This document shows positions 1-64,000 of a stretch of DNA of 64,000 nucleotides, piece by piece (within the stretch, counting starts at the first letter, position 1; every line of letters begins with the position of its first letter). This DNA comes from Falsirhodobacter xinxiangensis (GTDB lineage Bacteria; Pseudomonadota; Alphaproteobacteria; Rhodobacterales; Rhodobacteraceae): NCBI RefSeq assembly GCF_004959935.1, contig NZ_SMYN01000013.1:1-64000 (forward strand), written 5' to 3'. The notes below the pieces were generated by a model that did no database searches, was not told where the DNA came from, and saw only the letters and a list, made by a program, of their open reading frames with translations. The position numbers and the translations under genes were made by a program.

Positions 1-17
1 GCGGCACGGGTGCGCAT
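1..17 (-). CDS. 5' end of a gene cut by the left edge
   Basis: An ATG at 17 (minus strand) follows a GGAG ribosome binding site at 25-28 with 7-base spacing. It lies 24 bases beyond the stop codon of the ornithine-cyclodeaminase-family gene, in the same direction. Only about five codons (MRTRA) are visible, so the product cannot be named. The spacing suggests it is the next gene of the leftward catabolic operon. Confidence 0.5.
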
Positions 18-41
18 TCCAGTTCTCCTTTTCAACAACAT

Positions 42-974
42 TCAGGCGGCGGCGTTGGCGATCCAGATGGCGATCATCAGGTCGAGATGCGCGCCGCCGC
101 CATTCTTGAAGACCGTGATGTCTTCGGGCGACGTCCGGCCCTGCGTGTCGTCGCGGGCAAGGTCGTAAAGATCGCCAAGGACATCCTCGCGCCGGATCGC
201 GCCCGAGGCGATGGGGTCGATCAACTCGCCGATAAGATCGACGGTCGTCTCATAGCTGTCGACGAAGACCCGGCCCTTTGCCATCAGCGCGTCGTCGGCC
301 TCGCGCATCTCGGCGGTATAGGCGCCGATCAGGTCCACATGCGTGCCGGGCTGCACCCATTCGCCAAGGATGACGGGCTGTCTGGCCATGGTGGCGGTGC
401 TGACGATGTCGGCGCGGCCCACCTCGTCGGCCAGATCGTCCGCGACGACCAGCCGCCCGTTCAGATCCCCAAGGCTTGCGACCAGCGCTTCCGCCTGCTC
501 GCGCCGGCGTGCCCAGACCGCGATCCGTTCCAGATCCGGGAAAATCGCGTCATAGGCCCGCACGAGATTGGTCGCGAGCGTGCCCGCACCGACGATCAGA
601 AGGCGGCGGCTGTCCGGGCGAGCCAGAATCTGCGCGCCGAGGACCGAGTCCCCTGCCGTCTTGTATTCCGTGACCAGCGGCGCGTCGATGACCGCGGTCA
701 GATGGCCGTTATCGGCGTCATAGACCAGCATCCCACCCTGAATGCTCGGCAGCCCCTTCTGCGGGTTCGCATCATAGATGGTCACGGCCTTCACGCCGAA
801 TCCCAGCCCTTCGATATAGGCGCTGCGGTTCAGCAGCGTGCGGTCCGACGGCCCAAGGAACAGATCGCCCACCTGTGCCTTGGGGCGAAGATGCCCCTGC
901 CGAAGCGACGCAACCGCGCCATGCCAGTCGAGCCGCCCCGCGACGTCTTCATAGCCAATCATCTTCGGTCCCAT
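42..974 (-). CDS. Ornithine cyclodeaminase / mu-crystallin family protein, probable cyclic imino acid (pyrroline-2-carboxylate) reductase
   Basis: A 310-residue cytosolic protein of the OCD/mu-crystallin family. A substrate-side lobe (Lys62 region, Lys105-Thr106) precedes a Rossmann dinucleotide site GAGTLA at 129-134. Members either deaminate ornithine to proline or reduce cyclic ketimines such as delta1-pyrroline-2-carboxylate to L-proline. The family alone does not decide, but a proline-racemase-family gene and a ProC-like gene nearby favour the reductase role. The start at 974 was chosen because GAGGAG lies just upstream; an earlier in-frame start would run into the preceding gene. It follows the ETF-QO gene by 14 bases and is probably cotranscribed with it. 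Confidence 0.85.
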   Translation of the reverse strand: MGPKMIGYEDVAGRLDWHGAVASLRQGHLRPKAQVGDLFLGPSDRTLLNRSAYIEGLGFGVKAVTIYDANPQKGLPSIQGGMLVYDADNGHLTAVIDAPLVTEYKTAGDSVLGAQILARPDSRRLLIVGAGTLATNLVRAYDAIFPDLERIAVWARRREQAEALVASLGDLNGRLVVADDLADEVGRADIVSTATMARQPVILGEWVQPGTHVDLIGAYTAEMREADDALMAKGRVFVDSYETTVDLIGELIDPIASGAIRREDVLGDLYDLARDDTQGRTSPEDITVFKNGGGAHLDLMIAIWIANAAA

Positions 975-988
975 TCGCGGCTCCTCGG

Positions 989-2644
<1,656 letters not shown>

Positions 2645-2676
2645 GTGGCTGGCAAAGCTCCGCTGGCAGGCCTGGC

Positions 2677-3603
2677 TTACAGCTTCTGGGTCAGGTCGGG
2701 CAGGATCGTGAACAGATCGCCCACGAGGCTGTAATCGGCAACCTGAAGGATCGGAGCCTCCTCGTCCTTGTTGATGGCGACGATGACCTTGCTGTCCTTC
2801 ATCCCGGCAAGATGCTGAATCGCGCCAGAGATGCCGACCGCGACGTAAAGGCCGGGTGCCACGACCTTGCCGGTCTGTCCGACCTGCCAGTCGTTGGGCG
2901 CGTATCCGGCATCGACCGCCGCGCGCGAGGCGCCCACCGCCGCGCCGAGTTTGTCGGCCAGCGTCTCGATGATGGCGAAATTCTCTTTCGAGCCGACACC
3001 GCGCCCGCCGGACACGACCCGCGCCGCCGAGGTCAGCTCCGGCCGGTCGGAGGTCGCGACCTCGTCCGACTGCCAGGATGACAGGGCCGGATCGTCCGCA
3101 GACGCGGCATCGGCGATCGTGGCGGTGCCGCCATCGCCCGCGGCGTCGAAGCCTGCGGTGCGGATGGTCAGAACCTTTTGCGCATCGCGCGATCTGACCG
3201 TCTGGATCGCGTTGCCGGCATAGACCGGGCGTTCGAACTTTTGCGCGTCGATCACCGCCGACACGTCCGGGATCACCATGACATCCAAAAGCGCCGCCAC
3301 GCGGGGCATGACGTTCTTGGCGCCTGCTGTCGAGGGTGCCGCGATGTGATCGAACCCCGCGGCAAGCGAGACCAGCAGCGCCGCAACGGGTTCGGCCAGC
3401 CCATGGGCATATTGCTCGTGATCGGCCACCAGCACCTGCGCCACCCCGTCGATCGACGCAGCGGCCGTCGCCGCGCCCCGCGCGCCGGTCCCCGCACAAA
3501 GCACGGTGATATCGCCCAAGGGGCGCAGTGCCGTCACGGCCTTGGCCGTCGCGTCGCGGTTCAGATCGCCATTCGCGATCTCGCCCAGAAGAAGAACGCC
3601 CAT
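2677..3603 (-). CDS. etfA: Electron transfer flavoprotein alpha subunit
   Basis: A 308-residue alpha subunit of the FAD-containing heterodimeric ETF. The C-terminal half carries the FAD-binding signature: [12 protein letters not shown], then [14 protein letters not shown] and [13 protein letters not shown]. The N-terminal half is the variable domain that packs with EtfB. The start codon ATG (3603-3601) overlaps the etfB stop by one base (TGATG); a GTG one codon earlier (3606) is also possible. Overlap with etfB implies translational coupling and equal production of the two subunits. Confidence 0.96.
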
Positions 3604-4361
3604 CACACCACCCCGATCTCTTTCAACTTGCCGACCAGTTCGTCCACCGAAGCCAGCCGCACACCTGCCGCGCGGCCCTGCGGCTCTCGCGTGGCAAGGA
3701 TTTCCAGCCGGGGCGCGGGATCGACGCCGTAATCGGCGGCGGTCTTCTCCTCCAGCGGCTTCTTCTTGGCCTTCATGATGTTCGGCAGCGAAGCATAGCG
3801 CGGCTCGTTAAGGCGCAGGTCGGTCGTGATCACGGCGGGCAGCGCGACATCGATGGTCTGAAGACCGCCATCGACTTCCCGCGTGACCGTCGCGCGCCCG
3901 CCTGCAATCGCGATCTTCGACGCGAAGGTCGCCTGCCCCCAGCCCAGCAAAGCCGCCAGCATCTGGCCCGTCGCGCCCATGTCGCTGTCGATGGCCTGCT
4001 TGCCGGCGATGACCAACCCGGCGCCCTGCTCGGCCGCGACGGCGGCAAGGATCTTCGCGATCGCCAGCGGTTCCGTCGTCTGGTGGACGTCATCGGCGGC
4101 GACGACCAGAATGGCCCGATCCGCCCCCATCGCCAGCGCCGTCCGCAAGGTTTCCTGCGCCTGCCGGACGCCGATGGAGACGACGATCACCTCCTCGGCG
4201 ACCCCCTGCTCCTTCAGCCGGATCGCCTCCTCGACCGCGATCTCGTCGAAGGGGTTCATCGACATCTTGACGTCGGCCAGATCGACGCCGGAGCCGTCTG
4301 GTTTGACGCGCGGCTTCACGTTGTAGTCGATCACGCGCTTCACCGGCACGAGTATCTTCAT
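3603..4361 (-). CDS. etfB: Electron transfer flavoprotein beta subunit
   Basis: A 252-residue beta subunit of ETF, the AMP-binding partner of EtfA. It opens with [19 protein letters not shown], typical of the family, and has the EEAIRLKE and ADRAILV regions followed by the [11 protein letters not shown] segment. A GGAGG site lies just upstream of the ATG at 4361. The preceding dehydrogenase gene ends 14 bases upstream, so the flavoprotein dehydrogenase, its ETF acceptor and the ETF-quinone reductase lie in electron-flow order in one operon. Confidence 0.96.
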
Positions 4362-4375
4362 GCTCCCCTCCTCCG

Positions 4376-6412
4376 TTACAGATCCTTGACCAGCCGCAGC
4401 GCGTCATAGATCGCGGCATGGGTGTTGCGGGCGGCAACCGCATCGCCGATGCGGAACAGGCGGAACGTGCCTTCCGGGTTGGCGCGCACGTCTTGCAACC
4501 GTCCCGAGGTCAGCGCCTCGTAATCGACCTCGCCCAAATTCGACGAACGCGGCTTGAGGTCGAAATAAAGCTCGTCCAGCGGGCGGGTGCCGTGGTTGAC
4601 GACCACCTGATCGACCAGCCGGTCCCGCGTGACGCCGCCATAGTCGCTGCCAAGCGTCGCGCGAAGCTGGTTGCCGTCGCGCACCACCGACAGCAGACGC
4701 CATGTCACGGTAAAGGTCGTGTCCAGCTTTTGCAGGCTGCGCATATACGGCACCAGGTTCATCGCCATCACCTCGGGCGAGAAGGCCCGGTCCGGCGTCA
4801 CGATCTCGACCTTCGCGCCCGTCGATGCGATCGCATCCGCCGCCTGAAGCGCGGCATGATCGCCCGCATCGTCAAAGATCAGCACGTTCTGGCCGGGCTT
4901 CACATCGCCCGAAAGAATGTCCCACGCCGAACAGACCAGATCGTCGCCCGCGCTCAGCACTTCGGTATGGGGCAGACCGCCGGTCGCGATGATGACCTCG
5001 TCCGGGTTGGTCGCCAGAACGTCCGCGTCATCCGCGAAGGTGTTGAAGTTGAAGGTCACCCCGTGCTTTTCGCACATCGCCTGACGCCATGCGATGATCG
5101 AGATCATCTCGCGGCGGCGTTCCTGCAAGGCCGTCAGCCGGATCTGGCCGCCGGGTTGATCGGCGGCTTCGAACACCGTCACGGCGTGGCCGCGTTCGGC
5201 GGCAACCCGCGCCGCTTCCATCCCCGCAGGCCCCGCGCCGACGATGGTGATGCGTTTGCGCGCATCCGCCGCCGGGATGATCTGGGGCATCGTCTCCTCG
5301 CGCCCGGTGGCCGCGTTGTGAAGGCAGAACGCAAGGCCACCCTGATAGATGCGGTCGAGGCAGTAGTTCGCGCCGACGCAGGGGCGGATGTCGTCCTCGC
5401 GCTTTTCGATGATCTTCCGCACGAGATGCGGATCGGCCATGTGGGCGCGGGTCATGCCCACCATGTCGATCAGGCCCGCAGCGATGGCGTGGCGCGCGGT
5501 GGGAACGTCCGGGATCTTGGCGGCATGGAAGGTCGGAAAGTCCGTCGCCTTCTTGATCTGCCCGGCGAATTCAAGATGCGGCGCGTTGCGCATGCCCTGC
5601 ACCGGGATCACGTCGGTCAGGCCCGCGTCGGTGTCGATATGCCCCCTGACGACGTTCAGGAAGTCCACCAGCCCGCTGTCCTTCAGCTTCTGCGAAATCG
5701 CGATGCCGTCCTTCGCATCGAAACCACCCGGCAGATCCTCGTCGCCGGTATAGCGCACGCCAAGCAGGAAATCCTCGCCGCATCGTTCGCGGATGCCGCG
5801 CAGGATGTCAAAGGTGAAACGCAGCCGATTGTCGAGATCGCCGCCGTAAGGCCCGTCCAGATCGTTCGTCAGCGGCGACCAGAACTGGTCCATCAGGTGG
5901 CCGTAGGCCTGCAGCTCCAACCCGTCCAGGCCGGCCGCCTTCATCCGTTCCGCCGCATCGACATAATCGCCGATGATCCGCTGGATGTCCCAATCTTCCA
6001 TCTTCTTGGGGAAGGATCGGTGCGCCGCCTCGCGCTCGTGGCTGGGCGAGACGACGGGCAGCCAGTCGGCCTTGTCCCAACGGGTACGGCGGCCAAGGTG
6101 GGTCAGCTGAATCATCACGGCCGTGCCGTGATCGTGGCATTCGTCCGTCAGCTTCTTCATCCACCCGACGACCTCGTCCTTCCATGCGAGGATATTGTTA
6201 AACACGGGCGGGCTGTCACGCGAAACGGATGCCGAACCGGCGGTCATCGTAAGCGCGACGCCGGCTTTCGCTCGCTCCACATGATAGGCGCGATAGCGAT
6301 CCTTGGGCATTCCGTCCTCGGGATATGCCGGTTCATGGCTGGTGATCATGATCCGGTTGCGAAGCATGAGATGCTTGAGTTGGAAGGGCTGCAAGAGTGG
6401 ATCGTTCGACAT
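4376..6412 (-). CDS. Trimethylamine dehydrogenase-like / Old Yellow Enzyme family flavoprotein, probable N-methylproline-type demethylase
   Basis: A 678-residue two-part flavoprotein. Residues 1-340 form an FMN TIM barrel of the Old Yellow Enzyme type, with LTHLGRRT near 103-110 and the DQF.SPLTN segment near 175-183. Residues 385-678 form a FAD/NAD(P)-binding half with GAGPAG at 392-397. Between them lies the Fe-S motif region of trimethylamine and dimethylamine dehydrogenases. Here it contains Cys345, Cys351 and Cys363, but residue 348, where the relatives have the second cysteine, is alanine. Relatives oxidatively demethylate amines and donate electrons to ETF, which is encoded directly downstream. 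The proline-type genes around it suggest an N-methylproline or N-methyl-hydroxyproline substrate; that is inference. Start at Met 6412; an upstream in-frame start would add 13 unlikely residues. Confidence 0.85.
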
Positions 6413-6462
6413 GAATCTGCCTGTTGCGGTGGAGCGGTGTCGAGCCAACACTCCGCCATAAT

Positions 6463-6497
6463 GTTCACCACTGTCAAATTAAAAATCACAGGTGAAC
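6463..6497. promoter_or_regulatory. Inverted repeat between divergent genes, probable regulator operator
   Basis: GTTCACC at 6463-6469 and GGTGAAC at 6491-6497 form a perfect 7-base inverted repeat with a 21-base AT-rich spacer. It lies between the leftward dehydrogenase gene (start 6412) and the rightward TetR-type gene (start 6561). A TTGACA element for leftward transcription (complement of 6472-6477) lies inside it. The placement fits an operator for the adjacent regulator. Confidence 0.45.
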
Positions 6498-6560
6498 GCT
6501 TGAGGCCGCGAAGTGCACATAAGACTTGCGGGCATATTGGGCAGCCGATACCTCTCAGGG

Positions 6561-7199
6561 ATGGATCAGAAAAGTTCTACCGAAACCGGATGGCGCGGAT
6601 CGCGCGAGGGATGGCTCGACGCGGGCTATAAAGCCTTGATCGAGAACGGTATCGACGCGGTCAAGATCCTGCCTCTGGCCAAGCAGCTGAACCTGTCGCG
6701 CACAAGCTTCTATTGGTTCTTCGAGGATCGGGAATCGCTGCTGGCGGCGCTGCTTGACGGTTGGGAAGCCCGCACGACGACGCCGCTCGTCGCGTCCACG
6801 ACCCAGTATGCCGAAACGCAGACCGAGGCGATGTTCAACGTCATCGGCACGTTCATCGATGCGAAAGCCTTTGATTCCAAGCTGGAATTCGCTGTCCGCA
6901 GCTGGGCTTTGCAAGATGACAAGGTTGCCGAACGTGTTCGGCAGGCCGATGTCGTGCGCCTGCAGGCCTTGTCCGAGATGCTGACGCGGTGGGGCCATGA
7001 TGCCGTTCAGGCCGATGTCAGGGCGCGAACGGTCTATCTTGTCCAGATCGGATACATCTCGATGCAAGTGCAGGAAGATCTGGAGGTCCGGCTTCCAAGG
7101 GTCCCGCCATATGTCGAGATCTATACCGGGCAACCTGTGTCCTTGAACGAGATCGCCCGCTTCAACGGCAGATTCGGCAGGGTTTCCACGCTCACCTGA
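6561..7199 (+). CDS. TetR/AcrR family transcriptional regulator
   Basis: About 212 residues. The N-terminal helix-turn-helix (roughly 28-60, with LAKQLNLSRTSFYWFFEDRE) is typical of TetR-type repressors, and the C-terminal helical part is a divergent ligand-binding domain. ATG 6561 was preferred to a GTG 48 bases upstream because AGGG precedes it and the TetR fold begins soon after. The gene is divergent from the ETF/dehydrogenase operon, so it probably controls that operon. The ligand is unknown; a proline-type betaine or its demethylation product would fit the setting. Confidence 0.8.
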   Translation: MDQKSSTETGWRGSREGWLDAGYKALIENGIDAVKILPLAKQLNLSRTSFYWFFEDRESLLAALLDGWEARTTTPLVASTTQYAETQTEAMFNVIGTFIDAKAFDSKLEFAVRSWALQDDKVAERVRQADVVRLQALSEMLTRWGHDAVQADVRARTVYLVQIGYISMQVQEDLEVRLPRVPPYVEIYTGQPVSLNEIARFNGRFGRVSTLT

Positions 7200-7280
7200 C
7201 AAAGCACCGGGTTTGGACGCAACTGGCCTTTGCGTGGACGCGTCTGAACCCGCCTCATACAGCAGTGAACATTTTATTGT

Positions 7281-7290
7281 GCGTATACGA
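7281..7290. promoter_or_regulatory. GTATAC-centred palindrome upstream of the ProC-like gene, probable GntR operator
   Basis: GCGTATACGA, 55 bases upstream of the ProC-like start. The 11-base string CGTATACGATT recurs at 12558-12568 in front of the proX-like gene, next to a GntR/FCD regulator. GntR-family FCD repressors typically bind short GTATAC-type palindromes. Sharing of the site suggests both units belong to that regulator's regulon. Confidence 0.55.
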
Positions 7291-7344
7291 TTAATGCGGT
7301 AATCCTGCGGGATACGCGGAAGATCGACTGCACGGAGGATGGGC

Positions 7345-8139
7345 ATGAGGGTCGGCATCGCAGGAGGCACCGGATGGCTCGGCTTCGCGCTTGGCCGCCG
7401 CTTGCTGGATGATCGGATCGTGGCGCCCTCCGATCTGACGATACTAAATCGCAGCGGGCCGCGCGCCGACTATGCGGGGTATCGGGTGGGATGGGCCGCG
7501 GACCCCAAGGATTTGGTGCAGCGCAGCGATATCATCATCCTGTCCATTCGCCCCGAGACGTGGCGGACCTTCGACCTCGACGCCTCCGGAAAGCTCGTGC
7601 TGTCCTTCATGGCGGGCATCGATTGCGCCGATCTGGCGCGGTGTAAGGGTCGCATCGTCAGGGCAGTCCCGAACGCCGCCGCCGAGATCGGCGCGTCCTA
7701 TTCGCCGTGGTATGCTGGCCCGGGAATAACGGACGCTGACAAATCGGCCGTCACAAGGATACTGTCCTCCGTCGGGACTTCGGACGAACTTGAGGACGAA
7801 AAGCAGGTCGATGTCATGACCGCCCTGCCGGGATCGGGTGCCGCCTATCCCGCGCTTATGGCCGTTGCCATGTTCGAATACGCAAAATCGCAAGACGTGC
7901 CGCCTGACATCGCATGGCGGGCTGCAGAAGGCGCGATCTGCGGCGGCGCAGCCTTGTTGTCGGGGCGCATTTCCAACGCCCCTGCCCTTCTTGCCGCATA
8001 TCATGACTATCGCGGAACCACGGCGGCAGGTCTTTGCGCCGCCCAAGAATCCGGTTTCGACGCTTCGATAACAAACGCACTGTCCGCCGCGACGCGAAAG
8101 GCGCGTGACATGAGCTTTCGCAATCAGTCCGATGACTGA
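7345..8139 (+). CDS. Pyrroline-5-carboxylate reductase family protein (ProC-like)
   Basis: A 264-residue ProC-family NAD(P)-dependent reductase. The Rossmann motif AGGTGWLG lies at 6-13, RAVPNAAAEIG at 106-116 matches the conserved RxMPN region, PGSGAAY lies at 162-168, and the GTTAAGL signature at 224-230. Classical members reduce pyrroline-5-carboxylate to proline. Inside this cluster it may act on a related cyclic imine, since a housekeeping proC would normally sit elsewhere. ATG 7345 was chosen over ATG 7339 because GGAGG (7334-7338) is 6 bases from 7345 but touches 7339. Confidence 0.8.
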   Translation: MRVGIAGGTGWLGFALGRRLLDDRIVAPSDLTILNRSGPRADYAGYRVGWAADPKDLVQRSDIIILSIRPETWRTFDLDASGKLVLSFMAGIDCADLARCKGRIVRAVPNAAAEIGASYSPWYAGPGITDADKSAVTRILSSVGTSDELEDEKQVDVMTALPGSGAAYPALMAVAMFEYAKSQDVPPDIAWRAAEGAICGGAALLSGRISNAPALLAAYHDYRGTTAAGLCAAQESGFDASITNALSAATRKARDMSFRNQSDD

Positions 8140-8218
8140 CATGCGGGGATAACCCGCACAACGCCGGCAACTGATCGGCAGGACCGCAACGCGGCCAACC
8201 ACCAACAGGAGAGTTGAG

Positions 8219-8329
8219 ATGAACATGCCAGACCTTGCCATCCCGAGGATACCAGCACCGACCGATCGAAATCGGATCAAGCGCATCGTTTGGGCCGCAT
8301 CCAGCACTCCCGGCCGCAGGCACGAATGA
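8219..8329 (+). CDS. Possible 36-residue small ORF or leader peptide containing five prolines
   Basis: ATG 8219 follows AGGAG (8208-8212) with 6-base spacing and opens a 36-codon frame ending at TGA 8329. It encodes five prolines, four within the first 14 residues (at 4, 9, 12 and 14), and no recognisable domain. It lies between the ProC-like gene and a terminator-like hairpin that precedes the transporter genes. It could be an attenuation leader peptide, a small protein, or a chance frame; only the ribosome binding site and the placement support it. Confidence 0.35.
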   Translation: MNMPDLAIPRIPAPTDRNRIKRIVWAASSTPGRRHE

Positions 8330-8341
8330 CAGCCTGACGAC

Positions 8342-8368
8342 CGGCGCGCCCGCGCCGTCCTTTTCCTT
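8342..8368 (+). terminator. Terminator-like hairpin before the transporter genes
   Basis: CGGCGC (8342-8347), a GCCC loop and GCGCCG (8352-8357) form a 6-base-pair GC stem followed by the pyrimidine tract TCCTTTTCCTT. It could end the ProC-like transcript or act as an attenuator for the permease gene starting at 8401. The T-run is interrupted, so it is weaker than a classical terminator. Confidence 0.5.
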
Positions 8369-8400
8369 ATGTCGTAGCCATACCCACCAGTGAGGTCGCC

Positions 8401-9288
8401 ATGACTTGGCTTACGGAATTCCCACAGATCGACAACGGCATGCTCCGCGATCTGAAACGCGCCATCGATGATGGTTTCCGCAATTTCTCCCGCTCCTATG
8501 GTGACGCGATCGAGGCCGTGTTCGATCCGCTGCGCCACTTCCTGTCCTGGTCGGAAAATCTGCTGACCGATACGCCCTGGCCCATCGTGCTGCTGGTCGT
8601 GGGCCTTCTTGCCTGGGGGGCAAGCCGCAGCTTTCGCATCGTCTTCGCCTGTGTCGGCACGCTGTGCCTGATCGGTGCCTTCGGGATGTGGGAGGACACG
8701 ATGAAGACCATTTCGATGATCCTCACCTCCACGTTGATGGCGATCGCGCTTGGCATTCCGATCGGGGTGCTGATGTCGCGCTCCGACCGGGTTCAGTCCT
8801 TCGTCAGCCCGATCCTCGACGTGATGCAGACGATGCCGCCCTTCGTCTATCTCATCCCCGTCGTGATGCTTCTGGGCATCGGCAAGGTTCCCGGCCTCAT
8901 CGCCGTCGTGATCTATGCGCTGCCGCCCATGATCCGTCTGACCAATCTGGGGATCAGGCAGGTCGACGGCGAAGTGCTCGAGGCGGCGGATGCGTTCGGC
9001 TCGTCCCGCTGGCAACGGCTCGTGAAGGCGGAGTTGCCATTGGCCATGCCCACCATCATGGCAGGCATCAACCAGACTATCATGATGGCACTGGCCATGG
9101 TCGTCATCGCCTCGATGATCGGTGTGGAAGGCCTCGGGCTGCCGGTCCTTCGCGCCATCTCGAACCAATACTTCACGCTTGGCCTGTTCAACGGACTTGC
9201 CATCGTCGGCATCGCGATCCTGTTCGATCGGGTCAGCCAGGCTTTCGGCCACCGTCTTCAAAAGCACCGCGGAGGCCACAATGTCTGA
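8401..9288 (+). CDS. Glycine/proline betaine-type ABC transporter permease (ProW-like)
   Basis: A 295-residue inner-membrane permease of the ProW/OpuAB family. A soluble N-terminal stretch (about 1-55) precedes roughly seven membrane segments. The EAA loop lies in the region EVLEAADAFGSSRWQRLVKAELPLAMPTI, which contacts the ATPase. It overlaps the ATPase gene by 8 bases, so the two are coupled. With the separately encoded binding protein at 12598 it makes a complete quaternary amine importer. Confidence 0.92.
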   Translation: MTWLTEFPQIDNGMLRDLKRAIDDGFRNFSRSYGDAIEAVFDPLRHFLSWSENLLTDTPWPIVLLVVGLLAWGASRSFRIVFACVGTLCLIGAFGMWEDTMKTISMILTSTLMAIALGIPIGVLMSRSDRVQSFVSPILDVMQTMPPFVYLIPVVMLLGIGKVPGLIAVVIYALPPMIRLTNLGIRQVDGEVLEAADAFGSSRWQRLVKAELPLAMPTIMAGINQTIMMALAMVVIASMIGVEGLGLPVLRAISNQYFTLGLFNGLAIVGIAILFDRVSQAFGHRLQKHRGGHNV

Positions 9289-10309
9289 TCCGATCGGCAT
9301 CCAGATCCGCAATCTCTACAAGATCTTCGGCCCGCGCGGGGGCGAGTTCGTCAGCGCCGTGCAGGGCGGCATGTCCAAGCAGGAACTGAACGACAAGCAC
9401 CGGCACGTCCTTGGCCTGCGCGACATCAACCTCGACATTCCCGCGGGCCGCATTCAGGTGATCATGGGGCTGTCGGGATCGGGCAAATCCACCCTGATCC
9501 GCCATATCAACCGCCTGATCGACCCCACCGCGGGTGAGATCATGATCGAAGGGCAGGACGTCGTGCGCATGCCCCCCGCGGCATTGCGAAGCTTCCGTCG
9601 CCACAAGACCGCGATGGTGTTCCAGAAATTCGGACTTCTTCCGCACCGCACCGTGCTGAACAACGTCGGATATGGTCTGGAAGTCCAAGGCATGGACGCT
9701 GCCGCCCGCAACGAGATCGCCATGCGCTGGATCGAGCGTGTCGGCCTTCGCGGGTTCGAGACGAAATACCCCAGCCAGCTTTCCGGCGGGATGCAGCAGC
9801 GCGTCGGACTTGCCCGCGCGCTGACCAACGATGCGCCGATCCTGTTGATGGACGAGGCGTATTCCGCGCTCGACCCGCTGATCCGGTACGACATGCAGAC
9901 GGTGTTGCTGGACCTGCAAAGCGAGGTCCGCAAGACCATCGTCTTCATCACGCATGATCTGGACGAAGCCCTGCGCATCGGCGACCGGATCGCGCTGCTT
10001 CGCGACGGCTCGATCATCCAGCAGGGCACGGGACAGGATATCGTCCTTCGCCCCGCCGACGACTATGTGTCGAACTTCGTGCAGCATGTGGATCGCGGCA
10101 AGGTCGTGCAGGTCGGCTCGATCATGGAGCCGATGTCGGCCAGCAACACCAATGGACATGCCATCCCCGAGCATACGACCCTTTCCGAAGCCCTGCGCCA
10201 GATGCTGAGCAGCAGGCTTCAGGTGATCGACGTGAATGACATGGCAAATCGCCCGGTCGGACAGCTTTCGCTGGAACGGGCGATCGCGGTTTCGGCAGGC
10301 GCAGCCTGA
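9281..10309 (+). CDS. Glycine/proline betaine-type ABC transporter ATP-binding protein (ProV-like)
   Basis: A 342-residue ATPase. Walker A GLSGSGKST lies at 63-71, the signature LSGGMQQR at 167-174 and Walker B ILLMDEA at 187-193. The insert before Walker A (AVQGGMSKQELNDKH region) is characteristic of ProV/OpuAA. The C-terminal accessory part (about 265-342) is shorter than the paired CBS domains of E. coli ProV. ATG 9281 has GGAGG at 9271-9275 and lies inside the end of the permease gene. Confidence 0.93.
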   Translation: MSDPIGIQIRNLYKIFGPRGGEFVSAVQGGMSKQELNDKHRHVLGLRDINLDIPAGRIQVIMGLSGSGKSTLIRHINRLIDPTAGEIMIEGQDVVRMPPAALRSFRRHKTAMVFQKFGLLPHRTVLNNVGYGLEVQGMDAAARNEIAMRWIERVGLRGFETKYPSQLSGGMQQRVGLARALTNDAPILLMDEAYSALDPLIRYDMQTVLLDLQSEVRKTIVFITHDLDEALRIGDRIALLRDGSIIQQGTGQDIVLRPADDYVSNFVQHVDRGKVVQVGSIMEPMSASNTNGHAIPEHTTLSEALRQMLSSRLQVIDVNDMANRPVGQLSLERAIAVSAGAA

Positions 10310-10319
10310 GCCTGCCCGC

Positions 10320-11786
10320 ATGACGAACGTGCGACAAAGCCTCGATGGGCAGTCCTTCGACGTCGTCATCGTCGGCGCGGGGGCGGTAGGCTGCACGACC
10401 GCGCGGGAATTGGCCGCGCGCGGATACCGAACGCTCCTTCTGGACCGAGCCGACATCGGCTCGGGAACCTCCTCACGCTCCAGCAGGATGCTGTATTCCG
10501 GCCTGGGTTATCTGGCCGTGCGCTATCCCCTTTGGCAGATGGCGCTTCATCCGGTCGATATGATGCGTCGGCTGATCTATGCGCGCGACGTGATGCGCTG
10601 CCGCGCCGAACTGGTCGAGACGATGCCGCAGCACCTGACGCGGCACCGTTTCTTCTATCCCTTCCGGCGGGGCGATCGGTATCCGCCTTGGCTGGTCGAT
10701 ATCGGCTTTCGCATGATGGAGATGCTTGGCGGTTGGCGCGTGCCGCTTCATTACCGCCGATCGTCGCGCGCCGAGGCCTCCAGCGGGTTGGTCGATCGCC
10801 TCGGTCCGGTGACGGGCATCGGCAGTTTCGATGAATACATGTATGCTTGGCCCGAGCGTACCTGCGTCGATACCGCGTTGGATGCCGAACGCCGGGGTGC
10901 CACGATCCGAACCTATACCGCCGTCGTGGGGGTCGAACGCGAGGCATCGGGCTGTACGCTGCGGCTGGAGGATCGAAGCCCGGACCGCGCCGGACCGGCG
11001 ACCGTATCCGCCAAGATGATCGTGAATGCCGCCGGGCCATGGATAGACCGTATTGCCGGAGATGCGGGCGCCCCGCGCGTCCGGGGTATAAAAGGCGTCA
11101 ATGTGATGGTGCGCCTGCCCGAAAGCTTTCATGGGCAGGGGCTAGAGGCATTCTCAAGCAAGGGCGAGCCGTTCTACGTCTTCCCGTGGCGCGATCTGCA
11201 TTTCGTCGGCCCGACGGAAACCGTCGTCACGGATGATCCGGACGACGTCTCGGTGTTGCCCGAGGAGGTGGATTACGTTCTGTCCGAGGCAAATCGGCTG
11301 TTCCCCGACCTTCACCTGTCGCGGAACGACGTGGCCCATTGCTGGTGCGGTGTCCGGCCGACCTCCACCATTGATGGCAAGACCACCGCCCTTCCCGTCC
11401 GCGTGGTAGAGCGCGACGGATCGCCCGGTTTGATCGCGGTCACGGGTTCGACGATCATGCTTCACCGACACGCCGGACGGCTTGCCGCGCGAGCGGTCGA
11501 AAAGCGGCTTGGCAAGAGAGGTGCCGGTCCTTCGGGGTCGATCCCTCTGGGTCCGCCCGACGTGACCGACATCCTGCGCGACGAACATGTCGTCAGGCTG
11601 GGTGACCTCGTCCGCCGCAGATTGCCGAACGGGCTGGACCCCGACCTAGGGCGCGATGGGATCGAGGATCTGTCGCACACAGCGGCGGCCGCGCTCGGCT
11701 GGTCCGAAACCCGCCGCGCGGCCGAGGTCGCCGAGTTTCTTGCCGACACGGCCAAGATCTATCCAGGGGCCAAGACCCTGCCCTAG
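10320..11786 (+). CDS. FAD-dependent oxidoreductase, GlpD-like (DAO superfamily)
   Basis: A 488-residue flavoprotein. Residues near 15-50 hold the FAD site (VIVGAGAVG), followed by GSGTSSRSSRMLYSGLGYL, which aligns with the GlpD motif GTSS.ST.LIHGGLRYL. The C-terminal helical part resembles the GlpD accessory domain. The arginine of GLRYL is glycine and the histidine before it is tyrosine, so glycerol-3-phosphate is doubtful as substrate. It starts 10 bases after proV and is probably cotranscribed. It may oxidise a proline-derived or hydroxylated intermediate; that is inference. The end shares four bases (CTAG) with the convergent GntR gene. Confidence 0.75.
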   Translation: MTNVRQSLDGQSFDVVIVGAGAVGCTTARELAARGYRTLLLDRADIGSGTSSRSSRMLYSGLGYLAVRYPLWQMALHPVDMMRRLIYARDVMRCRAELVETMPQHLTRHRFFYPFRRGDRYPPWLVDIGFRMMEMLGGWRVPLHYRRSSRAEASSGLVDRLGPVTGIGSFDEYMYAWPERTCVDTALDAERRGATIRTYTAVVGVEREASGCTLRLEDRSPDRAGPATVSAKMIVNAAGPWIDRIAGDAGAPRVRGIKGVNVMVRLPESFHGQGLEAFSSKGEPFYVFPWRDLHFVGPTETVVTDDPDDVSVLPEEVDYVLSEANRLFPDLHLSRNDVAHCWCGVRPTSTIDGKTTALPVRVVERDGSPGLIAVTGSTIMLHRHAGRLAARAVEKRLGKRGAGPSGSIPLGPPDVTDILRDEHVVRLGDLVRRRLPNGLDPDLGRDGIEDLSHTAAAALGWSETRRAAEVAEFLADTAKIYPGAKTLP

Positions 11787-12457
11787 AACCGGGCCCCGGG
11801 CAGAAAGCGGTGGAGCGATTTGTTCGCACCCATGATGTGGTCATAGGTCAGACGCGAGGCCAGCCCCGCGTCCCCCGCCCGGCACGCATCAAGGATCGCG
11901 TGATGTTCCTCGTTCGCGATCCCTTTGCCGACGGACAGCGTCAACTGGATGCGAAGATAGCGTTCCAGCCTGACGTTGATCGTCCGGATCAGTTCGACCA
12001 GATAGGGTCGCTGCGCGTCCAGATAGAGGCTGCTGTGGAACTGCCAGTTCAGCGCCGACCACTGCGCCACATCCCCCGCCTCGTCGAAGGCGGCGCAGCA
12101 GGCGCTGGCACGCGCAAGGCTTTCGGCGGTCATCATCGGCACCGAAAAGCCAATCGCATTCGATTCGAGGATCGCCCGGGTCTCGAATATCTGCGCGATC
12201 TCGGGATCGGAAACCGCACGAACCACGACGCCGCGATTTGGAATGAAGGCGACAAATCCTTCGGCCTCAAGGCGTTTCAGCGCCTCGCGAACCGGGATCT
12301 TGCTGACGTTGAACCGGCGCGCCACCTCGTCCTGACGTATCGGCTCCCCATCGTTGAGCGATCCGTCGGCGATCGCACCGCGGATGTAGTTCAGAATCGC
12401 GTCAGCCGTGGATGATCCTGCCTCGGGTTCCGGTTTGATGAGCGATTGGGTAGTCAT
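11783..12457 (-). CDS. GntR family transcriptional regulator (FCD subfamily)
   Basis: A 224-residue regulator with an N-terminal winged helix (about 18-85, with RQDEVARRFNVSKIPVREALKRLE) and a C-terminal FCD ligand-binding domain (about 95-215, with the NWQFHSSLY histidine). FCD members are mostly repressors of amino acid, sugar acid and hydroxyproline pathways. The gene is divergent from the proX-like gene. Two GTATAC palindromes, at 12557 and 7281, mark likely targets. The start at 12457 follows AGGA; a longer in-frame extension to 12607 would cross the neighbouring promoter. Confidence 0.9.
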   Translation of the reverse strand: MTTQSLIKPEPEAGSSTADAILNYIRGAIADGSLNDGEPIRQDEVARRFNVSKIPVREALKRLEAEGFVAFIPNRGVVVRAVSDPEIAQIFETRAILESNAIGFSVPMMTAESLARASACCAAFDEAGDVAQWSALNWQFHSSLYLDAQRPYLVELIRTINVRLERYLRIQLTLSVGKGIANEEHHAILDACRAGDAGLASRLTYDHIMGANKSLHRFLPGARF

Positions 12458-12556
12458 GGGCCAATCCTTAAAATTTCGCAGTAAGGGCCGCCTTGCTCGG
12501 GGTGCCCTCGACGAACTTGACATAACAGTCAAGTTGGCAAACTCTGATGTCAGGAC

Positions 12557-12566
12557 TCGTATACGA
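12557..12566. promoter_or_regulatory. Perfect palindrome TCGTATACGA, probable GntR operator
   Basis: This 10-base perfect palindrome lies 31 bases upstream of the proX-like start and 99 bases upstream of the divergent GntR start. It shares CGTATACGATT with the site at 7282-7292. It is immediately followed by an AT-rich stretch (TATAATAAAAC) that may contain the -10 region of the proX-like gene, so bound repressor would block transcription. Confidence 0.6.
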
Positions 12567-12597
12567 TTCCTATAATAAAACATAACAGGGGTCTGCC

Positions 12598-13593
12598 ATG
12601 AAAACACTGCTTGCTTCTACAGCACTGTCTGTAGTCTGTGCTGCCGGGGTTGCCAGCGCTCAAGACTGCGGTTCCGTCAGCATTGCCAACATGAACGTGC
12701 AAAGCGCCGAAATCCTTGCCAACATCGACAAGATCATTCTTGAAGAAGGCTACGACTGCGACGTTTCGCTGGTGCCGGGCGATACGGTTCCGACAGGAAC
12801 GTCCATGGTCGAAAAGGGTGGTCCGGACCTTTCGCCGGAAACCTGGGTGGACCTCTTGCCCGAGATCATTCCGCGCGGTCTGGAAGAAGGCAAGATCGTT
12901 CAGGGCGCCCCTGCTTTGCATGACGGCGGTGTTCAAGGTTGGTGGATTCCGAAATACGTCGCCGACGCCCATCCCGACATCAAGACCGTGGATGACGCGC
13001 TCGCGCATCCCGAACTTTTCCCGCACCCGGACGATCCGTCGCAGGGGGCAATCTTCAACGGCGCGCAGGGCTGGGGCGCGACGGTCGTCACCGGACAGCT
13101 GTTCAAGGCCTATGACGCCGAGAACAAGGGCTTCGGGCTTGTCGAACCGGGATCGGCCGCAGGTCTGGACGGCCTGATCGCCCGCGCCTACGAGCGCGAG
13201 CAAGGGTTTATCACCTATTACTGGGCGCCGACGGGTCTGCTGGCGAAATACCCTCTGGTCAAGCTGGAGGCGTCGGTCGAACACGATCCGGCGGAATGGA
13301 CGCGGTGCATCACCGTCGTCGATTGCCCCGACCCCAAGGTCAGCGCATGGCCGGTCGATCGCGTCTATTCCATCATGACCAAGAGCTTCAGCGAAAGTAC
13401 CAGCCCCGAGGTGGTCAAATACCTTGATACGCGCAGTTGGGGTAACGAAAAGGTCGCCGAAATCCTTGCCTGGATGACTGACAACCAGGCCACCGGCGAA
13501 GATGCCGCCTATCACTTCCTGGAAGAAAACGCCGATATCTGGACGCCTTGGGTATCCCCCGACGCGGCAGAGAAAATCTCCTCGGCACTTTGA
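12598..13593 (+). CDS. Glycine/proline betaine-type ABC transporter substrate-binding protein (ProX-like)
   Basis: A 331-residue periplasmic protein of the OpuAC/ProX family with a Sec signal peptide (about 1-21, cleaved after VASA). Aromatic-rich segments (ETWVDLLP, GGVQGWWIPKYV, FITYYWAP, NADIWTPWV) are typical of the cage that holds trimethylammonium or dimethylammonium groups. It completes the importer with the permease and ATPase at 8401-10309, although it is expressed from a separate promoter carrying the GntR palindrome. Substrate specificity within the betaines cannot be read from sequence. Confidence 0.92.
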   Translation: MKTLLASTALSVVCAAGVASAQDCGSVSIANMNVQSAEILANIDKIILEEGYDCDVSLVPGDTVPTGTSMVEKGGPDLSPETWVDLLPEIIPRGLEEGKIVQGAPALHDGGVQGWWIPKYVADAHPDIKTVDDALAHPELFPHPDDPSQGAIFNGAQGWGATVVTGQLFKAYDAENKGFGLVEPGSAAGLDGLIARAYEREQGFITYYWAPTGLLAKYPLVKLEASVEHDPAEWTRCITVVDCPDPKVSAWPVDRVYSIMTKSFSESTSPEVVKYLDTRSWGNEKVAEILAWMTDNQATGEDAAYHFLEENADIWTPWVSPDAAEKISSAL

Positions 13594-13659
13594 TCCATCA
13601 GCCCCGCCCGAGCACCGGGCGGGGCACCTCCAACTCCCCGAACAGATCGAGAAATCCTC

Positions 13660-14712
13660 ATGGCCTTCAAGCGTATGATTCACGCGGTGGATACGCATGC
13701 CGGAACGCCGATGCGCGTCATCACCGGCGGCGTGCCGAAGATCCCCGGTGCCAGCGTCTATGAAAAGATGAAGTGGCTGCAGCAGAACGACGACCAGCTG
13801 CGCCTTCTCATGCTCCGCGAGCCGCGCGGCTATCCGGCGCATTGCTGCAACATCATCGTGCCCCCTTCGCATCCCGAGGCGGATGCCGGGTATGTGATCA
13901 TGGAGCAGATCGAATACCCGGTCATGTCGGGGGGAAACACGATCTCGGTCGTGACCGTCCTTCTGGAAACCGGGATGCTGCCGATGAAGGAACCCGTGAC
14001 GGAACTGAAACTGGAAGCGCCTGCGGGGCTGATCCGCATCACCGCGGAATGCAAGGACAACAAGGTCAAGAGCGTCACGTTCAAGAACGTTCCGGCTTTC
14101 GCCGCACATCTGGATGCCGAAATCGACGTGCCGCATCTGGGCAAGGTCCGCGTGGATGTCGGCTGGGGCGGCATGTTCTATGTCATCGCCGACGTCCGCC
14201 AGTTCAAAGGGCTGGAGATCATCCCCGACCATGGAAAGGAGATTGCCCGCATTTCCTCGATGATCCGGGAAGCGGCCATCGAACAGCTGCCCGTCGCGCA
14301 TCCCGACTACCCCGGAGTGGGCATCACCATCTCGCAGCTTTCCGGCCCGTCGCAGGACCCGAACGCCGATTGGAAGAACGCGGTCACGATGTCCACCGGC
14401 AATTTCTCGTGGGATAACCCCGCGACCTGGACGGGGGCACTCGATCGTTGCCCATGCGGGACGGGCACTTGCGCCAAAATGGCGACGCTGCATGCCAAGG
14501 GGGAATTGCCGCTTGGCCAGAAGTTCCGCCATCAGGGCATTCTGGGAAACATCTATACGGGGCAACTGGTCGAAGAAACGACGATCGGCGATCGCAAGGC
14601 CGTCGTTCCGACCGTCAGCGGGACAAGCTGGATCTTCGGCTACAATACCATCGTGCTTGATCACGACGATCCCTTCACCGAAGGATTCACTGTCGGGGAC
14701 ACCTGGGCCTGA
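13660..14712 (+). CDS. Proline racemase superfamily enzyme with Ser/Cys pair (hydroxyproline epimerase or trans-3-hydroxyproline dehydratase type)
   Basis: A 350-residue PLP-independent enzyme. The two catalytic positions are Ser90 (in VMSGGNT) and Cys266 (in CPCGTGT). Proline racemases and classical 4-hydroxyproline 2-epimerases have Cys/Cys, and the known trans-3-hydroxy-L-proline dehydratases of the human type have Cys/Thr. Ser/Cys members have been assigned to hydroxyproline epimerisation or dehydration. A dehydratase would feed delta1-pyrroline-2-carboxylate to the OCD-family reductase at 42-974. It lies 66 bases after the proX-like gene and is probably cotranscribed with it. Confidence 0.88.
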   Translation: MAFKRMIHAVDTHAGTPMRVITGGVPKIPGASVYEKMKWLQQNDDQLRLLMLREPRGYPAHCCNIIVPPSHPEADAGYVIMEQIEYPVMSGGNTISVVTVLLETGMLPMKEPVTELKLEAPAGLIRITAECKDNKVKSVTFKNVPAFAAHLDAEIDVPHLGKVRVDVGWGGMFYVIADVRQFKGLEIIPDHGKEIARISSMIREAAIEQLPVAHPDYPGVGITISQLSGPSQDPNADWKNAVTMSTGNFSWDNPATWTGALDRCPCGTGTCAKMATLHAKGELPLGQKFRHQGILGNIYTGQLVEETTIGDRKAVVPTVSGTSWIFGYNTIVLDHDDPFTEGFTVGDTWA

Positions 14713-14716
14713 TCCT

Positions 14717-14761
14717 GCACCGAAACAGCGCCTCCCGGCTTGCGGCGCTGTCCATCGGTGC
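14717..14761 (+). terminator. Two-tier hairpin after the racemase-family gene
   Basis: The outer arms GCACCGA (14717-14723) and TCGGTGC (14755-14761) enclose the inner arms ACAGCGCC (14725-14732) and GGCGCTGT (14744-14751). The hairpin starts five bases after the stop codon. There is no T-run, so it may protect the 3' end or aid factor-dependent termination rather than act as a classical terminator. Confidence 0.5.
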
Positions 14762-14841
14762 GACACCCTCCCCGAGCAAATCGCTTGCCTAGCTGCCTGC
14801 GCGGGGAAGTGCGAAGTCACAAGGAGGTCTAAAGAGCCCGC

Positions 14842-15392
14842 ACCGCGCCTCCCACCGCGCAGACGCAGGTCGTGGCGCTGGGATTCTCGTTCGTCGATCC
14901 GCTGGCTTCGGTTGCCATCTCGCCGATCGGTGTCGCGGATGATGACGACCCTGCGCGCCTGCCTGCGGATGTGCGCAATATCGTCGGCGACTGGACCTCG
15001 GTCGGCCTCCGCGCCCAGCCGAGCATCGAGGGGACCGCTGCCCTCAAGCCGGACCTGATCATCGCCGATCTGAAGCGCCACGCCGGCAGCTACGACGCGC
15101 TCAACGCCATCGCTCTGCTGCGCCCCTCGCGCGGCGAGGATTACGGATGCCGCCTGCAGTCGGCAGCCGTGATCGGCGAAGCGATCGGCAAGGTCCCCGA
15201 AATGACCGACCGTCCATGGCGGACTATGCCGCCACGGTGCAGGAACGGGCGACGATGATGATCTTCGGCGCGGCGCGCGAGGAGGGCTTCTCGCGCTCGC
15301 CCTCGAATATCTGCTGGCCGGACATCACCGCCGCCCCTCGATCGACGACGAATGGAGCGAGGCGCTTTGCGCCGGAATGGCTCGCCTTGTGA
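14842..15392 (+). pseudogene. Relic of a FecB-type ferric siderophore binding protein
   Basis: One frame (from about 14842 to 15210) reads VVALGFSFVDPLASVAISP, then DWTSVGLRAQPS and KPDLIIAD, which is the periplasmic binding protein fold of iron-dicitrate/siderophore transporters. It then breaks, and homology resumes in another frame near 15217 (MADYAATVQERATMMIFGAA). No start codon, signal peptide or full-length frame survives. It is a decayed gene, followed by a permease relic of the same kind of transporter. Confidence 0.6.
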
Positions 15393-15841
15393 CACTTCCG
15401 GCCCAGGAACAGGGGCTGGGCGCGCCGACAGGCTGGCAGGATCGCTCAAGGATGCGCGGTGGCCGGACTCACCGACATGGGCTGGACCCAGGCCATCGCC
15501 GCCATCCTTGTGGCACTCGCTTCCCCGCGCTGACCCTCGTGATCCTCGGGGCTGAAACCGTGCGGGCACGTGGTGTCTGCCGGAGCCTTCCGATCTTTGC
15601 GGTTTCCGGGGCCGCCGCCTTTCTGAGGCTGATGGCACCGAACCCCGCCCCCGCCATGATCGGCGCGAAGCACCGTCTGGTCCTGCCGATGAGCGCGGGC
15701 CTCGACGCCCTGCTGCTCCTTGCCGACGCGCGATTCCGTTTCGTCGATCACGTTGCGGCTCTGACGGGCGAAAGCCTCATCGCCGCAGGGGCGCCAACCG
15801 AAATCGCGTCGGAGGATCTGGCTCCCAATGCGCCACCCTGA
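15393..15841 (+). pseudogene. Relic of a FecCD-type siderophore transporter permease
   Basis: Pieces in three frames resemble consecutive FecCD segments: LAGSLKDARWPD near 15430, DMGWTQAIAAILVALA near 15476, then LTLVILGAETVRARGV and GAKHRLVLPMSAGLDALLLLAD near 15532-15735. Frameshifts break the membrane helices, and the C-terminal part no longer resembles the family. Together with the FecB fragment it marks an inactivated iron-siderophore importer; no ATPase remnant was recognised. Confidence 0.5.
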
Positions 15842-15865
15842 TGATGATCGTGCGGAACGATCCGG

Positions 15866-16567
15866 TTACTGCGTCCGAACCCTGACCAACATCGCCTGTC
15901 GGGAAAGCGACGCGAACTCCCGCCGCCAAAGCACATAGACGGTGGCGGTGGCCGCAACCAGAAGAGGCAGAGGGCCGATCAGCCACGGCAGACATGCCAG
16001 CGCGAAATAGACCGATCTGAGCGCCGCGTTGAAGTTCTTTGCCGCGTGGATATTTACCTCCGCCGCCTGATCCGCCCGGGGAAATGCCTCGGGGTCCTCG
16101 GGATCGTTGGGCACCGCCGCCATGAGGATAGCGCAATACCCGAACAGACGGTGCGCCCAGACGAAGCGCAGGAAGGCGTCGGTCACGAAAAGCAGCGTGA
16201 CGAGGATCTTCACGTCCCACACCACCTCGGGGGTCGGTTGCGCGGTGAAATCCCGTGCCAGATTCGACAGCTGCTCGCCCTTGCCCAGCAAGGCAAGCCC
16301 ACCCCCGATCGCGATCATCGTGGCCGAGACATAGAAGCTGGTCGCCTGACGAAGATTGTCGATGACATTGGCATCGAAGATGCGCGGCGACCGGGTGACA
16401 AGCTGCCTCATCCAGTCGCGACGGAAATCGCGCATGATCACGGAAACGGATGGCCGCCCCTTTGGCGGATGTTCCACCAGCCGGCCGATCACGAACCAGC
16501 CCACCCAGAGCAGAAGGACGCCCATGCCGTCGACGTAGGTGAAGTGATAGAGCGCAGCTTGATTCAT
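15866..16567 (-). CDS. DUF599 family membrane protein
   Basis: About 233 residues with four to five hydrophobic segments (near 8-28, 85-105, 130-150 and 185-215), the segment DANVIDNLRQATSFYVSATMIAIGG and the R.FGYC.IL region typical of DUF599 proteins. The function of the family is unknown. ATG 16567 was chosen over an upstream TTG (16585). The gene is separate from the large membrane operon to its right. Confidence 0.75.
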   Translation of the reverse strand: MNQAALYHFTYVDGMGVLLLWVGWFVIGRLVEHPPKGRPSVSVIMRDFRRDWMRQLVTRSPRIFDANVIDNLRQATSFYVSATMIAIGGGLALLGKGEQLSNLARDFTAQPTPEVVWDVKILVTLLFVTDAFLRFVWAHRLFGYCAILMAAVPNDPEDPEAFPRADQAAEVNIHAAKNFNAALRSVYFALACLPWLIGPLPLLVAATATVYVLWRREFASLSRQAMLVRVRTQ

Positions 16568-16615
16568 GACGCCTGATTTAGCCAATCATCGGATGATTGC
16601 CAAATGAAAGAGCCC

Positions 16616-18670
16616 TCATGCCGCCCGGCCCGTGAACCGCCCCTCGCGCAGCCATGCCGTCAGGATCAGCGCCGCCGCAATCAGCAGATAGAGCCATCCC
16701 GGAAGCAGCGCCGCAACCGTCACGTCCTGCGTCAGATAGGCGCCGCGCGGGGTGATCCCCAGCCAGCCGCGCCCTGCCGCGACGCGCCCCTCGCCCACGG
16801 CGCGGATGTCCGGCTCGCCCTGCTCGATCCGTGCCGTTCCTGTGATCACCCCGGCCAGCTTTTCGTTCGTCGCGATGGTTTCCTCGAACTCCTTCGGCGC
16901 GCTTGGGCCGACTGCGACCACCGTTTCCAGATCGCCTTGCGAGAGTTGGTAGAGCCCAAGCTCCGGCGCCTGCCATTCCGCCTGCCAGCGACCGGGCGAC
17001 ACCTCCTCCATCGGCAGGACCACGGACTCGCCGTCCGGCCCCGTCACGGTCACGTCGCCGGACGGCGTGTCCTGCACGGTGCGGCGCTGGATGGTCAGCG
17101 TCTCGTCCTCGGTGGTGGCGGTCAGCGCCTCCTCCTCCAGTTCCGGCTCCTTCATCATCCAGTGGGCCAGCCGCCGCGTCAGTTCAAGCTGCGGCCCGCC
17201 GCCCTCGTATCCGCGCCCCCACAGCCAAAGCTGGTCCGAGCCCATGACGGCCACCCGCCCCTCGCCCACGCGGTCCAGCACCAGAAGCGGCGTGCCATCC
17301 GCCTCCATCACCGTCTGGCCGCGGGTGGCCCGCATGTCGATATGGCGGAACCAGCGGCCCCAACCGCCTTCGGGGGCCAGATCCTCCAGCCCCTCGGTCA
17401 CGGGATGGCGGCGGCCAAGATCGGTCAACTCGGGCCGGAACCCGCCCTCCATCACCCGGCCCGAAGCCTCGACCGGCAGGATCTGCCCCAAAGGAGAGCG
17501 GTAGAGGCTGTCCGCCGTCCCGAACTCCGGCCCTGCCGCCACCAGCACCGTGCCGCCATTGGTGACGTAATCGCGCACATTCTCCAGATAGGAATTCGGC
17601 AGGATGCCCCGCAGACGGTATCGGTCGAAGATGATCAGGTCGAACTCGCTGACCTTTTCGACGAACAATTCGCGCGTGGGAAAGGCGATCAGCGACAGTT
17701 CCGACACCGGAATACCGTCCTGTTTTTCCGGCGGACGCAGGATTGTGAAATGCACCAGATCCACCGAGGCGTCGGATTTCAGCAGGTTGCGCCAAACACG
17801 TTCCCCGGCATGCGGCTCGCCCGACACCAGCAAGACGCGCAGACGATCGCGCACGCCGTTGATCTGCACCATCGCGGCGTTGTTGCGGTCGGTGATCTCG
17901 CCCTCTGCCGTTGCCACCGAGAATTGCAGCACGTTCATCCCGCCATGCGGCAGGGTCACGGGCAACTCCATATCCTCGCCCACCGGGACGTTGACGGTCA
18001 CTGGCGGCTCGGCGCCGACGCGAATGGTCAGGGGGGCGGCGGCATTGCCGGGCGGAACCGCTCCCTGATCCTCGACGCGCAGGGTCAGGCGGACCTCCTC
18101 GCCGATGATGGCGAAGGCGGGGGCGTTCTTGACGATCAGGCGGCGGTCCCAGTCATCCTCCTCGCCCGTTTGGATCAAGTGCAACGGCGCGGGCATCTCG
18201 GGGGCCAGCCCCGCATCATGCACCTGCCCGTCCGAGATCAGGAACGCCCCGGCGATGCGGGCACGCGGTTCTTCGGCCAGCGCCTCGGACAGCGCCTGCA
18301 TCAGCAGCGTGCCGGAATTGTCGTCGCCGTCGCCGACCCGGATCACGCGCAGTTCGGTGTTGTCCAGAGCGGCGACCTCTGCCTCAAGCGAAGACAGCGC
18401 CTCGGCGGTCTGGGCGGGACGGGTGCCGATACGCTGGCTGGCGCTGTCATCCACCACCGCGATCACGATGTCGGACAAGGGCGCGCGGTCTTCCTCCTGC
18501 ACCGCAGGATTGGCCAGCGCCAGCAGCAGCACCGCCGCCGCCAGCCCGCGCAGCCACCAGCCGCGCAGCCCGCGCCACAGCGCAAACCCCAGCATCACCG
18601 CGCCAACCGCCGCGACCACCCAGATCAGTGTCCACGGCAGCAGCGGATCGAAGATCAGCGTCCCGGTCAA
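16616..18670 (-). CDS. Large membrane-anchored protein with a glutamine amidotransferase-like domain
   Basis: A 684-residue protein with two N-terminal membrane helices (about 12-28 and 36-55), a VWA-like region beginning IVIAVVDDSASQR, a class I amidotransferase-like fold in the middle (VLLVSGEPHAGERVWRNLL, then NGGTVLVAAGPEF) and a C-terminal membrane helix near 655-675. No catalytic Cys-His-Glu triad is evident in the amidotransferase-like part, so it is probably structural. It is the last gene of the MoxR/DUF58/BatA-like operon and overlaps its upstream neighbour by four bases (ATGA). Confidence 0.75.
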   Translation of the reverse strand: MTGTLIFDPLLPWTLIWVVAAVGAVMLGFALWRGLRGWWLRGLAAAVLLLALANPAVQEEDRAPLSDIVIAVVDDSASQRIGTRPAQTAEALSSLEAEVAALDNTELRVIRVGDGDDNSGTLLMQALSEALAEEPRARIAGAFLISDGQVHDAGLAPEMPAPLHLIQTGEEDDWDRRLIVKNAPAFAIIGEEVRLTLRVEDQGAVPPGNAAAPLTIRVGAEPPVTVNVPVGEDMELPVTLPHGGMNVLQFSVATAEGEITDRNNAAMVQINGVRDRLRVLLVSGEPHAGERVWRNLLKSDASVDLVHFTILRPPEKQDGIPVSELSLIAFPTRELFVEKVSEFDLIIFDRYRLRGILPNSYLENVRDYVTNGGTVLVAAGPEFGTADSLYRSPLGQILPVEASGRVMEGGFRPELTDLGRRHPVTEGLEDLAPEGGWGRWFRHIDMRATRGQTVMEADGTPLLVLDRVGEGRVAVMGSDQLWLWGRGYEGGGPQLELTRRLAHWMMKEPELEEEALTATTEDETLTIQRRTVQDTPSGDVTVTGPDGESVVLPMEEVSPGRWQAEWQAPELGLYQLSQGDLETVVAVGPSAPKEFEETIATNEKLAGVITGTARIEQGEPDIRAVGEGRVAAGRGWLGITPRGAYLTQDVTVAALLPGWLYLLIAAALILTAWLREGRFTGRAA

Positions 18671-21384
18671 TTCCCCAGCCTTTCAAGCAATGCAGGCACA
18701 TGGACCTGATCGGATTTGTAGTTGCCCGTCAGCACATGCATCACGAGGTTGACGCCGAAACGCCACGCGATCTCGCGCTGGCGGTCGCCGCCGAAGCCCC
18801 GCCCCACCGGCACCATGGGAATGCCGTTCGGGTCCACCGCCCAGGCCGAGGCCCAGTCGTTTCCGCCGATCACCACGGGCGTCACCCCGTCGTTCAGGTT
18901 GCGGAAGGGCATACCGTCGGCCGCCTCGGTCGGGACCGACGCCTCGACCCAGACGTTCGGGTTGTTGAACCGCCCCGGAAAGTCCTGAAGCAGATAGAAG
19001 GTGCGCGTCAGGACGTGATCCTCGGGCATCGGCTCCAGCGGCGGAATGTCCAGCCCCGCAGCGATGCGTTGCAGCGCGCGGCCCTCGGGGGTGGCATCGC
19101 CCATGCCGGACACGTCGCCGTCGCGTGTGTCGAACAGGATCATCCCGCCGGTGCGCAGATAATCGTTCAGCTTGGCATAGGCTTCTGCCGAGGGCGTCGG
19201 CTGGTCCGCCGTGATCGGCCAGTAAAGGAACGGGAAGAACGCAAGCTCGTCCGTTTCGATATCGACGCCCAAAGGCTGCCCCGGCTCGACCGAGGTGCGT
19301 TCGTAAAGGCGCATCGACACGCCACGCAGCCCCGCTTCGGCCAGATCGTTCACGCGGGCGTCGCCCGTTTCGACGAAGGCCAGCCGGACCGTGTCCGTCG
19401 CCTCGATCGCGCGGGCATCCTGCGCGCGGGCCTGCGGCACTTGCATGAGCGCCAGCACCAGCACGGCCGAGGCAAGCCGCCCCGAGACGCCCAGCGCCGC
19501 CACGATGTCGGCCATCAGCAGAACCAGCGCCCCGGCAAGGAAGAACCCTTTCAGCGGCTGCTCGCCCTCCGTCTCCAGCCCTTCGATCCTTTGGCCGTCG
19601 GGCCAGATGGCAGGGGCCAGCGGCGTGTCCGCCCCGATCACGTTCAGCGCCACGCGGCGGTCTTCGGCCTGATACAGTCCCGGCGGCAGATCCGGCCCCG
19701 GCTGACCCGCAGCCAGCGCCTCGCCCTGAACGCCCGGCAGTTCCCCGGCATCGTTTAGCGCGCCGAAGCCGTCCAGAACCTGCTCGGGCGTCCAGATGCG
19801 CCCGGCCAGATCGGCGGGATCGCTGCTGGCGCGGGTGGAGACCGCCAGCCGTTCCAGCATCTGCACGAAAAGGCCCGACAGCGGCAGCGTGGACCATTCG
19901 GCATTCGCCGTCACATGGAACAGCACCACCTGACCCTGCCCCACCGGCTTGCGCGTGACCAGCGGCGTTCCGTCCGACAGCGCGGCGATGGTGCGGGATG
20001 CAAGCTCGGGGTCCGGCTGGGCCAGAACCTGCGCGCCAACCTCGACCTCTGCCGGGACGGGCAGACCGTGGAAGGGGGATGTCTCGGGGAACGGGGCAAG
20101 CGCCTTCGGCTCGCCCCAGCTCATCGCGCCGCCGACGCTGCGACCGCCTTCGCGCAGGCGCACGGGCATCAGCGGGTCTTCGGCGCTGCGGCTGACTTCG
20201 GACGCGGCCAGACGCGGGCCGGCGAAACGCAGCAGCAGCCCGCCGCGGTCCAGCCAGTCCAGCAGATCGTCCGTCTCGCCCTGCGAAAGCTGCGCGACAT
20301 CGGCCAGAACCACCACATCGGGGCTGGCCAGAAGCGCATCGGCCAGTGATCCTTCATACAGGTCGGCAACGGGGGCCAGCGCCTGACGCAGAAAGTGGGT
20401 CGGCGCCAGAAGCTGCAAGCCCTCGTCCACCGTGCCGCCGATCAGCGCGACCTTGCGGCGCTGAAGGCTGTCATCGGTCAGGCTGACCGCCCCGGCAGAG
20501 CGGACGCCCTCGATCTGGAACCGGGTTATGCGGTTGCGAAGCTCGGGTGGAAGGGACAGCGCGGCTTCGGCCTCGGTCCCATCGGCGGCGAAGGGCAGCG
20601 TCGCGCGGGCAAGCTCGCGTTCGGCCCCGGACGGGTCCGGCCCCGTCGCGACCACGGCAACCTCGGACGGGTCGGCCACGGGCAGGCGCGAGGCGCGCAG
20701 ACGGATCGCCCCATCCTCGAACGTGGCAGGGCGCAGGGCGGTGACGGCACGGGGGGACTGGAACACGCTGACCTCTCCATGCTGCTCCAACGCGGCCAGC
20801 AGGTCCGCGCGCCCCGGATGGTCCACCCCATCCGACAGCCAATAGGTGGCGAAGTCGCCTTCGGGCAAGGCCTCGGCCCAGCCTGCGAACCCCGGCGACC
20901 AAGGCTGCGGCGACAGCCCGTCAAGCCGTGGGGTCCAAGCCTCGGCGGTCTGGAAATCGGGCGCGTCCGGCGCATCGGTCGCCCGGATCACGGCAACGGC
21001 GCGACCTTCGCGCCCAGCCTCGTCCAGCAAGGCGCGCGCCCGTTCGATCCGGCGCGGCCAGTCGCGGGCATCGGCCCAGCTTGCATCCAGCACGACCAGA
21101 AGCGGCCCTGTCCCGGCCTGACGCTGCGCGGGGTTCAGCACCGGCCCCGCAAAGGCGAAGATCGCCGCCGCCACCGCCAGCATCCGCAGGGCCAAGAGCC
21201 ACCACGGCGTCTTGTCGGTTTCCGCATCGTCATCCTTCAGCCCCAGCAGCAGCGCCACGCCCGGAAACCGCCGCCGGATCGGCGCAGGCGGCACGGCACG
21301 CAGCAGCAGCCACAGGATCGGCAGCGCAATCAGCCCCAACAGGAGCAGCGGCGCGGTGAAACCCAAAGGGCCGATGGTCCACAT
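18667..21384 (-). CDS. BatA N-terminal / DUF4159 domain membrane protein
   Basis: A 905-residue inner-membrane protein. The N-terminus (about 1-85) has the BatA/aerotolerance-type pair of helices around a PIRRRFPG motif. The middle has VWA-like and amidotransferase-like stretches (about 85-600) and a further helix near 625-645. The C-terminal 215 residues are a DUF4159 domain (FPFLYWPITADQPTPS.EAYAKLNDYLR). Its start touches the DUF58 gene stop (TGAATG). Such proteins accompany MoxR ATPases and are thought to act in envelope stress or complex assembly. Confidence 0.82.
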   Translation of the reverse strand: MWTIGPLGFTAPLLLLGLIALPILWLLLRAVPPAPIRRRFPGVALLLGLKDDDAETDKTPWWLLALRMLAVAAAIFAFAGPVLNPAQRQAGTGPLLVVLDASWADARDWPRRIERARALLDEAGREGRAVAVIRATDAPDAPDFQTAEAWTPRLDGLSPQPWSPGFAGWAEALPEGDFATYWLSDGVDHPGRADLLAALEQHGEVSVFQSPRAVTALRPATFEDGAIRLRASRLPVADPSEVAVVATGPDPSGAERELARATLPFAADGTEAEAALSLPPELRNRITRFQIEGVRSAGAVSLTDDSLQRRKVALIGGTVDEGLQLLAPTHFLRQALAPVADLYEGSLADALLASPDVVVLADVAQLSQGETDDLLDWLDRGGLLLRFAGPRLAASEVSRSAEDPLMPVRLREGGRSVGGAMSWGEPKALAPFPETSPFHGLPVPAEVEVGAQVLAQPDPELASRTIAALSDGTPLVTRKPVGQGQVVLFHVTANAEWSTLPLSGLFVQMLERLAVSTRASSDPADLAGRIWTPEQVLDGFGALNDAGELPGVQGEALAAGQPGPDLPPGLYQAEDRRVALNVIGADTPLAPAIWPDGQRIEGLETEGEQPLKGFFLAGALVLLMADIVAALGVSGRLASAVLVLALMQVPQARAQDARAIEATDTVRLAFVETGDARVNDLAEAGLRGVSMRLYERTSVEPGQPLGVDIETDELAFFPFLYWPITADQPTPSAEAYAKLNDYLRTGGMILFDTRDGDVSGMGDATPEGRALQRIAAGLDIPPLEPMPEDHVLTRTFYLLQDFPGRFNNPNVWVEASVPTEAADGMPFRNLNDGVTPVVIGGNDWASAWAVDPNGIPMVPVGRGFGGDRQREIAWRFGVNLVMHVLTGNYKSDQVHVPALLERLGN

Positions 21385-22242
21385 TCAGCCCGCCTCCATC
21401 GCGCGATAAAGCCACAGCAGCGCCGATTGCGCCGCCTCGCCCGTGTGGTGGCAATGGTAGTGCCAGCCCGATGCGCGGGCCAGCGCCGCCAGCCGGTTCT
21501 TGCGTTCGGCCAGCCGTTCCAGATAGCGCACGCGCAGATCCGAAGCGCGCAGGGTTTCGTGGCGCAGCGTGCCGCCCATGGATTCGAAGATCGTGCGGCC
21601 GTCGAAGGGGAACACCTCCTCGGCCGGGTCCAGCACCTGAAGGATCGCGCCGCGGGCATTGCGGTCCGACGCTCGCCCGATGGCCCGTTCGACCGAAGCC
21701 AGATCGCCCAGAAAATCCGAGATCAGCACGACGCGGCCATGGCTGGTGACGCCTCGCGTCTCGGCCTCGCCATAATCGGCGTCATGCTCGGTCCCAAGCG
21801 CGTCCAGCAGGCGCAGAAGCTGCGCGCGGCCCGAGCGGGCGGGCGTGCCGGGCATCCCCACACGTTCCCCGGCCCGCAGCAGCAGCACCGACAGCGCCAG
21901 CGCCAGAAGCTGCGCCCGGTCGGATTTGGGCGGGCGCGAGGCATCGCCCGAAAACGCCATCGATTGCGCGGCATCGACCCAGATCGTCACCGTCTGCGCC
22001 GCCTGCCATTCGCGTTCGCGCACGAAATGCGCGTCGGACCGGGCCGAACGCCGCCAATCCACCATCCGCGCCGTATCACCCGACCCTGCCGGGCGGTATT
22101 GCCAGAATTCATCCCCCGCGCCCGCCCGGCGGCGACCATGTTCGCCCAGCATCACCGTCTGTGCCAGATGCTCGGCCGAGGCCAGGAGCGGTGGCAGCGA
22201 CTGGCCAAGCGCCTCGGCCCGGAGGCGCAGCGGCAAGCTCAC
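21385..22242 (-). CDS. DUF58 domain-containing protein
   Basis: A 285-residue protein with the DUF58 hallmark GDTARMVDWRRSARSDAHFVREREWQ, followed by a VWA-like fold with a degenerate metal site (WVDAAQSMAFSG). The GTG at 22242 overlaps the MoxR stop codon by four bases (GTGA), which sets the start. DUF58 proteins are regular partners of MoxR AAA+ ATPases; the precise client is unknown. Confidence 0.88.
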   Translation of the reverse strand: MSLPLRLRAEALGQSLPPLLASAEHLAQTVMLGEHGRRRAGAGDEFWQYRPAGSGDTARMVDWRRSARSDAHFVREREWQAAQTVTIWVDAAQSMAFSGDASRPPKSDRAQLLALALSVLLLRAGERVGMPGTPARSGRAQLLRLLDALGTEHDADYGEAETRGVTSHGRVVLISDFLGDLASVERAIGRASDRNARGAILQVLDPAEEVFPFDGRTIFESMGGTLRHETLRASDLRVRYLERLAERKNRLAALARASGWHYHCHHTGEAAQSALLWLYRAMEAG

Positions 22243-23231
22243 GCGGCGACATCCAGCGGCGCGGTCACGCGGTCGATCACCCCGGCCAGCGTCTCGCCCC
22301 GCGCGCGGGCGGCGAAGCCCAGCGACATGCGGTGGATCAGCACCGGACGCGCCAGCGCCGCCACATCGGCCACCGAAGGCGCAAGCCGCCCGTCCAGCAG
22401 CGCCCGCGCCCGCACCATCAGCATCAACGCCTGCGCCGCGCGCGGCCCCGGGCCCCATGCCAGCACATCGGCCAGCGCCGCGCCCTCGGGTTCGCCCGGA
22501 CGGCAGGCGCGAACCAGATCGAGGATCGCATCCACGACAGCATCGCCCACCGGCATCCGCCGCAGCACCCCCTGCGCGGCGATCAGTTCTTCGGCGGTGA
22601 AGACCTGATGCACCTGCGCGTCGTCGATCCCGGTCGTCGCCAGCAGGATGTCCCGCTCGGTCGCGCGGTCGGGATAGGCAACATCCACCTGCACGAGGAA
22701 ACGGTCCAGCTGCGCCTCGGGCAGCGGATAGGTCCCTTCCTGCTCGATCGGGTTCTGCGTCGCCAGAACGTGGAAAGGCGCGCCGAGCGCGCGGTGCTGC
22801 CCCGCGATCGTCACCTCATGTTCCTGCATCGCCTGCAACAGCGCCGACTGGGTGCGCGGCGAGGCGCGGTTGATCTCGTCCGCCAGAAGAAGCTGGCAGA
22901 AGATCGGCCCCTCGATGAAGCGGAAGGCGCGCGTGCCATCCGCCGTGTCCAGCACTTCCGACCCCAGGATGTCGGCGGGCATCAGGTCGGGCGTGAACTG
23001 GATGCGGTTGCCCGACAGGCCCATCACCGTGGACAGCGTATCGACCAGCCGCGTCTTGCCCAGCCCCGGCAAGCCCACCAGCAGCGCATGTCCGCCGCAC
23101 AGCATCGCGCCCAAGACAAGGTCCACCACCCCTTCCTGTCCGATGAAGCGGCGGTTGATCGAGGCCTTCGCCTCGGCCAGCTTGCCGCCCAGCGTCTCGA
23201 TATCGGCGATCAGGGATGCGTGTTGGGCCAT
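22239..23231 (-). CDS. MoxR family AAA+ ATPase
   Basis: A 330-residue ATPase with Walker A GLPGLGKT and Walker B LLLADEINRASPRTQ, then the sensor region VLATQNPIEQEGTYPLPEAQLDRF. These match the MoxR proper subfamily, which acts as a chaperone with VWA and DUF58 partners. The start at 23231 has GGAGGA with 6-base spacing. It is the first gene of the leftward four-gene operon ending at 16616 and is divergent from the DUF1285 gene. Confidence 0.93.
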   Translation of the reverse strand: MAQHASLIADIETLGGKLAEAKASINRRFIGQEGVVDLVLGAMLCGGHALLVGLPGLGKTRLVDTLSTVMGLSGNRIQFTPDLMPADILGSEVLDTADGTRAFRFIEGPIFCQLLLADEINRASPRTQSALLQAMQEHEVTIAGQHRALGAPFHVLATQNPIEQEGTYPLPEAQLDRFLVQVDVAYPDRATERDILLATTGIDDAQVHQVFTAEELIAAQGVLRRMPVGDAVVDAILDLVRACRPGEPEGAALADVLAWGPGPRAAQALMLMVRARALLDGRLAPSVADVAALARPVLIHRMSLGFAARARGETLAGVIDRVTAPLDVAA

Positions 23232-23291
23232 GACATTCCTCCGGCTGGGGCTTAACCTGTCCATTAGACCGACATTAGCCCGACGGCACAA

Positions 23292-23819
23292 ATGGCAAAA
23301 ACTCCGATGGGACAAAATGACGTGAAACCGGACACCCTCATCCGCCACGCCAGCGCGCGCGGCCCCGCTCCGGTCCATCTGTGGAACCCGCCCTACTGCG
23401 GCGAGATCGACATCCGCATCGACAAGGGCGGCACTTGGTTTCACGAAGGCACCCCCATCGGGCGGCAGGCAATGGTGCGGCTGTTCGCCTCGATCCTGAA
23501 ACGCGAGGCAGACCGGTATTTCCTTGTTACCCCGGTCGAAAAGGTGGGAATCACCGTCGAGGATACGCCCTTCATCGCCGTCGATTGCGATGTCGAGCCG
23601 GAGGGCGTCAGCTTTCTGACCAATATGGACGAACGCGTGATCGCCGGGCCGGACCATCCGATCCGCATGGGCGATGCGCCCTATGTCATGATACGCGGCG
23701 GGATGGAGGCGAGGATCGACCGCAAGACCTTCTATCGCCTCGTGGAACTGGCCGAGGAGCGCGGCGGGGTTCACGGCATCGCATCGGGCGGGATGTTCTT
23801 CGCGATCCATCCGGGCTGA
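23292..23819 (+). CDS. DUF1285 domain-containing protein
   Basis: A protein of up to 175 residues with the DUF1285 sequence WNPPYCGEIDIRIDKGGTW, then FFLVTPVEKVGI-like and FIAVDCDVE segments. Function is unknown; the family is short, soluble and common in alphaproteobacteria, often beside MoxR genes. The first ATG (23292) is used, with 23307 as an alternative. Confidence 0.8.
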   Translation: MAKTPMGQNDVKPDTLIRHASARGPAPVHLWNPPYCGEIDIRIDKGGTWFHEGTPIGRQAMVRLFASILKREADRYFLVTPVEKVGITVEDTPFIAVDCDVEPEGVSFLTNMDERVIAGPDHPIRMGDAPYVMIRGGMEARIDRKTFYRLVELAEERGGVHGIASGGMFFAIHPG

Positions 23820-23874
23820 CTTGCCCGCGCCGCCGTATGCAGTAGAATGCGGCCCACGCCAGCAGGAGTAAGCC

Positions 23875-24060
23875 ATGCCCATCGACGCGCCCGAAACCCA
23901 GCTTGTCACCCATTGGAAAGTCGCTTGCGACGGCGGCGAGGGCGCATTGGGCCATCCGCGCGTCTGGCTGACCATCCCGCATGACACGGGCTTCGTCGAA
24001 TGCGGCTATTGCGACAAGCGTTACGTCATCGACCGCGAACACGCCCACGATGACCATTAA
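23875..24060 (+). CDS. Zinc-finger (CHCC-type) domain protein, NDUFS6-like
   Basis: A 61-residue protein. It carries Cys19, His27, and Cys43-Gly-Tyr-Cys46, the CHCC zinc-binding pattern of the family that includes the NDUFS6 subunit of mitochondrial complex I. In alphaproteobacteria the homologue is associated with complex I, but a role here is inferred from the family only. An AGGAG site precedes the start. Confidence 0.8.
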
Positions 24061-24127
24061 GAACGGGGATCATTGAGGCTTGGGGCCACCCGTGCCATAT
24101 CCGTAGCCTGAGACAAGGAGCGGACCC

Positions 24128-26917
24128 ATGACATTCGGCAAAGGCCACCACCTTCACCTGATCGACGGCTCCGCCTTCATCTTCCGCGCCTATCACGCCC
24201 TGCCGCCGCTGACGCGGAAATCGGACGGGCTGCCGATCGGCGCGGTTGCCGGTTTTTGCAACATGCTGTTCCGCTATGTCGAGGGGAACAAGTCGGGCGA
24301 CCAGCCCACCCATGTCGCGGTGATCTTCGACCATTCGTCGAAAACCTTCCGCAACGACATCTATCCCGCCTACAAGGCCAACCGCCCCGACCTGCCCGAA
24401 GACCTCAAGCCCCAGTTCCCCCTGACGCGAGAAGCGACCCGCGCCTTCAACATCGCCTGCATCGAGACCGAGGGCTATGAGGCTGACGACATCATCGCCG
24501 CCCTGTCCTGCAAGGCGCGCGATGCCGGGGGCCGCGTGACCATCGTGTCGTCCGACAAGGACCTGATGCAGCTTGTCGGCGGCGGGGTCGAGATGCTGGA
24601 CCCGATGAAGAACAAGCGCATCGGGCGGGACGAGGTGATCGAGAAGTTCGGCGTCGGCCCGGAACGTGTCGTCGATGTGCAGTCGCTTGCGGGCGATTCC
24701 GTCGATAACGTGCCGGGCGCGCCGGGGATCGGGCTGAAGACCGCCGCGCTGCTGATCAACGAATACGGCGATCTGGAATCCCTGCTGGAACGGGCGGGCG
24801 AGATCAAGCAGCCCAAGCGCCGTCAGGTGCTGATCGACAATGCCGAACAGATCCGGGTGTCCAAGCGGCTGGTGGAGCTGGACTGCAACACGCCACTCGA
24901 TTTCACGCTGGAGAGTTTGGAGCAGAAGGATGCCGACGCATCCCTGCTGATGGATTTCCTGAACGCGATGGAGTTCCGCACGCTGACGAAGCGGGTGTCG
25001 GACAAGATGGGCGTCGTGGCGCCGGTCCCCGCGCCGACGCCGGTGGTCGAGGCGGAGGAGACGGTCGCCCTGCCCTTCGACCACGCGGCTTACGAAACCG
25101 TCACCGAACCCGCACAGCTTGCCGAATGGATCGCGCTGATCCGCGAGGTCGGCCATGTCGCCTTCGATACCGAGACCACCGGGCTGGACGAGATGCAGGC
25201 CGATCTGGTCGGCATCTCGCTTTGCGTGACCGCTGGCCGCGCTTGCTATATCCCGCTGGCCCATACGGTGGGCGAGGATGACCTGTTCGGCGGCGCGAAG
25301 CTGGTCGAAGGGCAGATGCTGATTTCCGAAGTGCTTGCGCAACTGAAGCCGGTGATGAAAGACCCGGCGATCCTGAAGATCGCGCATAACGCCAAATACG
25401 ACTGCAAGATGCTGGCGCGGATCGGCATCGACGTGGCCCCGATCGACGACACCATGCTGATGTCCTACGCCCTGCACGCGGGGCTACACAATCACGGCAT
25501 GGATGCGCTGTCGGAGCAATATCTGGGCCATACGCCGATCCCGATCAAACCGCTGCTCGGGTCCGGCAAATCCGCGATCACCTTCGACCGCGTGCCGCTG
25601 GACAAGGCCACCCCCTATGCCGCCGAGGACGCGGATGTGACGCTGCGCTTCTGGCAGATGTTCAAGCCGCAGCTTCACCGCGCGAAGGTGACGACAGTGT
25701 ATGAGACGCTGGAGCGGCCATTGGTCCCGGTTCTGGCGGATATGGAGATGGCGGGCATCCGCGTGGACCGCGATACGCTGTCGCGCATGTCCAACGCCTT
25801 TGCGCAGAAGATGGCGGGGCTGGAGGCCGAGATCCACGAACTGGCGGGCCGCCCCTTCAACGTGGGATCGCCGAAACAGTTGGGCGAAGTGCTGTTCGAC
25901 GAGATGTCGCTGCCCGGCGGCACCAAGGGCAAGAACGGCGCCTATGCCACCGGCGCGGACATTCTGGAGGATCTGGCCGCCGAGGGGCACGACCTGCCCG
26001 CCCGAGTGCTGGATTGGCGGCAGTTGTCGAAGCTGAAATCGACCTATACCGACGCGCTTCAGGATCACGTTCACCCCGAGACGGGGCGCGTGCATACGTC
26101 CTACTCCATCGCGGGGGCGAACACCGGGCGTCTGGCCTCGACCGATCCGAACCTGCAGAACATCCCCGTCCGGTCCGAGGAAGGCCGCCGCATCCGCGAG
26201 GCTTTCGTGGCGGGTCCGGGCAAGGTGCTGGTCTCGCTGGATTACTCACAGATCGAGCTGCGGATTCTGGCGCATATCGCCGACATTCCCGCGCTGAAGG
26301 ACGCCTTCCGCGACGGCCACGACATCCACGCCATGACGGCATCCGAGATGTTCAATGTCCCGCTGGAAGGCATGGACCCGATGATCCGCCGTCAGGCCAA
26401 AGCGATCAACTTCGGCGTCATCTATGGCATCTCGGGCTTCGGGCTGGCGCGGAACCTGCGGATTCCCCGCGCCGATGCGCAGGGCTTCATCGACCGGTAT
26501 TTCGAACGGTTCCCCGGCATCCGCACCTATATGGACGACACCATCGCCTTTGCGAAGGAACACGGCCACGTCCTGACCCTGTTCGGTCGCCGCATCAACA
26601 CGCCCGAGATCAACGCCAAGGGCCCCGGCGCAGGGTTCGCCCGCCGTGCCGCGATCAACGCGCCGATTCAGGGGACCGCCGCCGACGTGATCCGCCGCGC
26701 GATGATCCGTATGCCGAAGGCCATCGCCGACCTTCCCGCCAAGATGCTGCTGCAGGTACACGACGAATTGCTGTTCGAGGTGGATGAGGCTGCGGTGGAA
26801 ACCCTCATCACCCGCGCGCGCGATGTGATGGAAGGGGCAGCCGATCCGGCGGTGAAGCTGTCGGTGCCCCTGACGGTGGAGGCGGGGCGCGGCCCGAACT
26901 GGGCCGCGGCGCATTAA
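24128..26917 (+). CDS. polA: DNA polymerase I
   Basis: A 929-residue repair and lagging-strand polymerase. Residues 1-290 are the 5' nuclease (YKANRPDLPEDL, EADDIIAAL). Residues about 335-525 are a 3'-5' exonuclease with intact acidic residues (FDTETTG, HNAKYDCKML, YAAEDADVTLRFW), so proofreading is expected. Residues about 550-929 are the polymerase with motifs A (SLDYSQIELRILAHI), B (RRQAKAINFGVIYG) and C (QVHDELLFEV). The stop shares TTAA with the convergent HIT gene. Confidence 0.97.
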   Translation: MTFGKGHHLHLIDGSAFIFRAYHALPPLTRKSDGLPIGAVAGFCNMLFRYVEGNKSGDQPTHVAVIFDHSSKTFRNDIYPAYKANRPDLPEDLKPQFPLTREATRAFNIACIETEGYEADDIIAALSCKARDAGGRVTIVSSDKDLMQLVGGGVEMLDPMKNKRIGRDEVIEKFGVGPERVVDVQSLAGDSVDNVPGAPGIGLKTAALLINEYGDLESLLERAGEIKQPKRRQVLIDNAEQIRVSKRLVELDCNTPLDFTLESLEQKDADASLLMDFLNAMEFRTLTKRVSDKMGVVAPVPAPTPVVEAEETVALPFDHAAYETVTEPAQLAEWIALIREVGHVAFDTETTGLDEMQADLVGISLCVTAGRACYIPLAHTVGEDDLFGGAKLVEGQMLISEVLAQLKPVMKDPAILKIAHNAKYDCKMLARIGIDVAPIDDTMLMSYALHAGLHNHGMDALSEQYLGHTPIPIKPLLGSGKSAITFDRVPLDKATPYAAEDADVTLRFWQMFKPQLHRAKVTTVYETLERPLVPVLADMEMAGIRVDRDTLSRMSNAFAQKMAGLEAEIHELAGRPFNVGSPKQLGEVLFDEMSLPGGTKGKNGAYATGADILEDLAAEGHDLPARVLDWRQLSKLKSTYTDALQDHVHPETGRVHTSYSIAGANTGRLASTDPNLQNIPVRSEEGRRIREAFVAGPGKVLVSLDYSQIELRILAHIADIPALKDAFRDGHDIHAMTASEMFNVPLEGMDPMIRRQAKAINFGVIYGISGFGLARNLRIPRADAQGFIDRYFERFPGIRTYMDDTIAFAKEHGHVLTLFGRRINTPEINAKGPGAGFARRAAINAPIQGTAADVIRRAMIRMPKAIADLPAKMLLQVHDELLFEVDEAAVETLITRARDVMEGAADPAVKLSVPLTVEAGRGPNWAAAH

Positions 26918-27291
26918 CGCTGGACCATCGGCCCCAGGGGGCGGCCCGACAGGATGTGAAGGTGGTAATGCGGCACCTCCTGCCCCCCGTGCGGTCCGGC
27001 GTTGGATATGGTGCGGTAGCCCGCCCCGCCTTCGGACGGCTGCGCCTCCAGAAAGGCGCAGACCTGTCCGGCCAGACGGTGGAAATCGACGATCTCCGCC
27101 GGGGTGGCATCAAGGCAGAAGTGGTCGAAATTGACGTAAGGCCCCTTCGGGATCACCAGCACATGGCCCGGCGCGTGCGGCGCGATGTCGTGGAAGGCCA
27201 GCGAATGCTCGCTTTCCAGAACCGTCTTGTTCGGAATCTCTCCGCGCAGGATACGGGCAAAGACGTTCTGGTCGTCATAGGCATAGGCCAT
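26914..27291 (-). CDS. HIT family (histidine triad) nucleotide-binding protein
   Basis: A 125-residue protein with the histidine triad EVPHYHLHIL near residues 108-117 and the upstream AFHDIAPHAPGHVLVIPK segment of the HINT branch. Family members hydrolyse adenosine phosphoramidates and related nucleotides. The start at 27291 gives the expected length. It begins 4 bases after the stop of the glycosyltransferase gene. Confidence 0.9.
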   Translation of the reverse strand: MAYAYDDQNVFARILRGEIPNKTVLESEHSLAFHDIAPHAPGHVLVIPKGPYVNFDHFCLDATPAEIVDFHRLAGQVCAFLEAQPSEGGAGYRTISNAGPHGGQEVPHYHLHILSGRPLGPMVQR

Positions 27292-27295
27292 CGGG

Positions 27296-28873
27296 TCAAT
27301 CCGTGAACAGGTAATGGGTGGACGCGATCTCGCGCGCCTTATCCTCGGAAATCTCGAGAAATTCTGCAAGGGGCGCGGCGTTTTCGTCGGCGCTTGCCCG
27401 CTGTCGCAGGCGGCGATATCGCTGGAATCCGGCATCGCGGATACGGTCGCTTTCATAGCGGATGTCATAGCGGATCGTCGGCAGCAGCCGGGCCATCGTC
27501 TCCGCCGGGGTGCGCTCTCCGGCCAGACCGACGCGGCGCGCATGGCCGCTCAGGTATTCGTCAGTGAAGTCGCATTCGATCTCCAGAAGGCGCACGGATG
27601 CCTTGTCGGCCATGAAGTCCTGCATCAGATCCAGATTCGCCGGATCGAGACAGATCACCAGCCGTTCCGTGTTCCAGTAATCGAACAGCATCCGAACCAG
27701 CGCGCGGCGATGACGGGTGCGTTTTTCCAGCGTCGTCTCGATCCCGCCAAGGCCCGGCAACGCGGTGGACACTTCGTTGAACAGGTAATGGACCGAAGGA
27801 ATGCCGGTTACGTCCCGCACCCGGTCCACCAGCCGTTTCGCGACGTGCCATTTCTTGCAGACGACCAACACGAGTTGCCGCTCGCGCCCGATGCTGGATT
27901 CTCGTTCCCAGAAGCGCGGCGCGAAACGGCGTCCGATGCGCCCCCGCTGGCGCAGGAAGGTCAACAGCCGCCGCCCCTCGTTCGAGATGGTGAACTCCAT
28001 CCCCTGCGCGGCATAGATATCGCCCAGCCGCTCCTTGAGCTCTGCCGCGTCGGGCGAGATCTTGCGCGCGAACAGGTAATCCTGGCTCAGCAGCATGTCG
28101 AAATGGTCGTTATAGAAGGTCAGCGGCATCCCGTAATCGCTGAACATCAGGAAGGTCAGCGTGCGGCTTTGAATCTCGTGATCGGGCACCAGATGCCGCA
28201 CCAGCGTCTGGAAGAACGTCTCGTCCGGTATCCATGTCGTCGCGAAGAAGCGCAGCACCTGCGGGTTCCGGTCGCAATAGTCGATGATCGCTTCGATCGT
28301 GCGGCGGCGCAGGCACCACCATTGGCTGCCGATCTGGACCTCCAGCCCCTCGGGAACATCGCGCGACAGGCCAAGCCGTTTCTGCCAGTCCAGCGAGGCA
28401 TAGAACCAGCGTTTATGCGTGCGTTCGTTGAACCAGTGGCGATAGTGCAGCCGTTCCGCCTTGATGCCCGTCTTGATCCAGTCCGATCGAAAGAAATCGA
28501 AGGATTCGACGTAATCGACATCGCGCGAATCAAGCAGCCGATGCGCGTATTCCGCCGATTTGATCGGCATGCAGTCGCCCGACAGCATGTAGAAATGGCT
28601 GGCATCGGGAAACGCCTCGGCGGCTGCACGCACGGCAAGCAGGCTGGCGGCGACGAGGCTCCACTCCCCCCACCCGCATTTCAGGCGCTTTGCCGCAAAG
28701 GCGACCGAAGGGTTGGCCGCCAGCGCCGACCGGATCTGCTCGAACGCCTCGCGCGGGGCCCGCGCGTCGAAGTGGATGGCGATGAAATCGCCTGCGGCCG
28801 TCAGGCGCTGGGCCTGCGCGATGATCCCGGCGGGGTCCTTGTGGCACAGAAGGATGTAGGCAATCTTCGCCAT
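27296..28873 (-). CDS. Core-2/I-branching beta-1,6-N-acetylglucosaminyltransferase family glycosyltransferase
   Basis: A 525-residue protein. Residues 1-250 match the GT14-type fold of core-2/I-branching enzymes and xylosyltransferases: KIAYILLCHKDP at the start, AIHFDARAP, then FYMLSGDCMPIKS and QWWCLRRRTIEAI. The C-terminal 250 residues hold an extra region (VLVVCKKWHVAKRL and RLVICLDPANLDLMQDF) that I do not recognise as a catalytic domain. A cytosolic location is expected, as no signal peptide is seen. The divergent sulfotransferase suggests joint work on a surface glycan. Confidence 0.8.
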   Translation of the reverse strand: MAKIAYILLCHKDPAGIIAQAQRLTAAGDFIAIHFDARAPREAFEQIRSALAANPSVAFAAKRLKCGWGEWSLVAASLLAVRAAAEAFPDASHFYMLSGDCMPIKSAEYAHRLLDSRDVDYVESFDFFRSDWIKTGIKAERLHYRHWFNERTHKRWFYASLDWQKRLGLSRDVPEGLEVQIGSQWWCLRRRTIEAIIDYCDRNPQVLRFFATTWIPDETFFQTLVRHLVPDHEIQSRTLTFLMFSDYGMPLTFYNDHFDMLLSQDYLFARKISPDAAELKERLGDIYAAQGMEFTISNEGRRLLTFLRQRGRIGRRFAPRFWERESSIGRERQLVLVVCKKWHVAKRLVDRVRDVTGIPSVHYLFNEVSTALPGLGGIETTLEKRTRHRRALVRMLFDYWNTERLVICLDPANLDLMQDFMADKASVRLLEIECDFTDEYLSGHARRVGLAGERTPAETMARLLPTIRYDIRYESDRIRDAGFQRYRRLRQRASADENAAPLAEFLEISEDKAREIASTHYLFTD

Positions 28874-28934
28874 ATGGCAGAACCCCGAATGTCGTCTTTC
28901 ACTCACACTTGCATAAATCGCTTTGCAGGCGATT

Positions 28935-28959
28935 GAAAACAGCCGATGGCTCTGTTTTC
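28935..28959. repeat. Inverted repeat in the divergent glycosyltransferase/sulfotransferase intergenic region
   Basis: GAAAACAG (28935-28942) and CTGTTTTC (28952-28959) are perfect 8-base inverted arms with a 9-base spacer. They lie 27 bases upstream of the sulfotransferase start. It could be a regulator site or a 5' leader hairpin of the sulfotransferase transcript. Confidence 0.5.
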
Positions 28960-28986
28960 TGGTGCAAGGACAGCGGAGGACGGCGA

Positions 28987-29805
28987 ATGGGATTTCCCGG
29001 CACATGGATGACGGAAAGCGAAAGCGTGGTTTACCGCGTGGTGCCGAAATGCGCCTGTTCGACCATCGGGCAGATCATGTTCTTTTCCGACCATGGCCGC
29101 TTCTTTGACGGCGACATCCATGATTCCACGTCCGGCCTGCACAAATGGGCGCAAGCCGAAAGCCAACCGCTGATCGAGGCGAACGTCCGCGCGCATAACA
29201 GCCCGACCTTCACCTGCGTCCGCAATCCATATACCCGCGTGCTGTCCTCTTTCTTCGACAAGATCTGCGGCATCCAGCGCAACGGGCGGCGGTATCGCGG
29301 CAACCTCGTGCCGCTGCTGATCCAGAAATACGGGATCGAGGTGGGCGGCCCGGACGGCACCGACGATTTCGACCAGATCCGCAGCTTCCGCCGGTTCTTG
29401 CTGTTCGTGCGCGACACCATCCGCTGGAAGAAACCGATGGAGCCGGACATCCATTGGTCGGCCATGTCGGGCCATATCGCGACCTTCATCGTCAACGGTG
29501 GAAAATACGACCAGATCTTCTTTACCGAGAAGTTCAACGACGGAATGCAGCGCGTCCTTGACGTGATGGAGCCGCGCCACGCCGTCGATCTGGCAACCAT
29601 TCCGCGCTTCAACGAATCCGAAGGGCATGGTCCGAAACGTGCCCACCCGGTCGAGGATTATTTCGACGATCTGTCGATGCACCTGATGTGGGAAATCTAT
29701 AAGCGCGATTTCCAACTGTTCCGCTATGACTTCGACAACCCGGCGAACAAGATGCCGAAGGGAGAGGTGGACCTGGACGAGGTCCACCGCAAGCTGGGCG
29801 ATTAA
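28987..29805 (+). CDS. Sulfotransferase family protein
   Basis: A 272-residue protein of the carbohydrate sulfotransferase type. The PAPS 5'-phosphosulfate loop is represented by YRVVPKCACSTIGQIMF near 17-33, and the 3'-phosphate segment by CVRNPYTRVLSSFFDK near 77-92. GGAGGA at 28975-28980 sets the start at 28987. The gene is divergent from a GT14-type glycosyltransferase, so a sulfated extracellular polysaccharide or glycan is the likely product. Confidence 0.82.
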   Translation: MGFPGTWMTESESVVYRVVPKCACSTIGQIMFFSDHGRFFDGDIHDSTSGLHKWAQAESQPLIEANVRAHNSPTFTCVRNPYTRVLSSFFDKICGIQRNGRRYRGNLVPLLIQKYGIEVGGPDGTDDFDQIRSFRRFLLFVRDTIRWKKPMEPDIHWSAMSGHIATFIVNGGKYDQIFFTEKFNDGMQRVLDVMEPRHAVDLATIPRFNESEGHGPKRAHPVEDYFDDLSMHLMWEIYKRDFQLFRYDFDNPANKMPKGEVDLDEVHRKLGD

Positions 29806-30788
29806 AGCACGCCCTTTTCCTTGAACAGCGCGGTCAGGTCGGTTTCTGGCCGCGCGCCGATATGGCTGATCACCTCGGACGCGGCGATGTTGCCCATCCG
29901 GCCCGCAGCCTCATATCCGTGGCCGTTGGTGATGCCCCAGAGGAAGCCCGCCGCGAAAAGATCGCCCGCGCCGGTCGCGTCCTGAATGTCGGTCGGGATC
30001 GCGGGAACATGCCAATGCTGCCCCTCGGCCAACACATGCGCGCCTTTTTCCGATTCGGTGCAGGCGACGATGGCGACATCATTGCTGGCGGCCTTGAGTG
30101 CGGCGGCGAAATCATCCGTCTCATACAATGACAGCAGTTCTGCGCGATTGGCGAACAGCAAGTCCACATGGTCGCGAATCATCGCCCGGAACGCATCGCG
30201 GTGACGCCCGACGCAGAACGGATCGGACAGCGTGACCGACACGCGCCCGCCCGCGGTCTTGCACGCCGCGATCGCCTTGGCAAAGGCCGCATGGCTGTCC
30301 GGCCCGTCGAAACGATAGCCCTCCAGATAGATCCATTCGGACTCGGCCATCATCGATTCGTCGATGTCACCCGGCGTCAGGAATTCCGACCAGCCCAGAT
30401 AGGTGTTCATCGACCGCTCGCCATCCGGCGTCACCAGCACGATGCAGCGCCCCGTCTCCTCGCCCCCCGTCGCCAGCGGCGTTTCATAGACCGCCCCCTG
30501 CGCGCGCAGGTCGTGGGCGAAGATCGCGCCAAGCTGGTCGTCCTTGACCTTGCCCACATAGGCCGTCCGCCCGCCCAGATGCGCGATGCCCGCGATGGTG
30601 TTCGCCGCAGACCCGCCCGAGATTTCGCGCGCCGGGCCGATATGGGCGTAAAGCTCGACCGCTCGGGGCATGTCGATCAGCTGCATGATGCCCTTTTCGA
30701 TGCCATGGGCGGCCAGAAACGCTTCGTCGGCGCGGGCCAGCACATCGACCATCGCATTGCCGATGCCGACGACCTGAAACTTCTTCAT
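29802..30788 (-). CDS. Adenosine kinase (PfkB family)
   Basis: A 328-residue ribokinase-fold enzyme. The N-terminal segment VGIGNAMVDVLARADE, the glycine-rich substrate motif GGSAANTIAG and the C-terminal anion-hole motif DATGAGDLFAAGF with the catalytic aspartate are present. The pattern (ISGGSAANT, NTYLGWSEFL) is that of bacterial adenosine kinases. It overlaps nth by four bases (ATGA) and shares TTAA with the convergent sulfotransferase gene. Confidence 0.9.
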   Translation of the reverse strand: MKKFQVVGIGNAMVDVLARADEAFLAAHGIEKGIMQLIDMPRAVELYAHIGPAREISGGSAANTIAGIAHLGGRTAYVGKVKDDQLGAIFAHDLRAQGAVYETPLATGGEETGRCIVLVTPDGERSMNTYLGWSEFLTPGDIDESMMAESEWIYLEGYRFDGPDSHAAFAKAIAACKTAGGRVSVTLSDPFCVGRHRDAFRAMIRDHVDLLFANRAELLSLYETDDFAAALKAASNDVAIVACTESEKGAHVLAEGQHWHVPAIPTDIQDATGAGDLFAAGFLWGITNGHGYEAAGRMGNIAASEVISHIGARPETDLTALFKEKGVL

Positions 30789-31429
30789 GCGGTCTTTTCC
30801 TCATAGGGACAGTGTTCGTAGATCGGGCAGATGCCGCATTTGGGCTTGCGCGCGATGCAGATGTAACGGCCATGCAGGATCAGCCAGTGATGCGCATGGT
30901 GGGCGAATTCGGCGGGGATGTTATCCTCCAGCGCGCGCTCGACCACGTCCACATCCTTGCCGGGGCAGATCCCGGTGCGATTGCCGACACGGAAGATATG
31001 CGTATCGACCGCTTGGGCGGGCTGGTGGAACCACATGTTCAGCACGACATTCGCCGTCTTGCGCCCCACCCCCGGCAGCGATTGCAGCGCGGCGCGCGAC
31101 GACGGCACCTCGCCGCCGAAATCGTCCACCAGAATGCGCGACAGCTTCATCACGTTCTTCGCCTTCTGGCGGAACAGGCCGATGGTCTTGATCGCCTCCA
31201 GCAGGTTCTCCTCGCCGAAGTCCAGCATCTGCTGCGGCGTCGTCACCTGCTGGAACAGCCGATGCGTGGCGCGGTTCACGCCCACATCCGTCGCCTGCGC
31301 CGAAAGCGCCACCGCAACCACAAGCGTATAGGCGTTGACGTGATCCAACTCGCCCTTCGGCTCGGGATCAATCTCGTGCAGCCGCGAGAAGATCGCGTGG
31401 ATGGTCTGATATGGAAGCTGGCGTGCCAT
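30785..31429 (-). CDS. nth: Endonuclease III
   Basis: A 214-residue DNA glycosylase/AP lyase for oxidised pyrimidines. The helix-hairpin-helix motif LPGVGRKTANVVLN carries the catalytic lysine, the conserved aspartate lies in VDTHIFRV, and the 4Fe-4S loop has the C-x6-C-x2-C-x5-C spacing at the C-terminus. The start MARQLPYQ at 31429 gives the normal length. It overlaps the adenosine kinase gene by four bases. Confidence 0.96.
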   Translation of the reverse strand: MARQLPYQTIHAIFSRLHEIDPEPKGELDHVNAYTLVVAVALSAQATDVGVNRATHRLFQQVTTPQQMLDFGEENLLEAIKTIGLFRQKAKNVMKLSRILVDDFGGEVPSSRAALQSLPGVGRKTANVVLNMWFHQPAQAVDTHIFRVGNRTGICPGKDVDVVERALEDNIPAEFAHHAHHWLILHGRYICIARKPKCGICPIYEHCPYEEKTA

Positions 31430-31522
31430 GATCCGGGGTATGACAGCGCCCGCCCCTTCCCGCAAGTTCCGGGTCGCGCGGCAGCGCCCGCCGCCTTATC
31501 TTCCACCGAAAGGAGGCCCGCC

Positions 31523-32380
31523 ATGACCGAGCCATATCACTACGCCGTCATCGGCCGCGCGCTGGAGGAGATCGACCGCGCCCCCGGCCTGTCGCTGGAC
31601 GCGCTTGCCACCCGCATGGGGATGAGCGCGGCGCATTTTCAACGGGTATTCTCGGCCTGGGTCGGGGTGTCGCCCAAACGCTATCAGCAATATCTGCTGC
31701 TTGGCCACGCGCGCGAACTTCTGCAACGCCGCTTCACCTTGCTGGAGGCGGCGCAGGACACCGGCCTGTCCGGCACCAGCCGCCTGCACGATCTGTTCCT
31801 GCGGTGGGAGGCGATGAGCCCCGGCGAATACGCGCTGGGCGGCGCGGGCCTGCGGATCGGGTGGGCGCTGGCCCCCACCCCCTTCGGCGAGGCGCTGGTG
31901 ATGGCCACCGACCGCGGCATCTGCGGCATCGGCTTCACGGACGAAACGGGCTTCGACGCCGCGATGGAGGATCTGACCCGCCGCTGGCCCCGCGCGGATT
32001 ATCGCCCCGAACCGTCGGTCGCCGCGCTGCTGGATCTTTCCGAAGTGCCGCTGCACCTGATCGGCGCGCCCTTCCAGATCAAGGTGTGGGAGGCACTGCT
32101 GCGCATCCCCACCGGCCATGTCTCGACCTATTCCTCCGTCGCCGAAGCCATCGGAAACCCCAAGGCCGTCCGCGCCGTTGGCACCGCCATCGGCCGCAAC
32201 CCCGTCAGCTGGCTGATCCCCTGCCACCGTGCCCTGCGCAAGACGGGCGAGCTTGGCGGCTATCACTGGGGCCTGCCCCGCAAGCGGTCGATGCTGGCAT
32301 GGGAAGCCGCGCGCCATGACGCACATAGGCGTGATCCCGCCACAGCCGCGCCGGAACTATCGGAAACCGGCGCGCGTTGA
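31523..32380 (+). CDS. AraC-type / methylated-DNA--[protein]-cysteine methyltransferase fusion (Ada-like)
   Basis: A 285-residue repair and regulatory protein. Residues 1-105 are an AraC helix-turn-helix pair. Residues 110-270 are the alkyltransferase, with the acceptor Cys234 in IPCHRAL. It lacks the N-terminal methylphosphotriester domain of full-length Ada, so it cannot respond in the same way. It repairs O6-methylguanine by irreversible transfer to the cysteine. AGGAGG at 31511-31516 fixes the start. It is divergent from nth, another DNA repair gene. Confidence 0.92.
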   Translation: MTEPYHYAVIGRALEEIDRAPGLSLDALATRMGMSAAHFQRVFSAWVGVSPKRYQQYLLLGHARELLQRRFTLLEAAQDTGLSGTSRLHDLFLRWEAMSPGEYALGGAGLRIGWALAPTPFGEALVMATDRGICGIGFTDETGFDAAMEDLTRRWPRADYRPEPSVAALLDLSEVPLHLIGAPFQIKVWEALLRIPTGHVSTYSSVAEAIGNPKAVRAVGTAIGRNPVSWLIPCHRALRKTGELGGYHWGLPRKRSMLAWEAARHDAHRRDPATAAPELSETGAR

Positions 32381-32388
32381 TATAGCAC

Positions 32389-32402
32389 ATTTGCGCGCAA
32401 AT
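32389..32402. promoter_or_regulatory. Perfect 14-base palindrome before the OmpA-family lipoprotein gene
   Basis: ATTTGCGCGCAAAT is fully self-complementary and lies 8 bases after the alkyltransferase stop and 29 bases before the lipoprotein start. A TTGATA element lies just upstream. It could be an operator for the lipoprotein gene; no known family of sites is claimed. Confidence 0.4.
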
Positions 32403-32431
32403 CGCGCGGACGCACATAACGAGGCGGCAAG

Positions 32432-33091
32432 ATGAATTTCAAAACCCCCATTCTTCTGGGCACCGTGGCCATGCTGGCTCTTGCAGGTTGCGCCGATCCC
32501 TACGGCACCGGCGTTCCCGCCGGACAGCAGCAGCGCACCGCTGCAGGCGCAGCCGGCGGCGCGCTCATCGGCGGCCTGATCGGCGCATCCTCCAGCGAAG
32601 ACAAGCTGGCCAAGGGCATCGCGGGCGCATTGGTCGGCGGCGCACTGGGCGGCGCGGTCGGGGCCGAGATGGACCGACAGGCTGCAGCCTTGCGCAACGC
32701 CACCAGCTCCAACGTCGGCGTGACGAACCAGGGCAACCAATTGGTCGTGACCATGCCGCAGGACATCCTGTTCGCGACCGACAGCGCCAACCTGCGCCCC
32801 GACCTGCTGCGCGACCTGCAAGCCGTGTCGCAGAACCTGATCCAATACCCGAACTCGGTCATCCAGATCGTCGGCCACACCGACAATACGGGCAGCGCCG
32901 CCTATAACCAGGACCTGTCGGAACGCCGCGCCCGTTCGGTCGCCTCGTCGCTCATCTCGAACGGTGTGCCGTCGAACCGCGTCTCGTCCTACGGCGTGGG
33001 CCTGTCGCAGCCGATCGCGTCGAACAACACCGCCGAGGGTCGCGCGCAGAACCGCCGCGTGGATATCGTCATCCGCCCGATCCAGCGTTGA
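32432..33091 (+). CDS. OmpA family outer-membrane lipoprotein (YiaD-like)
   Basis: A 219-residue lipoprotein. The signal peptide ends in the lipobox LALAGC with Cys20. Residues 37-80 are glycine zippers (GGALIGGLIGA, GALVGGALGGAVGAEMD) that may insert in a membrane. Residues 105-219 are an OmpA peptidoglycan-binding domain (FATDSANLRPD, VGHTDNTGSAAYN, LSERRARSV, RAQNRRVDIVI). It tethers the outer membrane to peptidoglycan. Confidence 0.92.
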   Translation: MNFKTPILLGTVAMLALAGCADPYGTGVPAGQQQRTAAGAAGGALIGGLIGASSSEDKLAKGIAGALVGGALGGAVGAEMDRQAAALRNATSSNVGVTNQGNQLVVTMPQDILFATDSANLRPDLLRDLQAVSQNLIQYPNSVIQIVGHTDNTGSAAYNQDLSERRARSVASSLISNGVPSNRVSSYGVGLSQPIASNNTAEGRAQNRRVDIVIRPIQR

Positions 33092-33131
33092 TCACCGGGG
33101 CTGGCCGCAGGGCCAGCCCAAGCATCACAGC

Positions 33132-33162
33132 AAAAAGGCCGGTCTTTCGACCGGCCTTTTTT
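33132..33162. terminator. Bidirectional intrinsic terminator
   Basis: AAAAAGGCCGGTC, a TTTC loop and GACCGGCC followed by TTTTTT. The A-run on the left and T-run on the right let the hairpin work in both directions. It lies between the OmpA-type gene and the end of the leftward ATP synthase operon. Confidence 0.92.
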
Positions 33163-33181
33163 CATTGGGATCAGCAGCGAT

Positions 33182-33736
33182 TCAGTGCAGCTTCGCACCG
33201 ACCTGATCGATGGCCGCATCGACCGAAGCCGAACGCGCACCCGGCGTCATCTGACGCGACAGCACGTCCGCAGCAGCGGCGACAGCGACGGAAACCGCAC
33301 GCTCGCGCACCTCGCGCACCGCACCAGCTTCGGCGGCAGCGATCTGCTCCTCGGCAGCCTGAAGACGGCGTGCGATCGAGGACGCAAGGTCGGCCTTCGC
33401 CTGCTCGGCAGCGGCCAGAGCTTCCTCGCGTGCTTTCGACACGATCCGCTCGGACTGCTCCAGCACTTCCTTCTGCTTGCGCTCATAGGACGCCAGAAGC
33501 GTCTTCGCCTCTTCGCGCAGTGCCTTCGCCTCGTCCAGCTCGGTGCGGATGGTCACCGCGCGCTTGTCCAGCAGACCGGACAGCTTCGCCGGAACCCCAG
33601 CCCAAACCAGGATCGCCACGAAGACGATGAACGCGATCAGAACGATCAGGTTCGTGTTCGCGAGCGAGAAGAACGGGCCTTCCGCAGCCAGCGCGGGCGT
33701 TGCGGCAAGTGCCAGCAGGATGGTCAGATATTTCAT
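33182..33736 (-). CDS. atpF: F0F1 ATP synthase subunit b
   Basis: A 184-residue peripheral stalk subunit. One N-terminal membrane helix (about 28-48; the first 18 residues resemble a signal peptide) is followed by a long charged coiled coil (about 55-160: DEAKALREEAKTLLASYERKQKE). It lies four bases downstream of the b' gene; the two form the b/b' heterodimer typical of Rhodobacterales. Confidence 0.93.
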   Translation of the reverse strand: MKYLTILLALAATPALAAEGPFFSLANTNLIVLIAFIVFVAILVWAGVPAKLSGLLDKRAVTIRTELDEAKALREEAKTLLASYERKQKEVLEQSERIVSKAREEALAAAEQAKADLASSIARRLQAAEEQIAAAEAGAVREVRERAVSVAVAAAADVLSRQMTPGARSASVDAAIDQVGAKLH

Positions 33737-33740
33737 CGGA

Positions 33741-34286
33741 TCACCCCTTCATCCGCTCGGCAACGGCCGCTTCGACCGCTGCCTGATCCGCCTGACCGCC
33801 AAGCGCCGAAACCAGCGCGCCGGTCGTGTCTTTCGCAACTTCGGTCACGCTTGCCAGCGCGTTGTCGCGAATCTCGGCGATGCGGCGCTCGGACTCAGCC
33901 GAACGGGCCGCGATCTCGGCATCGGCCTTCGCCGTCGCCACGTCCAGATCGGCCTGGATCGAAGCCTTCGCCTCGGCCACGATCTTCGCCGCATCTTCGC
34001 GCGCCTTGGCCAGCGCCGCGTTATAGGCTTTCTCGGCGTCCAGCGCCTTCTGCTTCAGCTCTTCTGCCGCCAGCAGGTCATTCGTGATCGTGCCGCGACG
34101 TTCGGCCAGAACCGCCCCGATCCGGGGAAGGGCCACGCGCGTCAGCACGAGGTAAATCGCCACGAGGGCGACGAGCAGCCAGAAGATCTGGTTCGGCCAG
34201 TTCGTCACGTCCAGCTGGGGCATACCCCCGGCAGGAGCGGCGTGTCCGGCGGCCGCGTCGGCTACATCATCAACTACGGTTGCCAT
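33741..34286 (-). CDS. atpG: F0F1 ATP synthase subunit b'
   Basis: A 181-residue second stalk subunit. A short N-terminal tail precedes the membrane helix (about 31-50: [20 protein letters not shown]) and a helical, alanine-rich coiled coil. It is the b' (b2) form found with b in phototrophic and alphaproteobacterial ATP synthases. It is called b' because it precedes b in the gene order I-B-E-b'-b. Confidence 0.92.
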
Positions 34287-34364
34287 GGTCTTCTCCGGCT
34301 GGCGTCAAGGATCAGGCCGGAAGGGCGAAAGCCCCCCCGGCCGGAAGATCGATGCAGACCGTTA

Positions 34365-34601
34365 TCAGACGGCGAACATCAGCAGCAGGGCGATCAGGAA
34401 CGAGAAGATGCCCAGAGCTTCGGCAAATGCGATGCCGACGAAGAGGTTGGCGGTCTGCGACGGAGCAGCCGACGGGTTGCGCAGGGCGCCTTCGAGGAAC
34501 TTGCCAGCGATGTTACCAACACCGAGGCCAGCGCCTGCCAGACCGAATGCCGCAAGACCGGCACCGATGTATTTGCCCATAAGCGCGAGTTCGCCTTCCA
34601 T
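34365..34601 (-). CDS. atpE: F0F1 ATP synthase subunit c
   Basis: A 78-residue proteolipid of two membrane helices joined by a polar loop ([12 protein letters not shown]). The proton-carrying carboxylate is Glu61 ([11 protein letters not shown]). The first helix has the glycine-rich repeat [11 protein letters not shown] needed for ring packing. A typical rotor ring subunit. Confidence 0.96.
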
Positions 34602-34644
34602 AGTGATGCTCCTTGTATCTGGAATGGCTGGAGGGGATCGGACC

Positions 34645-35400
34645 TTAGTGGTGGGCGTCGCCCACCGCGTCCTTCAGATAGACGCAGGTCAGAATGGTGA
34701 AAACGTAAGCCTGAACGACTGCAACCAGCAGTTCGAGACCATAGATCGCGGTCACGGCACCAACGGCGATCGGCGACAGGATCGCCATCGACGCGAAGCC
34801 GGCGAACACCTTGATGACGGCGTGGCCAGCCATCAGGTTGCCCGCAAGACGAATGGAGTGGCTGACGGGGCGCACGAAGTAGGAGATGACCTCGATCACG
34901 GCCAGGATCGGACGCAGCGCCAGCGGGGCCGAGGTGACCCAGAACATCGCGAGGAACGCCGGACCCTTGCGGACGAGGCCGAGGATCGTGATCCCGAAGA
35001 ACACCAGCAGCGCCAGCGTGATCGTCACCGCCAGCGAGCTGGTCGTGGTGAAGGACATCGGGATCAGGCCCAGAAGGTTGGCGAACAGGATGAACAGGAA
35101 CACCGTCATCACATAGGGGAAGTATTTCACCCCTTCGTGGCCGGTCACTTCCTCGACCATGTTGTGCACGAAGCCATAGATCATCTCGGCCACCGACTGG
35201 CTGCGCGAGGGGATGATGGCGCGGCGGCTGGTGCCGAAGACCATGACCAGCACGACGCAAACGACGGCCAGTGCGAGCCAAAGCGTCACGTTGGTAACGG
35301 TGTACCACTGGATCGGCCCGTCGCCGAACAGCGGCCTGACGATGAACTGATCCATCGGATGGATCGCAAAACCGCTGCCGCCTGCCGCTTCCGTCGCCAC
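34645..35400 (-). CDS. atpB: F0F1 ATP synthase subunit a
   Basis: A 251-residue membrane subunit with five to six helices and the essential arginine in the [13 protein letters not shown] segment of the fourth core helix, which faces the c-ring. The start is taken as GTG 35400 (V/MATEAAGG, as in relatives), four bases beyond the atpI stop; AAGGGA lies about 8 bases upstream. A longer frame running into atpI is unlikely. Confidence 0.93.
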
Positions 35401-35404
35401 GATC

Positions 35405-35734
35405 TCAGTTCCCTTTCTTCGGGGTGTCGCCACCCTTTTCGTGTTGTTCCTGCACCATTTTCGCGGTGCCGAGCATCGTCTTCACGCCGGCAGCAAAGCC
35501 GAACAGGCAGAACGTGACCAGAAAGATCGGCATCGTGCCGAACAGCCAGTCCAGACCGTATCCGATGGACAGCCCGATCAGCATTCCCGAGAGAAGCTCC
35601 GTCACCATCCGCCAGCCGATCTCTCCACCGGAGAACGCCTTGCCCGCCTCGGTCCGCGCCTTCGGACCCCCTTTGACCTTCGCAATCCGCGCCTCAAGGT
35701 CGCGCATGCGTTGGTGATCGGGGTCCTCCGACAT
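35405..35734 (-). CDS. atpI: ATP synthase assembly protein AtpI
   Basis: A 109-residue protein with a charged N-terminus and two membrane helices (about 48-64 and 72-92), matching AtpI, which helps c-ring assembly and magnesium handling. It is the first gene of the leftward F0 operon (I-B-E-b'-b); the F1 genes are not in the window, as usual for this order. Confidence 0.9.
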
Positions 35735-35762
35735 AGAAAACGTCCCTTTAGCAGTTGCCAGC

Positions 35763-35791
35763 TTGCTAATGGGCAAACCCCTCCGAGTCAA
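35763..35791 (-). promoter_or_regulatory. Candidate sigma-70-type promoter of the ATP synthase operon
   Basis: On the minus strand TTGACT (complement of 35786-35791) is followed after 16-17 bases by a TTAGCA/TAGCAA element about 30 bases upstream of atpI. The -35 element is good but the -10 element is poor, so this is a weak call. Confidence 0.3.
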
Positions 35792-35929
35792 CACGAAGGA
35801 AAACCAATCAATACAGCACCTTAAGACAGCACCCTCTCTCATCACCTCTCGCCCCCGTGAACGAAGTTCAACCCGGTGGTTTAGCATCGCCCATTGACGC
35901 CCCCCTTCCCCACCCCCAAAGCTGCGGCG

Positions 35930-36265
35930 ATGAACGCGCTCGACACCGTCTTTTCCGCCCTTGCCGACCCGACCCGCCGCGCGATCCTCTCGATGCTGCT
36001 GGAGGATGACATGGCCGTGACCGATGTGGCCGAACCCTTTCAGATGTCGCTGGCGGCGATTTCCAAACACCTTTCGGTTCTGGCCGATGCGGGCCTGATC
36101 ACGCAGGAAAAGCGCGGGCGGGTGAAATGGTGCAAGCTGGAGCCGGACGCCCTGCGCGCGGCCTCGGTCTGGATGCAGGGGTTCGGACAGTTCGACCCCG
36201 TGGACCTCGATGCGTTCGAGGCATTCCTCGTCGATCAGAAATTGACCGACACGCCCGGAAGCTGA
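35930..36265 (+). CDS. ArsR family winged-helix transcriptional regulator
   Basis: A 111-residue regulator with the ArsR fold: FSALADPTRRAILSMLLE at the start, then the recognition helix in MSLAAISKHLSVLADAGLI and the wing (EKRGRVKWCKLE). No metal-binding cysteine pair in the DNA-binding helix is seen, so it is likely of the metal-independent branch. ATG 35930 was chosen over a TTG 36 bases upstream. Its 3' end overlaps the convergent mipZ gene by 31 bases. Confidence 0.85.
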   Translation: MNALDTVFSALADPTRRAILSMLLEDDMAVTDVAEPFQMSLAAISKHLSVLADAGLITQEKRGRVKWCKLEPDALRAASVWMQGFGQFDPVDLDAFEAFLVDQKLTDTPGS

Positions 36266-37044
36266 AGTTCCGTCACCAGATCGCGCACCTCCTGCCGGGC
36301 GGCGATGTTCGACAGGTTCAGGCTTTCCACCCCGGTATCCTTCAGATCCAGCAGCGTCAGCCCGCGCGGAAACAGCTCGCGGAAGATCACCCGTTCGGAA
36401 AAGCCGGGCGACACGCGGAAGCCGATGCGGCGCGAGAGTTCCTCCAGCGCGGCGCCGACCTTCTTCTTGTTGTGCATCTGCTGCGCGCCAAGGCGGTTGC
36501 GCAGAACGATCCAGTCGATCGGCTTCAGCCCCGCCTGCGCCCGCATCTGCCGCGCATTCCAGACCATCTCGGAATAGATCGACGGCCCCTTGACCTTGCC
36601 CGTTTCCGCATCCACGCGCGCCAGCAGGTCGAAATCGATGAAACTGTCGTTCAGCGGCGTGATCAGCGTGTCGGCCAGCGTATGCGCCACCTGCGCCAGA
36701 CGCGTGTGCGATCCGGGGCAGTCGATGAAGATGAAATCCGAAACCGGCTCCAACTGCGCCACGGCAGCCGACAGGCGCTGATCGAAAGGGTTTTCGCCGG
36801 GATTTGCCAGCGCCGGGTCCAGTTCCGGCAGCATAAGATAATTCGGCGAGGGGATAGCCAGCCCGGTCCGCTCCACGAAGGCTTTCCGGTTTTCGACGTA
36901 ACGGCCGAAGCTGCGTTGGCGAACATCAAGGTCCAGCGCGCCGACCCGGTGGCCCATGCGAACCAGCGCGGTCGCGACATGCATGCAGGTGGTGGACTTG
37001 CCCGACCCGCCCTTCTCGTTCCCCACGACGATGATATGCGCCAC
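36235..37044 (-). CDS. mipZ: Division plane positioning ATPase MipZ
   Basis: A 269-residue ParA/MinD-type ATPase. The deviant Walker A is NEKGGSGKST at residues 9-18, and the sequence DFIFIDCPGSHTRLAQ follows the switch region. The pattern FGRYVENRKAF and NDSFIDFDLLARVD is that of MipZ, which forms a gradient away from the ParB-bound origin and blocks FtsZ at the poles. GTG 37044 with an AGAGGG site is the most probable start. Confidence 0.9.
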   Translation of the reverse strand: MAHIIVVGNEKGGSGKSTTCMHVATALVRMGHRVGALDLDVRQRSFGRYVENRKAFVERTGLAIPSPNYLMLPELDPALANPGENPFDQRLSAAVAQLEPVSDFIFIDCPGSHTRLAQVAHTLADTLITPLNDSFIDFDLLARVDAETGKVKGPSIYSEMVWNARQMRAQAGLKPIDWIVLRNRLGAQQMHNKKKVGAALEELSRRIGFRVSPGFSERVIFRELFPRGLTLLDLKDTGVESLNLSNIAARQEVRDLVTELQLPGVSVNF

Positions 37045-37110
37045 GGCAGCCCTCTCTATTCCGTGAACAGGGCTAACGGCTGGCAGGAAGTCGCGCAAGA
37101 GGCGAAACGG

Positions 37111-37134
37111 AAAAGGCGCACCCGAGGGTGCGCC
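37111..37134 (-). terminator. Intrinsic terminator after rpmE
   Basis: GGCGCACCC (37115-37123) and GGGTGCGCC (37126-37134) form a 9-base-pair stem. In the leftward direction it is followed by TTTT. It closes the trmD-rplS-rpmE transcript 7 bases after the rpmE stop. Confidence 0.85.
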
Positions 37135-37140
37135 TGTGTC

Positions 37141-37362
37141 TTAGAAGCCGAGGCCGGCGTATTTGTTCTTGAACTTCGACACGCGGCCGCCGGTGTCCAT
37201 CAGGCGGGCCGAGCCGCCGGTCCAGGCCGGGTGTGCCAGCGGGTCGATATCCAGCGCCATCTGGTCGCCTTCTTTGCCCCAGGTCGAACGGACCTGATAC
37301 ACGGTGCCGTCGGTCATCTTCACGTCGATGAAGTGATAGTCGGGATGGATGTCTGCTTTCAT
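37141..37362 (-). CDS. rpmE: 50S ribosomal protein L31
   Basis: A 73-residue ribosomal protein: [15 protein letters not shown] at the N-terminus and HPAWTGG in the centre. The CxxC zinc ligands are absent, so this is the zinc-independent form. It lies 11 bases after rplS in the leftward direction. Confidence 0.96.
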
Positions 37363-37373
37363 CGGTCCGATCC

Positions 37374-37745
37374 TCAGGCTTTGGCTTTGTAGTTGGTGTC
37401 TTCCGCGATCCGGGCCGATTTGCCGCGACGCGTACGGAGGTAGTAGAGTTTCGCGCGGCGCACGCGGCCACGACGAACGACCTCGATCGCCTCGATGTTG
37501 GTCGAATACAGCGGGAACTGACGCTCCACGCCTTCGCCGAACGAGATCTTGCGGACCGTGAACGAAGCCGAGATGGTCGCGCCGCCCTTGCGGCCGATCA
37601 CGACGCCTTCATAGTTCTGGACGCGCGAACGCGTGCCTTCGGTCACTTTGTAGCCGACGCGAACGGTGTCGCCGGCTTTGAAATCCGGGATGGTCTTGCC
37701 GAGTGCGGCAATCTGCTCCGCCTCGATCTGTGCGATCAGGTTCAT
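37374..37745 (-). CDS. rplS: 50S ribosomal protein L19
   Basis: A 123-residue protein with the L19 signature [31 protein letters not shown] and [23 protein letters not shown] split along its length. It sits between trmD and rpmE, a conserved order. The start MNLIAQIE at 37745 is clear; earlier in-frame starts would lengthen it beyond the family. Confidence 0.97.
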
Positions 37746-37794
37746 CGCTGTTCCTTTCTGACGCGCGGTTTTCCCGCGGATGTTGATGCCAGCC

Positions 37795-38622
37795 TCAGAG
37801 CTCTCGGTCTTCATCCGGGTCCCTATCGCGATCTTCGCAATAAGCCCGCCAGAGATCAGGTCGGCGTTCCTTTGTCAGCCTTTCGGCCATTCCCTTCCGC
37901 CAGCGGGTGATCTTCGCGTGATGGCCGGACAGAAGCACTTCCGGTATCTCGCGACCCTGCCAGACGGGCGGTTTCGTGTATTGCGGAAATTCAAGAAGTC
38001 CATCCGAGAAGGACTCCTCCTCGGTGGACACATGATTCCCGATGACGCGCGGTATAAGGCGAACCGTTGCGTCGATCAAGGCCTGCGCTGCGATCTCGCC
38101 CCCGGTCATGACGAAGTCGCCAAGGCTGACTTCCTCGATCCCGTAATGGTCGATCACACGCTGGTCCACGCCCTCGAACCGGCCGCAGAGCATGGTTATC
38201 CCCGGCCTTTCGGACCATTTCTGCGCCATCGCCTGCGTGAACGGCTTGCCACGCGGCGAAAGGTAGATGACCGGCCAGTCCGCCCCCTCGGCCGCGGCAT
38301 CCAGCGCCTTCGAGACCACGTCGGCGCGCAGCACCATTCCCGCCCCACCGCCCGCAGGCGTGTCATCGACGTTCTTGTGCTTGCCCTCGCCGAAGGGGCG
38401 CAGGTCCACCGTCTCCAGCGCCCAAAGCCCGAAATCCAGCGCCTTGCCGGTCAGGCTCAGCCCCAGCGTGCCGGGAAACGCCTCGGGGAACAGGGTGATG
38501 ACCTTGGCCCGCCATGCGCCCTGCACGTGGACATCGGCCATCAGATCGCGCGGCTTCGCCGAAGCGCGGATCGAAAGGCGGCCATGAGACTTGGGGGCGT
38601 CGGGTTTGGGTGTATCGCTCAT
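37795..38622 (-). CDS. trmD: tRNA (guanine-37-N1)-methyltransferase
   Basis: A 275-residue SPOUT enzyme that methylates G37 of tRNAs reading CNN codons. The trefoil knot residues are in [22 protein letters not shown] and [11 protein letters not shown]. About 38 residues precede the usual start ([14 protein letters not shown]), so there is either a short N-terminal extension or an internal start. rimM, which often precedes trmD, is not adjacent here. Confidence 0.95.
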
Positions 38623-38661
38623 GCCCCGCGATTAACGCCGATCGCGGGGCTTGGAAAGCCC

Positions 38662-39126
38662 TCAGCGCTCGCAAGCCTCGGTAGCGGCTTCCAGCAGCAG
38701 CGCGTGGACGCGGCCCGCATCGGCATTGCGCAATTCGCGCGCAAACCCCTCGCTGCGCAGCGCCCGTGCCGCACTGGACAGGATGTTCAGGTGCTGCGAG
38801 GCGTTGTTTTCCGGCAGCAGCAACATCAGCACCAGATCGACCTTGTGATCGTCCACAGCGTGAAAATCCACCGGGGTCTTCAGCCGCGCCAGCAGCAGCG
38901 CCGGCTCCTCCAGCCCCGGGATCGGGCTGTGCGGCAGGGCGATGCCGCCGCCCACCCCGGTCGATCCCAGATCTTCGCGCGCGTTCAGCTTGTCGAACAC
39001 GCGCTCCTCCTCCAACCCCCAAAGTTCCGCCGACTTCGCCGCCAGCAGACGCAGGACCTTGTCCTTGTCCTTTGCCGCCACGTCCAGAAGAAGCCCCTCG
39101 GGGCGGATGAGATCAGAGAGTTTCAT
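38662..39126 (-). CDS. ptsN: PTS IIA-like nitrogen regulatory protein
   Basis: A 154-residue EIIA-Ntr protein. The phospho-accepting histidine is His66 in the segment GGGIALPHSPIPG. The family receives phosphate from the nitrogen-PTS and regulates potassium and nitrogen functions. It lies between trmD and metK; no ribosome-associated factor gene (hpf) precedes it here. Confidence 0.92.
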   Translation of the reverse strand: MKLSDLIRPEGLLLDVAAKDKDKVLRLLAAKSAELWGLEEERVFDKLNAREDLGSTGVGGGIALPHSPIPGLEEPALLLARLKTPVDFHAVDDHKVDLVLMLLLPENNASQHLNILSSAARALRSEGFARELRNADAGRVHALLLEAATEACER

Positions 39127-39195
39127 GCCTTGCTCGTCGCTGGTTTCAGGCCGCCCCCGTGGGGATGGCCAGCCGGGCGAACCCGGCGGGCATAG

Positions 39196-39220
39196 CGCGA
39201 TGCTGCACCAGCATCACGCG
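39196..39220. terminator. Hairpin between metK and ptsN
   Basis: CGCG-ATGCTG (39196-39205) pairs with CAGCAT-CA-CGCG (39209-39220) around a short loop, with a two-base bulge. It lies just after the metK stop codon. No T-run follows, so it is a possible end structure rather than a definite intrinsic terminator. Confidence 0.35.
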
Positions 39221-39229
39221 ATTGTCACG

Positions 39230-40396
39230 TCAGATCGCAGCTTTCAGCGCATCGACCAGATCGGTCCGTTCCCACGAAAAACCGCCATCGGCCTCGGGCG
39301 CGCGCCCGAAATGGCCGTAGGCCGCCGTGCGGGCATAGATCGGACGGTTCAGCGACAGATGTTCGCGGATGCCGCGGGGCGACAGGTCCATGACCTTGGG
39401 GATCGCAGCTTCGATCGCGGCGGGATCGACCTCGCCCGTGCCGAAGGTATCGACATAGACCGACAGCGGTTTTGCAACGCCGATGGCATAGCTGACCTGA
39501 ATGGTGCAGCGCGTCGCCAGACCGGCGGCCACCACGTTCTTGGCCAGATACCGCGCGGCATAGGCTGCCGAACGGTCCACCTTGGTCGGGTCCTTGCCCG
39601 AAAACGCGCCGCCGCCATGCGGGGCCGCACCGCCATAGGTGTCCACGATGATCTTGCGGCCCGTCAGGCCCGCATCGCCGTCAGGACCGCCGATCACGAA
39701 CTTGCCCGTCGGATTGACCCACCATTCGGTCTGGTTCGTCAGCCAGCCCGCAGGAAGGATCTCGCGGATATAAGGCTCCACGATGGCACGGATATCGTCC
39801 GAGGTCTGGTGGTCATGCGTGTGCTGGGTCGACAGCACGATCGACGTGACCTCCACCGGCTTGCCATCGACGTAACGCAGGGAAAGCTGGGATTTCGCAT
39901 CCGGGCCAAGCGTCGGCTGTTCGCCCGATTTGCGAACTTCGGCAAGCTTCCGCAGGATCGCGTGGGAATAGAGGATGGGCGCCGGCATCAGCTCGGGGGT
40001 TTCATCCACGGCGTAACCGAACATGATGCCCTGATCGCCCGCGCCGTCCTTGTCCACGCCCTGGGAGATATGGGCCGATTGCGGGTGCAGCAGGTTCAGC
40101 ACGTTCACCGTATTCCAGTGAAACTTGTCCTGCTCGTATCCGATATCCTTGACGCAATCGCGCACGATGCCGTCGATCTTGCCCAGATATTCATGCAGGC
40201 GTCCCTGATCCGACAGCCCCACCTCGCCGCCGACAACGACCTGATTGGTGGTGGCGAAGGTTTCGCAGGCAACGCGGGCGTTCGGCTCCTCGGCCAGGAA
40301 AGCGTCGAGGATGGCATCGGAAATGCGGTCGCAGACCTTGTCCGGGTGCCCCTCCGAAACCGATTCGGAGGTGAAGATGAAGTTCTTGCGCGACAT
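39230..40396 (-). CDS. metK: S-adenosylmethionine synthetase
   Basis: A 388-residue enzyme making S-adenosylmethionine from methionine and ATP. The N-terminal [10 protein letters not shown] is present, then [12 protein letters not shown] and the phosphate loop [19 protein letters not shown]. Length matches the family. Its 5' leader carries a SAM/SAH riboswitch (40404-40449) that overlaps the ribosome binding region. Confidence 0.97.
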
Positions 40397-40403
40397 GGAA
40401 AAG

Positions 40404-40449
40404 TGCTCCGTTGGGTTATCCCCGCCACGCCAGGAAGCCGTTGTGACGG
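40404..40449 (-). promoter_or_regulatory. SAM/SAH riboswitch controlling metK
   Basis: The leftward leader reads GTCACAACGGCTTCCTGG then CGTGGC and ends in GGAGCA 7 bases before the metK start. The stem CCGUCAC/GUGGCGG closes the P1 helix. The GGAGCA holds the Shine-Dalgarno bases and can pair with CUUCC as a pseudoknot. This matches the small SAM/SAH class described upstream of metK in Rhodobacterales, which shuts off translation when ligand binds. Confidence 0.9.
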
Positions 40450-40464
40450 TTCGATCACACCGCG

Positions 40465-41916
40465 CTAACGGACCTGTGCGCTTGGGTCAACCCTGCGCCT
40501 GCCAAGCGCCAGCGGCACAAGCGCCAGAATAAGCACAAGCGCGGCCCATTCACCCCAGCGTGCATAAGGCGTGGGCGCCAGCGCAGCGGGCAACGGGGTG
40601 TCCAGCTTGCCCGCCTCGCCCATCGGCAGGCTGTCCAGAACCCGGCCCTTTGCGTCGATCACCGCCGTCACGCCCGTATTGGCCGCGCGCAGCAAGGGCA
40701 GCCCTTGTTCGATCGCCCGCAGCCGCGCCTGCGCCAGATGCTGATACGGGCCGGTCAGCGTGCCGAACCACGCATCGTTCGTGACCTGCATCAGCCAGCC
40801 GGGCCGTTCCGGCGCGGCGGCGACGTCCTGCGGGAACACCGCCTCGTAGCAGATCAGCGGCAGCGCCCGGCCCGCCGCCCCAAGGTCCAGCACCCGCGCC
40901 CCCGGCCCCGCCGAATACCCGTTGCCAAGCTGCGAGGCGAAGGCCGTGATCCCGACCCGAGCCAGCGTGTCACCGAACGGGATGTATTCCCCGAACGGCA
41001 CCAGATGATGCTTGTCATAGGTATCGACCAGCCGCCCATCCGGCGCGATCACGGCCAGGCTGTTGAACCCGCGCGCCCCATCGACCCGCTGGATGCCCAC
41101 CGCCACCGTCGCCCCCTGCCCCGCGCGCGCAATGGCGGGCAGCAGCCCAGATTCCGTATCCAGCAGATAGGGCACCGAGGTTTCCGGCCAGATGACCAGA
41201 TCGGGCGATCCCGGCTCTGCCGTCAGGGCCATCGCGCGGTCGAAGAAGATCTGCGCCTGCTGCGGGTCCCATTTCAGATGTTGGTCGGCATTGGGCTGCA
41301 CCAGCCGGACAGTCACGTCCATCGGGGCAGGTTCTGCCTGATCCAGCCGCCAGAAGCCGAAGGCGAAAGCCGCAGCCAGAAGCGCGACCGCTGCCCAGCG
41401 CCATGTCAGCGCCAGAACCGCGATCAGCACCGTCATCAGCGTCAGCCCGTTCGGCCCGATCAGCGCCGCGACCTGCGCCGGAGCCCAGCCGATCCAGACA
41501 TGCCCCGGCATCGCCCAGGGAAACCCGGTCAACACATGCCCCCGCGCGAACTCTGCCAGCGTCAGGGTCACCGAAAAGCCAAGCGCGGGCCGCGGCAGAC
41601 GCACGGCCGCCTCGGCCGCCACCGCCCAGAACAGCGCCAGCCCGAAGGAAATCAGCACCACCGCGAACGGGGCCATCCAACCGTGACGCGCGATGTCGAT
41701 CAGAAAAGGCTCGATAATCCAGTTCAAGGCCAATGCGAAATACCCCGCGCCGCCGAACCAGCCGATCCAGCCGCCGCCCCGCCCCAGCATCCACGCAAGA
41801 CCGGCCAGCCCCGCGATCGTCGCGGGCCACCAACCCAGCGGGGCCTGTCCAAGCGCCGCCACCGCGCCAAGCGCGAAGGCCGCGCCAACCACGCGCCAGC
41901 CGGGAAATGAACGCAT
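40465..41916 (-). CDS. lnt: Apolipoprotein N-acyltransferase
   Basis: A 483-residue inner-membrane enzyme that adds the third acyl chain to lipoproteins. About eight membrane helices surround a periplasmic nitrilase domain (about 200-440) with the triad Glu245 (WPETS), Lys302 ([10 protein letters not shown]) and Cys356 (LICYEAVFP). GGAGG with 6-base spacing sets the start at 41916. It ends 15 bases before the metK riboswitch. Confidence 0.95.
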
Positions 41917-41976
41917 GGAAAGCCTCCGCCCAAGGGTCGCGGGTGTTTTCACCCCCCTTGGACGGGGCCGTCAAGG

Positions 41977-42870
41977 TCAGTTATGGGCAGGCTCCGGCAG
42001 GCGCACGCGCAGCCGTTTGATCCGGCGGGGGTCGCCGTCAAGGATCTCGAAGCTTGCGCCGCTTTCATGCTCGATCACTTCGCCCTTGCGCGGAACGCGG
42101 CCCGTGCGCACGAAGATCAGCCCGCCAAGGGTGTTCACATCCTCGTCATCGTCGTCGCGGCGCAGCTCCAGCCCCGTCTCCGCCTCGAACGCATCAAGGG
42201 ATGCGCGCGACTGCACGACATAGCTGCCCGGCTTTTCCTGTATCCACAGGGCACCCGCGACCTCGTCATGCTCGTCGTCGATCTCGCCGATAATGGTCTC
42301 GATCAGGTCCTCGATCGTGACCAGCCCGTCCACCCCGCCATATTCGTCGATCACCAGCGCAAGATGCATCCGTTCGCGCTGCATCTTCTGCAGCAGGGTG
42401 CCAGCCGACATCGACGGCGGCGCGAACATGATCGGACGCAGAAGCTTGCGCAGATCGAACGGCTCGGTCGAGGTGAAGTCGTGATGCAGCGCCAGATCCT
42501 TCAGCAGGATCATGCCCAGCGGATTGTCGAGCGAGCCTTCATAGACCGGCAGACGCGAATAGCCCTGCTCGCGGAAGGTGCCGACCAGATCCTTCAGCCC
42601 GATCTCGACCGGAACTGCGGCGATCTCGGCCTTCGGAACGGCCACGTCATCGACGCGAAGGCGGCGAAGGTTGGCGATCCCGTGGCCTTCCTCGCGCGGT
42701 GCGTCGCGCTCTGCCTCGCGATCGTCATTGGGCGAAAAGGCGTCGAAAAGGCGGCCAAAGAACCCACGCTGTTCCCTGTCGCCGGTGGACTCATACGCCT
42801 GTCGCGACTCGTCCTCTGCGGTGTCCTGCGCGCCTTGCGCCGCAGGAGAGCCGTCGGTGCTACTTCCCAT
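41977..42870 (-). CDS. CorC/HlyC family CBS-domain protein
   Basis: A 297-residue protein of the CorC/YbeX branch without the DUF21 membrane domain. Two CBS domains lie at about 78-200 (PKAEIAAVPVE, YGGVDGLVTIEDLIE) and a CorC/HlyC transporter-associated domain at about 215-290. It is implicated in magnesium/cobalt efflux. AAGGA lies close to ATG 42870. The gene set lnt, corC-like, ybeY, phoH, miaB is the conserved Lnt-MiaB neighbourhood. Confidence 0.88.
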   Translation of the reverse strand: MGSSTDGSPAAQGAQDTAEDESRQAYESTGDREQRGFFGRLFDAFSPNDDREAERDAPREEGHGIANLRRLRVDDVAVPKAEIAAVPVEIGLKDLVGTFREQGYSRLPVYEGSLDNPLGMILLKDLALHHDFTSTEPFDLRKLLRPIMFAPPSMSAGTLLQKMQRERMHLALVIDEYGGVDGLVTIEDLIETIIGEIDDEHDEVAGALWIQEKPGSYVVQSRASLDAFEAETGLELRRDDDDEDVNTLGGLIFVRTGRVPRKGEVIEHESGASFEILDGDPRRIKRLRVRLPEPAHN

Positions 42871-43041
42871 TGGTCCTTTATCCGGAAACGACACCCTCCA
42901 AGGGGCGCCTGTCTGCCAATATGGGTCACGAATCGCTGCCCTGACAAGGGCCGCCGTGGACATAAGCGCCACAACGCCGGACGAAGTCCGGCCCGGCCCA
43001 ACGGGAAGAGATGGCAAAGCCGTCGATGACGGGCGGGAGCG

Positions 43042-43551
43042 CTACGCGTAAGGGTCGGCGATGCCCATGCCGGCAAGAATGCGCGTCTCCGTCGCCTCCA
43101 TCAGCTCGGCATCGGCGTCCTCGATATGGTCGTATCCCAAAAGGTGCAGGATACCGTGGATCACCAGATGCGTCACATGCGCCTCGGGGGTCTTCCCCTG
43201 ATCCGCAGCCTCGGCCATGCAGGTTTCCCACGCGATGGCGATATCGCCCAGCTCGTCCGGATCATCCGCATCGCCGCCCGACAAGTCGGGAATGCCGCCC
43301 GGCTCGCCCGCCGCCCGATCCTCTGACGGCCATGACAGCACGTTGGTCGGCTTGCCCTTCTGGCGGAACTGGGCGTTCAACTCGGCGATCTCGGCATCGT
43401 CGCAGCCCATCAGGGCCAGCGTCACGCCATGAACGCCAAGCGCGGCAAAGGTTGCCTCTGCCGCGCGGGTTGCCAGGGCCGGAAGGCCGAAAGCCTCCCA
43501 GCGGTCGTCTTCGATTACGGTATCAACCAGCGGTTCCATCGTCGGCTTCAT
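43042..43551 (-). CDS. ybeY: Endoribonuclease YbeY (rRNA maturation factor)
   Basis: A 169-residue metallo-RNase with the zinc motif HGILHLLGYDH near its C-terminus. It works in 16S rRNA 3' end maturation and quality control. The start is taken at 43551 (GAGG nearby) with Met at 43539 as an alternative; either overlaps the end of phoH (43523), so translation is coupled. Confidence 0.93.
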   Translation of the reverse strand: MKPTMEPLVDTVIEDDRWEAFGLPALATRAAEATFAALGVHGVTLALMGCDDAEIAELNAQFRQKGKPTNVLSWPSEDRAAGEPGGIPDLSGGDADDPDELGDIAIAWETCMAEAADQGKTPEAHVTHLVIHGILHLLGYDHIEDADAELMEATETRILAGMGIADPYA

Positions 43552-44533
43552 AAGCCTCGATGATGCGGCCCACAAGCGGGTGACGCACCACGTCCTTCGA
43601 CGTGAAGTAGTTGAAGCTGATCCCGCGCACGTCCTTCAGGATGCGTTCGGCGTCCTGCAAGCCCGAGGCCGTGCCGCGCGGAAGGTCGATCTGCGTCCTA
43701 TCCCCGGTGATGACCATGCGTGATCCCTCGCCCAAGCGGGTCAGGAACATCTTCATCTGCATGGTCGTCGCGTTCTGCGCCTCGTCCAGCACCACAAAGG
43801 CGCTCGACAGGGTGCGCCCGCGCATGAAGGCCAGCGGTGCGATCTCGATCCGCTTCTCCTCCATCAGCTTGGCAAGCTGCTTCTGCGGCAGAAAGTCGTT
43901 CAGCGCGTCATAGAGCGGCTGCATATAGGGATCGACCTTCTCCTTCATGTCGCCGGGCAGGAAGCCGAGCCGTTCCCCCGCCTCCACCGCCGGACGCGAC
44001 AGGATGATCTTGTCCACCGCACCGCCGATCAGCATGGTCACACCGACCGCGACCGCCAGATAGGTTTTCCCCGTGCCCGCAGGCCCGATGCCGAAGGCCA
44101 GTTCATTGTCGAACAGGTTCTGGACATAGGCTTTCTGCGCCTCGGTCCGCGGCTCCACCGGCTTCTTGCGGGTGCGGATCTCGTATTTACCTGGCTGGAA
44201 CATCTCGATCTGTTCCTGCGCCTCGCCGGACATCGGAATGCCCATGCGCAACGCGCCGTCGATGTCGCCCGCCGCGATCCCGCGCCCCGATTCAAGCCGG
44301 GCATAGATGCCGCGCAAGACTGCCGCCGCCTGTTCCCGCGCCGCCTTGTCCCCTATCACCGCCAATCGGTTGCCCCTTCGCAGGATGTGGACGCCAAGCT
44401 GATGTTCGATCTGTGCCAGATTGCGGTCGAATTCGCCGCACAGGTCGATCAGGAGGCGGTTGTCGGGAAATTCCAGCAGGGTTTCCACGATGTCTTCGGG
44501 ACGGGTCGGGGGGGTCAGCGCGCTGATGCCCAA
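43523..44533 (-). CDS. PhoH family ATPase
   Basis: A 336-residue PhoH-like protein. The N-terminal KH-like region is followed by Walker A GPAGTGKTYLAVAVG and Walker B FVVLDEAQNAT, then the motif ITGDRTQIDLPRG. The start codon is TTG (44533), supported by AGGAG with 6-base spacing; no ATG in the frame fits better. The gene overlaps ybeY by 29 bases, and PhoH and YbeY are regular neighbours thought to act together on RNA. Confidence 0.92.
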   Translation of the reverse strand: MGISALTPPTRPEDIVETLLEFPDNRLLIDLCGEFDRNLAQIEHQLGVHILRRGNRLAVIGDKAAREQAAAVLRGIYARLESGRGIAAGDIDGALRMGIPMSGEAQEQIEMFQPGKYEIRTRKKPVEPRTEAQKAYVQNLFDNELAFGIGPAGTGKTYLAVAVGVTMLIGGAVDKIILSRPAVEAGERLGFLPGDMKEKVDPYMQPLYDALNDFLPQKQLAKLMEEKRIEIAPLAFMRGRTLSSAFVVLDEAQNATTMQMKMFLTRLGEGSRMVITGDRTQIDLPRGTASGLQDAERILKDVRGISFNYFTSKDVVRHPLVGRIIEAYEADDGTAG

Positions 44534-44681
44534 GGAAGTCTCCTTTTGAACAGGCGAGGTGCCATGTCTTCAATGTGGGATCGCGGAGGGCATCTGGCAA
44601 GGATTATGCAGCATCGCCCCCGCAATCGCCCCGATTCTGCCTTCGGGACAGGCAAACTGTGAACCTGCGCCATGACACCCA

Positions 44682-44716
44682 GATGACGTGGGCAGTGCAA
44701 AGCCACCCACATCATC
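44682..44716 (-). terminator. Hairpin after miaB
   Basis: GATGA-C-GTGGG (44682-44692) pairs with CCCAC-A-TCATC (44706-44716), ten pairs with one mismatch, starting just after the leftward miaB stop. There is no T-run, so it may be a 3' stabiliser or weak terminator in the 186-base space before phoH. Confidence 0.4.
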
Positions 44717-44719
44717 TTG

Positions 44720-46018
44720 TCAGCCGATTCGCACCGCCGCGAGCGAGTTGGTCGAAGCCCCGGTGACGCGCACCCGCACCAGTTCCCCCACGCGTCCTGC
44801 GGGATCGTCCACATGCACTGCGTGCAGATGGTCCGATTTGCCAACCATCTGCCCCGGAAGCCGCCCGACCTTCTCATACAGCACGCCGACTTCGCGACCC
44901 ACCATCGCCTGCTGCACAGCCTGCTGCTGCTGGGTGATCAGCGCCTGCAATTCCTGCAACCGCGCGTCGGCCACTTCGGCGGGCAGTTCCGGCTTTTCCG
45001 CAGCCGGGGTGCCGGGACGCGCGGAATATTTGAAGCTGAACGCCGCGCCATAGCCGACGGCCCGGATCAGATCCAGCGTCGCGGCATGATCGGCATCCGT
45101 CTCGCCCGGAAAGGCCACGATGAAGTCCGAGGTCAGCACGATGTCGGGCCGCGCCGCGCGGATGCGTTCGATCACGCGCAAATATTGCTCGGCCGTGTGC
45201 TTGCGATTCATCGCCTTCAGGATGCGATCCGACCCCGACTGAACCGGCAGATGCAGATAGGGCATCAACTTCGGCTCGTCGCCATGGGCGGCGATCAGGT
45301 CATCCTCCATGTCGTTGGGATGGCTGGTGGTATAGCGGATACGCTCCAGCCCATCGATCCTGGCCAGTTCGCGAACCAGCTTCGCCAGCGTCCAGTCCCC
45401 GCCGTGATAGGCGTTGACGTTCTGACCCAAAAGCGTGATCTCGCGGACGCCACGCTCCACCAAATCGCGCGCCTCGGTCAGCAGACGTTCCGGCGGGCGC
45501 GACACCTCCGCCCCGCGGGTATAGGGAACCACGCAAAACGCGCAGAACTTGTCGCAGCCCTCCTGCACCGTCAGGAACGCGGTCGGCCCGCGCAGCGCCT
45601 TGCGCTTGGGCAGGTGGTCGAACTTGTCCTCCAGCGGGAACTCGGTATCCACGGCGGGCGCGGTTCCGGCCACCATCTCGGGCAGGCGGTGATAGGTCTG
45701 CGGGCCGACCACCAGATCGACCAGCGGCATCCGGCGGATGATCTCCTGCCCCTCGGCCTGTGCGACGCAGCCCGCGACACCGATCTTCAGGTCGGGCTTG
45801 GCATTCTTCAGCGGACGCAGACGGCCAAGGTCGGAATAGAGCTTCTCCGACGCCTTTTCGCGGATGTGGCAGGTGTTCAGCAGCACCATGTCGGCATCTT
45901 CGGCAGTGTCGGTCAGCACATAGCCGCTCGCGCCCATGGCCTCGGCCATACGCTCGCTGTCATAGACGTTCATCTGGCACCCATAGGTCTTGATGAACAG
46001 TTTCTTCGCTTCCGACAT
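44720..46018 (-). CDS. miaB: tRNA-2-methylthio-N6-dimethylallyladenosine synthase
   Basis: A 432-residue radical SAM methylthiotransferase. The N-terminal cluster uses Cys14, Cys50 and Cys84; the radical SAM cluster is Cys155-Cys159-Cys162 (CDKFCAFC). A C-terminal TRAM domain ends at [15 protein letters not shown]. It modifies A37 of tRNAs reading UNN codons. The start MSEAKKLF at 46018 is clear. Confidence 0.97.
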
Positions 46019-46137
46019 GGTGGCAAATCCCGCTGAATTGGGGCCTTCTACACGAAAACCGGGGGAAGGGGCAACGGACCCCCCTTGCCCATCCCGGCGC
46101 CATCGCTTTTTGTGGTTGCAAACGGGCCGGGGCATAC

Positions 46138-46986
46138 ATGCGATACGACAGTCTGGACAGTTACCTTGCCATCGGCACTCCGAAAGGCCCGGTCGCAATG
46201 GTCATGGCCGAGGACGAGGTGGAGATCGCATCCACCGTCGCCCACTGCCTGAAGATCGGGTTTCCCACGGTCCTGCTGCTCGCCCCGTCCGAGATCCGGG
46301 TGGAAATCGACGCAAGGGCCGTCCGCATCGGCCATGACGCCCATGCCGACAATGCCTTGCCCCGTGCGGTGAACCGGTTGATCGCCGCCGCGCCGGGCGT
46401 CTGGATCCATTATTGCTTCAACGCCGAATACCTGTTCTTCCCCTTCTGCGAGACGCGGCGCGTGCGCGAGTTGATCGCATTCCATGCCGAAGAACGGCGC
46501 GATGCCTTTCTCAGCTATGTCGTCGATCTTTACACGGGCGATCTGCACCGCTTTCCGCTGGCGGTTTCGCTGGAGGAGGCGCTGCTGGACAAGTCCGGCT
46601 ATTACGCGCTGGGCCGAAAGGGGCCGGATGGCGATCCACGCGAAAGACAGCTGGATTTCTTCGGCGGGCTGCGCTGGCGATACGAGGAACATATCCCCGT
46701 CGTGCGGCGCAAGATCGACCGGATCGCACTTTTTCGTGCGAAAGAGGGGTTGGTCCTGGGCCCCGATTTCACCTTCAACGATCAGGAATACAACACTTAT
46801 TCCTGTCCGTGGCACCACAGCGCCACCATCGCCACCTGTTCCTTCCGCACGGCAAAGGCATTGAAGACCAACCCCGCCTCGCGATACGGGGTCGCCGATA
46901 TGCGCTGGCACAACTCGGTCGAGTTCCGCTGGCATTCGCAACAGCTGATGGACCTTGGGCTGATGGAGCCGGGGCAATGGGTTTGA
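46138..46986 (+). CDS. Conserved protein of unknown function, possibly glycosyltransferase-like
   Basis: A 282-residue protein I do not place with certainty. It starts [13 protein letters not shown] and has the segment [25 protein letters not shown], which resembles the beginning of some family 2-like glycosyltransferases, but no clear DxD motif was identified. C-terminal stretches ([28 protein letters not shown]) are aromatic- and Cys/His-rich. No signal peptide or membrane helix is seen. It is divergent from miaB and one base upstream of queF, so it may be cotranscribed with queF. Confidence 0.5.
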
Positions 46987-46987
46987 C

Positions 46988-47449
46988 ATGACGACGATCT
47001 ACGACAACCTGACGCAACTGGGCGGCAAGACCGAATTGCCCGCATCGCCCGAAGACGCGGTGCTGGAGCGTGTCTTCAACCCGCAGGCCGAGGTCGCCTA
47101 TTGCGTGCGCTTCACCGCGCCCGAATTCACCTCGCTTTGCCCGATGACGGGGCAGCCCGATTTCGCGCATCTGGTGATCGACTATGTCCCCGGTGGCTGG
47201 CTGGTCGAATCGAAATCGCTGAAGCTTTACCTTGGCGCATTCCGCAACCACGGCGCCTTCCACGAAGATTGCACGGTGTCCATCGCCCGGCGTCTGGCCG
47301 ATTTCCTCGAACCGCAATGGCTGCGGATCGGTGGCTACTGGTATCCGCGCGGGGGCATCCCGATCGACGTCTTCTATCAGACCGGGCCGGTGCCGAACGG
47401 TGTGTGGGTGCCGGATCAGGGCGTGCCGGGGTATCGCGGGCGCGGCTGA
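46988..47449 (+). CDS. queF: NADPH-dependent 7-cyano-7-deazaguanine reductase
   Basis: A 153-residue type I QueF that reduces preQ0 to preQ1 in queuosine synthesis. Cys51 ([13 protein letters not shown]) forms the thioimide, with Asp58 nearby and the conserved ESKSLKLYL region after. It follows the upstream gene by one base. The end overlaps the convergent iron permease gene by 34 bases. Confidence 0.95.
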
Positions 47450-49017
47450 CGCGCCAGCAGGATGACCGGGGCCATGCCGATGGCCACGATGACCAGCGCG
47501 GCGATCGCGGCTTCCTCGTAGGTACCGCGCGCCGCCTCGCCATACAGATGCGTTGCCAGCGTCTCCACGTTCAGCGGCCGCAGCAGCAGCGTCGCCGGAA
47601 GCTCCTTGGCGCAATCGACGAAGACCAGCAGCGCCAACGCCACCAGCGCGGGGCGCGACAGCGGCAGGTGGACCCGCAGGAACGTCCCCGACGGCCCCTG
47701 CCCCAGACTGCGCGAGGCGTGGTCAAGGGACGGCGGGATACGCGCGAACCCGGATTCGACCCCGCCGGTCGCAATGGCCATGAACCGCACCATATAGGCC
47801 AGCAGCACCGCCCCGCTGCCGCCCAGCAAAAGCACCGCTGGAAGCCCCGCCGCGATCAACCCCCGGTCCAGCGCCGCCACCAGCGGCAACAGCCCGATCG
47901 CCAGAACCGTTCCCGGCACGGCATAGCCCAGCGTCGTTGCCCGCGCCAAAAGCCCGCCCCGCCCATGCAGCCGCGCGGCATAGGCCGCGACCGTGCCGCA
48001 GATAAGCACCATCACCGTCGCCGCGCTTGCCAGCAGCACCGTGTTCAGCGCCTCGGTCCACAACGTGGGCGAGATGCCGGCGAAGGCGACGCGCTTCCAC
48101 GCCTCGACCATCAGATAGGTCGCAGGGGCGGCAAAGCCCAGCAGCACCGGGACCGCGCAGGCCAGCATCGCCAGCCCCGCCCGCCAGCCACGCAGGGCGC
48201 TGCGCCCGATGGGCCGGGGCCGCTGCCCGACGGCATAGCGCTGGTTCCGCCGCGCCCAACGCTCCAGCATCACCAGAGCCACGACCAGCGCCAGCATCGC
48301 AAGCGAGATCTGCGCCGCCCCCGGCAAATCCGCCCGCCCGATCCATGTGCTGTAGACGGACACCGTCATCGTCCGAACGCCCAGAAACTCCGACGCGCCG
48401 ATGTCGTTCAACGCCTCCATCAACGCCAGCGACACGCCCACCGCCACCGCCGGACGCGCCAGCGGCAGGGCGACGCGGCGAAACACCCGCCGCTCGCCCA
48501 AGGTGCGCGCCGCCTCGATCAGCCCCGCGGCCTGCGTGACGAACATCGCCCGCGCCGTCAGATAGACATAGGGATACAGCACCAGCCCAAGCAGCAGCAC
48601 GCAGCCCGTCATCGACCGCACATCAGGCAGCCGGAATTCGCGCGGGGATGAATAGCCAAGGACGGCCCGCACCCAGCCCTGCACCGCACCCACCGGATGC
48701 AGGATGTCCAGCCAGGCATAGGCCGAGATATAGGTCGGCACCGCCAGCGGCAGCAGCAGCGCCCATTCGAACAGCCGCCGCCCCGCAAAGTCATGCGCCG
48801 TGACCAGCCAAGCCGTCCCCGTGCCGACCACGGCCACCAGAACGCCGACCCCGGCCAGCAGAATTAGCGTATCGCGCAGCGCCGCGGGCAGGACATTGGC
48901 CGCCAGATGCGACCACAGCCCCGCGCTGCCCTGCGCCGCGATTGCCAGAAGCGATACGACCGGAAGGCAGACCAGCAGGGCGACCGCGGCCGCCCCGCCC
49001 AGCCATGCCCGCGTCAA
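47416..49017 (-). CDS. Iron(III) ABC transporter permease (FbpB-type)
   Basis: A 533-residue permease with two fused transporter halves and about twelve membrane helices. Each half carries an EAA loop ([24 protein letters not shown] and, in the second half, [22 protein letters not shown]). This fused arrangement is usual for FbpB/AfuB-type iron and some thiamine/phosphonate importers. It overlaps the binding protein gene by four bases and is last in the leftward operon. Confidence 0.88.
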
Positions 49018-50018
49018 TTGTCGAAACCGACCTTCTCGGCCAGCTCGCTCGCGGCCTTACGGTTGCGGGCCACTTCGGTCAGGCTGATCGTGTCGGGCAC
49101 CAGATCGCCGAATTGCACGATCAGCGGGCTGACGGCGGCGGTGGCATTCACCGGATGTTCGAAATTGGCCTCGGCATAGATTTTCTGCGCCTCGGGCGAG
49201 ACGAGGTATTCCAGCAGCGCGACGGCCTCGTCGCGGTTGGGCGCATGTTTCGCCACCGCCGCCCCCGACACGTTGATCTGCGTGCCGCCATTTTCGAACG
49301 TGGGGAAGACGAGCCGGATGGCGTTCACCCATTCCAGCTGATCCGGTCCGCCATTGCCCGAGAGCATCTGCCCGACGTAGTAGGAATTGGCGATGCCGAT
49401 GTCGCACAGCCCGCCCATGATGTCGCGTGCCACGTCCCGGTCGCCGCCCCCGGCCTTGCGGGCCAGATTGTCGTGAACCCCGGTCAGCCAGGCCTCGGCC
49501 TCCGCCTCGTCATAGTGGGCGATATAGGCCGCGGTCAGTGCGATGTTGTAAGGGTGCTGGCCGGAACGGATGCAGACGCGGCCCTTCCATTCGGGATCTG
49601 CCAGATCCTCGTAATGGAATTCGGTCAACTCCAGATCCTTGGCGGCGTAAAGCGCGCGGGCGCGCAGCGACAGGGCGAACCACTGGCCATCCGCATCGCG
49701 CATGCTTTCGGGGATCGCCGCCTCCAGCACCTCCGATTCCACGGGCTGGGTCAGGCCGCGATCCACCAGATCGACCAGATTGCCGATATCCACCGTCATC
49801 ATCACATCGGCGGGCGAACGGTCGCCCTCGGCCTCCACCCGTTCGGGCAGACCTTCCTTCAGAAAGATGGTGTTCACCTCGATCCCGCTGGATGCGGTGA
49901 ACGCTGCCAGCAGCGGCTCGACCAGCCCCGGCTCGCGCGTGGTGTACAGGTTCAGTTCCTGCGCGGCGGTGGCGCCCGCCAGAAACGAAAGGGCGGTGCC
50001 CAGTGCCAGATGTTTCAT
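49014..50018 (-). CDS. Iron(III) ABC transporter substrate-binding protein (FbpA/FutA-type)
   Basis: A 334-residue periplasmic protein with a signal peptide (about 1-19, cleaved after ATAA) and the FbpA fold: ELNLYTTREPGLVEPLL at the N-terminus. The adjacent tyrosines in IANSYYVGQML are the iron ligands of ferric-binding proteins. It receives Fe(III) for the permease at 47416 and the ATPase at 50094. An inverted repeat lies just upstream (50034-50062). Confidence 0.9.
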   Translation of the reverse strand: MKHLALGTALSFLAGATAAQELNLYTTREPGLVEPLLAAFTASSGIEVNTIFLKEGLPERVEAEGDRSPADVMMTVDIGNLVDLVDRGLTQPVESEVLEAAIPESMRDADGQWFALSLRARALYAAKDLELTEFHYEDLADPEWKGRVCIRSGQHPYNIALTAAYIAHYDEAEAEAWLTGVHDNLARKAGGGDRDVARDIMGGLCDIGIANSYYVGQMLSGNGGPDQLEWVNAIRLVFPTFENGGTQINVSGAAVAKHAPNRDEAVALLEYLVSPEAQKIYAEANFEHPVNATAAVSPLIVQFGDLVPDTISLTEVARNRKAASELAEKVGFDN

Positions 50019-50033
50019 TTCAGCCTCCCCAAG

Positions 50034-50062
50034 CGGATGATGCGCAATTTTTGCGTCATCCG
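50034..50062. promoter_or_regulatory. Imperfect inverted repeat upstream of the iron-binding protein gene
   Basis: CGGATGA-TG-CGCAA (50034-50047) is mirrored by TTGCG-TCATCCG (50051-50062), giving twelve paired bases with a two-base bulge. It lies in the 75-base gap between the ATPase and the binding protein genes. It could be an intra-operon hairpin that boosts binding protein expression, or an iron regulator site; its sequence does not match a Fur box I can name. Confidence 0.45.
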
Positions 50063-50093
50063 ACTTAAACAGTAAAGAAATTCGGATGCGCCC

Positions 50094-51104
50094 CTATGCC
50101 GCATCTGCCGGGAAGACCAGCACGCCCGCCGGATCGGCCCGCAGGAAGACGCCATCGCCCTGCCGCAGCCCGTGCCGCCTGCTGGACCGCATCCGCATCT
50201 CTTGCCCGCAGGCAAGACGCAGGCGGGTCTGCTCGATCTCTCCCATCAGCGTGACCGTGGTGACGGTCGCGGGCGTGCCGCTGTCCGCCGGATGCAGCGA
50301 TTGCGGGCGCAGCAAGACCTGCACCGCCGTGCCGTCCACGAAACCGGCCGCGACCGGGCCGAAGGGTGTCGCCACCGCGCCGCCACGGGTCGTTCCGTCA
50401 AAACGGTTGAAGTCGCAGAAGAACCCGGCGGCATAGGCGGTCCGGGGCCGGTCATAGACATCCTCGCCCCGCCCTGCCTGCACCACGCGACCCGCGCGCA
50501 TCAGCACCACCCGGTCGCCCGAGGACAGCGCCTCCTCAGGGTCGTGGGTCACCATCACGACCGTCGCCTCCAGCGCGGCAAGGATCGCCAGCGTCTCCTC
50601 GCGGATGCCGTCGCGCAAGGTCCGGTCGAGGTTGGAGAACGGCTCGTCCATCAGCAGCACATGCGGGCGCGGGGCCAGCGCGCGGGCCAGCGCGACCCGC
50701 TGTTGCTCGCCCCCCGACAGCATGTGGGGAAACCGTGCGGCCAGATGGCCGATGCCAAGCCGGCGGATGATCTCCTCGGCCATGGCCCCCGCATCCCTGT
50801 GGCGTTTCAGCCCGAAAAGGATGTTGTCACGGGCCGTCAGATGCGGGAACAGCGCATAGTCCTGAAACATGAACCCGACATGGCGATCCTCGGGGGCGAC
50901 ATGGGTGATGTCCTGTCCCAGCAGGCTGATCGTGCCCGCATCCGGCCTGTCCACCCCCGCGATCAGGCGAAGAAGCGTCGATTTCCCGCATCCGGACGGC
51001 CCGACAAGGCAGACCACCTCGCCCCGACCCGCGCCCAGCGAGACGTCCGACAATGCCTGCACCCCGCCGAAACGGCGCGAAACGCGGTCCAGTGCAAGCT
51101 CCAT
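50094..51104 (-). CDS. Iron(III) ABC transporter ATP-binding protein (FbpC-type)
   Basis: A 336-residue ATPase: Walker A GPSGCGKST near 36-44, signature [15 protein letters not shown] and Walker B LLMDEPFSNLD, followed by a C-terminal OB-like TOBE domain (about 240-336). It is first in the leftward iron operon and is divergent from a second transporter's ATPase, 55 bases away. The start at 51104 gives the expected N-terminus (MELALDRVSRRFGG). Confidence 0.9.
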   Translation of the reverse strand: MELALDRVSRRFGGVQALSDVSLGAGRGEVVCLVGPSGCGKSTLLRLIAGVDRPDAGTISLLGQDITHVAPEDRHVGFMFQDYALFPHLTARDNILFGLKRHRDAGAMAEEIIRRLGIGHLAARFPHMLSGGEQQRVALARALAPRPHVLLMDEPFSNLDRTLRDGIREETLAILAALEATVVMVTHDPEEALSSGDRVVLMRAGRVVQAGRGEDVYDRPRTAYAAGFFCDFNRFDGTTRGGAVATPFGPVAAGFVDGTAVQVLLRPQSLHPADSGTPATVTTVTLMGEIEQTRLRLACGQEMRMRSSRRHGLRQGDGVFLRADPAGVLVFPADAA

Positions 51105-51124
51105 CGTCTCCCCTTTCGGCTTCA

Positions 51125-51145
51125 ACACCCTGTCACATCCGGTGT
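51125..51145. promoter_or_regulatory. Inverted repeat in the divergent transporter promoter
   Basis: ACACC (51125-51129) and GGTGT (51141-51145) are inverted arms 11 bases apart in the 55-base space between two oppositely oriented transporter operons. A shared regulator could act here. The arms are short, so the support is modest. Confidence 0.3.
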
Positions 51146-51159
51146 ATAGGCGGGGCGCG

Positions 51160-52221
51160 ATGGCCAGCATAGACCTTACGGATGTGACACTCAGCTTCGG
51201 CGGCACCCGCGCGGTGGACCGCGTGTCGCTGTCCATGCCCTCGGGGGCGTTCTTCTCGCTTCTGGGGCCGTCGGGCTGCGGCAAGACCACGCTTCTGCGC
51301 CTGATCGCGGGGCTGGAGCGGCCGGAGACGGGCCGCATCGCGCTGGACGGGCAGGTCGTCGCAGAAGGGCGGCGCTTTGTCGAACCGGGCGAGCGGGATC
51401 TGGGCATGGTGTTCCAGTCCTATGCCCTGTGGCCGCATATGACCGTCGCCGCCAACGTCGCCTTCGGGCTTCAGATGCGGCGCATCCCCGCCAAGGATCG
51501 CGTGGCCGAGGCGCTGGCGATGGTCGGCCTGTCGCATCTGGCGGATCGCCGCCCGCATCAGCTTTCGGGTGGGCAGCGCCAGCGGGTCGCGCTGGCCCGA
51601 AGCCTTGCCGTGCGCCCCCGCCTGATCCTGTTGGACGAGCCGCTGGCGAACCTCGACGCGCATCTGCGCCAGTCGATGCTGGCCGAATTCCGGCGCATCC
51701 ATCGCCAGTCCGGGACGACCTTCGTCTTCGTCACCCACGACCAGAACGAAGCGATGGCGATTTCCGATCTGGTGGCCGTGATGGATGCCGGACGGCTGCA
51801 GCAGGTGGCCAGCCCGCAGGTGCTGTTCGACCGTCCCGCATCCGCGATGGTCGCGCGGTTCGTCGGCGCGGGGCGGACGGTGCCGGTGGATGTGCTGGGC
51901 AGTCGCGACGGGCATTGCGATCTGCTGCTGGCGGGGCATCGGCTGACCCTGCCGGGCGATGCGCCCCCCGGCCCCGGCTGGCTGTGCCTGCACGCCCGCG
52001 ATCTGGCGCTCGACCCGGCGGGCATCCCGGCCGAAGCCACGGGCCAGCGGTTCGAGAATGGGATGCACATGGTCCACGCGCTTCTGGCCGATGCCGAGGT
52101 GGACGTGCCCTCGCGCGGGCCGGTGCCGCCGGGGCCGATCCGCATCGCGATCGCGGGCGGCTGGGTCATTCCACGCGAAGGCGCCGCGGCCTGTCACCTT
52201 TCCGTCGCACCCGCGCAATAG
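51160..52221 (+). CDS. ABC transporter ATP-binding protein (FbpC/PotA-like), second divergent system
   Basis: A 353-residue ATPase: Walker A GPSGCGKTT near 36-44, QSYALWPHMTV Q-loop, signature LSGGQRQRVALARSL and Walker B LILLDEPLANLD, with a C-terminal TOBE-type domain from about 240. It lies 33 bases before a binding protein gene and powers the permease at 53330. GGCG precedes the ATG poorly; another start is not obvious. Confidence 0.87.
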   Translation: MASIDLTDVTLSFGGTRAVDRVSLSMPSGAFFSLLGPSGCGKTTLLRLIAGLERPETGRIALDGQVVAEGRRFVEPGERDLGMVFQSYALWPHMTVAANVAFGLQMRRIPAKDRVAEALAMVGLSHLADRRPHQLSGGQRQRVALARSLAVRPRLILLDEPLANLDAHLRQSMLAEFRRIHRQSGTTFVFVTHDQNEAMAISDLVAVMDAGRLQQVASPQVLFDRPASAMVARFVGAGRTVPVDVLGSRDGHCDLLLAGHRLTLPGDAPPGPGWLCLHARDLALDPAGIPAEATGQRFENGMHMVHALLADAEVDVPSRGPVPPGPIRIAIAGGWVIPREGAAACHLSVAPAQ

Positions 52222-52254
52222 AACGCGCGCAGCATCAAGAACCGGACATACGAC

Positions 52255-53241
52255 ATGACCCTCCGCTCCATCTCCCTCGGCCTTCTGCTCTCGACCGCGC
52301 TGCCCTTCGCGGCGCTGGCGCAGGCGTCGGGCACGATCACCGTCTATACCTCGCAGCCGAACGACCAGATGGCGGCGGTGGTCGAAGCGTTCAACGCCGA
52401 CCATCCCGAGATCACGGTCGAAGTCTTCCGTTCGGGTACGACCGAGCTGATGTCGAAGCTGGAGGCCGAATATGCCGCCGGTGCGCCGCAGGCCGACATC
52501 ATGCTGATCGCCGACACGCTGGCGATGACGCAGCTGAAGGATCAGGACCGTCTGCTGGCCTATGCGGATGCGCCGCTGGACGGCATCCCCGCCGCGCTGG
52601 TCGATCCCGACAAGACCTTCTTCGGCACCAAGCTGCTGACCACGGGCATCATCTACAACACCGATCTGGTGAAGACCGCGCCGACGAAATGGGCCGACCT
52701 TTCGACCCCCGAGGCTGCGGCACAGACGATCATGCCCAGCCCGCTTTATTCCGGGGCGGCGGTCGTCCATGTCGGCACGATGGTCCAGCAGCCCGACTTC
52801 GGGTGGGAGTATTTCGAGACGCTGGCCGATAACGGCGCGGTCGCGGGTCAGGGCAACGGCACCGTTCTGGAAGCCGTCGCCCGCGGCGAGAAGGCCTATG
52901 GCATGATCGTCGAATACATGGCGATGAACGCCAAGGCCAAAGGCTCGCCCGTCGATTTCGTCTTCCCCGAGGAAGGCGTGTCCACCATCACGCAGCCCGT
53001 CGCGATCATCGCGGGCAGCGACAATGTCGAGGCAGCGAAGGTCTTCGTCGATTGGCAGCTTGGACAGGCGGCGCAGGAACAGTCGGTCGCGCAGGGATAT
53101 TTCCCGATCCTCGAAGGCATGACCCCGCCCGAAGGCTATCCCGACCCGGCCACGATCAAGGTGCTGGAGGCCGACCCGGCCAAGATGCTGGCGGACGATC
53201 AGGCCAACAAGCAGGAATTCGCAGATCTTTTCGGCGGCTGA
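52255..53241 (+). CDS. ABC transporter substrate-binding protein of the FbpA/AfuA superfamily, substrate uncertain
   Basis: A 328-residue periplasmic protein with a signal peptide (about 1-23, cleaved near ALAQA) and the start TITVYTSQPNDQMAAVVEAF of this type. At the place where iron-binding relatives have two adjacent tyrosines the sequence reads YGMIVEYMAM, with single tyrosines only. Ferric iron is therefore uncertain; a phosphonate, polyamine or other anion is possible. It belongs with the ATPase at 51160 and the permease that follows. Confidence 0.85.
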   Translation: MTLRSISLGLLLSTALPFAALAQASGTITVYTSQPNDQMAAVVEAFNADHPEITVEVFRSGTTELMSKLEAEYAAGAPQADIMLIADTLAMTQLKDQDRLLAYADAPLDGIPAALVDPDKTFFGTKLLTTGIIYNTDLVKTAPTKWADLSTPEAAAQTIMPSPLYSGAAVVHVGTMVQQPDFGWEYFETLADNGAVAGQGNGTVLEAVARGEKAYGMIVEYMAMNAKAKGSPVDFVFPEEGVSTITQPVAIIAGSDNVEAAKVFVDWQLGQAAQEQSVAQGYFPILEGMTPPEGYPDPATIKVLEADPAKMLADDQANKQEFADLFGG

Positions 53242-53329
53242 CATCACGGGCATCCGGCGACGGGGCGGCGGGCATCTGCTTGCCGCCCTGATCGCATTCT
53301 ATGTCATCGCCATCGGGCTGTGGCCGCTG

Positions 53330-54865
53330 TTGCGCCTGTTCGCCCGCGCCGCCGATGCCACCGTGATCGCCGAGGCGTGGGACAGCCGTGCAACATGGCG
53401 CGCGCTGGAGAACACGCTGACCGCCTCTGCCGGGTCGGTGGTCATCTCGGTCGTGCTTGGCACCGCGCTGGCGCTGGCACTGGGCGCGTTCCGCATGCGC
53501 GGGCGGGTGGCGATGACGTTTCTGGCGCTGTCGCCGCTGCTGATCCCGTCGCAGATCATGGCGCTGGCGTGGATCGAGCTTGCGGGCATGCTGATCCCCG
53601 GCCCGAACCCGATCTATTCCGGCACCGGCATCGCGCTGCTGATGGGGGTCGAGCATATGCCGCTGGTTTTCATCGCCGTGCGCGCGGCGCTGAAGGCGAT
53701 CCCGGCGGATCTGGTCGAGGCGGCGCGGATCGGTGGCGCCTCGCAAGGGGCGATCCTGCGGCGGGTGATCCTGCCGCTGTGCTTTCCGGCCTGCGGGGCG
53801 GGGTCGGCGCTGGCCTTTGCGGCGGCGGTGGGCAATTTCGGGGTGCCCGCATTGCTGGGCATTCCGGGGCGGTTCCCGATGCTGACCACGCTGATCTATC
53901 AAAGGCTGAACGGGTTCGGGCCGTCGATCCTTGGGCAAGTGGCGGTGCTGGCCTTGCTGCTGGTGGCGCTGGCGGGCGCGGCACTGGCCCTGCGCGCGCT
54001 GACGCTGCGGCTGGCCGTTCCGGTGCCGCAAGGCCGCGCGTTCGACCGCCCGCCTGCCCCGCGCAAGGTGACGATGGCGGTCTGGGCGGGGCTTGTGCTG
54101 CTGATGGTGACGCCGATGCTGGCCCTCTTGGGCACGGCGCTCGCGCCCGCCTTGGGGGTGAAGCTGTCGCTGGACACCGCCAGCCTTTCCAATTTCGCGC
54201 AGGTGGCGGCCAGCCCGACCATCCGCCGCGCCTTCGTCAACTCGCTGCTGCTGTCGGTTGCGGCGGCGGTGATCTCCACGGCGATCGCCCTGCCCTTCGC
54301 ATGGCTGGCGCAGGTGGCGCGAAGCCGGGCGATGCGCCTTCTGGACTGGCTGGCCGATGCGCCCTTCGTCGTGCCGGGCACGGTGCTGGCGCTGGCGGTG
54401 ATCCTGACCTTCCTGCCGCCGCTGCCGATCCTCGGCGTCTCGGTCTATGGCACGCCCGCGATCCTGCTGCTCGCCTATCTGGCGCGGTTCCTGCCGCTGG
54501 CGCTGCGCCCGCTTTCCGCCGCCGCCGCCAGCACGGACCCCGCGCTGGACGAGGCGGCCCGCATCTTCGGCGCCCCCGTCCGCGCCCGGATCGCGCGCAT
54601 CTTCGCCCCGCCCGTCGCCGCCCCGGCGCTGGCGGGGGCCGTGCTGATCTTCATGACCGCCTTCAACGAACTGACCCTGTCCGCCCTGCTGTGGTCCAGC
54701 GGGAACGAGACCTTGGGCGTGATGATCTTTTCGCTGCAATACGAAGGGAATTCGACCGGGGCCGCCGCGCTGTCGGTGCTGTCGCTGCTGCTGGTCGCGG
54801 GGCTGGCGCTGGTGCTGGACCGGGCCTGCCGGGGGCGCGAGGGCGTGCTGCCCTGGCGCGATTGA
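53330..54865 (+). CDS. ABC transporter permease (FbpB-like, fused), start uncertain
   Basis: A permease of at least 511 residues with two fused transporter halves, about twelve helices and EAA loops in both (DLVEAARIGGASQGAILRRVILP; DEAARIFGAPVRARIARIF). The first canonical start, TTG 53330, would remove most of the first membrane helix. The frame stays open back to 53123 without ATG, GTG or TTG; the helix sequence begins near 53279 and CTG 53276 or ATC 53243 are conceivable starts just after the binding protein stop (53241). Translation may be coupled to that gene. Confidence 0.8.
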   Translation: MRLFARAADATVIAEAWDSRATWRALENTLTASAGSVVISVVLGTALALALGAFRMRGRVAMTFLALSPLLIPSQIMALAWIELAGMLIPGPNPIYSGTGIALLMGVEHMPLVFIAVRAALKAIPADLVEAARIGGASQGAILRRVILPLCFPACGAGSALAFAAAVGNFGVPALLGIPGRFPMLTTLIYQRLNGFGPSILGQVAVLALLLVALAGAALALRALTLRLAVPVPQGRAFDRPPAPRKVTMAVWAGLVLLMVTPMLALLGTALAPALGVKLSLDTASLSNFAQVAASPTIRRAFVNSLLLSVAAAVISTAIALPFAWLAQVARSRAMRLLDWLADAPFVVPGTVLALAVILTFLPPLPILGVSVYGTPAILLLAYLARFLPLALRPLSAAAASTDPALDEAARIFGAPVRARIARIFAPPVAAPALAGAVLIFMTAFNELTLSALLWSSGNETLGVMIFSLQYEGNSTGAAALSVLSLLLVAGLALVLDRACRGREGVLPWRD

Positions 54866-54887
54866 AAAAGGGGCCTTTCGGCCCCTT
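54864..54887 (-). terminator. Intrinsic terminator of the TrcR gene
   Basis: AAGGGGCC (54868-54875), a TTTC loop and GGCCCCTT (54880-54887). In the leftward direction the stem is followed by a T-run (TTTTTC, complement of 54864-54869), 6 bases after the trcR stop. It may also end the rightward permease transcript, although only two T residues follow in that direction. Confidence 0.85.
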
Positions 54888-54892
54888 CAGGA

Positions 54893-55645
54893 TCAGCGAC
54901 GGTGGTCGTCGTCCTCATCCTCGTCATCGTCAGATTGCGGCAGGTTGAAGAAGCTTTCCGCGTCCGAGAAGTCCGCGGGCGACTTTTCTTCTTCCTCGAC
55001 CTCGTCCTTCTTGAAGATGTCCAGCGCCGACGGCACGCGCGGCTCGTCCGTCATGCCCAGCGACTGCTCGGTCGAGACCAGCTTGCGGCGTTCGTCATCC
55101 GACATCACCCCGCCTTCGGCTGCGCGCTTGCGGGCGGCCTGCTGCACGGCGGTGTCCAGTTCCGACTGGCGGCACAGGCCCAGCGCGACCGGGTCGATCG
55201 GCGTCATCGACGCGATGTTCCAATGCGTGCGTTCGCGGATGGACTGGATCGTCGGCTTCGTGGTGCCGACCAGTTTCGCGATCTGCCCGTCGGACAGTTC
55301 CGGGTGGAACTTCACCAGCCACAGGATCGCGTTCGGGCGGTCCTGACGCTTCGACAGGGGCGTGTAACGCGGGCCGCGGCGTTTGTCCTCGCCCTGCGCC
55401 GCCGCGTTGAATTTCAGCTTCAGCTTGTAGAGCGGGTCTTTCTGGCCCTTCTCGATCTCGATCGCGTCAAGCTGGTTGTTGGCGACGGGATCGAACCCCT
55501 TAACGCCGGTCGCCACGTCGCCATCCGCGATGCCCTGCACTTCCAATTCGTGCATGCCGCAGAAATCCGCGACCTGCCGGAACGTCAGCGTGGTGTTATC
55601 GACAAGCCAGACAGCCGTCGCCTTGGACATCAGGGGCTTGGACAT
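54893..55645 (-). CDS. DUF1013 protein, TrcR-like cell cycle transcriptional regulator
   Basis: A 250-residue alphaproteobacterial protein. The N-terminal part (residues 8-60: VWLVDNTTLTFRQVADFCGMHELEVQGIAD) is a helix-turn-helix-like unit, and a second one (about 115-145: LSDGQIAKLVGTTKPTIQSI) follows. The C-terminal tail is acidic (SDDDEDEDDDHRR). Its Caulobacter homologue TrcR is a cell cycle regulator. The start is taken at 55645, with Met6 possible. Confidence 0.88.
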   Translation of the reverse strand: MSKPLMSKATAVWLVDNTTLTFRQVADFCGMHELEVQGIADGDVATGVKGFDPVANNQLDAIEIEKGQKDPLYKLKLKFNAAAQGEDKRRGPRYTPLSKRQDRPNAILWLVKFHPELSDGQIAKLVGTTKPTIQSIRERTHWNIASMTPIDPVALGLCRQSELDTAVQQAARKRAAEGGVMSDDERRKLVSTEQSLGMTDEPRVPSALDIFKKDEVEEEEKSPADFSDAESFFNLPQSDDDEDEDDDHRR

Positions 55646-55767
55646 GGGATCACTCCTTTACAAATCTCTCCCGCACCGGGAAAACGGTTGCGGGCGGGAC
55701 CCGCGAGGTTTCGTTTTCGGGAATTGACCCGTTATATAGTCCGGGCCGCAGCGAAGGGGAAGGGAAA

Positions 55768-56350
55768 ATGCGTCTGATCCTTGCGCTGATGCTGCTGGCA
55801 TCCCCGGCGGCAGCGTTCGACCATTACATCCTATCGTTGTCATGGTCGCCGACATGGTGCGCCCAAGGGAACGAGGGCGCGCAGTGCGAGCAGCAGCGGG
55901 GCTTCGTTCTGCATGGCCTCTGGCCGCAGGATTGGCGGTGACTGGCCCGAATGGTGCGACGGTGGACGCGATCCGACCCGAGCCGAGAGCCGCGCGATGG
56001 AGGACATCATGCCCCCCGGCCTGCCGTGGTATCAATGGAAGAAGCACGGGCGCTGTTCGGGCCTTTCTGGCCGCGACTACTACGCCCTGACGCGCGAGGC
56101 TTACGACCGCATCGCCCTGCCCGAGGTCTTCACCCGACTGCGCGACGACATCCGTCTGCCCGCCAGCGTGGTCGAGGATGCCTTCGTCGAGGCGAACCCC
56201 GCCCTGTCCGCCGAAGACATTGCAGTCACCTGCGACGATGGCATGATCGACGAGGTCCGCATCTGCCTGAACCGCGACCTGACCCCCCGCCCCTGCGACG
56301 CGGCGATGCGCGAATGCCGCCTGCGAGATGCCGAGATGCCGGGGCGTTAA
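55768..56350 (+). pseudogene. RNase T2 family gene with a +1 frameshift
   Basis: The first frame gives a signal peptide (MRLILALMLLASPAAA) and the catalytic segment GFVLHGLWPQ, then stops at 55940. The second frame continues with GGDWPEWCDGG and the second catalytic segment WYQWKKHGRCSG to the end at 56350. Removing one base near g55930 joins them into a full RNase T2 of about 190 residues. It is either a broken gene or a sequence error in that spot. RNase T2 enzymes are secreted and cut single-stranded RNA. Confidence 0.85.
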
Positions 56351-57342
56351 TCGTCGCCCGGCACCTCCAGAACGATCTTGCCGATATGGGCGGAGCTTTC
56401 CATCCGCGCATGGGCCTTCGCCGCATCGTCCAGCGGAAACGTGCTGTCCATCACCGGTCGCAATGCCCCGCGTGCGATCATCGGCCAGACATGGGCTTCC
56501 ACCTCCTGCGCGATGCGGGTCTTTTGCAGCACCGATTGCGGACGCAGCGTCGATCCGGTGATCGTCAGGCGGCGCATCATCACCTCGGCGAAGTTCAACT
56601 CCACCTTGGCCCCCGACAAGAATGCGATCTGCACCAGCCGCCCGTCATCGGCCAGCGCCTTGACGTTGCGCGGCAGATACGGCCCGCCCACCATGTCAAG
56701 TATCAGATCCGCCCCCCCGGTCGCCCGCAGGATCGCCACGAAATCGTCATCGCGATAGTTGATCGCCTCGGCCCCCAACTCTGCAATGGCGGCGCATTTT
56801 TCTGCGCTGCCCGCCGTGGCGAAGACCCGCGCGCCAAGGGCGTCGGCAATCTGGATCGCAGTCGTGCCGATGCCGGACGATCCGCCGTGAACCAGAAACC
56901 GCTCGCCCGCGCGAAGGCCGCCGCGCATGACCATGTTCGACCAGACGGTAAAGCATGTCTCGGGCAGACAGGCCGCCTCGGCCATGGACAGCCCTTCGGG
57001 AATCGGCAGGGCATGCGTTTCCCAAGTCAGCGCATGGCTGGCATATCCCCCGCCCGGCAGCAGCGCGCAGACCGCGTCGCCCACCCGCCAGCGCGTCACC
57101 CCCGGCCCGACGGCAGCGACATGGCCCGAACATTCCAGCCCCGGCAGCGGCGACGCCCCCGCAGGGGGATTGTAGCTTCCCGCCCGTTGCAGCGCGTCGG
57201 GGCGGTTCACCCCGGCGAATGCCACCCGGATCAGGATCTGCCCATGCCCCGGCACCGGGGTCGGGACATAGTCGATCTTCAGCACCTCGGGTCCGCCATG
57301 TTCGGTGATGGCGATGGCCCGCATCAGTTCCGGCTGGTCCAT
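56347..57342 (-). CDS. NAD(P)H-quinone oxidoreductase (zinc-free MDR family, PIG3-like)
   Basis: A 331-residue quinone oxidoreductase of the medium-chain dehydrogenase superfamily without the zinc ligands. The N-terminal GroES-like part (about 1-130) has VNRPDALQRAG; the Rossmann part has HGGSSGIGTTAIQIADALG. The family reduces quinones by one- or two-electron steps. ATG 57342 overlaps the COQ9 gene stop by one base (TGATG); GTG 57345 is an alternative. Confidence 0.9.
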   Translation of the reverse strand: MDQPELMRAIAITEHGGPEVLKIDYVPTPVPGHGQILIRVAFAGVNRPDALQRAGSYNPPAGASPLPGLECSGHVAAVGPGVTRWRVGDAVCALLPGGGYASHALTWETHALPIPEGLSMAEAACLPETCFTVWSNMVMRGGLRAGERFLVHGGSSGIGTTAIQIADALGARVFATAGSAEKCAAIAELGAEAINYRDDDFVAILRATGGADLILDMVGGPYLPRNVKALADDGRLVQIAFLSGAKVELNFAEVMMRRLTITGSTLRPQSVLQKTRIAQEVEAHVWPMIARGALRPVMDSTFPLDDAAKAHARMESSAHIGKIVLEVPGDD

Positions 57343-57998
57343 CACCGCGTGCGCCCCGGCAGATCGTCATTCCCGCGCGGGGCCTTGATCCACGAGAATG
57401 GCATCGCCGCCGCCTTGGCCAGCGGGTTGCCCGCGAACCTGGCCTTCATCTTTTCGAACCGCATGACGCCTTCCAGCCGGCGGTCCAGAAACTCCCACGT
57501 TGCGTGATGGTCGGGGCTGTCATCGCCCAGCCAATACAGCACCGTCGCACCATAGACCGCCGAGAGCGTCGCGCGTTTCGTATACCAGTTCACATCGTCG
57601 GAACTGTCGCCCAGCGCGGTCCAGATCGCATCCGCCGTGCCCCAGATCGCCTTGGCCCCGTCGCCCGCATGTTGCGGCAGCGCGAACAGGGTCGATCCGC
57701 GCCGCACCGCCTCGCGGTCGGCCGCCTCCAGCCGATAGCGGATCAGGGTCGCGACCTTGTCGGTGATGCGGGACGGAAGATCGGCCATCCCGGCGCGCTC
57801 CACCATCTCCGCGTCGCCACGATGATGATAGGCCAGCGCCAGATCCACCGCCCCGCGCGGGAACAGCGCCCGCGCAAGGCCCGGCGCGACCCCGGCATCG
57901 GCGCTGGCCGCGCGCAGCGTCGTTTCGGACCAGCCGTCGAAGGCCACATGGGCCAGTGCCGCATCCAGCACGGCATTCTTCGCTTCGGTCGATTCCAT
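57342..57998 (-). CDS. COQ9 family protein (ubiquinone biosynthesis)
   Basis: A 218-residue protein with a TetR-like fold and the COQ9 signature WYTKRATLSAVYGATVLYWL near 140-159. COQ9 binds lipids and helps COQ7 hydroxylate a ubiquinone precursor. GGAAGGAAG before ATG 57998 supports the start. It sits upstream of a quinone oxidoreductase in one transcript and divergent from rpsU, a conserved alphaproteobacterial arrangement. Confidence 0.82.
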   Translation of the reverse strand: MESTEAKNAVLDAALAHVAFDGWSETTLRAASADAGVAPGLARALFPRGAVDLALAYHHRGDAEMVERAGMADLPSRITDKVATLIRYRLEAADREAVRRGSTLFALPQHAGDGAKAIWGTADAIWTALGDSSDDVNWYTKRATLSAVYGATVLYWLGDDSPDHHATWEFLDRRLEGVMRFEKMKARFAGNPLAKAAAMPFSWIKAPRGNDDLPGRTR

Positions 57999-58075
57999 CG
58001 CTCTTCCTTCCGGTGGACAGGGGCATCGCTGTTTGATATAGGCCGCGAGCCTGCACATTCGTGCAACTCTAACTT

Positions 58076-58095
58076 AGGAAGGTGGTGACAACCAC
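58076..58095 (+). promoter_or_regulatory. Ribosome binding region of rpsU with a small hairpin
   Basis: AGGAAGG (58076-58082) is followed directly by GTGGT-GACA-ACCAC (58082-58095), which ends at the base before the rpsU start codon. The hairpin partly covers the 3' end of the ribosome binding site, so it could modulate translation of S21. Inferred from the sequence only. Confidence 0.35.
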
Positions 58096-58302
58096 ATGCA
58101 GGTCAGCGTTCGTGACAATAACGTCGAACAGGCTCTCCGCGCCCTGAAGAAGAAACTTCAGCGCGAAGGCGTTTTCCGCGAAATGAAGCTCAAGCAGCAT
58201 TTCGAGAAACCCTCCGTGAAAAAAGCACGCGAGCAAGCCGAAGCCGTTCGCCGTGCGCGCAAGCTCGCGCGCAAGAAGGCGCAACGTGAGGGCAACCTCT
58301 AA
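58096..58302 (+). CDS. rpsU: 30S ribosomal protein S21
   Basis: A 68-residue basic protein with [21 protein letters not shown] and an Arg/Lys-rich C-terminal tail. S21 assists initiation at mRNA ribosome binding sites. The gene is divergent from the COQ9 gene, preceded by an unusual hairpin-bearing ribosome binding site, and followed by a strong terminator. Confidence 0.97.
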
Positions 58303-58343
58303 GGCGTTCTTGCCAATGCTGTGGCATTCCGGTGCCATCTTTG

Positions 58344-58385
58344 AAAACCCCCGCCCACCCGTTGATTCGGAGGCGGGGGTTTTTT
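58344..58385. terminator. Bidirectional intrinsic terminator between rpsU and the Lrp gene
   Basis: AAAACCCCCGCC (58344-58355) pairs with GGCGGGGGTTTT (58372-58383), followed by T residues to 58385. The mirrored A-run and T-run let it stop transcription from rpsU and from the leftward Lrp-family gene. Confidence 0.9.
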
Positions 58386-58843
58386 CATACCGGGATGGCG
58401 GTGGTGCGGAACACGGTCTTCAGCGCAAAGGACGAATGCATCTGCTGAACCCCCGGAAGACGGGCCAGATGCTGGCGGTGGATGCGGGCGAAATCCTCGG
58501 TATCCTGCGCGACGACCTTCAGAAGGTAATCCGCCGTTCCCGCCATCAGGTGGCATTCCAGCACGTCGGGGATCTTCTGCACCGCCGATTCGAAGGCAGC
58601 CAGCACCTCGTCCGCCTGCCCAGACAGCGTGATCTCCACGAACACCACCGTCGGGCGGGCCATCTTGCGCGCGTCCAGAAGCGCGACGTAACCGGCGATG
58701 AAGCCCTCCTCCTCCAGCCGCTGCACGCGGCGGTGGCAGGCCGACGGCGACAGGTTCACCCGTTCCGACAAGGTCGCGTTGCTGATCCGGCCTTCCTTCT
58801 GAAGAACGGTCAGGATGCGGCGGTCCGTGGCGTCAAGCTGCAT
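58385..58843 (-). CDS. Lrp/AsnC family regulator, probable ald activator
   Basis: A 152-residue regulator. The helix-turn-helix (about 20-42: NATLSERVNLSPSACHRRVQRLEE) is followed by the RAM/Lrp effector domain (about 65-145). It is divergent from ald, which in many bacteria is induced by L-alanine through a neighbouring Lrp-type protein (AldR). Four GCGAT half-sites occur between the two genes. Confidence 0.9.
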   Translation of the reverse strand: MQLDATDRRILTVLQKEGRISNATLSERVNLSPSACHRRVQRLEEEGFIAGYVALLDARKMARPTVVFVEITLSGQADEVLAAFESAVQKIPDVLECHLMAGTADYLLKVVAQDTEDFARIHRQHLARLPGVQQMHSSFALKTVFRTTAIPV

Positions 58844-58877
58844 GATCGTCGAAGGTTCTTCTGCAAAAGGGGCGACG

Positions 58878-58934
58878 ATCGCAGGATATTGCGATGAAAC
58901 CGCCGTGAACAGGGCGATTTTTCAAAGCATCGCC
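58878..58934. promoter_or_regulatory. Array of GCGAT half-sites, probable Lrp-family operator
   Basis: ATCGCA-N6-TGCGAT at 58878-58895 and GGCGAT-N10-ATCGCC at 58913-58934 form two inverted pairs whose centres are about 37 bases apart, close to 3.5 helical turns. They lie between the Lrp-family start (58843) and ald (58974). Lrp proteins bind several such sites cooperatively. Confidence 0.5.
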
Positions 58935-58973
58935 GCGCATGGAATGTCATCCTTGGGCGAAAGGGAGGATAGA

Positions 58974-60086
58974 ATGAAAATCGGTTGTCCAAAGGAAATC
59001 AAACCGCAGGAATTTCGTGTCGGCCTGACCCCTTCGGCGGTGCAGGAAGCGGTGGCTCATGGCCATCACGTGACCGTGGAGCAGGGCGCGGGCCTTGGCG
59101 CGGGCTTCACCGATGACGATTACAGTGCCGCAGGAGCCACCCTTGGCAGCGTCGAGGATGCTTTCGCCGCCGATCTGGTCGTGAAGGTGAAGGAGCCGCA
59201 GGCCGTCGAACGCAAACGCCTGCGCGAAGGTCAGGTGCTGTTCACCTATCTGCATCTGGCGCCGGACCCGGACCAGACACGCGACCTGCTTGCCTCGGGC
59301 GTGACCGCCATCGCCTATGAGACCGTGACGGATCGCAATGGCGGTCTGCCCCTGCTGGCCCCGATGTCCGAGGTTGCGGGCCGTCTTGCGCCGCAGGTGG
59401 GCGCATGGACGCTGCAACGCGCCAATGGCGGGCGCGGTGTGTTGCTGGGCGGCGTTCCGGGCGTCGCCCCGGCCAAGGTTGCGGTGATCGGCGGCGGCGT
59501 GGTCGGCACGCATGCGGCGCGGGTCGCGGCGGGGATGGGCGCGGATGTGACGGTGCTGGATCGGTCCCTGCCCCGGCTCCGCTATCTGGACGATGTGTTC
59601 TCGCGCGATTTCAAGGCGGCCTATGCCTCGCAGGCGGCAGTGGCGGAACTGGTGGCCGATGCGGATATGGTCATCGGTGCGGTGCTGATCCCCGGCGCGG
59701 CAGCACCCAAGCTGGTCACGCGGGCGCAGCTTTCGACCATGAAACCCGGCGCGGCCATCGTCGATGTCGCCATCGACCAGGGCGGCTGTTTCGAAACGTC
59801 GCGTCCCACCACGCATCAGGACCCGATCTATGAGGTGGACGGCATCATGCATTACTGCGTGGCGAACATGCCGGGTGCGGTGGCGCGGACCTCCACTCAG
59901 GCGCTGGGCAACGCGACGCTGCCCTTCATGCTGGCGATCGCGGACAAGGGCTGGCGCCGCGCCTGCGAGGAGGACCCGCATCTGCTGGCGGGGCTGAACA
60001 CCCATGCCGGGCACCTGACCTATGATGCGGTGGGTCTGGCGCTCGGCATCGATGTGCTGGCGCCCTCGCGGGCGCTGGCGGCCTAG
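58974..60086 (+). CDS. ald: Alanine dehydrogenase
   Basis: A 370-residue enzyme interconverting L-alanine with pyruvate and ammonia using NAD. The N-terminal [20 protein letters not shown] is typical, and the NAD site is [20 protein letters not shown] with conserved Lys and His residues in the substrate domain (KVKEP, YLHLAP). GGGAGGA precedes ATG 58974. The stop shares CTAG with the convergent mscL gene. Confidence 0.97.
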
Positions 60087-60520
60087 AGCGTCGGCTTGGC
60101 GGCCAGAAGGTCGCGGATCTGCGCCAGAAGTTCCTCTTGCGTCGGCCCCTTGGCCGGCGCTTCCAGTTCTTCCTTGCGGATCGCGGTGTCCTTCACCTTG
60201 TTCACCGCCTTTACCAGCAGGAACACCACGAAAGCGATGATGAAGAAGTTGAAGCAGGCCATGATGAACGAGCCATAGGCAAAGACCGCCGCGCCCGAAT
60301 CCTTGGCCGTCTGGAGCCCGACACCTTCGGGAACGTTGCCGGACATGACCCAGTACAGGTTGGTGAAGTCGATCCCGCCGATGATAAGGCCGATCACGGG
60401 GTTGATGAGGTCCTGCACCATCGAATTCACGATGGCCGTGAAGGCCGCACCGATGATGATACCCACGGCGAGGTCGAGCACGTTGCCCCGGGCGATGAAC
60501 GTCTTGAATTCCTGAAGCAT
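60083..60520 (-). CDS. mscL: Large-conductance mechanosensitive channel
   Basis: A 145-residue channel with an N-terminal amphipathic helix ([20 protein letters not shown]), TM1 (about 20-48), a periplasmic loop and TM2 (about 78-105), and a C-terminal helix. It opens under hypo-osmotic shock to release solutes. Length and the GNVLDLAVG motif agree with the family. Confidence 0.96.
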
Positions 60521-60638
60521 TGTCTTGTCCCTTCGGCTGTTTTGCACAGTCACTCTGCCGAATATGTCACGACTGCGGCATTTGGCGAATGGAAAATCGT
60601 GACTATCTGCCTGTCGGATAACCCAAAAGGAACCGCGC

Positions 60639-61313
60639 ATGCTTGACCATCCGATCACACGCCGCTGGCCTGCCTCCGATCCCACCGCGATCCAGCTTTA
60701 TTCGCTGCCGACCCCGAACGGGCAGAAAGTCTCCATCGCGCTGGAGGAGATGGGCCTGAAATACGAGCCGCACCTTGTCGATTTCGCCACGAACGACCAG
60801 TTCAGCCCCGAGTTCCTGTCGCTGAATCCGAACAACAAAATCCCCGCGATCATCGACCCCGAAGGTCCGGTGGCGCTGTTTGAAAGCGGAGCGATCCTGA
60901 TCTATCTGGCCGAAAAATCGGGCAAGCTGCTGCCGGAGGCGAACCGTTACGAGGTTCTGCAATGGCTGATGTTCCAGATGGGCGGGCTTGGCCCGATGTT
61001 CGGCCAGCTTGGCTATTTCCACCATTTCGCGGGGAAAGAGATCGAAGACCCCCGCCCCAAGGAACGCTACCGCGCCGAGGCCGAGCGGCTGCTGAAGGTG
61101 CTGGACGGCGCATTGGAAGGGCGTGACTGGATCGCCGGAGACTATTCCATCGCGGATATCGCCATCGGCCCGTGGCTGCGGACCCTGCGCGATTTCTATA
61201 AAGGCGCCGAGATCGCGGGTTGGAACGATCTGAAGAACGTCCCGGCCTATCTTGACCGGTTCCTTGCCCGCCCTGCGGTGCAGAAGGGATCGAACATCCC
61301 CGCCCGCCCCTAA
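60639..61313 (+). CDS. Glutathione S-transferase family protein (YfcG/nu-class-like)
   Basis: A 224-residue protein. The N-terminal thioredoxin-like domain starts [20 protein letters not shown], followed by NPNNKIPAI and the [15 protein letters not shown] segment. The C-terminal helical domain has the nu-class aspartate region ([17 protein letters not shown]). Nu-class members reduce disulfides with glutathione. The stop overlaps the convergent permease by four bases. Confidence 0.9.
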
Positions 61314-63781
61314 TCCGCGGCGCGCAGCACGCGGGCGGGACGCGCCGACAAGGGCCGCCAGGCAAAGACCATGCCGGCGGCCAGCGTCGCCGCGATCCCG
61401 CCCAGCACCACCACCAGCGCCGAAAGCGGCGCAAAGGCGTAGTCGGCCTCCATCACGAAACGCATCACCGCCCAGCCCGCAAGCGCACCGCCGATCACGG
61501 CAACCACGCCCGCCGCCGCGCCCATCAGCGCCGACCGCAGCGCGAAGCTGGCAAGGATGCGCCCCCGCGTCGCGCCCAGCACCTTCAGCACCGCCGCCTC
61601 CTGCACGCGGGCCTTCTCGCCCGCCGCCGCCGTGCCGATCAGCACGACCACTCCGGTCAGAAGCGTGATCGCCGCCGCCGCGCGGGTTGCCGTGGCGATG
61701 GCGCCCAGCGCCTCGGTCACGCGGGCGATGGCGTCGGCCACCCGGATCGCGGTGATGTTGGGATAGGTGCGGCCCAGATCGCGCAGCAGCGCCTCCTCGC
61801 CCGACGAATACACGGTCGCGATGGATGTATGCGGCGCACCCGCCAGCGCGGATGGGTTCATCATCATCACGAACCCCATGCCGGCATCGGAAAAATCCAC
61901 GTTGCGCAGGCTGGTCAACTCCGCCTCGATGTCGCGGCCAAGGATGTTGACGGTGATGCGGTCGCCAAGGTTCAGCCCCATCTCGCCCGCCGCTTCGGCA
62001 GAGAAGCTGATCTGCGGCGGGCCGGAGTAATCCGCAGCCCAGCTTTCCCCCGCGACGGTTTCGACCGTCTCGGCAAAACTGACACCCCGATCGCCACGCA
62101 GCGCCCAGTGATCGCCCGCGACCTCGCGTGCGGGCTGGCCGTTGATGCGCGTCAGAACGCCGCGCAGCATCGGTGCGTTTTCCACCCGGCTAACCGCCGG
62201 ATCGTTCCCGACGCGATCGAGGAACCCCTGAAGCTGGTCCGTCTGGATATCGACGAAGAAATAGGATGGCGCGCGTTCCGGCAGGTCGCGGTCGATGGCG
62301 CTGCGCAGGTTGGCGTCGATCTGGCCGATGGCGGCCAGCACCGTCAGGCCAAGGCCCAGCGACAGGATCACCGACCGCGCCTCGCCGCCCGTTCCCACGG
62401 CCCCCACGGCCAGCCGCATCACAGCGCCCTTCGCCCGCCTTGCGCCGCGCTGGGCCAGCCCGCGCACCCCGCGCGCGGCCAGCGCCAGAAGCGCCAGCGC
62501 CCCCGCGATGCCCGCCGCTGTGCCAAGCGCCAGATCCGGGATGCCCGAGAACCACACCGCCCCGCCCACCAGCAGAACCAGCAACCCCGCGATGCCAAAG
62601 GCGTAACCGCGCGGCACACGACCCTCGGCACCCCGATACAGCGCCGCCGCCCGAAGCTGGGACGAACGTGCCAGCGGCCACAGTGTGAACAGCGCCGCGG
62701 TGGTCAGGCCATAGAACCCCGCCTCCAGCAGCGGCAGGGGATAGAGCCCGAAATGCACCTCGAACGGCAGGGACGCGGCGATCCAGCGCCCCGCGATCAT
62801 CGGCAGCAGCACCCCCGCCGCAAGCCCGGCGCCGACGCCCATCACCGCCAGCGCCCCGATCTGCATGGCATAGGTCGCCAGCACCAGCCGCCCCGAGGCG
62901 CCCAGCGTGCGCAGCGTGGCGATGGTCGCCGTCTTGCGCTCCAGATAAGCCGCGACGGCCGATTGGATGCCGATCCCGCCCACGGCCAGCCCTGCCAGCC
63001 CGACCAGCACCAGAAACGACCCCATCCGGTCCACGAACCTTTCGACCGAGGGCGAGGGACGGCGGCTGTCACGCCAGCGCATGCCGGATTCGGAAAACTC
63101 CGCCTCGGCCCGCGCCCGCACGGCATCGGGGTTCGCGCCGGGTCGAAGCATCAGCCGGTAATCGCTGTCGAACACCGTGCCCGGCGACAACAGCCCCGAC
63201 CCGCGCAGCCCGTCCAGCGAGACCACCGTGCGCGGGGCCAGCGCGAACCCGGCCGAGGCGCTGTCAGGCTCGCGCAGAAGCAGCGCGGTCAGGCGGAACT
63301 GCCGCTCGCCCAAGGTGAACAGATCGCCCACCGCCAGATCCAGCCGGGCGGCCAGCGACGGGTCCATCACCGCCCCCGGCAGATCGCCCGCCGCCAGCGC
63401 CTGTTCCACCGGAATCGCCGGGTCCAGCAGCGGCGCACCGACCAGAGGCCAAGCGCCGTCCACCCCCCGCACCTGCGTCAGAAGCCGCTGATCGCCCGCC
63501 ACGACCATCGACCGGAAATCGACGGTTTCCGACAGCGCGGTCGCCTCACCCTCCATGAAGGCCCGCTCCTCGGGCGAGGCGAGGCGATAGGTGAAGCTCA
63601 TCTCGGCATCGCCGCCCAGAAGCACCGCGCCCTGATCGGCCAGCCCGCGTTCGATGGCGGCACGAACCGACCCGATGGCCGCAATCGCCGCGACCCCAAG
63701 CGCGAGGCACAAAAGAAACACGCGAAACCCGCCGATGCCGCCCCGAAGCTCGCGCGCAGCGATCCGCCACGCCAGCTTCAT
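61310..63781 (-). CDS. ABC transporter permease of the FtsX/YbbP type
   Basis: An 823-residue permease with about ten membrane helices and two FtsX-like periplasmic insertions. The N-terminal [24 protein letters not shown] and C-terminal [28 protein letters not shown] match YbbP, partner of ATPase YbbA, with a possible export or lipoprotein-linked role. It overlaps the ATPase gene by four bases (ATGA). Confidence 0.9.
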
Positions 63782-64000
63782 GCGTCCACCCGCCCGTCGG
63801 CCAGCCGCACCACGCGGTCGCATCGCGCCGCCAGTTCCGGCGCGTGCGTCACCAGAACCAAGGTCGCACCCAGATCGCGCAGCCCGAACAGCAGATCCAT
63901 GATCGACGCGCCCGTTGCACCGTCAAGGTTTCCCGTCGGCTCGTCCGCCAGCAGGATGCCGGGCCGCGTCACCCATGCGCGGGCCAAGGCCACGCGCTGC
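63778..64000 (-). CDS. ABC transporter ATP-binding protein (YbbA-like), truncated by the right edge
   Basis: The C-terminal 74 residues or so of an ATPase: [13 protein letters not shown] at the edge, then Walker [13 protein letters not shown] and the H-loop [16 protein letters not shown]. It precedes and overlaps the permease gene. Its 5' end lies beyond 64000. Confidence 0.88.

What the first reader, a model, noticed from the sequence alone, without database searches (positions are those of the whole stretch)
1..14712. Island for catabolism of a proline-type betaine or hydroxyproline
The genes found together are: a betaine-type importer (ProX, ProW, ProV), a trimethylamine-dehydrogenase-like flavoprotein, EtfA/B, ETF-QO, an OCD-family enzyme, a ProC-like enzyme, a GlpD-like oxidase and a Ser/Cys proline-racemase-family enzyme, with two regulators. 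Established family knowledge links each to methylated or cyclic imino acid metabolism. The reading is uptake, N-demethylation, epimerisation or dehydration, and reduction to proline. The exact substrate and the order are inference. A Rieske-type betaine demethylase, needed for a dimethylated betaine, is not seen in the window.
Basis: partly seen in the sequence, partly recalled or inferred. Interest (0 to 1): 0.75.

Follow-up and report, generated by a model that had tools for sequence, protein, structure and literature searches.

The report
Proline betaine (stachydrine) degradation gene cluster
This is a stretch of bacterial genes for taking up proline betaine, a plant and marine stress solute, and stripping it down to proline; the kind of cluster is already known, but one of its enzymes, from the proline-racemase family, belongs to a branch whose exact job is still open.

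Summary
The gene list is confirmed: 13 genes in window 42-14712. The flavoprotein at 4376-6412 is an HpbA-type N-methyl-L-proline N-demethylase (81-92% identical to plasmid proteins annotated HpbA). Ten of the other twelve genes have counterparts at 60-81% in the hpb cluster of Paracoccus pantotrophus. So the inferred pathway is import, Rieske demethylation to N-methylproline, HpbA demethylation with electrons leaving by EtfAB and ETF-QO, then proline. A side branch (OCD-type reductase, proline-racemase-family enzyme) probably handles hydroxyprolines. Two operator-like boxes were found: a TetR-type box over the hpbA promoter (40 of 49 hpbA upstream regions), and a palindrome ATCGTATACGAT tied to the GntR regulator, which marks promoters of proline-racemase-family genes in relatives (24 of 26 sites, targets chosen after first sight) and two promoters here. 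Open: the reaction of the Ser/Cys proline-racemase-family enzyme (13660-14712) and the roles of the ProC-like and 'GlpD-like' proteins. No island signature was seen; the window's left edge is a contig end. A rearranged member of a known kind; modest interest.

The parts
1..17 (-). start of a further gene, cut by the contig end (ATG CGC ACC CGT GCC ...), with a ribosome-binding site between it and the OCD stop
   Evidence: sequence read; window starts at C5:1
42..974 (-). A: OCD-family enzyme, probable delta1-pyrroline-2-carboxylate reductase
   Evidence: best NCBIfam PRK06141 271 bits, below cut-off 322; 63% to OCD of P. pantotrophus hpb cluster
989..2644 (-). B: ETF-ubiquinone oxidoreductase
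   Evidence: Fer4_ETF_QO and ETFQO_UQ-bd; 59% to ETF-QO in the Rhizobium AB2/73 cluster; no counterpart in the P. pantotrophus cluster
2677..3603 (-). C: EtfA, electron transfer flavoprotein alpha
   Evidence: 78% to cluster counterpart
3603..4361 (-). D: EtfB, electron transfer flavoprotein beta
   Evidence: 81%
4376..6412 (-). E: HpbA-type N-methyl-L-proline N-demethylase, flavoprotein of the Oxidored_FMN / trimethylamine-dehydrogenase group
   Evidence: 81-92% to the 19 listed plasmid proteins annotated HpbA; 89% to P. pantotrophus HpbA
6460..6477 (-). operator-like box TTGACA-N4-TGAACATT overlapping a -35-like element of hpbA, assigned to TetR F
   Evidence: 40 of 49 upstream regions with at most 2 mismatches; only perfect copy in the genome
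6561..7199 (+). F: TetR-family regulator, divergent from hpbA
   Evidence: TetR_N; beside hpbA in 16 of 18 hpbA-centred family loci read
7256..7273 (+). degenerate (3-mismatch) second TetR-type box upstream of G
   Evidence: at this stringency such matches occur by chance (mean 1.62 per shuffled window)
7280..7291 (.). GntR-type box TGCGTATACGAT upstream of the G-H-I-J genes
7339..8139 (+). G: ProC-like (P5C-reductase family) protein, recurrent partner of hpbA/TetR; role unassigned
   Evidence: P5CR_dimer; TIGR00112 127 bits, below cut-off 197; 60% to cluster counterpart
8401..9288 (+). H: ProW-type permease
   Evidence: 76%
9281..10309 (+). I: ProV-type ATPase
   Evidence: TIGR01186 346 bits, above cut-off 326.6; 71% to cluster counterpart
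10320..11786 (+). J: DAO-family flavoprotein, probable dehydrogenase (the 'GlpD-like' protein); start codon is my choice
   Evidence: Pfam DAO; 65% to FAD-dependent oxidoreductase of the P. pantotrophus cluster; 4 of 394 family genomes including this one at E <= 1e-110
11783..12457 (-). K: GntR/FCD regulator, probable HypR-type; start codon is my choice
   Evidence: FCD and GntR domains; 68% to the GntR beside a proline-racemase-family gene in P. pantotrophus
12556..12567 (.). GntR-type box CTCGTATACGAT in the K/L divergent promoter
   Evidence: TCGTATACGA occurs once in the whole genome
12598..13593 (+). L: ProX-type substrate-binding protein (DmpX-like)
   Evidence: OpuAC; best solved relative 7yle, which is RnDmpX; pocket residues compared
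13660..14712 (+). M: proline-racemase-family enzyme of Ser90/Cys266 type; hydroxyproline epimerase or dehydratase, reaction open
   Evidence: Pro_racemase; no NCBIfam cut-off met; catalytic positions

Best explanation
This is a rearranged hpb/stc-type cluster for proline betaine (stachydrine) catabolism with a hydroxyproline branch. ProX-ProW-ProV import a cyclic betaine. A Rieske-type demethylase encoded on another contig removes the first methyl group to give N-methylproline. HpbA oxidises the remaining N-methyl group (released as formaldehyde), leaving L-proline, and passes electrons to EtfAB and by ETF-QO to ubiquinone. The OCD-type enzyme reduces delta1-pyrroline-2-carboxylate, formed from trans-3-hydroxyproline by a proline-racemase-family dehydratase or from a D-proline-type compound by flavoprotein J, to L-proline. 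TetR F represses hpbA through a box over its -35 element. GntR K, probably HypR-like, controls ProX-M and the G-ProW-ProV-J genes through a CGTATACG palindrome. Shown by sequence: gene identities, synteny, the Rieske pair, the boxes. Inferred: substrate, flux direction, which regulator binds which box. Guess only: reactions of G, J and M.
For: HpbA identity 81-92% to 19 listed plasmid proteins annotated HpbA. The P. pantotrophus pPAN2 locus carries the same set plus Rieske pair, hpbD and fdhA; window proteins are 60-89% identical to it, except M (39%) and ETF-QO (no match). The own-genome Rieske oxygenase is 76% and its reductase 80% identical to that locus, LysR 64%; the oxygenase matches structures 3vca/4qup over residues 5-412, E 1.1e-219 (3vca is used as stachydrine demethylase in PMC4014116). 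StcD is called an N-methylproline demethylase in PMC12239276. L045 and L056 hold hpbA, TetR, G, transporter, MLD2, M and a Rieske pair at 70-81% in one 21-kb stretch. Rhizobium AB2/73 holds transporter, G, TetR, hpbA, EtfBA, J, ETF-QO, formaldehyde genes and a Rieske pair in one locus, though that Rieske pair is only 40-41% to the Paracoccus one. TetR box: at most 2 mismatches in 40 of 49 distinct hpbA upstream regions, against 1 of 49 when the same sequences are read backwards. GntR box: 24 of 26 CGTATACG sites lie in 65 target promoters (1.5% of bases), while the best of 23 other palindromes of the same composition has 3 there. All 17 sequences with a local K-type GntR have the box, and the 4 with a box but no local K have a relative of the P. 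pantotrophus GntR at 84-94% elsewhere in their genome. HypR is a known GntR repressor of hydroxyproline genes, with ornithine cyclodeaminase predicted in its regulon in P. denitrificans (PMC5343134).
Against: No hpbD orthologue in the genome (best 30%), so a hydroxyproline-betaine epimerisation step is not supported. The Rieske genes are on another contig and neither box was found in their promoter, so co-regulation is unproven. ProX L is most like a DMSP-binding protein. HpbA lacks one of the four iron-sulphur cysteines seen in the aligned dienoyl-CoA reductase, although this holds in all 50 distinct HpbA sequences. In the 18 best-matching family loci read around hpbA, ETF-QO was near it in 1, a G-type gene in 3, transporter genes in 2 and a Rieske gene in 7. 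The GntR target promoters were defined after the box had been seen at them, and many Rhizobium loci are close relatives.
Confidence: 0.82

Rival explanations
1. The cluster's main substrate is a hydroxyproline betaine (or 3-hydroxyproline betaine), and M, the OCD reductase and J work on the demethylated hydroxyproline, so proline betaine is secondary. (Not exclusive of the best explanation.)
For: M, OCD and J lie in the same cluster, and M shares a GntR box with other proline-racemase-family genes in relatives. Peteryoungia has hpbA, OCD, transporter, DHDPS, ALDH, DAAO, M and a Ser/Thr proline-racemase-family gene together. Tabrizicola (L069) has M with DHDPS, ALDH, DAAO and an HpbD at 70%.
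Against: No HpbD orthologue in this genome. The genome's own 4-hydroxyproline genes lie elsewhere (contig 8: epimerase above its NCBIfam cut-off, with DAAO, ALDH, DHDPS relatives). The Rieske is Stc2-like.
Confidence: 0.25
2. M is a trans-3-hydroxy-L-proline dehydratase (Ser/Cys version) that feeds the P2C reductase.
For: A P2C-reductase-type gene (MLD2 in 20, OCD in 5) is in the same stretch in 25 of 49 M loci. In Rhizobium M and MLD2 are divergent with the GntR box between them. Of 13 genomes with an M-MLD2 locus searched, six have no relative of the P. pantotrophus dehydratase-type enzyme above 45% identity and two more only 47-48%. Best NCBIfam model is T3LHypDht, 328 bits. Cys at the second position is not a clean mark of an epimerase: relatives 85-87% identical to the P. 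pantotrophus Ser/Thr enzyme also carry Cys there (L216, L217).
Against: Score is below the model cut-off of 550. The second catalytic residue is Cys as in described epimerases, not Thr (PMC4364671; PMC4113996). A Ser/Thr gene is beside M in L045, L056, L062, L104 and L215, where M would be redundant.
Confidence: 0.4
3. M is a 4-hydroxyproline 2-epimerase of the Ser/Cys kind, like Agrobacterium vitis B9JQV3.
For: Same catalytic pair and Asn motif as the Ser/Cys epimerase described in PMC4113996 (motif). The DHDPS, ALDH, DAAO trio lies with M in 5 of 49 loci and in Peteryoungia.
Against: Those three genes are absent beside M here, and this genome has another epimerase with them on contig 8. Score 250.5 bits against cut-off 376 for PRK13971. 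The trio is missing in 44 of 49 M loci, some of them cut by contig ends.
Confidence: 0.35
4. The transporter serves DMSP or general betaine osmoprotection and is only next to the catabolic genes.
For: Best solved relative of L is the DMSP binder RnDmpX. A DMSP-lyase-family gene lies beside hpbA in several relatives. In 16 of 18 family loci read, hpbA has no such transporter near it.
Against: Of the eight RnDmpX pocket residues five are kept, but Trp35 is Val, Glu113 is Gln and Ala153 is Gly, which fits a different, bulkier ligand. Transporter genes lie with hpbA in Paracoccus and rhizobial loci.
Confidence: 0.12

Closest known systems
hpb cluster of Paracoccus (P. pantotrophus pPAN2, read here; the hpb pathway of Zhao 2013 and Kumar 2014, not read, known from recall and from their citation in PMC4113996)
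   Same: HpbA, TetR, EtfBA, ProXWV, ProC-like G, flavoprotein J, OCD and GntR with 60-89% identity
   Different: Window lacks hpbD, fdhA and the Rieske pair (Rieske is elsewhere in the genome), has its own ETF-QO, and carries proline-racemase-family enzyme M (39% to the Paracoccus one) in a different gene order
stc (stachydrine) genes of Sinorhizobium meliloti: Stc2 Rieske demethylase and StcD N-methylproline demethylase
   Same: Stc2-type Rieske oxygenase in the genome; same activity class by annotation for HpbA
   Different: StcD itself was not fetched, so the HpbA-StcD relation is not tested
Proline racemase superfamily (ProR, 4HypE, T3LHypD)
   Same: Pro_racemase domain over full length, Ser/Asn and Cys active-site motifs
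   Different: M matches no NCBIfam cut-off and is 31-40% identical to the own-genome and Paracoccus types compared; a wider Ser/Cys group at 52-64% exists in other family genomes, function not known to me
HypR regulons (GntR, hydroxyproline)
   Same: GntR-FCD regulator beside hydroxyproline-type genes, palindromic box
   Different: The published proteobacterial HypR motif is in a figure and could not be compared; here a box also sits before the betaine transporter genes
DmpX DMSP-binding protein (7YLE)
   Same: Three of four cage Trp, Thr64 and Tyr200 equivalents kept
   Different: Trp35, Glu113 and Ala153 replaced by Val, Gln and Gly

Membership tests
HpbA N-methyl-L-proline N-demethylase | High identity over full length to annotated HpbA | tested here: met
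   81.4-91.6% over 678 residues to the 19 listed plasmid proteins annotated HpbA in Paracoccus, Rhodobacter and Thioclava
HpbA N-methyl-L-proline N-demethylase | Enzyme activity on N-methylproline | not testable with these tools
   needs purified protein
Proline betaine (hpb/stc) catabolic cluster | Betaine ABC importer, NMP demethylase and ETF genes together | tested here: met
Proline betaine (hpb/stc) catabolic cluster | Stc2/Hpb-type Rieske oxygenase and reductase in the genome | tested here: met
   contig 56, oxygenase 76%, reductase 80% to the Paracoccus pair; 3vca E 1.1e-219
Hydroxyproline betaine pathway | HpbD betaine 2-epimerase | tested here: not met
   best genome match 30% identity over the full length, E 6.6e-17
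trans-3-hydroxy-L-proline dehydratase | NCBIfam T3LHypDht score above cut-off; Thr at second catalytic position | tested here: not met
   328 of 550 bits; Cys266. This lowers 'is a named T3LHypD', not 'works like one'; one search shows the Thr/Cys position varies among close relatives
4-hydroxyproline 2-epimerase | NCBIfam epimerase cut-off | tested here: not met
   PRK13971 250.5 of 376, HdxProlEpimProt 151.9 of 450, PRK13970 123.9 of 442
4-hydroxyproline 2-epimerase (Ser/Cys kind) | Ser with Asn three residues on, and Cys on the other face | tested here: met
   Ser90, Asn93, Cys266 (motif described in PMC4113996)
Delta1-pyrroline-2-carboxylate reductase (OCD superfamily) | NCBIfam PRK06141 / LhpI cut-off | tested here: not met
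   271 of 322 and 97.8 of 400 bits; context favours the function
Glycerol-3-phosphate dehydrogenase GlpD | NCBIfam GlpD cut-off and C-terminal domain | tested here: not met
   142.5 of 360 bits; no C-terminal GlpD domain among the Pfam matches, DAO is the full-length one
Pyrroline-5-carboxylate reductase ProC | TIGR00112 cut-off | tested here: not met
   127.1 of 196.75 bits; P5CR_dimer domain present
HypR regulator | Orthology to S. meliloti HypR and same operator | not tested
   HypR sequence and motif not available here; only family (GntR-FCD) and gene context agree

The most novel reading that the evidence does not exclude
M and its relatives (46 of 49 found loci at 79-88% identity, across alpha-, beta- and gammaproteobacteria; Ser90/Cys266) are a proline-racemase-family branch with a reaction not on the current list: for example 2-epimerisation or dehydration of a 3-hydroxyproline isomer, or of an N-methylated (hydroxy)proline left after the Rieske step. 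The reason is that this genome already holds a 4-hydroxyproline epimerase above its family cut-off (contig 8) and a Ser/Thr dehydratase-type enzyme (contig 3), so neither known role obviously needs filling.
Probability: 0.18. Interest if true: 0.55.

Novelty: new member of a known kind. Interest (0 to 1): 0.33.

Why it matters
It narrows the substrate class of a cluster that can be misread as glycerol or ornithine metabolism, and shows that the missing Rieske step is on another contig. It gives two testable operator sequences, and points to one widely shared enzyme branch whose reaction could not be named here.

Tried and rejected
Contig 3 and contig 5 were tested as neighbours, because contig 3 begins with a Ser/Thr proline-racemase-family gene. 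There is no exact end overlap, and the gene cut off at window base 1 starts with different codons, so adjacency is not claimed. The TetR box was tested as a link to the two Rieske loci: not found in their promoters. The DMSP reading of the transporter was weakened by the pocket comparison. GlpD was rejected for J by score and domain. J's neighbourhood in three other family genomes gave little: in one (L212) an OCD-family gene at 39% follows the J relative, the other two show no cluster genes I recognise as partners. Genomic-island origin was not supported by GC. Structure prediction was not run: sequence already placed every protein in a family, and a fold would not settle substrates. Kumar 2014 (mBio) could not be read (not held). 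Paper search found no paper; one search found 323 papers with at least one term, and the 25 listed concern other meanings of the terms. That says nothing about print elsewhere.

Results against the reading: in the 18 best-matching hpbA loci, ETF-QO, G and transporter are mostly missing; no HpbD orthologue; J's 60.5% relative in Acinetobacter LoGeW2-3 lies outside any hpb cluster, beside RidA, cupin, MFS and aldehyde dehydrogenase genes; 32 of 53 sequences have neither GntR box nor local K; of 16 genomes searched, 10 had a match at E <= 1e-30, five of them at 83-94%, one at 55% and four at 35-43%; L036 has an 83% K relative but only a degenerate box. The target promoters were defined after the box positions were known. 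The Rhizobium loci are close relatives, so 24 sites are not 24 independent events; I judge about eight independent gene arrangements (my own grouping, no call).

Full report
What is there. The 64-kb window is contig C5:1-64000 of a 3.97-Mb assembly in 80 contigs. Its first 14.7 kb hold thirteen genes with open frames. Minus strand, left to right: OCD family (42-974), ETF-QO (989-2644), EtfA, EtfB, and an Oxidored_FMN flavoprotein (4376-6412). Then TetR (6561-7199, plus), a ProC-like gene, ProW, ProV and a DAO flavoprotein (7339-11786, plus), a GntR-FCD regulator (11783-12457, minus), and ProX and a proline-racemase-family gene M (12598-14712, plus). Start codons that differ from the ORF list are my choice from the translations. 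The contig end lies just beyond OCD, and a further gene begins there and is cut.

The key enzyme. The flavoprotein is 81.4-91.6% identical over its full length to the 19 listed plasmid proteins annotated 'N-methyl-L-proline N-demethylase HpbA' in Paracoccus, Rhodobacter and Thioclava. The name comes from the record annotation; no assay was seen. Matches at E <= 1e-200 occur in 202 of 394 family genomes searched, so hpbA itself is common. TetR sits beside it in 16 of the 18 hpbA-centred family loci that I fetched and mapped (these were the best-matching genomes, not a random draw, and two more loci in that fetch were centred on M). A feature of the whole family: Cys345, Cys351 and Cys363 are invariant in 50 of 50 distinct sequences, but the position that holds a further iron-sulphur cysteine in the aligned dienoyl-CoA reductase is Ala in 49 and Gly in 1.

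The cluster is a known kind. The P. pantotrophus plasmid locus holds GntR, a proline-racemase-family gene, OCD, fdhA, hpbD, Rieske reductase and oxygenase, LysR, FAD oxidoreductase, P5CR-like, ProV, ProW, ProX, TetR, hpbA, a DMSP-lyase-family gene, EtfB and EtfA, and further on a second ProX. Identities to the window proteins: HpbA 89, EtfB 81, EtfA 78, ProW 76, ProV 71, TetR 69, GntR 68, ProX 67 (to the second ProX; 58 to the first), J 65, OCD 63, G 60, but M only 39 and ETF-QO no match. Sinorhizobium americanum (L045) and Ensifer BR816 (L056) hold hpbA, TetR, G, transporter, MLD2, a second ProX, M, a Ser/Thr proline-racemase-family gene, GntR and a Rieske pair (oxygenase 80-81%, reductase 70-73%) within 21 kb. 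The Rhizobium AB2/73 plasmid holds transporter, G, TetR, hpbA, EtfBA, J, ETF-QO, the formaldehyde genes GSH-FDH, FghA and Gfa, and a Rieske pair; in BG6 ETF-QO appears only in short pieces. The Rieske pair of these two plasmids is only 39-41% identical to the Paracoccus one.

The missing Rieske step. Searching the own genome with the P. pantotrophus Rieske oxygenase gave two loci: contig 56 (oxygenase 76%, reductase 80%, LysR 64%) and contig 45 (56 and 65%). The contig-56 oxygenase matches 3vca and 4qup over residues 5-412 with E 1.1e-219. PMC4014116 uses 3vca as its starting model for stachydrine demethylase (passages seen). PMC12239276 states that stcD encodes an N-methylproline demethylase in stachydrine catabolism (passages seen). 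So import, first and second demethylation and electron disposal all have candidate genes. The hydroxyproline-betaine epimerase HpbD does not: best match 30%.

Transport. The best solved relative of ProX L is 7yle, which PMC10030565 identifies as RnDmpX with DMSP (passages seen). Of the eight pocket residues listed there, L keeps Thr64, Trp84, Trp152, Tyr200 and Trp202, and replaces Trp35 by Val, Glu113 by Gln and Ala153 by Gly. I read this as a binder of a quaternary or sulphonium compound with room for a bulkier group; that is inference.

Regulation by TetR. Among 49 distinct upstream regions of hpbA genes, 40 carry TTGACA-N4-TGAACATT or TGTACATT with at most 2 mismatches, 32 of them perfect; the same sequences read backwards give 1 of 49. 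The nine without it are L039, L125, L128, L129, L131, L132, L134, L173 and L176. The box overlaps a -35-like TTGACA. The window copy at 6460-6477 is perfect and is the only perfect copy among 9 genome hits with up to 2 mismatches. A three-mismatch copy at 7256 before G is no better than chance.

Regulation by GntR. Upstream of K and several of its relatives lies the palindrome ATCGTATACGAT. In 53 sequences (window, the 49 loci, L085, L087, L104; 1,045,358 bases) CGTATACG occurs 26 times, 24 of them within 250 bases upstream of M, ProX2 or P. pantotrophus-type proline-racemase-family genes (15,789 bases). The best of 23 other palindromes of the same composition has 3 sites there. The targets were defined after the positions were known, so this is a description with a composition control, not a blind test. 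One of the two sites outside is the window's own second site, before the G-ProW-ProV-J genes; the other lies inside a coding region. All 17 sequences with a local K-type gene have the box. Four have the box but no local K, and each of those genomes has a relative of the P. pantotrophus GntR elsewhere at 84-94%. HypR, a GntR repressor, is known to control hydroxyproline genes, and ornithine cyclodeaminase is predicted in its regulon in P. denitrificans (PMC5343134, passages seen). K is therefore probably HypR-like, so the regulon is not a new concept. Whether the box equals the published motif could not be checked. A search for the box letters in the paper library gave 133 papers, and the 12 listed are unrelated.

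The side branch. The own genome has four proline-racemase-family genes: M (Ser90/Cys266), one on contig 3 (Ser/Thr; 70% to the P. pantotrophus enzyme), one on contig 78 (Cys/Cys), and one on contig 8 (aligned as Cys/Gly), which passes the 4-hydroxyproline-epimerase cut-off with 522 against 376 bits and lies with DAAO, ALDH and DHDPS relatives at 59-72%. PMC4113996 (Results, Discussion and accession list read; its tables of activities are not held) reports a Ser/Cys epimerase, a Ser/Thr dehydratase and promiscuous members, and reductases of the OCD and MLD2 families that make L-proline. Around M, 20 of 49 loci have an MLD2 and 5 others an OCD, 12 have hpbA at 74% or more, and 5 have the DHDPS-ALDH-DAAO trio (several loci are cut by contig ends). 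Of 13 genomes with an M-MLD2 locus searched, six have no relative of the P. pantotrophus dehydratase-type enzyme above 45% and two only 47-48%. This favours a dehydratase. The Cys, and five loci where M sits beside a Ser/Thr gene (L045, L056, L062, L104, L215), favour an epimerase. But the Cys argument is weak: two Rhizobium relatives 85-87% identical to the P. pantotrophus Ser/Thr enzyme carry Cys there. I leave it open: dehydratase 0.4, 4-hydroxyproline epimerase 0.35, other 0.25.

Unassigned. G (ProC-like) recurs with hpbA and TetR at about 40-60% identity but scores below the ProC cut-off. J is rare (4 of 394 family genomes, this one included, at E <= 1e-110). It sits directly before ETF-QO in Rhizobium AB2/73, just before M in Caballeronia pedi, beside an MLD2 relative at 50% in Amaricoccus (L068), before an OCD-family gene in L212, and beside a RidA gene, without hpb genes, in Acinetobacter LoGeW2-3. 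The simplest guess is a D-amino-acid or imino-acid dehydrogenase that makes an imine for the OCD/MLD2 reductase; nothing here tests that.

Verdict. Observation confirmed, interpretation supported and narrowed. Novelty: a new, rearranged member of a known kind of cluster.

Noticed in passing
window:4376-6412, residues 345-363: HpbA family lacks one of the iron-sulphur cysteines of the dienoyl-CoA-reductase-type motif: Ala (49) or Gly (1) in 50 distinct sequences, with the other three cysteines invariant.
   Followed up: partly
L098:7476-9380 (own genome contig 8): A proline-racemase-family enzyme above the 4-hydroxyproline-epimerase cut-off aligns with Gly in place of the second catalytic Cys; could be real or an alignment artefact.
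   Followed up: no
L216, L217 (Rhizobium genomes of L064, L061): Relatives 85-87% identical to the P. pantotrophus Ser/Thr proline-racemase-family enzyme read Ser/Cys, so the Thr/Cys position changes between close relatives.
   Followed up: no
L085:18097-18678, also L099, L100, L214: A DMSP-lyase-family gene lies directly after hpbA in several relatives; it is not among the window's cluster genes. Its role in betaine catabolism is unclear.
   Followed up: partly
L085:20815-25413, L043, L062, L065, L075: A recurrent LysR - alcohol dehydrogenase - mandelate-racemase-family set, often next to ProX2 and M, suggests a further betaine or hydroxyproline branch not among the window's cluster genes.
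   Followed up: partly
L095:8031-10366 (own genome contig 45): A second Rieske oxygenase/reductase pair, 56 and 65% identical to the Paracoccus pair; substrate unknown.
   Followed up: no
L215:14496-14719 (Rhizobium sp. BG6): Only short pieces of an ETF-QO gene follow the J homologue there.
   Followed up: no
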